From an uncultured Litoreibacter sp. (GTDB taxonomy: Bacteria; Pseudomonadota; Alphaproteobacteria; Rhodobacterales; Rhodobacteraceae), in assembly GCA_947494435.1 (NCBI GenBank), contig CANLUY010000003.1, forward strand, positions 29,209-93,208: DNA of 64,000 nucleotides. Direction: 5' to 3'. Positions 1 through 64,000 of this stretch are shown here, in pieces. The position numbers and the translations under genes were made by a program. Each line of letters begins with the position of its first letter. Within the stretch, counting starts at the first letter, position 1. The notes under the pieces were generated by a model. It did not search any database, was not told the DNA's origin, and saw nothing but the letters and a program-made list of their open reading frames with translations.

Positions 1-2187
1 AAAAAGATTCTGATGCTCCTTGATGATCAGGAGTGGTGCCACAAAGCGCCGTTCAGATTTGGGGTCCTTGATGCCTGTATCAGGAACAACATCAATTTTG
101 GAACGGATGATGCCATCGACGCCGAGAGCATCTGTCGGCAATAGTGGCTTTCCAAGAAGGTGGTCTGTGTTGGATGAAGCATTCTTCTGCCCGCCAAAAT
201 AGCCTTCGCCAGCATCCCATCCGTTTGTCTCTGCATAATGCTCAAGTGTTGGAAAGGTCCGGAGCCTTTCTATAAGGTTCTTGAACCGTTCGCCTCCCAG
301 CAAGTTCGCGCGCCAAATATCACCTGAGTGTTGTGCCTCGGAGTTACGCACCCAGTGCAGATCATAATAATCAATGTCGAAACCTTGTTCCGCGGCTGCT
401 CGGCCACTTCGCCGAAAGACCGCATGCAACAAATAATCTTCGGCAGATGGCTCGCCTGCTTCGGCGATCACAACCACCACTTTGGGGTCGGCATTGCCCT
501 TTTTGAACATTCCACGAACTGAAACGAAATCCAAAAGCTCGCGCACCTTCCAGCGCTTCAGAAATGCTCGCCGGAAGGAAACTGCATGTTTGTTGTACAG
601 AAATCCTGCCGGCTCGACCATTGCCAGGATGCCGCCCGGTTCCAAAAGCTCCGCTGCTTCGTGCAGAAACAAATAGGCAAGTTGCTTGTCTGCGAGATCA
701 TCATGAGACTTGTTGTAATTATCGTAGCTCTCTTTTGCACCCGAAGTGGTAAGCGAGGATCCAAAAGGGGGATTGCCGATGACGACTGCGACTGGTGCTT
801 TCAAAGTGTTTTGTTTTTTGGCATCGAAAAAACAGCTACAGTGAAGTGTCTCGCCGTCAAGGCGAGGGAACAGCTTCACGCTTGCTCGAATATCCGTTGG
901 TTCCAATGCATCGCACAAGCTTAAGCACAAGCTGAACGCTGCTAGTTCGACCGCTCCTTCTTCAAGGTCAATTCCATGAACTCGCGTTAGCAGTTGCCGA
1001 AGAACATCGACACCCGGTCTGTTCCAGCCGTTTTTAAAGCGCCAATGTAAGACCAGACGCTTGTATGCCTCGACTAGGAAAACCCCGGAACCGCATGCCG
1101 GATCCAGAATTACACTGTCGCCGTTCATCAGGTTGTCGATGCGCTCCCAACTGAGTGTTTCTTCGAGCATCAACTTCACTAGCGAAGGAGGCGTATAAAT
1201 CGAACTCGAAGCATCACTGACGAACAACTGGTAGATGTTGCTAATCAACTCGACCGGAAGATCGCGAAAAGAATACAGGCGCCAAAAGTTGCTTTGACCC
1301 GTCTCATCTTCAAAACCCTGAACAAGCTGTGCATACCGATTGAGCTCGGTGCTACTAAGCAACACAGAGCGCTCTTCGTCTTTCAGGCGGAAAACGTGGC
1401 CGTTGAACCTCTTTTCGAGAGCTTCAAGCAACCTCACTAGGGCGGGGCCATTGCCTAGAACTTCGAAAAACCGGCTCGAGTTCGGCATCGCTTCCGCAAA
1501 GTCGTCCGGCAGCAGTACAGATCGCTCCTCAAGATAGGCAATCAATAGCGATAGGATCAAGAGACGCCGTCTCAGTCGAACGTCGAGCAAACGACTGTCC
1601 GTAAGCTGTTGGAACAAAACTCGGACACCAACGACGAGCTTGCGATGCGCTGACTTTGAGGCAGAAAGCATCAAATTGCATGTTTCCGGATCGTCCCAAA
1701 TCGTACCGCTTCGAATGTGCTCCGCATCCCACCAGATATCGAGGTCTGCGACTTTTGCTCCCAACTCCAGAGTGCGGATTGGATTGCAGACAAGTTCCTC
1801 TTCAGATCCGGCAAAGTCCGGCTGATGGGCACAACGAAAAAGCTGGATAACCCCAGGACTAACCCTATAGATCAGTGGCACCCCACCCCAACTCCAGAGT
1901 CGCTTGTGAAGCTCAGCAAACTGTTTGTCGTCCGGATGTGATCTTGCGTCGAACAAGAAGGCCTGTGCTACTGGTGCTTTGTCATTTCGTTGAGCTTCAA
2001 AAAATACTGCACGCGCTCCGTAAGCCGTTGCACGCTCCACAACAGCGACTTCATTCGGAGAGTGCAAATCGGGATCAAAACCCTCAACTGAAACCAAACC
2101 ATCTAAGGTCGGCAATTCTTTGCCTTCACCAATTGCAAACAGCCATTCAGCTGCTGCGAACGCACTGGAGCCTTCGTGCGTGGTCAA
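1..2187 (-). CDS. N-6 adenine DNA methylase (Eco57I/type IIG or PglX-like), partial, runs off left edge
   Basis: Manual translation of the minus strand from TTG at 2187 gives 729 uninterrupted codons with motif I DPACGSGVFLVEAYKRL, GIDLEEGAVELAAFSLCLSL and motif IV GNPPFGSS. Not listed in the ORF track because it has no stop inside the window. Confidence 0.88.
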   Translation of the reverse strand, partial: MTTHEGSSAFAAAEWLFAIGEGKELPTLDGLVSVEGFDPDLHSPNEVAVVERATAYGARAVFFEAQRNDKAPVAQAFLFDARSHPDDKQFAELHKRLWSWGGVPLIYRVSPGVIQLFRCAHQPDFAGSEEELVCNPIRTLELGAKVADLDIWWDAEHIRSGTIWDDPETCNLMLSASKSAHRKLVVGVRVLFQQLTDSRLLDVRLRRRLLILSLLIAYLEERSVLLPDDFAEAMPNSSRFFEVLGNGPALVRLLEALEKRFNGHVFRLKDEERSVLLSSTELNRYAQLVQGFEDETGQSNFWRLYSFRDLPVELISNIYQLFVSDASSSIYTPPSLVKLMLEETLSWERIDNLMNGDSVILDPACGSGVFLVEAYKRLVLHWRFKNGWNRPGVDVLRQLLTRVHGIDLEEGAVELAAFSLCLSLCDALEPTDIRASVKLFPRLDGETLHCSCFFDAKKQNTLKAPVAVVIGNPPFGSSLTTSGAKESYDNYNKSHDDLADKQLAYLFLHEAAELLEPGGILAMVEPAGFLYNKHAVSFRRAFLKRWKVRELLDFVSVRGMFKKGNADPKVVVVIAEAGEPSAEDYLLHAVFRRSGRAAAEQGFDIDYYDLHWVRNSEAQHSGDIWRANLLGGERFKNLIERLRTFPTLEHYAETNGWDAGEGYFGGQKNASSNTDHLLGKPLLPTDALGVDGIIRSKIDVVPDTGIKDPKSERRFVAPLLIIKEHQNLF

Positions 2188-2218
2188 TGTATTTGCTCCG
2201 GTGGAAATCCGAGCAACT

Positions 2219-2407
2219 TCATGTCCGTCGCTTCTTCTTTACTAGCTCGAAGCCCTCCTTCAACAGATCCGTCATCGTAATTCCGCGGGAAACGGCGAAC
2301 CCCTTGAATTCTTTTTTGAAGTCTTCGCTGACTTTGAAATTCAGCGTTTTGTTGGCGTTGTCCGAAGCGCCAACATGAGTGGCCGCGTCCGCTGGCTTTT
2401 TGTCCAT
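2219..2407 (-). CDS. Small ribbon-helix-helix-like plasmid protein (62 aa)
   Basis: MDKKPADAATHVGASDNANKTLNFKVSEDFKKEFKGFAVSRGITMTDLLKEGFELVKKKRRT; RHH-like LNFKVSEDFKKEFKGFAVSRGITMTDLL. Lies just upstream of the methylase on the same strand. Confidence 0.6.
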   Translation of the reverse strand: MDKKPADAATHVGASDNANKTLNFKVSEDFKKEFKGFAVSRGITMTDLLKEGFELVKKKRRT

Positions 2408-2606
2408 CGATATCCCCTCGATGTGCGATCTACACCACATAGTCGCGCTGATTGGGTACTTGATACCAAGTTCTGCCTTTCTGGCAAGACCGAAATCTGG
2501 ATTTCCAGAAAAGCTGATATCCCGAAATAATGAAATCTGGCTTTTCAACATCAACTATCCAACCTGCATAAGTCGCCGTTTTTAAGTAAGTGCGGGGCAC
2601 AAATAA

Positions 2607-2621
2607 GAACATAACAAGAAC
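2607..2621 (-). promoter_or_regulatory. SOS (LexA) box GAAC-ATAACAA-GAAC
   Basis: Exact alphaproteobacterial LexA consensus GAACN7GAAC (GTTCN7GTTC on the minus strand). Confidence 0.75.
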
Positions 2622-2843
2622 ATAATAGTCAAGCGATGTTTGCTAACGTATCAAACTGACGGCCACTTTTGGGCCTATCTGCTCCCAGAAATGGTGCCCA
2701 AACACGAAAGCAGTCGTTCGTCACAGCTGCAGCGAAAGGCCGCTTCCCGCCCTTGGTGCTTTTCGCTGCTGTCGCAAACACGTGAGACGGTGGTTCAAAC
2801 CAAAGGTAGCTGCTGCTGTCTAATGCGATGCTCTCCCCCACTC

Positions 2844-3899
2844 TCACGGTTTTCCGCGCTTTTCGAACCAGCTCTGACAGAATTTGATGAAATGCCGTTC
2901 TGGATGCTTGGGCTCAATTTCTTCCTTACCGCACCACGCGCGCCATTCTTGCTCGATCATGCGGACATCCCATCCGGGAGCGGCAGTTCGTGCATCATGG
3001 TAAGCCTCGGGATCGAGCCTGCCCTCATAGACCTCGACGACAGGCATTGGCACAGTGCCTTTGCTGCGGAAGACAACAATGTTACCCTCCAATGACGGAT
3101 CGTAGTCTGGAAAGTGATCATGCTGTTCACTGTCAGCGATGATGTTGCTGATCAGACGCTTGAACTCTTTTGGCGAAGAATGTGAACCGCATTTCAAGCG
3201 GAGCTTCTCAAGCCCGATACGCCATTCTGAAGACTTGCCGCAGTGTTTGCGTGCAATCTCATACATCCGTCGCTCAAGTGGCTTCTTCAAGCGGAAGTAA
3301 TCGCGGCTGATTGTCAGGACTTCCTTGGCCTGGATCGCGTTAAACACCCAATCAGACAAGGTAACCTGTACCTCCTGAAGCACGCCGTCCGTGTCTCGAC
3401 GGATCGTCTTGGCGCTTTCAACAAGACCAAAGACCTGCCATTGGCGTTCCTCGCCGGTATGGATGTTTGTTTTGATCGATGTCCCCCGCAGTCGTTCCAA
3501 TGCGTCTTCTGCTCGACCATAAGCACTGCCGCCCGCTGGCTTACCAGTTGCAACAATGTAGTCGCTAATCTTGAAACTCACCGTCTTTGAGATGTCTTTT
3601 TTTTCGTTCAGCGCTGCAATTAACTGCGAGATGCAGAAGATCAGGATGTCGCGATCAAAAACAGTCGCCATACCTTTCGCAGATGGTGAGATTTCAATGT
3701 AGTTGTCGCCGTTCTCGTAGCGCCGAGTCTGATGATCCGGCTTCTTGGAGATAGAGAAAACCGGATGCTCCATCCCGGCCATGTCACTCTTAGGTGCGGC
3801 ATCAAAGATGTCGCAAATAAACAGATCCGGTTGCTGAAACCGATCTGGCAGAAGCGGGTTCGCTAGTCGCTTCACTGGCTTATCACCCACCATAGTCAT
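2844..3899 (-). CDS. repA: Plasmid replication initiator RepA (RPA family)
   Basis: 351 aa; sequence type of RPA-family initiators of Rhodobacterales plasmids (GDNYIEISPSAKGMATVFDRDILIFCISQLI...LKKPLERRMYEIARKHCG); iterons directly upstream. Confidence 0.85.
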   Translation of the reverse strand: MTMVGDKPVKRLANPLLPDRFQQPDLFICDIFDAAPKSDMAGMEHPVFSISKKPDHQTRRYENGDNYIEISPSAKGMATVFDRDILIFCISQLIAALNEKKDISKTVSFKISDYIVATGKPAGGSAYGRAEDALERLRGTSIKTNIHTGEERQWQVFGLVESAKTIRRDTDGVLQEVQVTLSDWVFNAIQAKEVLTISRDYFRLKKPLERRMYEIARKHCGKSSEWRIGLEKLRLKCGSHSSPKEFKRLISNIIADSEQHDHFPDYDPSLEGNIVVFRSKGTVPMPVVEVYEGRLDPEAYHDARTAAPGWDVRMIEQEWRAWCGKEEIEPKHPERHFIKFCQSWFEKRGKP

Positions 3900-4132
3900 A
3901 TTGCTGGCCTATTACCCACCGATTCTCTTCCTTACTGGCTTATCGCACACTAGTGGCTTATCGCCCACCAAGTCAATCCGTTGGCTTATCACCCACCTTT
4001 TGACCAGGTTTTGCTGGCTTATCGCCCACCCCATCTTTGAGTGAATCAAGAAACTCAACAAATTCAGCACACTGGCTCGCGACACACCAAATAGTGGCTT
4101 ATTGCACACCGCTTGCTGGCTTATCACCCACC
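3875..4132. repeat. RepA iterons / probable oriV: 8 copies of (C/G)TGGCTTATCRCCCACC
   Basis: Copies at 3875-3891, 3904-3920, 3935-3951, 3953-3969, 3981-3997, 4014-4030, 4094-4110, 4116-4132; the first overlaps the repA start region. Confidence 0.88.
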
Positions 4133-4377
4133 GACTGTTTTGTAAGGGTCTGATATCGTGGGCTGAATCCCAGCTTTTTGAATCGTAACCCATTATTATA
4201 ACTCATATATAACACACATTGCTTCGGCACCGATGCAGGCGCACGGCAGTCTTACTTTGGCAATGCCGTGAAATTTGCTGAGAATGAGATCGGGAAAAGC
4301 CCAAAGTTGAGCCACAGTACGGTGGCTAAAACGCGCTGTGTTTGTAGTTAGAGGCCGATTCCCTATATGGTCCTGCT

Positions 4378-4635
4378 ATGACAAACACGATGCAAACAGC
4401 CATGCTGACCACAGTAAACGCGCCGTTCCAGACCTATCTGGATGCGGAAGGTCTCGCGTGTGCAATTTGCTCTGGCGAGATCACCATTGGCCAAGTCTCG
4501 TCGTTCTACACAGAGACTGCAGTTGAATCGCAGAAGGCATTTGCTGCAGCACATGGAATTTTTACGGCAAAATTAGTCGATACTGCGACCAAGTTTTCAA
4601 ACTGGTCCGGCCAGTCTGTTGCCCTAGCCGCTTGA
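4378..4635 (+). CDS. Hypothetical protein (85 aa)
   Basis: ORF MTNTMQTAMLTTVNAPFQTYLDAEGLACAICSGE...; intact ORF between oriV and the DUF3800 gene. Confidence 0.4.
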   Translation: MTNTMQTAMLTTVNAPFQTYLDAEGLACAICSGEITIGQVSSFYTETAVESQKAFAAAHGIFTAKLVDTATKFSNWSGQSVALAA

Positions 4636-4803
4636 AAGCGTGTACACTAGCATGGCGGGGCCAAGACCTGCTAGCGTTGCGACGATTGCAGGAACAGCTG
4701 CTGGCCTCAGCCTAACGGTGCGATGAATACAAGCCTTGACTTTTTTGCTTCCGACCGCCATATGGGGTTCGAGGCGCAAGCTAGTATTGCCCTCTTTCCG
4801 AGG

Positions 4804-4825
4804 CCCACGCGAAAGCGTGGGTTTT
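4804..4825 (+). terminator. Rho-independent terminator-like hairpin CCCACGC-GAAA-GCGTGGG-TTTT
   Basis: Perfect 7-bp stem, GAAA tetraloop, T-tract. Confidence 0.7.
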
Positions 4826-4844
4826 CGTGTTTCTGGAGATACCT

Positions 4845-5588
4845 TTGACCTATGTAGTTTATTTAGATGAATTTGGACACATAGGTCCTTACATCAGCCG
4901 GACAGACCCCCGCCACAATGACAGCCCTGTATTCGGACTTGCAGGGTTTGCCTTGCCCATTGATGAGGTTCGAGGTTTCGGGACGTGGTTCTTTCAACGA
5001 AAGAGCGAACTTCTGGCTTTCGAAATTGATAGGGCTGGTGAACATCCCGCGATTTGGGAGAAGAAAGGCGCGAGCTTGTACACGGTGACGAATGTGCAAA
5101 AATATGCCGAGTTGCGGCAATTCACGTTCAGGCTATTCAACAAGATTGACAGATTGGGTGGCTTCTTGTTCCACGTTGGAGGCACAAAGCCCCTGCCACC
5201 CGCAGAGCATAACCCGAACCAGCTTTACCGAAACGTTTTGCGAGAAGCGATCAAGCGACTAGACCAGCACTGTTCCTTGGATTGCGACCCCCATGAAAAC
5301 TTCATCCTGACACTCGATGAACACGACCAGCGCGATGCGTTGATTACAGAAGCAGCAATTGCAATGTACAATCCGGCGGAGCCTCGGCGTTGCCTTATCG
5401 AGCCACCTTTTCAAGTCGAAAGTCATCGCTATCAAACCATGCAAGCAGCCGACTGGATTGCAGGGCTTGTCGGACGTCTCGGAGCCGTTTGGAAAGCGCC
5501 TGACGAATACCCGGAGAATGAGATATTTCGTAAGTACTTTGAAGACCGCTTCAACCAAAAGTCGGTCCGGAGCGGCATACGCGGGTAA
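4845..5588 (+). CDS. DUF3800 domain-containing protein
   Basis: YVVYLDEFGHIGP N-terminus and MQAADWIAGLVGR C-terminal motif typical of DUF3800; TTG start at 4845 preceded by GGAGA (the ORF track uses GTG 4827). Confidence 0.75.
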   Translation: MTYVVYLDEFGHIGPYISRTDPRHNDSPVFGLAGFALPIDEVRGFGTWFFQRKSELLAFEIDRAGEHPAIWEKKGASLYTVTNVQKYAELRQFTFRLFNKIDRLGGFLFHVGGTKPLPPAEHNPNQLYRNVLREAIKRLDQHCSLDCDPHENFILTLDEHDQRDALITEAAIAMYNPAEPRRCLIEPPFQVESHRYQTMQAADWIAGLVGRLGAVWKAPDEYPENEIFRKYFEDRFNQKSVRSGIRG

Positions 5589-5991
5589 GCACATACGCCT
5601 GAAGGCGGAAGCGCTTCGGCCCCAAGGTTCCTGCCCTATTGCTTTCAACTAACACAACCGTCTCATAGTCATTCAACAAATGCGCAACTCGTGCCGATTG
5701 GCTGGTCAGCTCCAGGCTTGGCCTACACAGATTGCCGCTCACTTGGGCCGTGGTGACCAAAGCGCTGCACAAGGTCATTTTCTTGAGGAGGTCAGCGATC
5801 GATCTCAAAGACGTAACGGCTGGTCTGCGATCTCAGCGAAAGCGCTGGTCCGTCAGCATGATTTGTCAGATCACCACCGGTCTACCCCCTGGTTTCTCTT
5901 AGATGGGGATGAAGGGAACGCCGAACGCATGTACCTTCAGCTCGTCTATCGTGATCCCCGCCTCCGGCGCAGATCAAGAGATCCCTTTGGA

Positions 5992-6092
5992 GCTTCAACA
6001 AGCAGAAAAACGGTTTCCGGAGGACCCTCCGTTTTTCAGCCTGCACACGTCCCGCGCACCCTTCCTGCTTATCCCCATCGAAACAAGGAGAT
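5992..6092 (+). promoter_or_regulatory. Structured 5' leader, copy 1 (hairpin AAAAACGG...CCGTTTTT at 6006-6036)
   Basis: Shares GCTTCnnCAAGCAGAAAnACGGTTTCC...GGACCCTCCG...CATCGAAACAAGGAGAT with the region upstream of 8897. Confidence 0.6.
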
Positions 6093-6098
6093 AGACCA

Positions 6099-6419
6099 AT
6101 GGCAATCGATGGAAAAATCACGCGCACTGACGACGACGCATTCACTGGCTGGATCGCATCACTCACCTTCGACGTAGACATCGTTCTTACGAAGAACCCT
6201 CACAAGAAAAAGGAAACGCACCCAGACTTTGAGATCACTACTCGCACCCCTCGTAACCGCCTGATCCGTATCGGATCGGCCTGGGAGCAGACCAGCCAAG
6301 CGGGCAACGACTACCTCTCGCTGGCCTTTGATGTGAACGGCACCAAAGTTCGCGTCAACGCCCTGCAGGGCGAAGGTAGTGAAGATGGTGAATATCGCCT
6401 GGTTCCGCTGGCAGGCTAA
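6099..6419 (+). CDS. DUF736 family protein
   Basis: MAIDGKITRTDDDAFTGWIASLTFDVDIVLTKN...; DUF736 is common on alphaproteobacterial conjugative plasmids. Confidence 0.82.
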   Translation: MAIDGKITRTDDDAFTGWIASLTFDVDIVLTKNPHKKKETHPDFEITTRTPRNRLIRIGSAWEQTSQAGNDYLSLAFDVNGTKVRVNALQGEGSEDGEYRLVPLAG

Positions 6420-6435
6420 CGGCAAAGCAAGGGGC

Positions 6436-6456
6436 GGCGAAAGTCGCCCCTGCATC
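6436..6456 (+). terminator. Hairpin GGGGCGGC-GAAA-GTCGCCCC after the DUF736 gene
   Basis: 8-bp stem with one G-U pair and a GAAA loop. Confidence 0.5.
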
Positions 6457-6725
6457 CGATACAGAGCGGTAGGTTCATCAAGCCGCAAGTCATCCCGACA
6501 ATTTCCGCCTTCAATCACCGACGAGGGCACCCCCACAGTTCAAATCGTGCTGCCAAGATGCAGCGGTTGTCTAACAGCGGTGCTTTGTCTCTTCATGAGA
6601 CGCCCAAGTTGTGTGCAGAGTAAATAAGACTGGCAGTTTTTTGTGCTTGCAAGTCACGCATAGCTGCAATGCAGCATTATCATTTGTTGCAGTGCAGCAT
6701 TTGGCGTAGGTTGGGACCAGAAATT

Positions 6726-6892
6726 GATGTCAGCTCTTTCTCCTCCCAGAGAACCTGACATCCCAGCAATGGACTTTCATCCTCCTCCCGAGAGGCCATT
6801 GCGTCCAGAATTGGTTGTTGCACCTCCTCCCGCGGCGACCGTTTCACAAACGAGCGGTGTCCTCCCTCCCGAGGCACCGCTCTTTTGCTTTT
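6726..6892 (+). ncRNA. Tandem array of four hairpins with CUCCUCCC/CCUCCCUCCC loops (cuckoo/CcsR-like sRNAs), ending in a T-tract
   Basis: Stems GATGTCAG/CTGACATC (6726-6762), GCAATGG/CCATTGC (6766-6802), GGTTG/CGACC (6813-6840), GAGCGGTG/CACCGCTC (6852-6882) followed by TTTTGCTTTT; each loop carries the anti-SD motif. Confidence 0.78.
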
Positions 6893-6919
6893 AATGGGCA
6901 CCTTTTGGGAGCCTACACC

Positions 6920-7327
6920 TCAGCACCAAGAGGATCGCTCTCCGCCTGAATACCGTCGCGCGAGATCCTCACGGATGAGAATATCGCCGACATTCTGGCC
7001 ATCGACAAAAAGTGTGCCGAGGCCACGCCCGTATTTGTCGCGGCTCGGCTGTGCGGCGAAGCTGATCTCTGTTGCAGTACGCACCAGGGCGCGCATCCGC
7101 GCTGTCGCCTGATCTCCGCGCAGCTTTTCGCTTTCGCATTCGGCGCGGTAAGTTTCCGGTGTATCAAATCCGGTCAATCGGTAGCGTTCGTCGTCTACAT
7201 CAATGGTATCGCCGTCGATGACATAAATCTGGCTTGCGGAGAGTATCTCGGGCTGCGGCCGTTCGCTCAGCCAGTAGATCCCACCAAGCACAAGGACGAA
7301 CAGCACGATGACATTCTGCGCTCTCAA
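6920..7327 (-). CDS. Thermonuclease (SNase-like) family protein, membrane-anchored N-terminus
   Basis: IYVIDGDTIDVDDERYRLTGFDTPETYRAECESEKLRGDQA...RDKYGRGLGTLFVDGQNVGDILIREDLAR. Confidence 0.88.
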   Translation of the reverse strand: MRAQNVIVLFVLVLGGIYWLSERPQPEILSASQIYVIDGDTIDVDDERYRLTGFDTPETYRAECESEKLRGDQATARMRALVRTATEISFAAQPSRDKYGRGLGTLFVDGQNVGDILIREDLARRYSGGERSSWC

Positions 7328-8010
7328 GCTGATGTCTCAATCGGGTCTGAGCCATGCTCGGTGCCCTTCCTTACAATCTGCATCTCTTCAGCTGGAAACG
7401 GCTCCAGCAACGCAAGTGCGTCGTCAGTGCTGCCATGCAGCCACTGATCGTAGTATTCAGGTCGCAATATGACGGGCATCCGTTCCGGATGGACTGTTTC
7501 TGTCAGGGCGTTCCCCGTTGTTGTCAGAAACGTGTGGGTTTCACAGCTCTCGGGCCCATCTTTTGTCTCATATTTCGATGTTTGCCAAAGGCCTGCAAAA
7601 GCAAAGGGGGGTCGCGGCTCATCGCCCTTGAGCGCAAACCAATGAAAGACCTGTGGATTGCCGCCCGGGGGCCACTCACAATACGAGCTGGCAGGCACAA
7701 GGCAGCGTCTGTCTTTGAATGCGAACTTCCAGAACCCCGACGTGGCTACCTTGTCTGATCGTGCGTTGTTCCAGACACCTGGTGAGATGATATTTCCCGT
7801 CTTCTTTGATTTCTTGGTGCCCCGGAATCCCCAGCTTAAGCTGACCAGTTCGCGCGCGCCGTCTTCATCAAGGCGAACGACCGGAGCGTCATACTTGGGA
7901 TAGATCGCGCTGAGCGGTTCCGCATTTCCGAGCCGATCTTGCAACGGTTGGACTTTGAACAGCTGTCGCATGGCCTCGACCGCGGTTGTATTTGAGTACA
8001 AGTTACACAT
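7324..8010 (-). CDS. SOS response-associated peptidase (SRAP / YedK-HMCES family)
   Basis: Start re-set to MCNLYSNT (catalytic Cys2); LVPASSYCEWP, HPERMPVIL motifs of SRAP. Confidence 0.9.
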   Translation of the reverse strand: MCNLYSNTTAVEAMRQLFKVQPLQDRLGNAEPLSAIYPKYDAPVVRLDEDGARELVSLSWGFRGTKKSKKTGNIISPGVWNNARSDKVATSGFWKFAFKDRRCLVPASSYCEWPPGGNPQVFHWFALKGDEPRPPFAFAGLWQTSKYETKDGPESCETHTFLTTTGNALTETVHPERMPVILRPEYYDQWLHGSTDDALALLEPFPAEEMQIVRKGTEHGSDPIETSA

Positions 8011-8293
8011 CGATGTCAGTCCCGTTGTCCGGTGTATTTTGGAAATTTGGCCGATAATACTGAATTTTGCACATTTCGAACAGCATGGCATTGGGATCAG
8101 CTGCCTTTGGGCACACTTCCCTGGCAATTACAGTTTTCGCGTCAGGTGCGTAGCTGTCCCAGCCAACGAGGTCGCAATACCGCTTGTGTGAGTAGACACC
8201 GATGCGCTGACAGTCCCAGCAAACCAACACGATGGTCTTTTGCGGCAAGTCGCAAATACGAGGACAGGCTTTGATTTTGGGGTTCGGCGACAT
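8003..8293 (-). CDS. Hypothetical Cys-containing protein, first gene of the SOS-box operon
   Basis: MSPNPKIKACPRICDLPQKTIVLVCWDCQRIGVYSHKRYCDLVGWDSYAPD...; overlaps the SRAP start by 8 nt. Confidence 0.6.
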   Translation of the reverse strand: MSPNPKIKACPRICDLPQKTIVLVCWDCQRIGVYSHKRYCDLVGWDSYAPDAKTVIAREVCPKAADPNAMLFEMCKIQYYRPNFQNTPDNGTDIDV

Positions 8294-8303
8294 TCGCAAT
8301 AAA

Positions 8304-8318
8304 GAACATAATAAGAAC
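8304..8318 (-). promoter_or_regulatory. SOS (LexA) box GAAC-ATAATAA-GAAC
   Basis: Matches GAACN7GAAC, directly upstream of the 8003-8293 / SRAP / SNase operon. Confidence 0.85.
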
Positions 8319-8780
8319 ATTCGTTCAAATGGTGTTTGGCCCTTCAGCTGAGCTGATCAGGCTCGAGGCTGCGCCCGAAGCCAGCTTTGCTGTCTTCGCC
8401 CATCCGGGTCACGATCCTTAGGGCATGTCCGCTTGCAGCGGGCCGAACAGGCGTTGCCATCTTTTCCATCGGATTGGAACAGCACTGCTTCTGCCCTTTT
8501 TTGGCGGGTCATGTCGTGGACAGCCAGCACTTGCACCGGCTGTGGCCAGGCCCATCGAACGCAGTGAATAATCGGCAATGGGTTGACTGAAGAGGTGCGG
8601 TCCGTTGGATCGTTGCGATGTAATAGCTGCACCGATCACGCGAGCTGCTGTGTCTTTGCCGTTTTGAAATAGTGACAGGAAGATCCGGTGAGGCTGATTT
8701 GGTCTTCGCCGTTTCGAGCCGCCTTGTTTCTTGTCGATGAATGGGTTGCAGATCTCGGCCGATCACGTTCCCTGCGCTGC

Positions 8781-8892
8781 GCTTCGGCAAGCAGAAATAC
8801 GGTTTCCACCCAAGGGCGGACCCTCCGCATTTCCACTTGCGCGATCCTCCTTAACCGATCCGCTGAGTAACCCTCATCGAAACAAGGAGATC
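8781..8892 (+). promoter_or_regulatory. Structured 5' leader, copy 2 (hairpin GAAATACGG...CCGCATTTC)
   Basis: Near-identical blocks to 5992-6092, including CATCGAAACAAGGAGAT at the RBS. Confidence 0.6.
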
Positions 8893-8896
8893 GAAA

Positions 8897-17114: not shown

Positions 17115-17687
17115 ATGCCTAAAGGCCGAATTCTAACACCAAACGAGCGCTTGGCGATAGTGCGTGAGGCGGCGAAAGGTGCTGACGTGAAAGGGCTTGC
17201 CCTGCGATTTGGGGTAACGCGGCGAACGATCCACTACACAATCAAGCGCGAAAAAGATCGGCGTCGGGACACTGGGATAAGAACTGCCGCCGCAAGCGTA
17301 ACGGTGACACCGGACGAGATGGATGCGTTTGATCTGGCGATTTCAAAACATGGATTTGGCAGTCGGGCAGACGCATTGCGGGCGCTGATGCAGGCTACGA
17401 ATGGCATTTTTGTCCCCGATGATCACCTGTCTGGCGAGCTGGCCGGGTTCCGTGCTGCCCTGAATCGTGTTGGTAACAACGTCACCCAGATTGCGAGGCG
17501 GATGAACGAAGCAAAGAAGCGCGGAATGCCTGCGCCGTGGTCGGACAGGCAATACGAGGAAATCAGAGCGCTCGCAGGTCTGATTTTGGAGATGGGGGAT
17601 CAAGCTGATTTGCTCATCAAGCGGCGCAAGGATGCCATGACGGTGACGGTGAACGAGGTGTTGAGGGAGTTTGCTCTTGGCACGTAA
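17115..17687 (+). CDS. mobC: MobC/VirD1-like mobilisation accessory protein with N-terminal HTH
   Basis: HTH (VKGLALRFGVTRRTIHYTIK) followed by MobC-like GFRAALNRVGNNVTQIARRMNEAKKRG. Confidence 0.78.
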   Translation: MPKGRILTPNERLAIVREAAKGADVKGLALRFGVTRRTIHYTIKREKDRRRDTGIRTAAASVTVTPDEMDAFDLAISKHGFGSRADALRALMQATNGIFVPDDHLSGELAGFRAALNRVGNNVTQIARRMNEAKKRGMPAPWSDRQYEEIRALAGLILEMGDQADLLIKRRKDAMTVTVNEVLREFALGT

Positions 17688-20457
17688 TAGCGCCGTCGAG
17701 GCTGTCACAGGTGAGGTGTTCCGTGAGGGATGGGACCGTGTTCGCGGTTCTATGCAAGGTCTCAACAGCAAGAAGCATGGACAACTCTATCGCGCTGCAC
17801 GTGGTCATCGATCGGCGGTGTTCAAGGCCATCAAGAACGGTGGGACGCACACGAAGGGCCAGCTCAGCAATCAGCTTTCCTATATCACGCGCGATAATAA
17901 GCTGGCGCACTTCGTGGATAGTCGCGGGACCTTTGATGGGAAAACCAAGTTCGAAGACAAAGACATCAAAAAGATCACGGACCGGTTTGCCGAGCGTTGG
18001 GACAGTGGATTTCGCCCAAAGATGGGCAATACCACGCACATGCTCATGTCATTCCCGAAAGGTACGAAGTCGGAGGACGTGAGAGACATCGCATCTGACG
18101 TATGCGAGCGGTTCTTTGAAACTGATGAAGGGCACTTCGACTATGTGATTGCCGTTCACAAGGATCGGGATCACCCGCACGCTCATATCGTCTTGAATAG
18201 GCGGTCCCAGGAGGGAGAGTTCTTCTATCTGGGTCGTGATCATCGATTCAATTACGACGATTTCCGGCTCGCGATGGTGGAAGAGGCCGAGAAATATGGC
18301 GTGAAGTTGGAAGCGACGCGCCGGGTTGATCGCGGCGTTGTTCACTATCCGCCTAGGACGCGAGAAATCTATGCGGTCAAGCAAGACGCTGAAAATGGTG
18401 TGGTGCGTGAACCCGAGCAGAGAGAGCGGGTAGGGCGCGATCTTGCACGGACGTTGGCTGAAATTGCCAGCACGAGACTTGTTTATCACTCGCTCGCTGC
18501 GGAGGCCTCAGCCGACAGCCGAGAAGAAATATCCGAGGCCCTTCTGAAAGCGGCAGAGCTTTTGGGCAAGGGAACAACCATTCAGCATGATGGAGACATT
18601 TACATGGGAGCCGCCGAGGACTTTGACGATCTGAAGGGGCAGTATGCCGATACTGTTGAGGAAGTGCAGGCCCGCATCGCACGGCTTCCTGAAGGTGAAC
18701 GGGCGGCCAATGAACGAAGGCTGAACGACATCCAAGTCGGCCTCCGTCGGATGCAGCCGCTTGGTCTGCGATCTGTGACGCTTGAGCAAAAGCCTTCAGA
18801 GGGCGGTATTTATTCTGAGACGAATATCAACAGCGAACTTGTTGGGCGATTGGAGGATGGAAGCACGCGCGCCCAGATTGACAACGCTTTGCGAGGGACC
18901 GGGATCAGCGCTGATACCGTCGTCAACCGCATCGCGACCGGCGCACCAAATGCGGCGTTAGAGCGTCAATGGATTGCTGACGATCTTGCAAAAGTTGCCG
19001 AGGCACAGGGTTTAAACCTGGAGCGCAAGGACGATCTTGAGGTTGCACGAGAGCGCTTGAACCAAGTGCATGTAGAGTTGGGCACGGCCCTTGAGCGGGC
19101 AGAGGTGCTGCGCGATGACGGCGTGATTGAAGAAACTCGCGAAATTCGCTTCCACTTTGATCAGGAGCGTCTGGACGATACCACACGGGCGGTGCGCCAA
19201 GAATTGAGAGGGCAGGGGGTCAATGAAGCGCAGCTTGACGCCCGTGTCGTTGAGATTGAAAACCGGGCGTTTGACCGGGTTGAAGCAGAGCAGCGGGACT
19301 ATCTCGCAACGCGGCCTGAAATTCTTTCTGATCCAGGGGCTGTCTACCGCACAGACGAAGAGGGTAGGGGGCGGATCACAGATCGGGAGCTAGCGGATCG
19401 GCTTGATCGGGAGATTGACATCATCCTTGACCGTTCGCCTGCCAATCAGAGCATTTCCGAGGCCGTCGCGTCCGATTTCAAGGACCGCTACCCCGACATG
19501 CCGGATCACGTTGCACGAGGCTTGGGCGATACCTACGAGACGAGCTTCCGTTTGAATAATGAGCAGGAGTTGCGCGAGGCAGAGCTTGAAGCCGCTGATG
19601 TTGAGACAGCACGAGAAGCTGCGCTTGAAGCGAACCGGTTCGACAGCGGTATCGCGAAGACGGAAGAGGATGGAATTTCCGCCGCAGAGCGCCGTGCGCT
19701 GGTCACAGAGATTGAGGCCAACGTAAGAGAGGGCGCAAACGACGATGACCGGCCTTACGCTGACGACCGGTTTGAGCAACTGGTGAGAGAGCGCGACCGG
19801 CTGGAAGCCAATGGAGCCAGCTTGCAACAACGCGTAACTCTGGCGACGGAGTTTACCCAACTTTCTCTTGCCCGTCAGAACGATGAGCTTAGTCCCGAAG
19901 AAGCGCGGCGAGCCGATGCGATCTTGCGTGACACTGCCGATAAGTATGGCAGGCAGATGCTCGACGGCCTTCAACGTGAAGATACGCGCGAATTTATGTC
20001 GATACATGATGAAGGGTATTTCAGCCAAGACGAGAAAGCTGACGAGTTTGAGATAGAACGACGCAGAGACTATAGGCTTGCCATACAACCCTACCAGACA
20101 AAGCAGATTGAAAACCCAGAAATCCGGCGTGTGATTGAGCATGAGATGTCCGACGATGCTTCGCCGTCGCTGGCAACGGACGAACAGCGTCTTAGCTATC
20201 GCGAGCAGGTTGAAAATGAGCTTGATGACGAGCAAATTGAGCGGTTGCAGGAAGGTGACAGCGACGCTTTGGAGAACCTGTCTGACGATAGGCTAGACCG
20301 TCTCTACGTTGCGAAAGCCTATCTGCAATCGGATGCAGCAACGGCGAACTCTGAAGCTTATCGTGAGGTCGTGGAAGAGATCGCCGAAGAGCAGTATGAG
20401 TTGCAACGAGACCGGCTGGTCGACTCTGAACGCGAAGGAGGGCCGGTCCATGGGTAA
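17671..20457 (+). CDS. virD2: VirD2-type relaxase/mobilisation nuclease (928 aa)
   Basis: SYITRDNK, MLMSFPKGT, YVIAVHKDRDHPHAHIVLNRR three-His motif; long charged C-terminal tail. Confidence 0.9.
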   Translation: MLLARNSAVEAVTGEVFREGWDRVRGSMQGLNSKKHGQLYRAARGHRSAVFKAIKNGGTHTKGQLSNQLSYITRDNKLAHFVDSRGTFDGKTKFEDKDIKKITDRFAERWDSGFRPKMGNTTHMLMSFPKGTKSEDVRDIASDVCERFFETDEGHFDYVIAVHKDRDHPHAHIVLNRRSQEGEFFYLGRDHRFNYDDFRLAMVEEAEKYGVKLEATRRVDRGVVHYPPRTREIYAVKQDAENGVVREPEQRERVGRDLARTLAEIASTRLVYHSLAAEASADSREEISEALLKAAELLGKGTTIQHDGDIYMGAAEDFDDLKGQYADTVEEVQARIARLPEGERAANERRLNDIQVGLRRMQPLGLRSVTLEQKPSEGGIYSETNINSELVGRLEDGSTRAQIDNALRGTGISADTVVNRIATGAPNAALERQWIADDLAKVAEAQGLNLERKDDLEVARERLNQVHVELGTALERAEVLRDDGVIEETREIRFHFDQERLDDTTRAVRQELRGQGVNEAQLDARVVEIENRAFDRVEAEQRDYLATRPEILSDPGAVYRTDEEGRGRITDRELADRLDREIDIILDRSPANQSISEAVASDFKDRYPDMPDHVARGLGDTYETSFRLNNEQELREAELEAADVETAREAALEANRFDSGIAKTEEDGISAAERRALVTEIEANVREGANDDDRPYADDRFEQLVRERDRLEANGASLQQRVTLATEFTQLSLARQNDELSPEEARRADAILRDTADKYGRQMLDGLQREDTREFMSIHDEGYFSQDEKADEFEIERRRDYRLAIQPYQTKQIENPEIRRVIEHEMSDDASPSLATDEQRLSYREQVENELDDEQIERLQEGDSDALENLSDDRLDRLYVAKAYLQSDAATANSEAYREVVEEIAEEQYELQRDRLVDSEREGGPVHG

Positions 20458-22576
20458 GGGTCGCATCGCATTTGGCGTTCTCATTCTTACACTGTTGGCG
20501 CTCGCCATCGGCTATGTCGTTTCTTCTGCTGTGTTGACGTTCAAGGACCTCGGTTTCCAGGCTGAGATCGACTTTTTCTATCTAGCAGAGAACTACCTAT
20601 ATCTTCGCCAGTTCAGGCCTGATGACTTCCGGCTTGTGAACCTCATCATGGCTGGGATCGGCATTACTGGTTTGATGATGAGTGTTGCCGTGTCCGGTTC
20701 GGCGTTGACCAAGTTCGGCCTCACGCATTGGCAAAAGACCGGGGAACTGGCGAAAAACGGGTTTTTTGGAAAGCCTGGAACAGGGTTTATTCTCGGCAAA
20801 CTGGTGAAGCCAAAACGAAAAGGCAAATACCTGGTTGCAAAGACCTTCCCGCACGCGCTGATTGTTGCGCCGACCGGTCGAGGCAAGACGAGCGGTTTCG
20901 TCATACCCAATCTTCTAACGTGGGAAGGCTCTGCCGTTGTCCTGGATGTGAAGGGGGAGAACTTTGAGGCGACCGCGCGACATCGTCGCCAACAGGGCGA
21001 TAAGATCTTCCGCTTTGCGCCGACCGATTTTGAGGATCGCAGAACCCATCGCTATAACCCTTTGCTTCGCATTTCTGAATTGAAGGACGCGGCTCAGCAA
21101 CAGATGGAGCTGCAACTGCTCGCAACACTGTTTCTGCAGAATGAGAACGACCGCGTTCAAGGTCTCTTGAAAGGAGGTATCGATCTATTCGTTGCCGCCG
21201 GTCTCTTAGCATTCGAGCGGAAGAAGCCCACGCTTGGAGAAATCTACCGCATTGCGGCATCTGGCGGGAACAAGCAGAAGGAATATATGGCGCGCGGCGT
21301 TGAGGTGGAGAACGAAGCTGCGAAGCTGATTTTCACGCGGCTTGCTTCAACCAACAACGAGACGCTGACTTCTTACGTGTCGTTGCTAATGACTTCGGGC
21401 TTGGACCAATGGCAGAACCCGGCGATTGACGCTGCAACACAGGAGTCTGACTTCGATTTTCGGAGAATTCGAAAGGAGCCGTTCAGTGTCTACATAATTG
21501 TCCAGCCGCTGATGGTCGAACCAATGGCACCATTGATCCGTCTGTTCTTTTCCGACCTTCTGGCGTCGATGCAGGACAAAGAGCCGGGTCCAGACGAGCC
21601 GTGGCCGGTCATGATTATGCTCGATGAGTTTAACCGGCTTGGAAAAATGCCCATTGTGACGAAGAGCATCGAGACCTTGCGCGCATACCGTGGGCACCTC
21701 GCAATTGTCACCCAAACGATTCCAGCGCTTGATGAAATATATGGGGAAAACACCCGACGCGCGTTGCAAGGGAACGCTGGGGTTAAGCTTTACCTTACCC
21801 CATCGGATGAAAAGACGGTCGAAGAACTAACTAAGGCTGTCGGAAAGACGACAAAGAAGGTTGTCACGCAGTCGCGGGCGATCGGCAAAATGCCCTTTGA
21901 GGGTCGCAGTCAGTCGGTGAGGACGGAGGAAGTTTCATTGCTTCCGGAGGACGAAGCCAGGCGCTTGCCTCTTGATGACATCGTTATGGTGATCGACGCG
22001 CAAATGCCTATCCGAGCAAAGCGTATCGAGTATTTTAGCGATCCTTTCTTTAAGGGCATCCATGCTGCTCAGAAAGGGGATCTTCCTTTCCCTGAGAAAG
22101 AAGTATCCACTTCGACCGCTTCAGTCGAAGTTGAAACTCAGGAAGAGGATTTGATAGTCGAGGCCGCAGTTGAAAAGCCTTCACCAAAGCCAAGAGTAAG
22201 TCCATCGACTGATGTGTCGGCCTCATCACCTGCGGCGACGCCGACACCACCGCTAGAGCAAGGCAAATTGCCAATTGAACCTGTTGATCGTCCAGCTCCG
22301 CCGCGCGAGTCTATTCAAATGGCTATGGCAACCAAACAACGTGAGACACTGCGGACGTCCAAAAGAAAGAAGGCCAAGGGTGTGGTGGCAGTAGATGCGG
22401 ATCAGCAGCGTCAAATCGAATTGAACCTGGCGATACAAACCGAGTTGACCTTAGAAGGGCCGACCGATGGGGATGTAGCCGAGCTGCAAAAGGCCATGGG
22501 TGATCTGGAAGACTTCAGAGATAGCTTGCCTGACAATGAGGACATTGCGCAGGGACCGACAGCGAAAGCTGTTTAG
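20450..22576 (+). CDS. virD4: VirD4/TraG-type coupling protein
   Basis: ALIVAPTGRGKTSGFVIPNLL Walker A, VVLDVKGENFEATARHRR, VMIMLDEFNRLGKMP Walker B; start ATG 20450. Confidence 0.95.
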   Translation: MGKGRIAFGVLILTLLALAIGYVVSSAVLTFKDLGFQAEIDFFYLAENYLYLRQFRPDDFRLVNLIMAGIGITGLMMSVAVSGSALTKFGLTHWQKTGELAKNGFFGKPGTGFILGKLVKPKRKGKYLVAKTFPHALIVAPTGRGKTSGFVIPNLLTWEGSAVVLDVKGENFEATARHRRQQGDKIFRFAPTDFEDRRTHRYNPLLRISELKDAAQQQMELQLLATLFLQNENDRVQGLLKGGIDLFVAAGLLAFERKKPTLGEIYRIAASGGNKQKEYMARGVEVENEAAKLIFTRLASTNNETLTSYVSLLMTSGLDQWQNPAIDAATQESDFDFRRIRKEPFSVYIIVQPLMVEPMAPLIRLFFSDLLASMQDKEPGPDEPWPVMIMLDEFNRLGKMPIVTKSIETLRAYRGHLAIVTQTIPALDEIYGENTRRALQGNAGVKLYLTPSDEKTVEELTKAVGKTTKKVVTQSRAIGKMPFEGRSQSVRTEEVSLLPEDEARRLPLDDIVMVIDAQMPIRAKRIEYFSDPFFKGIHAAQKGDLPFPEKEVSTSTASVEVETQEEDLIVEAAVEKPSPKPRVSPSTDVSASSPAATPTPPLEQGKLPIEPVDRPAPPRESIQMAMATKQRETLRTSKRKKAKGVVAVDADQQRQIELNLAIQTELTLEGPTDGDVAELQKAMGDLEDFRDSLPDNEDIAQGPTAKAV

Positions 22577-22590
22577 GAGGGCAGGGCGCT

Positions 22591-22866
22591 TCAATGCAGC
22601 GTCCGCGGAGGATAATCGAATAGGATTACGTGGAATCCTTCTGGATCGGAAGGCGGTGCAACGAGCAGGAATGTTTCGTGGGATCCGTCCTTCCGATACA
22701 GGCATCGGTATCGGCCTTTGTTGTCCCCTTCGTCTGTGATTTCATCGTATCGACAGGTGTACGTGATCCCGGCGCTCTCCCATTCCGAGAGTCCAGACAA
22801 AGTGATCAAAGAGAGTGGCTTACCATTGAGCATGATGAGCTTTTGATCAACGACGACTTGTTCCAT
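22591..22866 (-). CDS. Hypothetical protein
   Basis: 91 aa ORF with plausible start, convergent to virD4. Confidence 0.5.
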   Translation of the reverse strand: MEQVVVDQKLIMLNGKPLSLITLSGLSEWESAGITYTCRYDEITDEGDNKGRYRCLYRKDGSHETFLLVAPPSDPEGFHVILFDYPPRTLH

Positions 22867-22890
22867 CGGCAGCCACCTCTTTAAGCGAAG

Positions 22891-22909
22891 ACGGCCCGCA
22901 ATGCGGGCC
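22891..22909. terminator. Hairpin CGGCCCGC-AAT-GCGGGCCG between virB6 and the 91-aa ORF
   Basis: 8-bp perfect inverted repeat; no long T-tract. Confidence 0.5.
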
Positions 22910-22929
22910 GCTCAGGTGATGTTCAATAA

Positions 22930-24021
22930 CTAGCGCCCGATTCGCTTGTTCCTGTCGATTTGCGCCTGGTAGTTTGGTGCCTGACCCGAACCCGGGCTCG
23001 CTTGAGATGGATTGTTTGCTGGAGCTGGTTGGGTTGCGATACTAGGCCGTCTCATCGGCATTTCACCAAGACCCATCATTGAGCGTGCCCGAAGTGCAGC
23101 ATACTCGGAACCCGTAGCATTCCCCATCAGATATCGGCTTTGCGCTTGTTGTGATCCGGCTAGTGCGCGACCAAAGGCGTAGCTGCCGCCCAAGCCACCA
23201 GAGATAGCTGGCAACATAATGTTACCGGAGATGGCCCTCACGATGAATGGGGTTGCAAGGATGAAGCCTTTCGCCATCAGTACCATCATGAAGAATGGGA
23301 CTAATGCACCAATGTTGGGTGCTGCGGCTGGGTCCCCTAATTCTCCAAGCATAGATGTAGAGACGCCAGTGATGGTTGAAAAAACGCCAGCGATGATGAT
23401 TGGGTACATTGCGAAGGACACCAGAGCCGTTAGCCAACGTGCGAAGTAGTCTTTAGTGACGTCGAACAACGTTAAGAAAATCATGATTGGCGCGAGTCCA
23501 AGCAGTAAAGCGATCATCAATCGCGAAGCGACCATTAGGAAAGCGGCAAGTGCGCCAAGAAGGGAAAGAAGAAATACGCCCAAATTGGAAAGTATTGCTC
23601 CCGCCATCCAGTTTAGTTCCTCTCCAGCGGCGTTTAGGTAGTCGCCAAAGCGGGCGATCATCCTGTCGAACTCCTCTGCGTAAGTACCAGATGGGCCAGG
23701 TGCGCCGCCGCCTACTGCGGCGATTAATGATCCTGCGATGCTATCGATCCCATTGAGTATTGCGGATGACAACACGTTAAACTGCGTCCAATTCTGAGCA
23801 AAGATGCCTATCATTACAATCTTGAAGCCCAGCCAAAGAGCCGACCTTCCGTCCATCGAGCGATATTGAAAGATCATGTTGATCGCGACGAGCATTAGGA
23901 CGAGTGTGACGGCCACTGTCGTTACGGTTCCGACAGTTGCTGCAATTGCCCCAAACTGGGTTTCGGCGGAGTCATCGAGGAAGCCTTGTGCTTCGTCTAC
24001 GATGAATGAAACGACGCTCAT
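22930..24021 (-). CDS. virB6: VirB6-type T4SS inner membrane protein
   Basis: Multi-pass membrane protein with GLAPIMIFLTLFDVTKDYFARWL typical of VirB6/TrbL. Confidence 0.88.
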   Translation of the reverse strand: MSVVSFIVDEAQGFLDDSAETQFGAIAATVGTVTTVAVTLVLMLVAINMIFQYRSMDGRSALWLGFKIVMIGIFAQNWTQFNVLSSAILNGIDSIAGSLIAAVGGGAPGPSGTYAEEFDRMIARFGDYLNAAGEELNWMAGAILSNLGVFLLSLLGALAAFLMVASRLMIALLLGLAPIMIFLTLFDVTKDYFARWLTALVSFAMYPIIIAGVFSTITGVSTSMLGELGDPAAAPNIGALVPFFMMVLMAKGFILATPFIVRAISGNIMLPAISGGLGGSYAFGRALAGSQQAQSRYLMGNATGSEYAALRARSMMGLGEMPMRRPSIATQPAPANNPSQASPGSGQAPNYQAQIDRNKRIGR

Positions 24022-24035
24022 AGTTATCTCCTATG

Positions 24036-24437
24036 CTACCAATTTCCTTCTATTTCGCACAGCTCACGAGCCTCGGTCCGTAGCGCATTGTAGCGACTGA
24101 AGTGTTCTTCGTCGGCTGCTCGTAAAGCGTCCCTATCGCCACCGAGGTAGTTGTCGTTAAAGTATTGAACAGCGCCATCCCAGGTCGGAAAACGAGTTTC
24201 GCATGAGCATTCCTGAGCTTCGACAACTCGTTCGACGCCTTGCGCGCGGTAGATAGTCTGGATCACGAGGCGCTTGTAGCGCTCTCGTGAAGGTAGTTCA
24301 GCCATCCATTCAGGTTCAATGGGGCGGTCCTGACAGAATTCATGCTCGGTCCCAATCGTTGGGACCAATCCTTGGGCAGACGCGCAGACGGGAGATAGGC
24401 TGATAATCGCGGCAGAAACGAAAGTGTTCAATTTCAT
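24036..24437 (-). CDS. Small secreted T4SS-locus protein
   Basis: MKLNTFVSAAIISLSPVCASAQG signal peptide; Cys pairs. Confidence 0.55.
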   Translation of the reverse strand: MKLNTFVSAAIISLSPVCASAQGLVPTIGTEHEFCQDRPIEPEWMAELPSRERYKRLVIQTIYRAQGVERVVEAQECSCETRFPTWDGAVQYFNDNYLGGDRDALRAADEEHFSRYNALRTEARELCEIEGNW

Positions 24438-24655
24438 GCTGTTTTCTCCTGTTTTCCTCGCATCTCTTCTTCTGAGAACTCGTACTGCAACAGGACGGTA
24501 TACATTGGTTGATGGCCCTGAAAATGGGTCATGGAGATGATTTCCCAACCGTCCAGTGTGTAGGAAGCGATAGTGTCTTCCATTTCCTGAATGCTGAATT
24601 TCTTCCCGCCATTGAAGGTCAGGATTTTTGGCATGTAGCTTTTCCCATTGCTCAT
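24434..24655 (-). CDS. Hypothetical protein within the virB operon
   Basis: MSNGKSYMPKILTFNGGKKFSIQEMEDTIASYTLDGWEIISM...; 4-nt overlaps on both sides. Confidence 0.6.
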   Translation of the reverse strand: MSNGKSYMPKILTFNGGKKFSIQEMEDTIASYTLDGWEIISMTHFQGHQPMYTVLLQYEFSEEEMRGKQEKTA

Positions 24656-25641
24656 TCTTGGGCCCCCTTTTCCAGTTCTGTCCCAGGCAAATAGAATTCG
24701 GTAATCCCACGCTTGCCGTCTTCACGGCCCGCTTGGATAATCACGTCAATTGAGCTTTCGATGTAGTCTACCATATCCCTATAAGGTATTGGGACTTCTG
24801 TCTTTAACGCTGCGATTGCTAGGCGTTGGACCGCCAGTTGAGGCGTTTCCGCGTGCAGGGTGGTCATAGAACCGCCATGGCCAGTGTTGATGGCCTCAAG
24901 GAAAGTCATGGCCTCTTTACCGCGTACCTCGCCCAGTATGATCCTGTCTGGGCGCATCCGGAGAGTGGAAGTCAGCAAGATATCGGCCGTCTGGTGCGGT
25001 GCGTCGCGGTTTGAAATCAGCGTGACCGAATTCGGTTGCGACGGAAGCAGCTCTGCTGCTTCTTCAATGGTCAAGATCCTTTCAACGTCATCGACGTAAG
25101 AAAGGATTTTCCGTGCCGCCACTGTCTTCCCTGTAGACGTTCCGCCAGAGACGATCATGTTGAGCTTGTTTTCAACGCAATGACGGATGGCTGCGTCAAT
25201 GTCACCGCTTGCCACGACTTGGCGAAGCTGTCGGTTCTTTTCTTGGCGCCGTTCTTCCAGCTTACGTTCTTTTCCGTAGAGGAAGCCCAATTTGATTGAA
25301 TCGAGTGGCAAGCTGGAAAAGAACCTCAAACTAATCGACATGCCCCGGTTTACGGCCGGAGGTGTGATAACCTGTGCTCGGATCGGGCGGTCAAGATAGC
25401 TGATTGAGACCGAGACGATGGGCTTGTCTTTGGAAAGTGGCGTTCCGGCGTCAGACGCGATCTGGTTGCCGAGGTCTTTGACTTGATCCTCTGTCAGAGT
25501 TTGTGAAAGGCGAGACATGAAATGGTCGCCTTGGAACTCTCCCCAGCAAGAGCCATCCGGGTTGATGCAGATTTCGATTACATCTTCCCGTTTGGCGTCC
25601 TCTAGCCGGTCAATTGAGGATTGAAGGTAGCTCAGCGACAT
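24652..25641 (-). CDS. virB11: VirB11-type ATPase
   Basis: MIVSGGTSTGKTVAARKILSYV Walker A, RILTIEEAAELLP, GEVRGKEAMTFLEAINTGHGGSMTTLHAETP. Confidence 0.95.
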   Translation of the reverse strand: MSLSYLQSSIDRLEDAKREDVIEICINPDGSCWGEFQGDHFMSRLSQTLTEDQVKDLGNQIASDAGTPLSKDKPIVSVSISYLDRPIRAQVITPPAVNRGMSISLRFFSSLPLDSIKLGFLYGKERKLEERRQEKNRQLRQVVASGDIDAAIRHCVENKLNMIVSGGTSTGKTVAARKILSYVDDVERILTIEEAAELLPSQPNSVTLISNRDAPHQTADILLTSTLRMRPDRIILGEVRGKEAMTFLEAINTGHGGSMTTLHAETPQLAVQRLAIAALKTEVPIPYRDMVDYIESSIDVIIQAGREDGKRGITEFYLPGTELEKGAQE

Positions 25642-25645
25642 AGGA

Positions 25646-27040
25646 TCAGAAAATCTCCAAGTCACGATCAACCATAACTGTGATGCGCGCTCCTTGGTCG
25701 ACGTAGATCACAGGTTTGATTGAAAGGTATTCACCGATGATACTGCCTGTTGCGTCGGCGAGGTTGTCGCCGACGTCTTCAAGCACATCCTCGGCAAGTT
25801 CATCTTCGGTTTGGTTTGCGGCAACGGTTGGCGCGGCGGATATCAGAGAAATTAGCGCTGCGGAGCCGAAGCGCTCGGTAAAGCGTGTGTCAACGAAACC
25901 AGTTGTTCCAGAGCGTCCAAGTTCATCGGCTCCAAAGGAGCTGATCTGAACGGATTGATTGGTCGGTAGGATGATGCGGTCCCAGGCAACGGTTACACGG
26001 CTTTGAGCAATCTCCGCACCAGAACGATAACGACCAATGAGTCGTGATCCAGCTGGGATGAGGAGGCGTGACCCGTCATAGCTGTAGACGTTCTCAGATG
26101 TGATCGCTCTTACTTGGCCCGCAAGCTCGCTAGAAATAGCGGTTTCCAAAGCTGCCTGAATGACGGTGCCCTGAATGACCGTATTTGAGGGATTTGCGAT
26201 AACTTCGGATTGGGTCACTTGAGATGGGAGGGCACCGTTGAGAACGAAGTCAGTGACATCTCCGAATGTACGTTCTGCCAGTTCGGTCCCTGGACCGCCA
26301 TTTGTTGCTCCGCCAAAGGCGATAGTTGGTGATTGTATGCGGGCTTCCTGGAAAGCGCGTTCCTCGTCCGCGCGGCGCTGTAATTCGGCCAAACGCCGAG
26401 CCTCTTCTTCGCGGCGCAGTCGCTCTTGTTCCCGCAAAAGCAGCTCGTCTTCGGTTGGACCAACAGGCGCAGGGGCGGGGGCATTTGCTTCCAATCGCGC
26501 TAGATCGAGGTCCATGCGGAGCTCTTGAAGCTCACGATCGCGCTCCGCCATTTCTGCGGCAAACTGTTCCTGTGCCGCTTCCGAAGCAGCCTGCAACTCT
26601 GCCAGTTGTGCTGTCAGCGCATTCATCGCGTCTGCAGCTGATGTGTCCTCTTCGACAACAGGTTCAGGGGCATTTTGTATCGCCTCAATCTGAGCTTGAA
26701 GTGCTGCGATCTGAGCAAGGAGTTCGGCATTGGGCTCAGGATTGGTAGCTGGGATTTCTACGATTTCAGGTTCGGGTGGGGCAGGGGGCACGAATGGATC
26801 GATTGCACCGAAGCCATCGCCCTCTGGTTGGAATTCGTCGGGTGTCGCGGTCGGCAACACGACTTCTTCCTCGGGTTGGTTCAACACGTAGAAGAATGCA
26901 CCCGCCATTCCGATCAAAGCGACAACGAGAATAGCGATTACAGGCGAGCGGCGTTCCGATGCAATTGGCGCGCCCACAGCACCGGCTTCGAGACGCGCAA
27001 GTCGTTGGTTAACTTCTGCTTGGTTCGGATCATCGCTCAT
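25646..27040 (-). CDS. virB10: VirB10-type T4SS protein
   Basis: Single TM, P/E-rich linker, C-terminal VIQGTVIQAALETAISSELAGQVRAITSENVYSYDGSRLLIPAGSRLIGRY. Confidence 0.95.
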   Translation of the reverse strand: MSDDPNQAEVNQRLARLEAGAVGAPIASERRSPVIAILVVALIGMAGAFFYVLNQPEEEVVLPTATPDEFQPEGDGFGAIDPFVPPAPPEPEIVEIPATNPEPNAELLAQIAALQAQIEAIQNAPEPVVEEDTSAADAMNALTAQLAELQAASEAAQEQFAAEMAERDRELQELRMDLDLARLEANAPAPAPVGPTEDELLLREQERLRREEEARRLAELQRRADEERAFQEARIQSPTIAFGGATNGGPGTELAERTFGDVTDFVLNGALPSQVTQSEVIANPSNTVIQGTVIQAALETAISSELAGQVRAITSENVYSYDGSRLLIPAGSRLIGRYRSGAEIAQSRVTVAWDRIILPTNQSVQISSFGADELGRSGTTGFVDTRFTERFGSAALISLISAAPTVAANQTEDELAEDVLEDVGDNLADATGSIIGEYLSIKPVIYVDQGARITVMVDRDLEIF

Positions 27041-27729
27041 GATGTGCCCCCCGTTGCATTTGCTTGAATACAGACCACGGTTTCGCCAAGGCGCAGCGCC
27101 CATCGAGAGTTCACGCCAGATACGCGGATCACGCGAGGATCTGTCTGTTGTGAGTTGACGGTGCGCTCACGGCCGTTTGAGTAACGGAAGATTGCCGGAA
27201 CAGGCGCATTCCGAGCGAATTGGAAGTATGTGAACGTACCGTCATCCCAGACACGCGTTGGTGTGATCTCTGATCGAGAGCTTGCACCGTAGTTGTAGTT
27301 CGGTGCCTGTGCAGCGACGGCATTTTGAGGTCGTCTTTGTTCATCAGGATAGCGGAACTGGACCACATAGAAGGTGGGCGAGGACACTTCTCTCACGTTG
27401 AAATAGTAACTGCGGCGGTTGGTGTAGACGGTCACATTGGTATGGACGCCGCGCGCGACCGGCTTAATCGCGAACGCCTGCCCGCCAGGCACGCCATCAA
27501 GTTCAAATCCTTCGGTGTCGCCGGATAGGATCGAGCGGATGGTTTCGCCATCCCCAAATTCAACAGTGGTCACATGCGTGAGCGAGACATTCAGGCGGAA
27601 AACTTGACCGTCTTGATAGGTGGCAATTCGCACTCGCGCGTCGTTGGGGCCGCGGCGCGGCGTTGCTTCAGCAAGAGCTGTCGATGCGGTGAACATCAAT
27701 GCCAGCAGGGCTATTCCGAGACTGCGCAT
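27037..27729 (-). CDS. virB9: VirB9-type T4SS protein
   Basis: Signal peptide; RVWDDGTFTYFQFARNAPVPAIFRYSNGRE, WALRLGETVVCIQ. Confidence 0.93.
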   Translation of the reverse strand: MRSLGIALLALMFTASTALAEATPRRGPNDARVRIATYQDGQVFRLNVSLTHVTTVEFGDGETIRSILSGDTEGFELDGVPGGQAFAIKPVARGVHTNVTVYTNRRSYYFNVREVSSPTFYVVQFRYPDEQRRPQNAVAAQAPNYNYGASSRSEITPTRVWDDGTFTYFQFARNAPVPAIFRYSNGRERTVNSQQTDPRVIRVSGVNSRWALRLGETVVCIQANATGGTS

Positions 27730-27730
27730 A

Positions 27731-28384
27731 TCAGTTCTCCAATCTGTCTGAACGGATCGAGTATTCGATCACTGTGAAGCCAAAGGGGTTCGTCCAAACC
27801 TGATCAATTGTACGGGCTTCTTCGGGCCGGAACTCGAAAAGCATGGTCGCAGTGAACAGACCAGCTTGGACGCCTTGAATCGAGGTGAGCCGCTTTCGGA
27901 GCCGGACAGTCGCGCGGTTCTCGCCAATCAAGTTTACGCTGAGAATTTCGACATCCAGCGTAGAGTTGCTGCCGTAGACGGTTGGCGGATACTGGGCGTT
28001 CGCGCTGTTCCATTGGGCGCGCACTGAGGCTTCGGCGCGGCCATCTGAACGCTGTAAGACGCTGTTGATCCGGACGTCGTTGTCCAGCTGATTGTAGACC
28101 TCACGATCAGTTACATAGCGGAAAATTTCAGCTTCGATCACTGCTTGATTGCCAGTGACCGCGCTTGCGCCAACAGAGACTTCAGGCAACGCAAACCCCG
28201 TTTCGGGATCGTAGGGCACGACCACCGGGGGTGGGTCCACATCGAGGATGGCGACAGCGACGGCACCCAGGCATCCGAGAAGACCAAAGGTTAGTCCGGC
28301 TAGCCCGAGCTTCTGCCAGAGGCGTTCACGACGCAGCGCGCCGTAGACCAGCTCTTCCTCAATGATCTCTTTCTCGTTGTCCAA
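27731..28384 (-). CDS. virB8: VirB8-type T4SS protein
   Basis: N-terminal TM, periplasmic domain typical of VirB8, order virB8-B9-B10. Confidence 0.9.
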   Translation of the reverse strand: MDNEKEIIEEELVYGALRRERLWQKLGLAGLTFGLLGCLGAVAVAILDVDPPPVVVPYDPETGFALPEVSVGASAVTGNQAVIEAEIFRYVTDREVYNQLDNDVRINSVLQRSDGRAEASVRAQWNSANAQYPPTVYGSNSTLDVEILSVNLIGENRATVRLRKRLTSIQGVQAGLFTATMLFEFRPEEARTIDQVWTNPFGFTVIEYSIRSDRLEN

Positions 28385-28402
28385 TATCTCAATCCCTCAA
28401 TG

Positions 28403-29248
28403 TTAATCGCCGAGGTCTGGAATGGTGAATTCCATGAAGTTTTGCTCTTCGGCGATGGTGGCTGCATCGATGACACCACCGGTGCCGTCGCCTACGGTTT
28501 GAACGGCTTCAAGCTGCCACATCGCGACGAGTGCAATGGCCAGTTCAGCCGTGACGCGCGTATTCAGGTCGACGCTTTCTTTGAGTTCGTCCATGTCATC
28601 AATCAGGCCAACAAGGCGGTCGACGCGCTCAAGCGATTGGCCTGCATCCTCGTAGCTGTTCTGCGCTGCAGACGAGACGAGGGCGCCGGTGGTCGCTTGC
28701 GTTGCGATACGTTCAGCTCCAGCGTTGCCGCTGGTTGCCATTTCGTTGAGCGTGTCTTCATCAAAACCGAGGTCTGCAAGAACGCGACCCATCTGGGTTT
28801 GGATTTGGCCTGCGCCGGAACCGCTGAGGCCTGAAAAGTCACCTGTGCGAATTGCTTGGATCGTCGCTTGGATATCACCAAACTCTTGATCCAGAAGGCC
28901 GTTCAACTCGGCTTCCATCTCGGTCGCGATCACTTCTGGGAGTTCGGCCAAACGGGTGAGTGCAGCATAGGTTTCTTGGAGCTGGGCCAATTGATCTGTG
29001 AGTGTGGAGAGTTGTTCTCGAAGCTGCGAAAGCTGCTCATTTTGGAGTAACTCATCTTCGATCATCTGGCGCAGTTGTTGTATGTTTTGGGCAATGTTCT
29101 GCGTGTCCACAACGGGCACGCCTTGCGCGAGGGCAGGGGCCGATATCATCGAGATGGGAGCAGCGATGCCGAGCGGCAAAAGCAATGCGACTACGGAAGC
29201 CCGAACGGTGCTGCGGACGTAGGTGATTTGAAGCGATAGCGTGCGCAT
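28403..29248 (-). CDS. VirB5/TrbJ-like T4SS protein
   Basis: Signal peptide ending ALAQGVPVVD, coiled-coil region; ends EEQNFMEFTIPDLGD. Confidence 0.75.
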   Translation of the reverse strand: MRTLSLQITYVRSTVRASVVALLLPLGIAAPISMISAPALAQGVPVVDTQNIAQNIQQLRQMIEDELLQNEQLSQLREQLSTLTDQLAQLQETYAALTRLAELPEVIATEMEAELNGLLDQEFGDIQATIQAIRTGDFSGLSGSGAGQIQTQMGRVLADLGFDEDTLNEMATSGNAGAERIATQATTGALVSSAAQNSYEDAGQSLERVDRLVGLIDDMDELKESVDLNTRVTAELAIALVAMWQLEAVQTVGDGTGGVIDAATIAEEQNFMEFTIPDLGD

Positions 29249-30414
29249 TAGTCTAAGTCCTCTATGGTGAAGTTCATGAATTCTTGTTCTTGCATCCGCG
29301 CCGCCGCGAGCCGCAGCTGTTCAGCGCTTAGGGGTTGGGTCCGAGCGGCTTGAAGTCTTGTCCTTGCCGCAATGAGACGGACCAACTCGGCTCTGGCGTA
29401 GGTGTTCAACGCCATGGACTCCTGCACATCGGTGGTTGAGCCAATGCGGGTTACGATATCCCGCACGCGAAGGGCAGCTTGCCGGATTGCAGTAGGGGAG
29501 CTGCTTCCATAGAATGCTGCACCCGTGCCCATCAGCGACAGGTTGGAGTTCGCCAGAAGGGCGGGGTCGATTGTGCCGAGCGCTTCGATCCCGCCTATGC
29601 GTGCCAGGTACTCATTGTATTTCTGCGGGATGACTTGAACGTAGTGCTGGGTTTCCCGAAAGGGCGGGACACCGCCATAATCAATTACGTTGCCCGGTCC
29701 TGCATTATAGGCGGCAAGCGCGAAGATGATGTTGCCATCAAAACGGTTGAGCTGTTGGGCCAGATACCGCGCCCCTCCTTCCACCTGGAGATAAGGGCTG
29801 GTGCGATACTGAGGATTGATCCCAAGATCACCGGCAGTGCCAGGCATGATCTGCGTCAGACCGTAGGCACCCACAGGGCTTTCAGCACGAACCACGAACC
29901 GGCTTTCTTGCCAGATCAGTGCTTGAAGCAATGCTCGCCACTGGACAACCGAGAGGCCAGCCGCAGACACGCCGGGACGGCTGTGCGTTTCCTGTGCCAC
30001 GCGGATGATGAGCTGCTCGATATTTTCAGCGGCATCACCAAACATCTGGTTGCCAGCAGGGTTGGGATCGAGGTCAGCGGTCCCGTAGACCGCTTCCACG
30101 GACCTATCCGCATTGCCGCTGCCACCTTCGAGGCCAGAGACCATTCCCGATATCGCAATGCCGCCAGCTTCGAAGCTGGTCTGCGCATCGAGAATATCGT
30201 CGAGAACCGCGAGCTGGTCCCGCTCAATCTCTGAAATGGCTTCTTCGACCGCGACGGTGTCACCTTGCACAGCAAGGTCAGCCTCCCGATCAGCCGTTTC
30301 GATAATGTCGCGGGCCGTGAGGCCGGAGTCCACGACTGGCACGCCCTGGGCGAGCGCGCCGGTTGAAACCCCGACCAGCAACAGCGCTGCGACGGTGAGC
30401 TTATTCATTGGCAA
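29248..30414 (-). CDS. SLT lytic transglycosylase fused to VirB5-like N- and C-terminal segments
   Basis: ALAQGVPVVD N-terminus, SLT core WQESRFVVRAESPVGAYGLTQIMPGTAGDLGIN...FALAAYNAGPGNVIDYGGVPPFRETQHYV, C-terminus ESMALNTYARAEL...EQEFMNFTIEDLD. Confidence 0.83.
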   Translation of the reverse strand: MPMNKLTVAALLLVGVSTGALAQGVPVVDSGLTARDIIETADREADLAVQGDTVAVEEAISEIERDQLAVLDDILDAQTSFEAGGIAISGMVSGLEGGSGNADRSVEAVYGTADLDPNPAGNQMFGDAAENIEQLIIRVAQETHSRPGVSAAGLSVVQWRALLQALIWQESRFVVRAESPVGAYGLTQIMPGTAGDLGINPQYRTSPYLQVEGGARYLAQQLNRFDGNIIFALAAYNAGPGNVIDYGGVPPFRETQHYVQVIPQKYNEYLARIGGIEALGTIDPALLANSNLSLMGTGAAFYGSSSPTAIRQAALRVRDIVTRIGSTTDVQESMALNTYARAELVRLIAARTRLQAARTQPLSAEQLRLAAARMQEQEFMNFTIEDLD

Positions 30415-30577
30415 TGTCCTCCAAGTCTAAGAGATGGGGGTCATTGAGCGGTTCAAAGTCGCAGTTCACTGGCGCGACGCTGCGTGAAACGAAGCTGAAG
30501 CAGTTGGCTTGCGGCTCTTGATAGTTCGAGCAACCCGCGATCACACACAGCATTAGGAAATAGGTCAATTTCTTCAT
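30401..30577 (-). CDS. VirB7-like small lipoprotein
   Basis: MKKLTYFLMLCVIAGCSNYQEP lipobox; overlaps both virB4 and the transglycosylase gene. Confidence 0.7.
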   Translation of the reverse strand: MKKLTYFLMLCVIAGCSNYQEPQANCFSFVSRSVAPVNCDFEPLNDPHLLDLEDIANE

Positions 30578-32952
30578 TGTTGGAGCCTCCAAAAGTCAGG
30601 CCGATCCCGGTAATCGGAACCGACGAGTTTTTCACCAGCTTCCATCCCGCCAAGGATGGTTAGGTTGTCGCCAAGAGCGCTAAGGTCTGCGTCTACGACG
30701 ACCGAGCCTTGGTCATCTCGAATGAGTGCCAAGCGAGAGTTTGTGCCTGTGCTGAGAAGGGTATCCAGCTCTTTTCCGTAGAGATTGAGCATCTGATAGT
30801 CCGAGGCATTGGCACGAATGTTGGGGAGAAGAACCTGCGTCGGCACCGCCTCAACTATGGTTTTGCCGGTACGCGTCCGTTCAAGCTGGCTAGCATACTG
30901 CGTCATCATGACAGCCACGGTGTTCTGCTTTCGAGCTGTCACCAGCCATTGCGACAAGCGTTCAGCAAAATACTCGTTGTCGAGCGCCTTCCATGCCTCA
31001 TCAATGATGATGATTGTGGGGCGGCGGTCTTCGATCTTTCGCTCAATCCGGCGGAACAAATAGCTGAGAACAGCCATCCGTTCCTTGTCGCTTTCGCTGT
31101 CTAGGATTCCGGTCAGATCGAAGCCAACCAAATCCCCATCCAGCGAAAAGGTATCTTCCAGGCTATGGCCGAAAATCCAGCCGAAACGGCCTTTGTCAGC
31201 CCATTCAAGAACGCGCTGGTTCAAGTCACCGTCATCATCCATCGACATGAAGAGTGATGCGAAGTTCTGCCAATCCCGTAGGCCCGGATCGGTAGCCTGA
31301 GCATTTTGACGAACGCACTGAACGATCCTGTTGGTTTGTGCAGGTGTGAGCGGCTTGTCTTCGCGGTAAAGCAAGGAACCGAACCAGTCGGAGAGCCATG
31401 CGATCCCGCGCTTGTCCACTTCGGTCCACAGCGGATTGAGCCCTGTGGGCATCCCGCCTTGTATCGTGGTGTAGCTGCCTCCATTGGCCCGCACGGCCAT
31501 TTCCATACCCTGCCGATAGTCGAAGACGAAGACGCGGGCGTTCGCGCGGACCGCTTGTGTCATTAGGAAGGCTGAGAAAACCGACTTACCAGACCCGGGA
31601 CGGCCCATAATCAAGGTGTGGCCGCTGGTGGGTTCTTTCTCGGGCGATCCCGCCTCGTGATAAGAGAAGCGATAAGCGCTTCTTTCAGGGGTTGGGAACA
31701 TAGAGATAATGCTTCCCCAAGGGACTTCTTGAGCCTGCTTTCCAAGTTGGGTCCGGTGAAACGGTGCAAAATCCGCGAAATTGACGTTCGTCACGGTGCT
31801 GGCGCGTAACCTCTTGGGTTGATTGCCGGGATGCTGGCTGAAGTAATGTGTGTTTGCGCCCAACCGATCGCTGATCATTGTCACACCTTCGGAGGCTGCG
31901 GCGTTCACAATCTCAGCACCCAGAGTTTCGAGCCCTTCTAGGGTGTCCGAAAACACGGTGACGACCATATGGTGGTCACCCATGCTCGCCCGTTTTGAGG
32001 CCAAATCATCGGCAAGAAACGGTAGTTGTTCTCGCGCTGAGATTTCTGCGTCATCAGTGGCCTGTCGTCGCTTGGCCTCGCGTTTGATCCTCGCAATCGT
32101 CAGGTTTGTGTTCACTGGCGTGAATGAGTGCGTGACAATCATATCGACGGGCAGGTTCAAGCCATCGAACATCGTGCAGGAGGTGTTCTGTGGATAGTCT
32201 TTAACGCTGTAGCTTTTGCCGTAGCGTTTGCCAGCAACGCCCTCAGAAAGTTCAAAGTAGTCGCCGAAGAAGGTTGCCCGCGTATTTGCAACAGAAGACG
32301 ACATGAAACCGAATTTTGACGTGTGGTAGAGTGGCAGTTCTTGTCCGGTGTTCAGTGCACCGAGAAACCCCACCAACTCACCCTTTTCAGCGGAAAGCAG
32401 TGTTGGTTTCAGTTCTGCTAGCCCGGACATAAAGATCCCGACCGCTTGGTTGAGGCGGCTGACCCGCTTTGCAGTCTCCTCGCGCAACGTTTCAGGGGAC
32501 GGCTTTCGCATGTACCGCATAAACGTCTTTGGCGGAGGGCGGTGGATTACTGTCAGCGTAAGAGTCTTGTCACGCAACCCGCTGTTTTCCATCTTAGTCT
32601 GCCAGAGGGCGTCAACCTGCGATGCAAATGTGTGTCCTTCGATGGGTTCAAGGTCCACCTTGATCGCCTTGGAAACCTTGTGAACGTAGTAGCTGAACTC
32701 TTGGCCTAGCTGTGCAATCAGGCGTGCAAAAAGGGCGCGTGTGTTGTCGAGATAGTCGTCGTCGGTTGTGTAGCTGTTCACGCCTGTAATGCGGATGCAT
32801 TGGAACAGCTCGTTGACACGCGTGCGCACCGTATGGTCGTCAACCAAGCTCACGTACGGCAACATGTGAGCCAGTTGCTTTTCGTGCTGGAACCACTTTG
32901 GCATCAGTGTCCGCTCATCCAAATCATCACGGGGCATAACTGTCTCCGCCAT
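30574..32952 (-). CDS. virB4: VirB4-type ATPase
   Basis: GHTLIMGRPGSGKSVFSAFLMTQA Walker A; RRPTIIIIDEAWKALDNEYFAERLSQWLVTARKQN. Confidence 0.95.
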   Translation of the reverse strand: MAETVMPRDDLDERTLMPKWFQHEKQLAHMLPYVSLVDDHTVRTRVNELFQCIRITGVNSYTTDDDYLDNTRALFARLIAQLGQEFSYYVHKVSKAIKVDLEPIEGHTFASQVDALWQTKMENSGLRDKTLTLTVIHRPPPKTFMRYMRKPSPETLREETAKRVSRLNQAVGIFMSGLAELKPTLLSAEKGELVGFLGALNTGQELPLYHTSKFGFMSSSVANTRATFFGDYFELSEGVAGKRYGKSYSVKDYPQNTSCTMFDGLNLPVDMIVTHSFTPVNTNLTIARIKREAKRRQATDDAEISAREQLPFLADDLASKRASMGDHHMVVTVFSDTLEGLETLGAEIVNAAASEGVTMISDRLGANTHYFSQHPGNQPKRLRASTVTNVNFADFAPFHRTQLGKQAQEVPWGSIISMFPTPERSAYRFSYHEAGSPEKEPTSGHTLIMGRPGSGKSVFSAFLMTQAVRANARVFVFDYRQGMEMAVRANGGSYTTIQGGMPTGLNPLWTEVDKRGIAWLSDWFGSLLYREDKPLTPAQTNRIVQCVRQNAQATDPGLRDWQNFASLFMSMDDDGDLNQRVLEWADKGRFGWIFGHSLEDTFSLDGDLVGFDLTGILDSESDKERMAVLSYLFRRIERKIEDRRPTIIIIDEAWKALDNEYFAERLSQWLVTARKQNTVAVMMTQYASQLERTRTGKTIVEAVPTQVLLPNIRANASDYQMLNLYGKELDTLLSTGTNSRLALIRDDQGSVVVDADLSALGDNLTILGGMEAGEKLVGSDYRDRPDFWRLQQ

Positions 32953-33205
32953 GGATTTTTCTGTTTCGCGTGCCAGGTGTTTCTTGCAGGACCGTCATTA
33001 GGACATCTATGAAACGGGGATCCCAGTCTGCTGCTTTCCACAGAACCGGATACAGAGCTGCGCCGATGCCAAGCACCGCAAAGCTCTGTACCCAGATAAA
33101 CAATAGGGCCGTGCCGAACATCCAGACTACCGCGTACATGATTGGCAGCCCAAACAGCGTTGATGGTCGAACTAGACCTTGGAACAGAGTTGATTTCTCA
33201 GCCAC
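32927..33205 (-). CDS. virB3: VirB3-type T4SS protein
   Basis: Short two-TM protein (KSTLFQGLVRPSTLFGLPIMYAVVWMFG...); GTG start at 33205 preferred. Confidence 0.8.
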   Translation of the reverse strand: MAEKSTLFQGLVRPSTLFGLPIMYAVVWMFGTALLFIWVQSFAVLGIGAALYPVLWKAADWDPRFIDVLMTVLQETPGTRNRKIHGGDSYAP

Positions 33206-33215
33206 GTCTGCGCCC

Positions 33216-33503
33216 TTATGCCCCGAAAACCGTCGCAACGATTGTTGGTGCTGCGGCAATGCCCATTAGTCCGGCCAACACCCAGATAGCTTGCCGAAGA
33301 TCAATGATGTTGAACCACCAGCTTGCGAACACCCCCATCAAAGCGAGTGTTCCAAGGACAACCCCCAATGGGCCGGTCATCGCATCTACGATCCCTTGAA
33401 AGAAGCTCACAAAGGGTGAGAGGTCGACCGACTGAGCCATTGCTGGCTCGGCTAAAACGACGAAGACCGTCAGTACAGAAATGAATAGTTGAATTGGCCT
33501 CAT
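33216..33503 (-). CDS. virB2: VirB2-type pilin
   Basis: Signal peptide plus two hydrophobic helices, 95 aa. Confidence 0.85.
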   Translation of the reverse strand: MRPIQLFISVLTVFVVLAEPAMAQSVDLSPFVSFFQGIVDAMTGPLGVVLGTLALMGVFASWWFNIIDLRQAIWVLAGLMGIAAAPTIVATVFGA

Positions 33504-34276
33504 GAGTTTTCTCCTTCGAGCCTGTTGAATACGGCCAGCACCCGCTGGACGTGGTTTTGCGTTTCACGGTAGGGCGGGATGCCCCCGTACTGCCTGACGG
33601 CATCGGGGCCAGCGTTGTAAGCAGCCAATGCAAATCGCGCGTCGCCAAAGGTTGCCAATTGAGCGGCCAGATAACGTGCGGAGCCGTCAAGATTTGCCCG
33701 CCAATCATAAGGGTCGACGCCAAGGTCATCGGCAGTTCCCGGCATGAGTTGACCAAGGCCAATCGCGCCAACATGCGAGCGCGCATTCGGGTTGTAGGCG
33801 CTTTCGATTTCTATGTTGGAACGGAACAGCAGCCGCCATTCCGTTACCGTGAGACCGGCTGCGCGCAAACCTTGGTGGCTCGCATATCGCAAAGCGGTCT
33901 CATCTATTGCGGCAAGAATGTCAGGGCGGGGAACGGCAACGCGTGGCGCAACAGCAGCTACGCGGAATGACCCGTCGCTTGGATCTTCAGTTGCGTTGGT
34001 GTCGGATGTGGCATCGGCTCCAAAAATGGCAACTGGGGCGTCCGAATTTCCTTGGCCGATACCGTCGTTGTAATTTCGCGCAAATCTCTCTTGGGATTGC
34101 GAGGCTGAGAGCGAGCCATCGCTTTCCATCGTGAAGACCATTTGTGCCGATGCAGCATTGGCTGCGAAAAGGAAGGCTAAGAGGCTAGTCTTCCGTAGAG
34201 ATGTCTTCCGACTGAGACAGCGTGAAAGTCCAGCGCTGACCTTCGTAGACCGGGAATGCGATGACAGAGAAGCCAA
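33500..34276 (-). CDS. virB1: VirB1-type lytic transglycosylase (start uncertain)
   Basis: SNIEIESAYNPNARSHVGAIGLGQLMPGTADDLGVDPYDWRANLDGSARYLAAQL; best in-frame start TTG 34276 overlaps the upstream ORF. Confidence 0.85.
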   Translation of the reverse strand: MASLSSHSRSTKVSAGLSRCLSRKTSLRKTSLLAFLFAANAASAQMVFTMESDGSLSASQSQERFARNYNDGIGQGNSDAPVAIFGADATSDTNATEDPSDGSFRVAAVAPRVAVPRPDILAAIDETALRYASHQGLRAAGLTVTEWRLLFRSNIEIESAYNPNARSHVGAIGLGQLMPGTADDLGVDPYDWRANLDGSARYLAAQLATFGDARFALAAYNAGPDAVRQYGGIPPYRETQNHVQRVLAVFNRLEGENS

Positions 34277-34547
34277 GGTCGATAAGGAACGAGACCAAAC
34301 CGGTGACTGTCTTGAAGGTCCTGATTTGGATATGATCCCCGGCGGTTCTGGCGCGAGCGGTGACGAGTTGTTTTTCGACACCCTCGTCGTTGACAGCACG
34401 AAGAACCCAGACGCCATGCCACACCGAATTTTTCCGGTAGGCATCCACCTTGCATACAACTTCGACGTGATATCCGGATTCAATAAGGTCTTTGAATCCT
34501 GCTTCTGTAACCACATTCGGCGCTTCTTTTGCTAAATCCATCGCCAT
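34185..34547 (-). CDS. Hypothetical protein at head of the virB operon
   Basis: MAMDLAKEAPNVVTEAGFKDLIESGYHVEVVCKVDAYRKNSVWHGVWVLRAVNDEGVEKQLVTARARTAGDHIQIRTFKTVTGLVSFLIDLGF... Confidence 0.6.
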   Translation of the reverse strand: MAMDLAKEAPNVVTEAGFKDLIESGYHVEVVCKVDAYRKNSVWHGVWVLRAVNDEGVEKQLVTARARTAGDHIQIRTFKTVTGLVSFLIDLGFSVIAFPVYEGQRWTFTLSQSEDISTED

Positions 34548-34605
34548 AGCGCGCTCTTCCATTAGTTGGGCGCACCGAGGCATTCGCTTCGATGAGCCAT
34601 AGTTA

Positions 34606-34648
34606 CAATAATACGGTTTTGTGTGCAAGATACGGTTTTGTCTTGCAT
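34606..34648 (-). promoter_or_regulatory. Tandem 19-nt direct repeats ATACGGTTTTGT(G/C)TTGCA-like in the virB promoter region
   Basis: Copies at 34611-34629 and 34630-34648; the first is part of ACAAAACCGTATTATTG, also seen (as ACAAAACCGCAGTATTG) at 17028-17044. Confidence 0.7.
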
Positions 34649-34718
34649 ATACCCTAAAACCCGACGACATTAATTCGCACGCAAGCGCGAATTTCTCAAG
34701 CATTGAAGGCACAAAGCC

Positions 34719-35006
34719 ATGAAGGCATGTAAGTCAGCCGCTTTTCATACGTCTGTATTTTTGTTGATCTGTCTTTCCGGAACTGCAGCAGCTCAAACGT
34801 GTTATGCGCCACAGCGACCCTTTGTTCCGACTGATCCAGATGATGTTCAGGAGTACCGCGATCTTATTGGTCGCGACTTTGAAACATACATCGCTGACAT
34901 CCAGAGCTACTTTAGATGCCTTGAAGCAGAACGAGCGCGCGCCTTCGAAGAGGCGCACGAGGTTAGTGAAGAATATGGGAAGTTTCTTCAGATATCGGCG
35001 GAATGA
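34719..35006 (+). CDS. Small secreted hypothetical protein
   Basis: MKACKSAAFHTSVFLLICLSGTAAAQTCYAPQRPFVPTDPDDVQEYRDLIGRDFETYI... Confidence 0.65.
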   Translation: MKACKSAAFHTSVFLLICLSGTAAAQTCYAPQRPFVPTDPDDVQEYRDLIGRDFETYIADIQSYFRCLEAERARAFEEAHEVSEEYGKFLQISAE

Positions 35007-35229
35007 TGCGGCAGAATTCTTTCCGCATAAGAGATGTTATGTTAAATAAGTCAGTATTGCTGACCTAAAATTTCCTATTTCTATGCATTTTCCAACCTTC
35101 GTTGGAAGCACGAGAGTTTAAAGCGCGAAGAAAAAAGTCGCCAGGTTTTAACCCAGCGACAGTTCAGGGAGGTAACCTTGCTTGGCTCCGACCATGCCAC
35201 ATGCAAAGACAGGTACGCGTCTACCCTTT

Positions 35230-35482
35230 TTGAGCCACGGTTGGATGAGCCCTCGACCCTGAAATGATCAAAGAGGTCTTAGACACCATGATTGCACTGG
35301 CCGAGGATGGCATGACCATGATTTGCGTGACGCATGAGATGGGGTTCGCACGTCAAGCAGCTGACCGTGTGATCTTTATGGATGCTGGACAGATCATTGA
35401 AGAAAACGCTCCTGACCAGTTCTTTGATGACCCTCAGTCGCCCCGAACCAAAATGTTCCTAAACCAAATTCTGGGTCACTGA
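35230..35482 (+). pseudogene. Remnant of a polar amino-acid ABC transporter ATPase (HisP/GlnQ-like C-terminus)
   Basis: MIKEVLDTMIALAEDGMTMICVTHEMGFARQAADRVIFMDAGQIIEENAPDQFFDDPQSPRTKMFLNQILGH; Walker B DEP(TSA)LDPEM is compressed/frameshifted and the N-terminus is absent. Confidence 0.8.
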
Positions 35483-35508
35483 CCCCTGCACTATTGAAAG
35501 GCCCTGTA

Positions 35509-36249
35509 ATGCAACCGATCGTGGCAATCGTCGCTGATACCAGAGAGTTCGATAACGAGGACTGGCATTGCGTGCCCGACCAGTACATGACCGCGTTGAC
35601 CAAGGTCGCAAATGTCCTACCTATCTTCATACCTGCTTTAGGATCGTTCGTTGATCACGACGCCCTGCTTGATCGTGTTGATGGCGTTATGATGACAGGA
35701 TCCAAGGCCAACGTGCATCCGTCATATTATGGTCAGGAACCAGATGAACGGTTTGAGCCTTATGATCTCAGACGTGATGAAACCTCCCTTCCCCTGATCC
35801 AGGCAGCTGTTGAAAAAGGGGTGCCGATCCTTGCACTTTGCCGTGGGATTCAGGAGTTGAACGTTGCTTTTGGTGGGACAATTCGGCCGATGATCCATGA
35901 GGAAAAGGGCAGCTTGGACCATCGAGCCGCGGACGTACTGGATCGAGACAAGCAGTTTGAAATCAATCAAGATGTAACGGCGACAAAGGGCGGCTGTATC
36001 GAAGAAATACTCGGACCTGAGTTCAGAACCAACTCACTGCATAGCCAGGCAATCGCACATATCTCTCCAAGATTGGTTGTCGAGGCGACCGCATCGGACG
36101 GCACAATCGAAGCCGTGTCCGTCAAAGATGCGAAGGCCTTTGCTGTAGGCGTACAATGGCATCCGGAATATTGGTCGGAGACCGACAGCACCTCTCGGAA
36201 GCTGTTTGAGACCTTTGGAAATGCTGTGCGTCAAAGGGTTCTTGGGTAA
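35509..36249 (+). CDS. Class I glutamine amidotransferase / gamma-glutamyl-GABA hydrolase (peptidase C26)
   Basis: GVPILALCRGIQELNVAFGGTI nucleophile Cys motif, GVQWHPEY. Confidence 0.88.
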   Translation: MQPIVAIVADTREFDNEDWHCVPDQYMTALTKVANVLPIFIPALGSFVDHDALLDRVDGVMMTGSKANVHPSYYGQEPDERFEPYDLRRDETSLPLIQAAVEKGVPILALCRGIQELNVAFGGTIRPMIHEEKGSLDHRAADVLDRDKQFEINQDVTATKGGCIEEILGPEFRTNSLHSQAIAHISPRLVVEATASDGTIEAVSVKDAKAFAVGVQWHPEYWSETDSTSRKLFETFGNAVRQRVLG

Positions 36250-36508
36250 CCTGCCTTAGGAGCCGATCTAAGTCATATTGGTTTATGCGAGAAGTTGGGT
36301 TCAATGGACGCTCACTCCAAAAATTGGGGCAGTGCTTCGATGCATTGGCATTCGCCCAGTGAACGTCGAGGACAGGACTGATTTGCAGGCCACGACAAAA
36401 ACCGACGCGAATTCCATCCAATGACCGCAGTGGGGATGATTAACTCCCCATTTGGGAATGTCCTTGGTCAACAAGGTTTCGAGGTAAATTCGCGCGGATA
36501 GCGCTCTG

Positions 36509-36526
36509 TCCAAAACGCTTCGGATT
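36509..36526. promoter_or_regulatory. Imperfect LacI-type operator upstream of the lacI-family gene
   Basis: GTCCAAAACGCTTCGGAT, 3 mismatches to the palindrome at 37728-37745. Confidence 0.55.
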
Positions 36527-36620
36527 GAATTTCTCACCAAATAGCTCTACGTCTCTTGATCTTACGGGGGCACCATCTGGAAAGGTTAGATGGCGTCATG
36601 AAGACAGCGTTTTGGTGACC

Positions 36621-37646
36621 ATGATTACAATCAAAGACATCAGCCAGCATATCGGCCTTTCCATGACGCAAGTAAGCCGTGCTTTGAATGGCCATTCTGA
36701 CGTCAACGAAAAGACCATGAAGCGTGTGCAAGATGCTGCGGCTGAACTTGGCTACTCTGCCAATCTTTCAGCGCGGATGCTTGCGACCGGCAAAAGCGGC
36801 ATGGTCACATTGATCCGTGCTGGTCGACTAACGAGCACAGAAGATGCGGCCAATCTGGAAACCATCTCCGGCCTGTCCGAAGAGTTCTATCGGCGCGGCA
36901 AACAGTTCGCTTTGAACATGCTCCCACCTAAAGTCGACCCCGTGCCAGTGTACAAACAGGCGGCTGCGAGCGGAACGTTCGGCGGTTTCGTTTTGATCGA
37001 TACGCAATTCGAGGATAGCCGGATTCCACTACTGGAAAGTTTCAATGTCCCCTATGTGGTTTACGGACGTGCTGAACTTGCGCCTCAGCATGCCTTTTAT
37101 GACATCGACAATTTTGATGTTCTCAAACAGCATGTCGAATACCTCGCAAGCCAGGGACACAAGAGAATCGGATTCCTCAACGGCGTCGCTGGCAACGCCT
37201 ATGCCAAGTATCGACTGGACGGATACCAGTCAGCGCTGAGAGCTCTTGGTCTGACCTACAACGAGCGGGATGTTGTCCATGGCCCTATGACTGAACAACG
37301 CGGCATGACAGCGACAGTTCAGATGATGGGAGACGAGGCTGATCGACCGACGGCACTGATCTGTGGGAATGTTCAATTGGCCAGAGGCGCCTACACCGCT
37401 TTGAGTGCTTTGCATTTATCGATCCCTGAAGATGTCTCCGTAACCGCACATGATGATGTGTACGTGAATGTCAGACCCTCTTCCTTTTTCCCTGGTCTAA
37501 CTGTCACGCAATCAGCGTTTCAGAAGAGTTGGGGGCACCTGGCGGGGATCCTTTGTGATATGATTGAAGGCAAGGACGGCGACCGCCAAGTCATTGAAAA
37601 CTCTGAACTGATCATTCGAGCGTCGACTGCGGAACCTCGAACTTAG
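36621..37646 (+). CDS. LacI family transcriptional regulator
   Basis: ITIKDISQHIGLSMTQVSRALNGHSDVNEKTMKRVQDAAAELGYSAN; start ATG 36621. Confidence 0.92.
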   Translation: MITIKDISQHIGLSMTQVSRALNGHSDVNEKTMKRVQDAAAELGYSANLSARMLATGKSGMVTLIRAGRLTSTEDAANLETISGLSEEFYRRGKQFALNMLPPKVDPVPVYKQAAASGTFGGFVLIDTQFEDSRIPLLESFNVPYVVYGRAELAPQHAFYDIDNFDVLKQHVEYLASQGHKRIGFLNGVAGNAYAKYRLDGYQSALRALGLTYNERDVVHGPMTEQRGMTATVQMMGDEADRPTALICGNVQLARGAYTALSALHLSIPEDVSVTAHDDVYVNVRPSSFFPGLTVTQSAFQKSWGHLAGILCDMIEGKDGDRQVIENSELIIRASTAEPRT

Positions 37647-37697
37647 TCCCGATCCAGAAAATACCTGTTGCAGTTTGCGAGACTCTGTTGCTATCTA

Positions 37698-37747
37698 TCC
37701 GAAGCGCTTCGGAAACGTTCTATCAAAATCCGAAGCGCTTCGGATTT
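37698..37747. promoter_or_regulatory. Two LacI-type palindromic operators
   Basis: TCCGAAGCGCTTCGGA (37698-37713) and AAATCCGAAGCGCTTCGGATTT (37726-37747), both perfect palindromes, upstream of the ABC transporter. Confidence 0.85.
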
Positions 37748-37805
37748 TCTTTGAAGTCCGAAAAGGGAGGGGAGGCATAACCCCCGATCAACGTGGAGGA
37801 GTACA

Positions 37806-39080
37806 ATGATCAAAATGACCAAAACAATGACCTACCTGTTGGGGGGTGTCGCTGCATCTGTAATCGCATCAACTGCGTTGGCTGATGAAATTAAGATCGC
37901 GACTGGGATCACCGGAAACGCAGCTGAAAACCTCGCAAAAATCGTCGCACCATGGGAAGAGGCAACTGGCCATACCGTAACTTTGGTGCCCATGCCGTCT
38001 TCAACAACCGACCAATTCAGCCAATTCCGGCTGTGGTTGGCTGCCGGAAACTCGGACATCGATCTCTATCGAACTGATGTGATTTGGGCGCCACAATTGG
38101 CCGACCAGTTCATTGACTTGTCTGAAGCCGCTGGCGATCTTGTCAATGAACACTTTCCGTCCGTGATCGAAAGCCAGACTGTGAATGGCAAGCTTGTTGC
38201 ATTGCCTATGTTTACAGCCGCACCTGCCCTGTACTATCGCACGGACTTGCTTGAGAAGTACGACGCCGAAGTCCCGACCACTTGGGAAGAGCTCTCTGCA
38301 ACAGCGCAAAGAATTCAGGACGCAGAGCGCGCCGCTGGCAAAGACGATATGTGGGGCTTCGTTTGGCAGGGTAACGCCTATGAAGGTCTGACCTGCAATG
38401 GGTTGGAATGGGTGAAGTCGTTTGGTGGTGGTCAAATTATCGAACCCGACGGGACGATTTCCATCAACAATCCGGCTGCTATCGCTGCTGTTGAACTGGC
38501 TGCAAGCTGGGTCGGAACCATCACTCCCGAGGGCGTCCTCGCATATCAAGAAGAAGAGTCCCGTGGTGTTTGGCAAACAGGTAACTCTGTTTTCATGCGC
38601 AACTGGCCGTACGCCGTAAATCTTGGAAACAGCGACGATAGCGCTGTGAAAGGGAGCTTCGGCGTTGCACCTCTACCTAGTGGCGGCGATCATGATGGCA
38701 GTGCCGCAACTCTTGGTGGCTGGAACATCGCCGTTTCGAAGTACTCGGAAAACCAGGACGCGGCGACCTCTTTGGCCCTGTATTTGGGTGGTGCGGAAGC
38801 GCAGCGTATCAGCGCTATGTTAACTGGTAGGCTTCCCACGATCACGGCACTCTATGATGATGCTGAAGTCCTTGCTGAGGTGCCAATCATGGAGCAGTGG
38901 AAGGACGTTTTCCTCGAAGCGGTTCCACGTCCATCCGCTCCGACTCAAGGCGCTTACAATGAGGTGTCTTCGAAGTTCTGGTCTGCTGTCCACAATACGC
39001 TCTCTGGCGAGGGAAGTGCCGCGGATAATCTGGAGCTGCTCGAAGCCGAGCTGACAGATTTGCGCGGCGATAGCTGGTAA
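37806..39080 (+). CDS. CUT1 sugar ABC transporter substrate-binding protein
   Basis: Signal peptide; extracellular solute-binding family 1 pattern; first gene after the LacI operators. Confidence 0.9.
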   Translation: MIKMTKTMTYLLGGVAASVIASTALADEIKIATGITGNAAENLAKIVAPWEEATGHTVTLVPMPSSTTDQFSQFRLWLAAGNSDIDLYRTDVIWAPQLADQFIDLSEAAGDLVNEHFPSVIESQTVNGKLVALPMFTAAPALYYRTDLLEKYDAEVPTTWEELSATAQRIQDAERAAGKDDMWGFVWQGNAYEGLTCNGLEWVKSFGGGQIIEPDGTISINNPAAIAAVELAASWVGTITPEGVLAYQEEESRGVWQTGNSVFMRNWPYAVNLGNSDDSAVKGSFGVAPLPSGGDHDGSAATLGGWNIAVSKYSENQDAATSLALYLGGAEAQRISAMLTGRLPTITALYDDAEVLAEVPIMEQWKDVFLEAVPRPSAPTQGAYNEVSSKFWSAVHNTLSGEGSAADNLELLEAELTDLRGDSW

Positions 39081-39149
39081 GACACCTCCCTATCGGTCGG
39101 GCCTCCGGGTCCGGCCGGTTTTTCCGAATTCCTGTACTAAGATAATCCC

Positions 39150-40109
39150 ATGGCTCGCAAATCTGGGGCAGCTTCGGGCAATAGCTTGTCGGCGCAGCGC
39201 AAACGCGCGGCCTTCTGGTTCCTTGTTCCCATGCTGTCCGCGCTCATATTCGTTGCCGCTTGGCCGCTGTTAAGAACGATTTACTTTTCGTTCACAGACA
39301 CGTCTTTGACGAGCCTGTACGATGGGCGTTGGATCGGTTTCGACAACTACTTGAGCTATCGAGAGCTCTCGTCAGGTCGCGTGATCTGGAAGGGTACGCT
39401 CGTCGATCCTGCCTGGTGGAATGCCGTTTGGAATACAGTTCGATTTACCTTCATCTCGGTTGCGTTTGAAACCGTGCTTGGCTTGATGGTCGCTCTGGTC
39501 CTGCACCAAAACTTCAAAGGCCGGGGCTGGGTACGTGCAGCCATTCTGATCCCGTGGGCAATTCCAACAATCGTTTCAGCTCGTATGTGGGGATGGATGC
39601 TGAACGACCAATTCGGGATCATCAATGATATGTTGCTCAGCGTCGGGCTCATCGATCGAAAAATCGCATGGACAGCGACCGCAGACACCGCAATGTATGC
39701 AGTTCTCGCCGTCGATATCTGGAAAACAACGCCGTTCATGGCATTGCTCTGCCTTGCGGGTCTCCAGATGATCCCAAGGGATATTTATGAAGCGGCCAAA
39801 GTGGATGGCGTCCATCCAATCAAGGTTTTTTGGAAGGTCACCTTGCCCTTGATCCGGCCAGCACTCATGGTTGCGATCATTTTCCGGTCGCTTGATGCGT
39901 TGCGGATCTTCGACTTGGTTTACGTGCTGACGCCAAACTCGCAAGCGACAAAAACCATGTCGGTTATAGCGCGCGAGAACCTCTTTGACTTTGACAAGTT
40001 TGCCTATGGCTCTGCGCAATCAACACTTCTCTTTGCGCTTATCGCAATCTTTGTCTCGGCTTACATATGGCTTGGAAAAGTGGACCTTGGCGGGAATGCT
40101 GACCGATGA
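39150..40109 (+). CDS. Sugar ABC transporter permease (MalF/UgpA type)
   Basis: EAAKVDGVHPIKVFWKVTLPLIRPA EAA motif. Confidence 0.92.
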   Translation: MARKSGAASGNSLSAQRKRAAFWFLVPMLSALIFVAAWPLLRTIYFSFTDTSLTSLYDGRWIGFDNYLSYRELSSGRVIWKGTLVDPAWWNAVWNTVRFTFISVAFETVLGLMVALVLHQNFKGRGWVRAAILIPWAIPTIVSARMWGWMLNDQFGIINDMLLSVGLIDRKIAWTATADTAMYAVLAVDIWKTTPFMALLCLAGLQMIPRDIYEAAKVDGVHPIKVFWKVTLPLIRPALMVAIIFRSLDALRIFDLVYVLTPNSQATKTMSVIARENLFDFDKFAYGSAQSTLLFALIAIFVSAYIWLGKVDLGGNADR

Positions 40110-40933
40110 AAAAACACCTGCAAAACGTCGGCTTTTGGTGTGTTGTTGCGCTCATCGTCATCGTGTCGGTTTTCCCATTCTATTATGCGGTGATCACCAG
40201 CTTCAAAACGGGCACGTCACTCTTTGAGGTCGACTACTTCATCACGTCTTTCGATTTGGCAAATTACGCCCAAGTCATGGAGAACAAAAAGTTCCTGCGC
40301 AGCATCTTCAACTCTGTTCTCATCGCTGGGGCAACTGTTGGGTTTGCCATGTTCCTTGCGGTGACCGCATCCTATGCGCTTGCACGGGTGCATTTTCGAG
40401 GCAGGTCACTCTTGCTCATGTCCATCCTTGCTGTGTCAATGTTTCCGCAAATCGCGGTGTTGGCGGGCCTCTTTGAGTTGATCCGCTTCCTGGGTATCTA
40501 CAACACCCCCTGGGCGATGATCTTGTCATACACAATTTTCACCCTGCCCTTCACGGTATGGGTCTTGACCACCTTCATGCGAGACTTGCCAATTGAGATC
40601 GAAGAGGCAGCGATCATCGATGGGGCAACGCCATGGAACATCATCACGCAAGTCTTCTTGCCCCTGATGTGGCCAGCGCTCGTGACGACAGGCCTTTTGG
40701 CATTCATCGGTGCGTGGAATGAGTTCCTGTTCGCACTGACCTTTACCGCGTCCGAGGAGCAGCGCACCGTACCGGTCGCGATCGCATTGCTTTCTGGCTC
40801 AACAGAGTTTGAGACACCTTGGGGTGCTCTGATGGCAGCATCGGTCATCGTGACCGTACCTCTCATCATCCTTGTTCTCATCTTTCAACAAAAAATCGTA
40901 TCCGGCCTTACGGCAGGCGGCGTCAAAGGCTAA
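40106..40933 (+). CDS. Sugar ABC transporter permease (MalG/UgpE type)
   Basis: EEAAIIDGATPWNIITQVFLPLMWPALVTT EAA motif. Confidence 0.92.
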   Translation: MKKHLQNVGFWCVVALIVIVSVFPFYYAVITSFKTGTSLFEVDYFITSFDLANYAQVMENKKFLRSIFNSVLIAGATVGFAMFLAVTASYALARVHFRGRSLLLMSILAVSMFPQIAVLAGLFELIRFLGIYNTPWAMILSYTIFTLPFTVWVLTTFMRDLPIEIEEAAIIDGATPWNIITQVFLPLMWPALVTTGLLAFIGAWNEFLFALTFTASEEQRTVPVAIALLSGSTEFETPWGALMAASVIVTVPLIILVLIFQQKIVSGLTAGGVKG

Positions 40934-40947
40934 TCGGAGGTTCCTGC

Positions 40948-41961
40948 GTGGCACAAATAAAACTTACGGACGTGCGCAAGAGCTTCGGCGCGGTAGAAGT
41001 CATCAAGGGTGTCGATCTCGACATCCGAATAGGAGAGTTCATGGTCTTCGTAGGCCCTTCGGGCTGCGGAAAATCAACCCTTTTGCGCCTCATCTCAGGG
41101 CTTGAAGAAATCACGTCAGGTGATCTCGAGTTCGATGGAGAACGGGTCAACGATCTCATTCCATCCAAGCGCGGCATTGCAATGGTGTTCCAGTCATATG
41201 CGCTCTACCCGCACATGTCGGTTTTCGAGAACATGGCCTTTGGTATGAAGTTGGCGAAGTCATCCCAGGACGAGATGAAAGATCGCGTGACGGCTGCCGC
41301 CGAGATGCTGCAGATTGATCATCTCTTGGATCGCAAGCCCAAACAGCTTTCTGGCGGGCAACGTCAGCGCGTTGCGATCGGGCGGGCCATCGTACGCGAC
41401 CCCCGCGTCTTTCTCTTCGATGAGCCGCTCTCGAACCTTGATGCAGCACTGCGCGTTGCAACGCGTCTCGAGATTGCCAAGCTGCATCACGACATGAACG
41501 ACGTGACGATGGTCTACGTCACACATGATCAAGTCGAAGCGATGACGCTTGCTGATCGCATCTGCGTTCTGCGTGACGGTGTGGTCGAACAAGTCGGCAC
41601 GCCTGAAGAACTATACGACAGTCCAAACTCGGTCTTTGTCGCGGGCTTCATTGGTTCGCCAAAAATGAACCTTCTCACGGGATCCTTTGCCGAAGGAGAA
41701 GGCTGCGAAACTCTCGGAATTCGCGCGGAACACATCGATATTTGCCCCCCGGAAGATGGCAGATGGACCGGCCCAGTCATGCACACTGAAAATCTAGGGT
41801 CTGATCACTTTCTGTTTGTCGATATTGGCACCGATGAACCACTTATTGTGCGTCAGCCTGGCAAACAAAAAATAGCTATGGGGGAGACACTTGGCCTGCT
41901 TCCCCAGGCGTCGATGCTTCACCGGTTTGACGGCGGTGGCCGTGCGATATCTGGCGCGTAA
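40948..41961 (+). CDS. Sugar ABC transporter ATP-binding protein (UgpC/MalK type)
   Basis: [57 protein letters not shown] start 40948. Confidence 0.93.
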   Translation: MAQIKLTDVRKSFGAVEVIKGVDLDIRIGEFMVFVGPSGCGKSTLLRLISGLEEITSGDLEFDGERVNDLIPSKRGIAMVFQSYALYPHMSVFENMAFGMKLAKSSQDEMKDRVTAAAEMLQIDHLLDRKPKQLSGGQRQRVAIGRAIVRDPRVFLFDEPLSNLDAALRVATRLEIAKLHHDMNDVTMVYVTHDQVEAMTLADRICVLRDGVVEQVGTPEELYDSPNSVFVAGFIGSPKMNLLTGSFAEGEGCETLGIRAEHIDICPPEDGRWTGPVMHTENLGSDHFLFVDIGTDEPLIVRQPGKQKIAMGETLGLLPQASMLHRFDGGGRAISGA

Positions 41962-42007
41962 AATCGCGCATGCAAAAAAACAAAGCAATAGTTATGGGAC
42001 AGCGAAA

Positions 42008-43363
42008 ATGACGAAGATCGTTCTTGTCGGGGCAGGAAGCCTTCAATTTGGAACAGGCATGTTGGGAGACCTCTTCCAAAGCAGCAAGATGTCGGGCTCG
42101 GAGATTGTTTTGCACGACATCAACGAACCGGCTGCGAAGAAGACGCTGGATGTCGCAGAGGCGTTCATACAGGGCAAAGATCTGAAGTTTCAGCTCTCTG
42201 CGACAACAGATTTGCCGAGCGCTCTGCGTGGCGCGGACTTTGTGGTCATTTCCATTGAGGTTGGCGATCGTTTCGCGCTTTGGGACATGGATTGGAAAGT
42301 CCCAATGCAGCACGGTATTCGGCAGGTCTACGGCGAAAACGGCGGTCCCGGCGGTCTCTTCCACTCGCTTCGGATCATTCCTCCGATCCTCGACATTTGT
42401 CAGCATATCTCAGACATTTGCCCTGGTGCCACGGTCTTCAATTACTCCAATCCGATGAGCAGAATTTGTACAACGGTGCATCGAAAATTCCCAGATCTGA
42501 AGTTCATTGGGATGTGCCATGAGATCGCGTCGCTTGAACGTCATCTGGCTCCGTTACTGGGTGTAGAACGTTCCGACATTACCTATCGGGCGGGAGGCTT
42601 GAACCACTTCTCGGTTCTGACCGATGTGACCTACACGAAGGACGGAACCTGCGCCTACGGCGATGTCCGGGAAAAGGCAGCGGGCTATTTCAACTGCAAA
42701 CCGGGTTACTCCGAGATTTTGCAACTCTCGCGCAGCACCGGTCGCTCCATTGAAACCGAGGGCTTTGTCCATATTGATGTCAGCGAGGTCAATTCTGTCC
42801 GCCCCTGGTCGGACCGCTGGCTTTTTGCCTACGTCCTCAACAAGTTTGGCGCGCTGCCCATTACATATGACAGCCACTTTGGCGAGTACATTCAGTGGGC
42901 GCACGATCAGGCTGACCATCAGGGCATTCAAGATTTCTACACGTACTACCGCGAGTTCCTTGGCAACAGCGATCCATACATTGAGTTGAAATGCAAAGAA
43001 CGGGTCGTCCCGATCATGGAGGCGTTGCTTGGGGCTGGTGCCTATGAAGAAGCTGCAGTGAACATCCCCAATGCTGGCTACATCTCGAATCTACCAGATT
43101 GGATCTGTGTCGAGGTGCCAGCCATGATCGATGAAAATGGTGTTCACGGCATTCCGGTCAATCCTCCGGCAGGTATTCGCGGCCTACTCACCAACCAGAT
43201 CGGTGTGCATGACCTCACAGCTGACGCCATTCTAAACAAGAGCCGCGATCTAGCGATTCAAGCGCTCTTGGTTGATCCAGTTGTTGGCAAGTCGCAAGGC
43301 CTCGAGAGCCTCGTAGATCACATGATCACGGAGCAGAGCCCTTGGCTCGATTATTTGCAGTGA
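42008..43363 (+). CDS. GH4 family glycosidase (CHEI-type motif)
   Basis: KIVLVGAGSLQFG NAD-binding; NYSNPMSR; GMCHEI active-site motif. Confidence 0.85.
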   Translation: MTKIVLVGAGSLQFGTGMLGDLFQSSKMSGSEIVLHDINEPAAKKTLDVAEAFIQGKDLKFQLSATTDLPSALRGADFVVISIEVGDRFALWDMDWKVPMQHGIRQVYGENGGPGGLFHSLRIIPPILDICQHISDICPGATVFNYSNPMSRICTTVHRKFPDLKFIGMCHEIASLERHLAPLLGVERSDITYRAGGLNHFSVLTDVTYTKDGTCAYGDVREKAAGYFNCKPGYSEILQLSRSTGRSIETEGFVHIDVSEVNSVRPWSDRWLFAYVLNKFGALPITYDSHFGEYIQWAHDQADHQGIQDFYTYYREFLGNSDPYIELKCKERVVPIMEALLGAGAYEEAAVNIPNAGYISNLPDWICVEVPAMIDENGVHGIPVNPPAGIRGLLTNQIGVHDLTADAILNKSRDLAIQALLVDPVVGKSQGLESLVDHMITEQSPWLDYLQ

Positions 43364-43575
43364 AGTTTGCCGCAGAAGGAAATTAGGAGATTAAAGCCTA
43401 GGAGCAGAGGACCCATGTCCATATTGGTAGCGCCGATTTCCACCCCTGCTAATGTGATGACAGTGGTGATCCCGACCGCAACACCAACAATATGCGGAAG
43501 CGTGCGGCGAAATCCGAAGTTTACGCCTGACGCCGTGACGAATGCCAACAGAGGTCCCAAGGTCGAAATATCCAT
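43351..43575 (-). pseudogene. Truncated LysE/RhtB-family transporter N-terminus
   Basis: LGPLLAFVTASGVNFGFRRTLPHIVGVAVGITTVI resembles the LysE N-terminal region, then diverges and stops. Confidence 0.55.
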
Positions 43576-43591
43576 TGCCACAATCGCCTTT

Positions 43592-44818
43592 CTATCTCAC
43601 TTGGTTAACGACCAGCTCTGCGACGGCCTCTGATGTCGCCGCCGAAAGAGTCCACCCAAGATGGCCGTGCCCTGTGTTATAGAATACGCCGTCTTTTCGT
43701 CCTCTGCTTACCTTTGGCAGCATGTTTGGCATCATCGGCCGCAAACCTGCCCAAGGAACAGCATGTTCGGTTGAGACGTCCGGAAAGAAGGTTTCACACC
43801 ACTCTATCAAAGGCCGTATCCGGTCGTCTCGGATATCTCTGTTCATCCCATTGAACTCAGCTGTTCCAGCGATCCGGTAGCGGTTCAGACCTAAGCGGCT
43901 GGCAACAATCTTTGCTTTGTCGTCGAGCAGACTCACCCAAGGCGCGGCTTCCTGACTTTGATGATCGTCAAGATTGACCGTGATCGAATACCCTTTGACA
44001 GGGTAGACATTCACCCGATCCCCCAACTTCGAAGCGATGGATCGGCTTCCCACTCCAGCGCAGACGACAACAGCATCGAATTCTTCCGTGTTTTGATCAT
44101 CTTGGGTTTTCCAGGTGAGAACGCTCCCCTGCCCTGTATGATCGACGGCTGAGACCTCCGCATTGAAACAGAATTGCACGCCTTTGCGTGCGCAAGCAGA
44201 GGCTAGATTGCGCGTAAACAGGTGGATATCGCCGGAGAAATCACTTTCGGTGAAGATGCCTCCAATGACATCACACTTGATCGCCGGCTCGATTCCAGCA
44301 ACTTCTGATGGCGTCACCGGACGCCTGGTCAGTCCGCCTTTTGTAAGCAGGTCATTGACCCGTCGCGCGTGATCATACTCGCGCTGATCGCGATAGACAT
44401 GGAGGATGCCGCGATCTTCACAGTCAAATTCGAAGCCCTCCTGGTCAGCATAGCGTTTGAGATGCTCGCGAGCCGACAGCGCCAGTCTAACCGTCTCGAT
44501 AGTGTTAGGGATATATTGAGGAATGTTGCTAATGAACTCTGCCATCCAGGAGTATTTATGCCAGCTCGGTTTTGGGTTCACCAACAGAGGTGCACCTGGC
44601 TCAAACATCCATTTGATACCCTTCAGTACTGTTCCCCAATTAGTCCAGACTTCAGCATTTGACGCTGACAGCTGGCCGCCGTTAGCGAAAGATGTCTCCA
44701 TCGCTGCATAGCGATTGCGGTCAAAAACGGTGACGTTGAAGCCACGCTCCAACAGTGCATAGGCGGTCGTTACACCGGTGATCCCGGCTCCAATAATAGC
44801 TACTTCATTCATCTGCAC
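43592..44818 (-). CDS. dadA: D-amino-acid dehydrogenase (DadA-like FAD oxidoreductase)
   Basis: EVAIIGAGITGVTTAYALLERGFNVTVFDRNRYAAMETSFANGGQLS; HGHLGWTLSAATS. Confidence 0.9.
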   Translation of the reverse strand: MQMNEVAIIGAGITGVTTAYALLERGFNVTVFDRNRYAAMETSFANGGQLSASNAEVWTNWGTVLKGIKWMFEPGAPLLVNPKPSWHKYSWMAEFISNIPQYIPNTIETVRLALSAREHLKRYADQEGFEFDCEDRGILHVYRDQREYDHARRVNDLLTKGGLTRRPVTPSEVAGIEPAIKCDVIGGIFTESDFSGDIHLFTRNLASACARKGVQFCFNAEVSAVDHTGQGSVLTWKTQDDQNTEEFDAVVVCAGVGSRSIASKLGDRVNVYPVKGYSITVNLDDHQSQEAAPWVSLLDDKAKIVASRLGLNRYRIAGTAEFNGMNRDIRDDRIRPLIEWCETFFPDVSTEHAVPWAGLRPMMPNMLPKVSRGRKDGVFYNTGHGHLGWTLSAATSEAVAELVVNQVR

Positions 44819-44887
44819 AGACCTTTCTGAAGTCCGCGAGAATTGGAAAGATCACGCGGCACCGATCGATTTGGGGGACGTGTCCCC

Positions 44888-45050
44888 GGTTCAGTGCCTC
44901 CTCTGTCCCTTTGCCTGAGATCGCTATCCCTTCGGCGGACGCATCATGCGCCTCTCTCCAGAGTTTTGCTGCAAAACGGTCCTTGAGCCTGAGAGTTTCC
45001 GAGGCGGTTGCTCCTTCGGCACCGGATGTCCGGTTCTCCCGTTCTGCAGA
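44888..45050 (-). promoter_or_regulatory. Tandem glycine riboswitch
   Basis: Minus strand: GGGAGAACC...GTGCCGAAGGAGCAACCGCC...AACTCTCAGGCTCAAGGACCG...CTCTGGAGAGA then GCCGAAGGGATAGCGATCTCAGGCAAAGGGACAGAGGAGGC: both gcvT-type aptamers. Confidence 0.93.
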
Positions 45051-45280
45051 GGCCGCGTTTCTAAAAGAAACCCGGGTTTGTTTCAATTCGATGAGGCAAT
45101 ACTTTCGACTTCAAGAACAAAAGCCCTGCCAGAGCTGGCGGAACCGCCGCATCAAAGGTGCGAGGACGGATCCGCCTCAATCGCTGGCGGGAGGAAACCA
45201 CATGCGAATGACATGAGTTTCGCCTCGAAGCGCACAACGTTCTTCCGATTTTTATCGTCCATGTTCCGATTTTCGGAAGT

Positions 45281-45853
45281 TCAGGAGCCTTGGACAATCA
45301 AGACAGCGCGGCTTTGCTCGCCCGTTGCTTTGATCGAATGCGGCTTGTCGGCTTCGTACCGGATTGTATCGCCTTCGCCTACCGTCTCAGATTGGCCGTC
45401 GGTTGTGACTTCAAGCTCACCATTGAAGACAGTTAGGTTCTCGATGCAACCATTGCTGTGCGGTTCACTGATCAATGATCCTGTCGGCTTGAACTGCAAG
45501 TCGTAGATTTCCACATTTCCGACTGTCTCAGGCGCACTGAGAATACGGATTTCACAGCCTGATCCTTTCGACATGATCACAGGCGTTTGTTCAGACCTGA
45601 TCAACTCGCGTATTGGTCCGCGCTCATTGGGCCCAACGTCCAGCAGACCCGAGAAATCGACGTTCAATGCGCGGGTGAGGTTCCACAACGTCGCAACGGT
45701 TGGGCTGCTCTCGCCACGTTCGATCTGCGAGAGCATGGATTTCGACACACCCGCAAGCGATGACAACGCATCAAGGCTTAGCCTATTGCTTCTGCGCGCT
45801 TCCTTGAGCCTTTGCGCCAAACGCTCTGAAATCTCATGCTTATCGTCATTCAT
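45281..45853 (-). CDS. XRE-family HTH regulator with cupin sensor domain
   Basis: LSLDALSSLAGVSKSMLSQIERGESSPTVATLWNLTRAL HTH; C-terminal cupin. Confidence 0.9.
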   Translation of the reverse strand: MNDDKHEISERLAQRLKEARRSNRLSLDALSSLAGVSKSMLSQIERGESSPTVATLWNLTRALNVDFSGLLDVGPNERGPIRELIRSEQTPVIMSKGSGCEIRILSAPETVGNVEIYDLQFKPTGSLISEPHSNGCIENLTVFNGELEVTTDGQSETVGEGDTIRYEADKPHSIKATGEQSRAVLIVQGS

Positions 45854-45900
45854 GCCTTTGCATAGCCCTCGAAACGCCGGCTCGCAACGCAGCTCATGCG

Positions 45901-46953
45901 TTAGGAGCTTGTCCAGTCGAGGACGACTTTCCCACTCGATCCGGTCAGCATTTCACCGAAGCCGGTCTCAAAAGCTGCAACTGGAAACTCGTGCGTGATG
46001 ACCTTCGAGACGTCCAGCCCGTTCTGAAGCATGGAGATCATCTTGTACCAGGTCTCAAAGATCTCACGTCCATAGACACCTTTGATCGTAATTGCCTTGA
46101 AGACAATGCGAGACCAATCCACGGGGCTCTTGCCGGGCGGGATACCCAGCATTGCTATCTGGCCACCCATGACCATCGCTTCGACCATTTGATCGAGTGC
46201 CGCTTGATTGCCAGACATCTCCATGCCGACATCAAAGCCTTCTTTCAGGCCAAGGCGCGCAATGACGTCTTTAAGGTCCTCATTGGCAACATTGACCGCG
46301 ACGACATCTGTCACTTGTTCGGCTAGGGCGAGCCGATCCTGGTTTATATCCGTGATGACGACATTGCGTGCGCCAACGTGGCGCGCGACGGCCGCGGCCA
46401 TGATGCCAATTGGGCCAGCGCCTGTGATCAGTACGTCTTCACTGACTAGATTGAAGCTCAGTGCGGTGTGAACCGCATTGCCGAGCGGATCAAGGATCGC
46501 GCCGATCTCGTCGGGAATATCATCTGGCAAAGGTACGACATTGAACGCAGGTAGCTTCAAATATTGAGCAAACGCGCCTTGTTCATTGACGCCGATGCCA
46601 CGGGTTTCCGGATCGAGATGAAACTTACCAGAGCGCGACTGCCTGGACAGCTTGCCAACAAGATGGCCTTCGCCACTCACACGCTGTCCGATGCTCAGGC
46701 CTTCAACTTGCGCGCCGATCTCAACGATTTCGCCAGCAAATTCATGGCCAGTGATCAGTGGAACAGGGACAGTTTGTGAAGCCCAATCATCCCAATTCCA
46801 GATGTGAATATCTGTGCCGCAAATGCCTGTTTTATTGATCTTGATCAGCACGTCCTCGGGGCCGATTTCCGGGACTGGGTATCGGCCCATCCATAGGCCG
46901 GGTTCAGCCTTGGTCTTTGCGAGCGCGATCATGTCATTTGGGCGATGGCTCAT
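45901..46953 (-). CDS. tdh: L-threonine 3-dehydrogenase
   Basis: Zn-dependent [41 protein letters not shown]. Confidence 0.95.
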
Positions 46954-48158
46954 GTGATCACCCCAACACTCTGGCCAACCTTGGCAAAGGCATCGAGTGC
47001 GCGATCGAGATCTTCACGCGTTAGCCGCGCATTCATTTGCGTCCGAATTCGTGCCTGGCCCTTTGGCACAACCGGATAGAAGAAGCCGGAGACATAAACG
47101 CCATGATCGAAGAGCTCGGCAGCCATCTGCTGTGCCACCTTTGCGTCGCCAAGCATGACTGGTGCGATTGGATGAATACTCTCGGGCACAGTGAACCCAA
47201 GCTCGGTGAGCTGTTGGCGCCAATAGGACGTGTTCTCAAACAGCTGATCCCGGAGACCATCCCCCTCTTCGACGAGATCGAGCGCGGCGAGCGAGGCGGC
47301 GACGACGCTTGGCGGTAGGGAATTCGAGAAAAGATAAGGTCTTGCCCGCTGACGCAGCAGATCGATGACATTCTGAGGACCGGCAATGTAGCCTCCGATT
47401 GCGCCCCCAAGTGCCTTACCCAGTGTGCCAGTCAGAATATCGACCTGATCATTGACCCCAAAATGTGATGCAGTCCCTTGCCCCTTTTCACCCATGAAGC
47501 CTGTTGCGTGGCAATCATCGACCATCACCAAAGCGTCATACTTCTGCGCAAGCGTCACGATGTCATCCATCGGTGCGAGGTAACCGTCCATCGAGAATAC
47601 GCCGTCTGTTGCGATCATGATGAACCGTGCACCGGCTGCGCGTGCTGCTTTAAGCTGCTCTTCCAAATCGGCCATATCGGAGTTGCGGTAGCGATATCGC
47701 GAGGCTTTGCAGAGGCGGATGCCGTCAATGATCGAAGCGTGGTTGAGAGCGTCAGATACAATCGCATCTTCTGGCCCAAGGAGCGGCTCAAAGAGCCCGC
47801 CATTGGCATCGAAGCAGGCAGCGAACAGGATGGAATCGTCTTTGCCCAAATAGCGGGCGAGACGTTGTTCCAGCTTGCGGTGAAGGTCTTGCGTGCCGCA
47901 AATGAAGCGAACACTTGCCATGCCGTATCCGTAAGAGCTCAGAGCGCCTTGTGCCGCTTCAATTAGTTTTGGGTTGTCGGCGAGACCGAGGTAGTTATTG
48001 GCGCAGAGGTTGATGACGCCGTCGTGGTCTTTACCGCCAAAGTTCACAGAAATCTTGCCGCGCTGCGGCGAGGTGATTTCACGTTCAATCTTCATAAGGC
48101 CAGCCTCATCGATCTCAGTGAGTGTCGTATCGATGTGCGCAAAGAATCCGTCAGACAT
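46950..48158 (-). CDS. kbl: Glycine C-acetyltransferase (2-amino-3-ketobutyrate CoA ligase)
   Basis: [56 protein letters not shown]; start re-set to 48158. Confidence 0.95.
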
Positions 48159-48362
48159 GACAATACCCCAGATGCTGTTTGAATGATCGGTATAACGGAT
48201 ATTGTCCGCTATCAAGAACTTTTCCTTGACCATCAACCCGGAGTCGGTCTAGGCAGTCGCTACTCTCGCGCCGATTTGACATGCAGATTGCGGGCGCAAA
48301 ACAAGTTCAGCTAAAGCGGATGATCCTACATAGATCTTCCGAAAGACCCGAGGAGCGCTGCC

Positions 48363-48758
48363 ATGGCAGCATTGGAAGATCGTTGTTCAGAGCTCGCCAG
48401 CTTATTCCCCAATCAAGTCATTGTTTTAGAGGTGATGCTGGAAACTGCAGATGTCTGGTCGGGGCTTGAACAAGCCAGCATGGTGCTTCGAGAGAACGGC
48501 GCTCAGCTGATGAAACTGTCCAATTGCGGTCAGGCAGGTCTCTTCTTTCGCGTTAATTGTCCATCGCATGAAACCATCAACGACATTCGAAACGCCTTTG
48601 ATCAGGCAGACGGTCTCTCAATCCTTCGTTGGACGATCGAGCTTCGCCGACCAGAACCCGCGTCCGCTGATACCAAAGCCTGCAACTACTCTAAAAGCAC
48701 TTCGCCGCGCCGAAACGCTGCAGGCGAAACGCCAGTTGATTTTGTGAAGGCGTCATAG
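48363..48758 (+). CDS. Hypothetical protein (possible ACT-like fold)
   Basis: 131 aa ORF, divergent to kbl, 3' end overlaps the convergent araC-family gene by 73 nt. Confidence 0.45.
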   Translation: MAALEDRCSELASLFPNQVIVLEVMLETADVWSGLEQASMVLRENGAQLMKLSNCGQAGLFFRVNCPSHETINDIRNAFDQADGLSILRWTIELRRPEPASADTKACNYSKSTSPRRNAAGETPVDFVKAS

Positions 48759-49591
48759 AAGGCCGACAGTGACACAAATCCGGTGTCCAATGCGATTGTC
48801 AGGATTTTGAGATCCGTTTCCATAAGAAGCATCTTGGCATGGAACATGCGCGTGTCGTTGATGTGCTGTTTGACGGTGCGACCAAGCAGCTTTGAAAACA
48901 GCGTGATGGCATAGCGCTCTGAGATGCCAGCCTGTTCAGCCACATCCTTAACCTTGATCCGGTTGCCGTAGCTGTTGGCAATGAACTGCAGCATCTTTTC
49001 AAACTGAATGATCGACTTCGCGCCGACAACGTTGGACTCCCGTTGCACCGTCGAGTCGAGCAACACCTCCCACCCTTCCGTCGCAAGTCGATAGAGTCGC
49101 GCCTGAATTTCTAACGCATGTAGCCTCTGATAGTACTCAGATACCTGATCGACTTCCCCAGCCCACCTTGAAGTAACTTCGAAGTCGCCGGCGGACTCCG
49201 TCTTTGAACAGATCACAGCACCGCTCAAAAGCGTATCCACAAGACTCCTCGGAAGTGGCCATTTCATGAACTCAGACAGGTAGATGTAGATATTGGTGAT
49301 CTTTCCTGTTCCAACAACATCCAGCACGCGATGCGGATGAGCCGCCCAGAACACACAAAAGCGCCCCTTGGGAACTTGAACCTCTTTACCTGAGAAGGAG
49401 TAAGTCATCTCGCAATCTTCAAGAAAGTTCACTTCAATGGAGGGATGGAAGTGGTAGGCTGTTGCCTCTGGTTCCGGAACATGATGCTGCAGATAGACCC
49501 CAAGGCCCCTTGGTGAGTATCCGGCCTTCGCATATTCGGATCCCTCGAACCGTTCATCTACTGGTTGTGAAAGCTGTTTAGATAAAGCCAT
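48686..49591 (-). CDS. AraC family transcriptional regulator
   Basis: Cupin N-terminus plus C-terminal double HTH (VKDVAEQAGISERYAITLFSKLLGRTVKQHINDTRM). Confidence 0.9.
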   Translation of the reverse strand: MALSKQLSQPVDERFEGSEYAKAGYSPRGLGVYLQHHVPEPEATAYHFHPSIEVNFLEDCEMTYSFSGKEVQVPKGRFCVFWAAHPHRVLDVVGTGKITNIYIYLSEFMKWPLPRSLVDTLLSGAVICSKTESAGDFEVTSRWAGEVDQVSEYYQRLHALEIQARLYRLATEGWEVLLDSTVQRESNVVGAKSIIQFEKMLQFIANSYGNRIKVKDVAEQAGISERYAITLFSKLLGRTVKQHINDTRMFHAKMLLMETDLKILTIALDTGFVSLSAFYDAFTKSTGVSPAAFRRGEVLLE

Positions 49592-49699
49592 CGAATATTC
49601 TCGTGTTCCGTTTTTCGGAAATATATCGACAAATTTCGGAAGCGCGTCAATGAAGTCTCCCCCCAGACTGGATCGATAACCACAATGGGAGGACCCTCA

Positions 49700-51700
49700 A
49701 TGAAAAATAACATGAAGTCAGTTTTGCTGAGCGCTACAGCTTGTTGTATCGCGTTTGGCACATCATCCTGGGCGGATGATATGCCCCCAGAAACAAGCAT
49801 GTCTGGTCTCGATTATGAACTGATCGGACGTGACGATCTTTATAGCTACGGCTCATTGGGTGCATATTCGCAGTCGCCTGATCTGGATCAACTGGTTGCC
49901 GACGGCGCGCTTCCAGCTGTCGCGGACCGGTTGCCAGCCGAGCCAATCATCATGACCACAGCCGCAATGGTTGATGGTATCGGTGAATATGGTGGTGTGT
50001 TCCGCCATGTCATCGGTGGTCGGCCAGAAGGCTGGAACTGGATGGCGGGTCAGCACCAAGGCTGGGGCGGCATCAACATGGCCGTCCAAGAATGCCTCGT
50101 GCGTCAGGGCCCACGCTGGCAGGTCCGCGGTGAAGACCAAACTGGTCCTCTCCCGAACCTGGTACATTCCTGGACTTGGAACGACGATCGGACAACCGTC
50201 ACTTTGAACCTGATGGAAGGTGTGCGTTGGTCCGACGGTGATCCATTCGACGTCGAAGACGTGCGCTTCTGGTGGGAAGACAACGTGCAAGACCCGAATG
50301 TTGCGAGCCGTCTGACGGCCAACACATTTGGCGGTGAAGGCACAACGATGGAAGTCATTGATGACTACACGTTCAGCTTCACCTTCACGTCGCCGCAAAG
50401 CGATGCGGTTCTTGAAGGCCTCGCCTATATCCAAGGTTGCCCCGGGCCGAGCCACATTCTGAAGGCAAGCCATCCGAACTACGGTGGATCCAGCTACGAA
50501 GACTACACCGGTGCGCTGCCAGCAGACATCACACCGCCTGTTGGTCTTGGTGCGTGGATCCCTGTTGAGCATATCCCAGATGAGCTCGTCGTCATGCGGC
50601 GTAACCCATACTACTTCAAGGTCGACGAGTCAGGCCAGCAGCTCCCCTACTTCGATGAGATGCATTTCCGTCTGTCGACATGGAGTGACCGCACGGTTCA
50701 GACGGTTGCAGGTACAGGTGACTTCTCCAACATGGAGAACCCTGGGAACTATGTTGAAACGCTTCAGCAGTCCCAGCAGCCAGATAGCCCTGTCCGTGTC
50801 GCCTTTGGTCCACGCGTTCTGGGTTGGCTGATCAACCTGAACTATGATCTGTCATCAGCAGCAGATGACTACGACACCGAATTGCGGACACTCTTCCGCG
50901 AAACCGACTTCCGTCTCGCTCTGAGCCATGCTCTTGATCGCGATGCTATTGGACAGTCGCTGGTGCGTGGGCCGTTCGCTTACCCATATATGGGTGGATT
51001 TGTGACCGGCTCGCCTTACTACGACGCCGCCAGCACAGATTTTCATCCGTACAATGTTGAGCAGGCCAATGCCCTTCTTGATGGTCTGGGGGTGACCGAT
51101 ACTGACGGAAATGGTGTTCGGAACTTGGCCAGCGGCGAAGACATCGAAATCGATGTTCAGTTCGACTCAGGTCGTAACGAAGAGCGCCGTCAGCTTGATG
51201 CGGTCACTGCACAATTCGCTGACATCGGCATCCGTCTGATTCCGCGCGCTGTTGACGGAACGAACATCGACACGATCCGGGCCGGTGGCGCCTACACCGC
51301 ACTGTTCCAACGTCGTCCCATTGTCGTTCCAACACGCGAGACTTGCGAATCTCTGCCTTCAGGTGACGGTTGTCCCTACTTCAACATTGGTGGCGAGCGT
51401 CTACCTTTCGAGAGCGATATCACAGCGGCCTACACAACGCTGGTCTCAACTCTCGATCCGGCTGAGCAAGTAGCAGCTGCGAATACGATCCAGGCCAACA
51501 TTACTGAGAATGCCTATGTGATCGGTACCGTTCAAATCCCAGCTGCGCTTCTGATCAACGATCGGATCAAGAACGCGCATCCCGGGACGCCCGTCTTCAT
51601 GTACGAATGGGCGGAAGATGCGGTTATGCGCGAGCGTCTTTGGACGCCTGCAGACGAGCAGGAGACTGAGCTCTACGACGGCACAGTCGCTGAATACTAA
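49700..51700 (+). CDS. Opp/Dpp-type ABC transporter substrate-binding protein (AgpA-like)
   Basis: SBP family 5 pattern (YEDYTGALPADITPPVGLGAWIPVEH...); start ATG 49700 after GGAGG. Confidence 0.88.
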   Translation: MKNNMKSVLLSATACCIAFGTSSWADDMPPETSMSGLDYELIGRDDLYSYGSLGAYSQSPDLDQLVADGALPAVADRLPAEPIIMTTAAMVDGIGEYGGVFRHVIGGRPEGWNWMAGQHQGWGGINMAVQECLVRQGPRWQVRGEDQTGPLPNLVHSWTWNDDRTTVTLNLMEGVRWSDGDPFDVEDVRFWWEDNVQDPNVASRLTANTFGGEGTTMEVIDDYTFSFTFTSPQSDAVLEGLAYIQGCPGPSHILKASHPNYGGSSYEDYTGALPADITPPVGLGAWIPVEHIPDELVVMRRNPYYFKVDESGQQLPYFDEMHFRLSTWSDRTVQTVAGTGDFSNMENPGNYVETLQQSQQPDSPVRVAFGPRVLGWLINLNYDLSSAADDYDTELRTLFRETDFRLALSHALDRDAIGQSLVRGPFAYPYMGGFVTGSPYYDAASTDFHPYNVEQANALLDGLGVTDTDGNGVRNLASGEDIEIDVQFDSGRNEERRQLDAVTAQFADIGIRLIPRAVDGTNIDTIRAGGAYTALFQRRPIVVPTRETCESLPSGDGCPYFNIGGERLPFESDITAAYTTLVSTLDPAEQVAAANTIQANITENAYVIGTVQIPAALLINDRIKNAHPGTPVFMYEWAEDAVMRERLWTPADEQETELYDGTVAEY

Positions 51701-51708
51701 CTTCTCCC

Positions 51709-51751
51709 TGTAGAACGGCAGTGCCCGGCGTTTACGTCGGGCACTGCTTCG
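51709..51751 (+). terminator. Intercistronic hairpin GCAGTGCCCG...CGGGCACTGC
   Basis: 10-bp perfect inverted repeat immediately after the SBP gene. Confidence 0.6.
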
Positions 51752-51776
51752 CTGCTCATTTATTCGGAATTACACC

Positions 51777-52802
51777 ATGGGTCTCCTGGGTTTTATTGCC
51801 CGAAGGGTGGTCATCACCATCCCTTTGCTGATCGGTATATCGATCGCCTCATTCGCCATCATTGTCGCCGTACCTGGTGACTATGTTGATGCCTGGATGG
51901 GTCAAACGATGGCCCAAACGGGCCTCTCCCGAGAGGACCTTCTTCCACGTGCGGAGGCACTGCGCGAAGAGCTAGGCCTCGACCGATCCTTCTTTGCTCA
52001 ATACTTCATCTGGATCAAAGGCATCGTCCTTCACTGGGATTTCGGCGACTCCTTTACACAATCCCGCCCTGTTTCTGAGGTCATTGGCATCCGCCTTCCG
52101 AGATCGCTTGGGATCGCACTCGTGGCTCTTGTGATCGGCCAGTCGATTGGCATTCTTTTGGGCATCTATGCGGCCGTGAACCAGTATCGCTGGGGCGACA
52201 CCATCGCGACGGTCGTTGCCTTCCTTGGGATTGTTGTCCCGAAGTTCATCACGTCGCTCGTCATCCTCTACGTTCTGGTTTTCATCTATCAATATCCCTA
52301 CATCGGCGCATTCAACTCACCTGAATATGCCATCCAAAGAGAGTTTTCCTTCGCAAAGCTTTGGAACTTGTTCCTACATGTGTGGCCAGTTCTCGCGATC
52401 TCGATTTGGGCTGGCAGTGCTCTGACAACGCGGATGATGCGCGGGAATCTCCTCGATGTTCTCAACGCACAGTACATCGAAACCGCGCGGGCCAAAGGTC
52501 TGACAAGGCGTCGTGTTCTTTTCAAGCACGCTGTACCAAACGCAATGCATCCCGTGATCATGAACATGGGCAGTCGCTTTGACTACATGATCAAAGGCGA
52601 GCTGGAAATTGCGATTGTTCTCGGCCTCCCGACCATTGGGCCCCTCATTCTTAGCTCGGTCGCGGAACGTGACATGTATGTTGTGTCTGCCATTTTTCTG
52701 CTGGTCGCCGTCATGTTGGTGATCGGTAACCTGCTCGCCGACATCCTTCTGGCACTCCTTGATCCGCGCGTGCGCCGCGCAACGATGGCGGGGGGCAAGT
52801 AA
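51777..52802 (+). CDS. Opp/Dpp-type ABC permease
   Basis: DppB-like; YIETARAKGLTRRRVLFKHAVPNAMHPVI. Confidence 0.93.
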   Translation: MGLLGFIARRVVITIPLLIGISIASFAIIVAVPGDYVDAWMGQTMAQTGLSREDLLPRAEALREELGLDRSFFAQYFIWIKGIVLHWDFGDSFTQSRPVSEVIGIRLPRSLGIALVALVIGQSIGILLGIYAAVNQYRWGDTIATVVAFLGIVVPKFITSLVILYVLVFIYQYPYIGAFNSPEYAIQREFSFAKLWNLFLHVWPVLAISIWAGSALTTRMMRGNLLDVLNAQYIETARAKGLTRRRVLFKHAVPNAMHPVIMNMGSRFDYMIKGELEIAIVLGLPTIGPLILSSVAERDMYVVSAIFLLVAVMLVIGNLLADILLALLDPRVRRATMAGGK

Positions 52803-53921
52803 ATGGCCAGTGTTGACTTGAGCATGAATGCTGAAGAGGAAGCCAAGCACTCCCTCACCTACTGGCAGCTTGTGCGCCGACGGTTCCGACGCAATCGTTA
52901 CGGTATGGCGGGCTTTATCGGCTGCTGTTTCATATTTTTCATCGCGATCTTTTCCGGCTTCTTGGCCCCCTATAGCGCGGGAACAAGGGATTCCGCGGCC
53001 CTATTCTCTCCGCCGCAGTCGATACACATCATAGACGTCGATGGTGGCATCACCTGGCCATATGTCCTCGGCTTCGACGAGCAGATGGACCCTGTGACGT
53101 TTGCATTCACGTTTGTCCCATCGGAAGAGAAGAAGATCCCGCTCGACTTCTTCGCGCGGGGCGAGACTTGGTCCTTCCTTGGCATGGAGTTCGACCGGCA
53201 CTTTGTCCTTGGTGAGAATGGACAACCGGTACACTTCTTGGGAACTGACGGCCTTGGCCGCGATGTTCTCTCTCGCGCAATCCACGGTAGTCGGATCACG
53301 TTGATCATGGGGCTGGTTGTTATGGCAGCCGCCTGCATCATCGGAACAACTGTGGGGATTACGTCTGGGTATTTCGGCGGTCTGACCGATACGATCATCC
53401 AACGGATCATCGAGTTTGTGAAGTCCTTTCCGGATTTGCCGCTTTATCTCGCCCTTCTCGCGATCCTGCCAAGGCGGGCGGATCCAATGACGATCTTCAT
53501 CATGTTCGCTTCAATACTTGTATTGTTGCAGTGGGCAGATTTGGCACGCGAGCTGCGTGGCAAAGTGATTGCGATCCGTTCGGTCGAATTCGTGCGCGCG
53601 GCGGTGGCCGTGGGTGCCACAGACAAGCGGATCATCTTCCGTCATATCGCGCCGAGCATGTCTTCCCACGTGATCGTCTGGGCGACTTACACCCTCCCGA
53701 ATGTGATCTTGCTTGAAAGTTTCTTGTCGTTCCTCGGCGTTGGAATCCAAGCCCCGATGATCTCATGGGGTGTGATGCTCAACCAGGTTCGAGACTTCCA
53801 GGCCCTTGCTGCAGCACCGTGGCTCTTGGCACCGGTGGGATTCATCATCCTCTCCGTCCTTTCTTTCAACGCCCTCGGTGATGGCCTGCGGGACGCAATG
53901 GACCCTTATTCAAATGACTGA
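52803..53921 (+). CDS. Opp/Dpp-type ABC permease
   Basis: DppC-like; GTDGLGRDVLSRAIHGSRITL, EFVRAAVAVGATDKRIIFRHIAPS. Confidence 0.93.
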   Translation: MASVDLSMNAEEEAKHSLTYWQLVRRRFRRNRYGMAGFIGCCFIFFIAIFSGFLAPYSAGTRDSAALFSPPQSIHIIDVDGGITWPYVLGFDEQMDPVTFAFTFVPSEEKKIPLDFFARGETWSFLGMEFDRHFVLGENGQPVHFLGTDGLGRDVLSRAIHGSRITLIMGLVVMAAACIIGTTVGITSGYFGGLTDTIIQRIIEFVKSFPDLPLYLALLAILPRRADPMTIFIMFASILVLLQWADLARELRGKVIAIRSVEFVRAAVAVGATDKRIIFRHIAPSMSSHVIVWATYTLPNVILLESFLSFLGVGIQAPMISWGVMLNQVRDFQALAAAPWLLAPVGFIILSVLSFNALGDGLRDAMDPYSND

Positions 53922-55524
53922 TCAGCTGCTGAAAATCGACAATGTGGCGGTCTCCTTCCGTACATCATCCGGCACCACGGAGGCTGTAAAGGATGTCAGC
54001 TATTCCGTTGCCAAAGGCGAAACGCTCGCTGTGGTTGGTGAAAGTGGATCTGGGAAGTCCGTGACCGCAAGAGCGATCATGGGCATGCTCGCGCCAAATG
54101 CGATTGTTGGCGAAGACACGGCTATTGAGTTCGACGGCAAGGACCTTACCAAGTTCTCTGAGATCGAGATGCAAGAGCTTCGCGGCAATCGCATCTCAAT
54201 GATTTTTCAGGAGCCGCTAACCTCCCTCAACCCTGTGCACAAGGTTGGCGACCAGGTGGCGGAAATCATCTCTTCGCACCGCAGGCTGTCAAAGTCTGAC
54301 TTGAAGGCTGAAGTGATCAGACTGTTAACTGAGGTACAACTCCCGAACCCTGAAGCGCGCTATGCACAATACCCGCACGAAATGTCCGGGGGACAGCGGC
54401 AGCGGGTCATGATCGCAATGGCTTTGGCCAACGATCCTGATCTGCTGATCGCCGACGAGCCCACAACGGCGCTTGATGTGACCGTTCAGGCAGAGATCCT
54501 TTCGCTACTGAAAGTGCTTCAAGCAAAGCATCATATGGCGGTCATCTTAATCACCCACGATCTGACAGTCGTACAAAGCGTTTCCGACCGGGTGGTCGTC
54601 ATGCGGCGTGGAGAAGTGGTTGAGCGCGGCGCGACAGCGGATGTCTTTGAAAATCCACAGCACGACTACACCAAGCATCTGATCAATTCCGAACCTAAGG
54701 GGCTGCCTGATCCATTGGATGATAATGCACCCATTGTCATGGACGGCAAAGACCTCCGAATTGTCTTCACATTGAGATCCGGCGGCTTCTTCAGTGGCAA
54801 AAAGGTTGAGCTTGCAGCTGTTGATGGTGTGTCCGCCAGTATCCGGCGCGGAGAAACGCTTGGGATCGTTGGCGAGAGCGGATCGGGAAAGACGACCTTC
54901 GGCATGTCGCTCATTCGTTTAGGCGAAACACAGGAAGGCGAAATATCCTTCCACGATAAGCGCATCGAACGCTTGAGCAGAAACGAGATGCGCCCTTTGC
55001 GGCCACGTATTCAGGTTGTGTTTCAGGACCCATTCTCATCTCTGAACCCACGCATGATCGTGCGCCAGATCTTAGAAGAAGGACTTGTCGTCAATAACCT
55101 CGGCGCAAATGCTGCTGAACGGCGAGACATGATCCATACGGCAATGGACGACGTTCAGATGCCCCACTCTGCATTAGAGCGCTTTCCACATGAATTCTCT
55201 GGTGGTCAACGCCAGCGCCTTGCAATTGCGCGCGCAATTGTTCTGAAGCCGGAATTCATTCTTCTAGATGAACCCACCTCCGCACTCGATTTGTCTATTC
55301 AGGCACAGATCATTGACCTGCTGCGCGACCTGCGTCGCAAGCACGGGCTCAGCTATCTCTTCATCAGCCATGATTTGAAGGTTGTGAAAGCGCTTTGCCA
55401 CAACACAATCGTCATGCAGCACGGCAAGGTCGTCGAAGCAGGCCCTACCGACAAAGTGCTGAGCAATCCCGAGACCGCCTATACCCAACGGCTTGTGAAA
55501 GCCGCTTTTGAAGTTGTGGCGTAG
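53914..55524 (+). CDS. Fused Opp/Dpp-type ATP-binding protein (DppD-DppF)
   Basis: Two complete ABC domains: [16 protein letters not shown]...[15 protein letters not shown] and [18 protein letters not shown]...[15 protein letters not shown]. Confidence 0.95.
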
Positions 55525-55582
55525 CTCAACGAAACCAAACGAAAAGCCGCTGCATGGTGGTAGGAAAAACAGGAAAAGACAG

Positions 55583-56959
55583 ATGTCGAGACAACCAAAG
55601 ATCGCGTTCATTGGAGCAGGCTCAACGATTTTTATGAAGCACCTGATCGGTGATGTGTTGCAGCGTCCGCGGTTGAGTGGCGCACATGTGGCACTCATGG
55701 ACATCAACGAAGAACGTTTGCGCGAGTCTGAGATTATTTGTCGACGGATGATTTCGGTGTTGGGTGTTGAAGCGACAATCTCGACGCATGCAAATCAGAA
55801 AGAGGCCCTGGATGGAGCCGATTTCGTCATCACCGCGTTCCAGATCGGTGGCTACGAGCCCTGCACCGTAACAGATTTTGAGGTGCCTAAGAAATTTGGG
55901 CTACGCCAAACCATTGCCGACACTTTAGGGATTGGTGGGATCATGCGCGGGCTGCGTACGGTTCCTCATCTTTGGTCCGTTTGCGAAGACATGATGGAGG
56001 TTTGCCCGGACGCCACACTGCTTCAATATGTGAACCCTATGGCGATCAACATATGGGCTATCACGCGGAAGTTTCCAAAGATTAAAGTCGTTGGTCTGTG
56101 CCATTCCGTGCAACATACAATCCGAGATCTCTCCATTGATCTCGGCGTTGACCCATCCAAAATCCGTTATGATAGCGCCGGCATCAATCACATCGCTTTC
56201 TTCACCAAGCTGGAAGAAGTCATGGAAGACGGTTCATACAGAGATCTCTATCCAAGACTGCGTGAAGGATATGCAAACGGTTCAATGCCCAGTGCTGCAA
56301 GCCAGTACAATGACCGCTGTCCGAACTATGTGCGCTACGAGATGATGACGAAGGTCGGGTATTTCGTCACCGAAAGCTCCGAGCATTTTGCAGAATACGT
56401 ACCGTGGTTCATCAAAGAAGGCCGCGAAGACATCCTAAAGCGGTTCCAAATCCCGTTGGATGAATACCCGACGCGGTGCATTGAACAAATCGCAGGCTGG
56501 AAAGAAGAAAGCGCGGCTCTGGAAGGCGGCGCTGAATTGGAGCTGACACCAAGTGACGAGTATGCTTCTGACATCATCGAGTCGATTTGGACAGGCGTTC
56601 CGTCAAAGATCTACGGCAACTTGCGCAATGATGGCCTGATCACGAACTTGCCTGACGGCTGCGCGGTGGAGGTGCCCTGTCTCGTGGACTGGAACGGTAT
56701 CCAACCAACCCAAGTTGGCCGCATGCCTCCGCAATTGACAGCAATCATGCAATCCAACGTAACCGTCCAAGATCTCGTGGTTGAGGCACTAATCACTGAA
56801 AACCCCGAGCACATTTACCATGCCGCGATGATGGACCCACATACCGCGGCCGAGCTTGATCTCGACCAGATTTGGGAGCTTGTTGGCCAGCTGCTCGAAG
56901 AGCATAGCGATTGGCTTCCAGATTGGGCGAAGCCTGCCAAAAAGGTCGAAGTGGCCTAG
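55583..56959 (+). CDS. melA: GH4 alpha-galactosidase (CHSV motif)
   Basis: KIAFIGAGSTIFMKHLIGD; GLCHSVQHTIRDLS; start near 55583. Confidence 0.9.
   Translation: MSRQPKIAFIGAGSTIFMKHLIGDVLQRPRLSGAHVALMDINEERLRESEIICRRMISVLGVEATISTHANQKEALDGADFVITAFQIGGYEPCTVTDFEVPKKFGLRQTIADTLGIGGIMRGLRTVPHLWSVCEDMMEVCPDATLLQYVNPMAINIWAITRKFPKIKVVGLCHSVQHTIRDLSIDLGVDPSKIRYDSAGINHIAFFTKLEEVMEDGSYRDLYPRLREGYANGSMPSAASQYNDRCPNYVRYEMMTKVGYFVTESSEHFAEYVPWFIKEGREDILKRFQIPLDEYPTRCIEQIAGWKEESAALEGGAELELTPSDEYASDIIESIWTGVPSKIYGNLRNDGLITNLPDGCAVEVPCLVDWNGIQPTQVGRMPPQLTAIMQSNVTVQDLVVEALITENPEHIYHAAMMDPHTAAELDLDQIWELVGQLLEEHSDWLPDWAKPAKKVEVA

Positions 56960-64000: not shown

Follow-up and report, generated by a model that had tools for sequence, protein, structure and literature searches.

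What does a run of four anti-SD hairpins do on a conjugative plasmid, and what would switch it on? The question is raised by positions 6726-6893 of the DNA stretch analysed here (64,000 nt, referred to as the window), which forms the end of the 93.2-kb contig C3 of an uncultured Litoreibacter sp. The contig encodes an RPA-type Rep, VirC1, a VirD2-like relaxase, VirD4, VirB components, ArdC, SRAP and a thermonuclease; the VirD2-like relaxase, VirD4, VirB and the RPA-type Rep support the conjugative plasmid location put forward in the original prediction. The hairpins lie between the gene of a DUF736 (PF05284) protein (6099..6419, + strand) and a convergent gene of the thermonuclease (SNase) family (6920..7327, - strand), and an ORF scan placed no ORF of at least 80 aa over them.

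Four stem-loops follow each other on the + strand (6726-6882), with CUCCUCCC in loops 1 to 3, CCUCCCUCCC in loop 4 and a terminator at the end. The coordinates, letters, four hairpins and loop motif of the prediction are borne out by the + strand sequence of 6726-6893. Hairpin 1 (6726..6762, z -4.6) has the stem 6726-6733/6755-6762 (GATGTCAG/CTGACATC) and carries CTCCTCCC in its loop at 6740-6747. The stem of hairpin 2 (6766..6802, z -3.5) is formed by 6766-6772/6796-6802 (GCAATGG/CCATTGC), and its loop contains CCTCCTCCC, with CTCCTCCC at 6782-6789. In hairpin 3 (6813..6840, z -4.3), the strands 6813-6821/6832-6840 (GGTTGTTGC/GCGGCGACC) pair with inclusion of G-U pairs around the loop ACCTCCTCCC, in which CTCCTCCC occupies 6824-6831; a stem had been predicted here and is present, but was given too short: it has 9 bp (GGUUGUUGC/GCGGCGACC), of which three are G-U. 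Hairpin 4 forms part of an intrinsic terminator (6852..6893, z -6.0), with the stem 6852-6859/6875-6882 (GAGCGGTG/CACCGCTC), the loop TCCTCCCTCCC (6860-6870) and the tail TTTTGCTTTT 3' of the stem. For hairpins 1 and 4, the folding prediction has CUCC partly paired within the loop. In the folding check suggested with the prediction, all 200 dinucleotide shuffles of each hairpin fold less well than the hairpin itself, and the same holds for the complete 194-nt stretch (-73.9 kcal/mol, z -5.25). On both strands of the 93,208-bp contig, CTCCTCCC occurs three times, always within the array (6740, 6782 and 6824).

The assignment to cuckoo (CcsR-like) RNAs is supported, with ar14 (RF02344) as the best model (6719-6847; 56.7 bits, E-value 7.7e-10; cmscan with an E-value threshold). 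The proposed covariance-model check thus gave a low E-value, but a score 2.1 bits short of the gathering score of 58.8, and a Rfam scan at the gathering threshold reported no family at the array. The copy on a sister plasmid described below scored 58.2 bits and the DUF1127-linked copy on the host chromosome 60.5 bits. The CcsR1 model (RF02791) reached 17.5 bits at the array, compared to a cut-off of 65.3; matches of Scr3202, ar7 and snoRNA/miRNA models were rejected with scores far under their cut-offs. As in ar14 RNAs, a CCUCCUCCC-type motif is present in successive hairpin loops with divergent stems, and the constancy of the loop beside differing stems, pointed out in the prediction, is the published hallmark of the ar14/cuckoo family, namely an ultraconserved aSD loop on strongly different stems (PMC10746234). 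The co-transcribed upstream DUF1127 gene of the CIN1 / ccaF1-ccsR locus is absent from contig C3; its absence, already noted in the prediction, extends over the whole 93-kb plasmid contig. Because of the hairpin structure, the ar14 score and the DUF1127-cuckoo locus on the host chromosome, the four hairpins are regarded as a cuckoo/ar14-type sRNA array without a plasmid DUF1127 gene. Judged by the ar14 match, the fold z-scores and the identity to the sister plasmid, the array spans 6719..6892 (+) and would yield a primary transcript of about 165-175 nt. It is closely related to cuckoo/ar14 RNAs and would work like them.

The best ar14 match of the host (60.5 bits) is located on the 1.48-Mb contig C2, directly 3' of the gene of a 68-aa DUF1127 protein. 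This is the canonical ccaF1-ccsR arrangement, as described in R. sphaeroides (PMC10253847). The host's four DUF1127 genes all belong to the large contigs C1/C2; plasmid contig C3 has none. The expectation that such arrays are chromosomal and near a DUF1127 gene holds for this second copy of the host, but not for the arrays on pSymA and on 19 Rhodobacterales plasmids found by blastn (see below). Closely spaced CTCCTCCC pairs are present in 249 of 298 family genomes (nearly all of different genera), a count that includes some chance pairs. One chromosomal array (L027, G201:C1:334949-335564), 3' of a DUF1127 gene, has expanded to 26 CTCCTCCC hairpin motifs, which lie in near-identical ~141-bp repeats. 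In G309 (L264, C22:11000-22000), two cuckoo arrays of two hairpins apiece stand in succession, each with its own operator-bearing promoter.

The best clue to the control of the array, absent from the original prediction, is a putative promoter with tandem operators of the PhaR type, PhaR being the regulator of carbon-storage granules. Operator 1 (6664..6674, +; CTGCAATGCAG) is a strict palindrome of the PhaR type, CTGCNNNGCAG; operator 2 (6687..6697, +; TTGCAGTGCAG) has one mismatch to it and overlaps the -35/spacer region. The PhaR site reported for R. sphaeroides is CTGCNNNGCAG (PMC12542648), and the palindromes expected at a promoter of the PhaR regulon are present here. In the sister plasmid, operator 2 differs solely by 6693 T>C, within the free N3. 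The promoter itself (6684..6712, +) would consist of the -35 box TTGTTG (6684-6689), a spacer of 17 nt and a weak -10 box TAGGTT (6707-6712), as judged from the sequence and from alignment to homologous promoters (CCTACAT/CTATCTT; L086/L262, L297-L301, L320-L323). When 6700-6715 was inspected by eye for an RpoHI/RpoHII promoter, no CCTACAT-like -10 was seen, while the chromosomal copy has one. The host encodes PhaR (L013:4042-4611, on G000:C2) and a phasin; phaP adjoins phaR, and the phaP promoter contains the same tandem palindromes as the array promoter. The promoter of the host's chromosomal DUF1127-cuckoo locus has one strict palindrome (CTGCATAGCAG) plus a second site with one mismatch. 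In the 3' UTR of the host phaP mRNA (L013:4700-5303; G000:C2 ~1223700-1224300), one TCCTCCTCCC hairpin precedes the terminator, i.e. a cuckoo-type loop within a PhaR-controlled mRNA.

The association of the palindrome with cuckoo loci extends over the family. A blastn search of 397 family genomes with 6640-6900 matched mainly the promoter stretch, which precedes cuckoo arrays in several other genera. With loci picked by their arrays alone and up to 600 nt upstream of the first motif considered, a strict palindrome was found at 18 of 29 chromosomal cuckoo loci (one per genus) and at 16 of 21 loci within the own genus (shuffles: 1.5% and 1.0%, respectively); among control upstream regions (300 nt) it was present in 10 of 354. 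In S. meliloti, PHB sequesters PhaR, which also represses the sRNA MmgR (PMC12542648). The ccaF1-ccsR operon of R. sphaeroides was described as RpoHI/RpoHII-driven, with PhaR unmentioned (PMC10253847), and about 40% of the family's cuckoo loci are without a strict palindrome; PhaR control may for these reasons be lineage-specific or auxiliary. A literature search retrieved no relevant paper on PhaR together with DUF1127.

Taken together, the array is probably a stand-alone, trans-acting cuckoo (ar14/CcsR-type) sRNA array with its own promoter, repressed by PhaR and released upon accumulation of storage polymer. Host RNA polymerase would initiate at about 6719, and host PhaR would occupy both operators and thereby block the promoter. 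As PHB/PHA granules build up, PhaR would be titrated off and transcription of the array would begin, together with that of the phasin gene and of the chromosomal DUF1127-cuckoo operon. The precursor might act as a multi-loop RNA, or host RNase E and chromosomal CcaF1-type DUF1127 proteins might cut it into single hairpins. The CCUCCUCCC loops would base-pair with GGAGG-type ribosome-binding sites of host mRNAs and lower their translation, so that the plasmid would supply its host with extra cuckoo RNA in an amount set by the storage state. Targets of cuckoo RNAs in characterised relatives are mRNAs of transport, C1 and carbon metabolism. Host mRNAs are more likely targets than plasmid genes, since the 8-nt complement GGGAGGAG was not found anywhere on the plasmid. 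Against this explanation stand the ar14 score below gathering and the weak -10 box.

The main rival, which we consider unlikely, is a sponge, a role already raised in the original prediction: the array would titrate binders of CU-rich loops (CcaF1-type DUF1127 proteins, Hfq) or compete with the chromosomal cuckoo RNAs for their targets, and would thus damp the host response. The loop is identical to that of the chromosomal array, the DUF1127 genes of the host are all off the plasmid, CcaF1 influences maturation and levels of CcsR in trans (PMC10253847), and a sponge acting on another aSD-bearing sRNA family is known from Caulobacter (PMC12559287). However, the PhaR-type operators common to the array and the chromosomal operon suggest supportive co-expression and not opposition, and a constant aSD matched to ribosome-binding sites would be needless for a simple protein sponge.

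It is very improbable that the hairpins merely serve the upstream DUF736 gene as terminator or 3' UTR, without any role in trans. The array does follow that gene on its strand, at 300 nt distance, and has a terminator at its end, and the phaP 3' UTR offers a one-hairpin parallel, but termination needs a single hairpin, the array has its own promoter-like region with operators, and elsewhere the cassette follows unrelated genes (a hypothetical gene before a strawberry-notch helicase gene; the VirB11-VirD4 interval). 

Arrays of this kind occur on other plasmids, too. With the array as blastn query, no full homologue was obtained from PLSDB or from 40 relatives because the stems diverge; homologous arrays were reached via the promoter and by pattern searches. 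The pattern asked for an array and, a short way off, half of operator 2, but not for operator 1, and a part of the stand-alone set was found in this way; most matches of a GCAGCAT-CTCCTCCC pattern were rejected as chance and left out. Stand-alone arrays are present in contigs of at least seven further genera. One of them, on a 71.6-kb contig of another genus encoding VirD4 and relaxase homologues (G368:C17), has the same promoter, is without DUF1127 and is located directly 3' of a DUF736 gene; such a gene is also found immediately upstream of the stand-alone array on pTPRO7. In several genera, the pattern search yielded more stand-alone arrays; their contigs measure 35-95 kb, apart from one 6.9-kb fragment, and most of the arrays have DUF6878/DUF6915 genes on one side and a strawberry-notch helicase gene on the other. 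Two stand-alone arrays from different genera (L297:9921, G189:C13, and L298:5642, G135:C25) are nearly identical including their surroundings, which suggests recent plasmid transfer between genera. A pattern scan of viral contigs gave 120 stretches, of which two had an operator-like site; both seem to be coding coincidences, and a phage-borne array is not claimed.

The search for the array on related plasmids, suggested with the original prediction, also led to complete plasmids. One genome has two stand-alone copies in its main contig, and blastn with one of these found 18 complete PLSDB plasmids (of Paracoccus, Phaeobacter, Ruegeria, Pseudosulfitobacter, Roseovarius, Sulfitobacter, Mameliella, Yoonia and an unnamed Paracoccaceae), to which another query added Salipiger pTPRO7. 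In these 19 named plasmids with the cassette, the match region carries no annotated feature. Direct reading confirmed the array in four of them, pP88_d (Phaeobacter), p3SUD7 (Sulfitobacter), pSMR4r-1 (Yoonia) and pTPRO7. Like that of the window, these arrays show the order operator, promoter, cuckoo array and terminator without DUF1127; unlike its four hairpins, they have two or three, on other stems and with other neighbours. The pSMR4r-1 array is located between the VirB11 neighbourhood and virD4. The three of these plasmids that were scanned (pP88_d, pTPRO7, pSMR4r-1) gave ar14 scores of 44.6-56.8 bits. In the loci read, operator 1 precedes the first motif at a distance of ~74-82 nt (with one mismatch in pSMR4r-1), and in the stretches examined around related stand-alone arrays no DUF1127 gene was found. 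A cassette of this putative promoter and an array, without DUF1127, recurs on at least four plasmid backbones.

As improbable as the 3' UTR reading is a neutral hitch-hiker, i.e. a decaying copy of a chromosomal array, functionless on the plasmid. Many related plasmids are devoid of the array, the -10 box is weak and the ar14 score slightly under the cut-off. Of the related plasmids scanned, 25 (14 relaxase-, SNase-, DUF736- or DUF3800-related and 11 DUF736 plasmids) had no array, so that it is not essential; on the same grounds the idea of a DUF736-linked module was rejected as too simple. pSymA, scanned along with the 14, does carry ar14. In contrast, the array is better conserved than its flanks, its changes spare the structure, and it has arisen independently on several backbones, where operators and terminators are intact.

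The sister plasmid, contig C5 of G432 (84.5 kb, uncultured Rhodobacteraceae), has the same backbone with different cargo (93.7% identity over 5705-19679, 89% over most of the T4SS region, ~90% in the Rep gene). Within the shared backbone, to which the array by this comparison belongs, it shows 98.3% identity compared to a median of 94.8% (172-nt windows), a value equalled by ~10% of windows. Of the three differences, one adjoins the loop-1 motif, one falls between the first two hairpins and one, at 6840, replaces G-C by G-U; all leave the stem pairing intact. Together with the high identity, this indicates selection on the array. Over ten stand-alone arrays, pairing in the two stems amounts to 99.5%, and in three pairs both partners have changed; these double-sided changes exceed those of 497 of 500 shuffles, 3 of 500 reaching as many, and with sliding partners pairing falls to 23-45%. 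The covariation looked for in the prediction is thus seen, with few events. G-U pairs are preserved on the + strand among the ten arrays.

That the hairpins act in conjugation as single-stranded DNA (a Frpo/ssi-like element of the leading region) and not as RNA is scarcely credible: the plasmid is conjugative and the array is situated, with ardC nearby, on what may be the leading side of the relaxase genes, but its position relative to transfer genes differs among plasmids, the + strand G-U pairs are preserved, and a chromosomal homologue and an intrinsic terminator exist. The leading region assumed earlier is accordingly a candidate location for this array but not a defining one, related arrays being located elsewhere (Rep/Par/strawberry-notch; VirB11-VirD4).

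Elsewhere in the window, a tandem glycine riboswitch (44901-45051, -), with scores of 60 and 40.1 bits, precedes the gene of a DAO-family FAD oxidoreductase (43592-44818); together they would form a plasmid-borne glycine-responsive operon. The cargo at 35494-62547 comprises carbohydrate and peptide ABC transporters, GH4 glycosidases, a galactose-1-phosphate uridylyltransferase, an epimerase and a tryptophan-halogenase-family gene, and has no DNA-level match in the sister plasmid.

Plasmid backbones are usually interpreted as genes for replication, transfer and defence, and as physiological trigger of cuckoo RNAs mainly stress is known. The presumed PhaR-repressed trans-acting array leads to a broader proposal, made tentatively: conjugative plasmids of marine Rhodobacterales might carry a dedicated, recurrently exchanged PhaR-operator cuckoo cassette, which would couple the plasmid to the carbon-storage sensor of the host and add anti-SD RNA to the chromosomal DUF1127-cuckoo operon, which in most genera would itself be controlled by PhaR, so far unnoticed. 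A non-coding, unannotated RNA recurring on plasmids of about ten genera suggests plasmid control of host translation by nutrient state, and the PhaR-type operators are a second candidate input to cuckoo RNAs, the state of PHB granules, on chromosomes and plasmids alike. Plasmid location per se is not new, because pSymA of S. meliloti carries two ar14 arrays (~90 bits each), without CTGCNNNGCAG operators. As far as the literature examined shows, two things are new, namely a class of stand-alone arrays in plasmid backbones of Rhodobacterales and PhaR-type operators at cuckoo loci of plasmids and chromosomes; an earlier mention of plasmid loci in the 2015 cuckoo family paper is possible.

Among known systems, MmgR and the alpha-r8 sRNAs as well as SisA-D of Caulobacter are likewise aSD-bearing alphaproteobacterial sRNAs, and MmgR is PhaR-repressed, but they are chromosomal members of another family, to which the array gave no reported match, with a single aSD 10-mer and not a CCUCCUCCC hairpin array. 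The ccaF1-ccsR1-4 operon of Rhodobacter sphaeroides (CcsR, RF02791; CIN1 locus) shares the loop motif, the four-member array and the terminator; unlike this operon, the window array is not preceded by a DUF1127 gene, has no recognisable RpoH-type -10 (CCTACAT), which the host chromosomal copy does have, and scores low with RF02791. NfeR1 of the alpha-r14 family has a sigma-70 promoter plus a conserved 29-nt element (PMC10746234). Compared to this family (RF02344; NfeR1 and siblings, Sinorhizobium), which has three hairpins, the window array has four and a score just below gathering, while the CCUCCUCCC loop is identical and the differing stems, the terminator and the occurrence on a plasmid (pSymA) are common to both.
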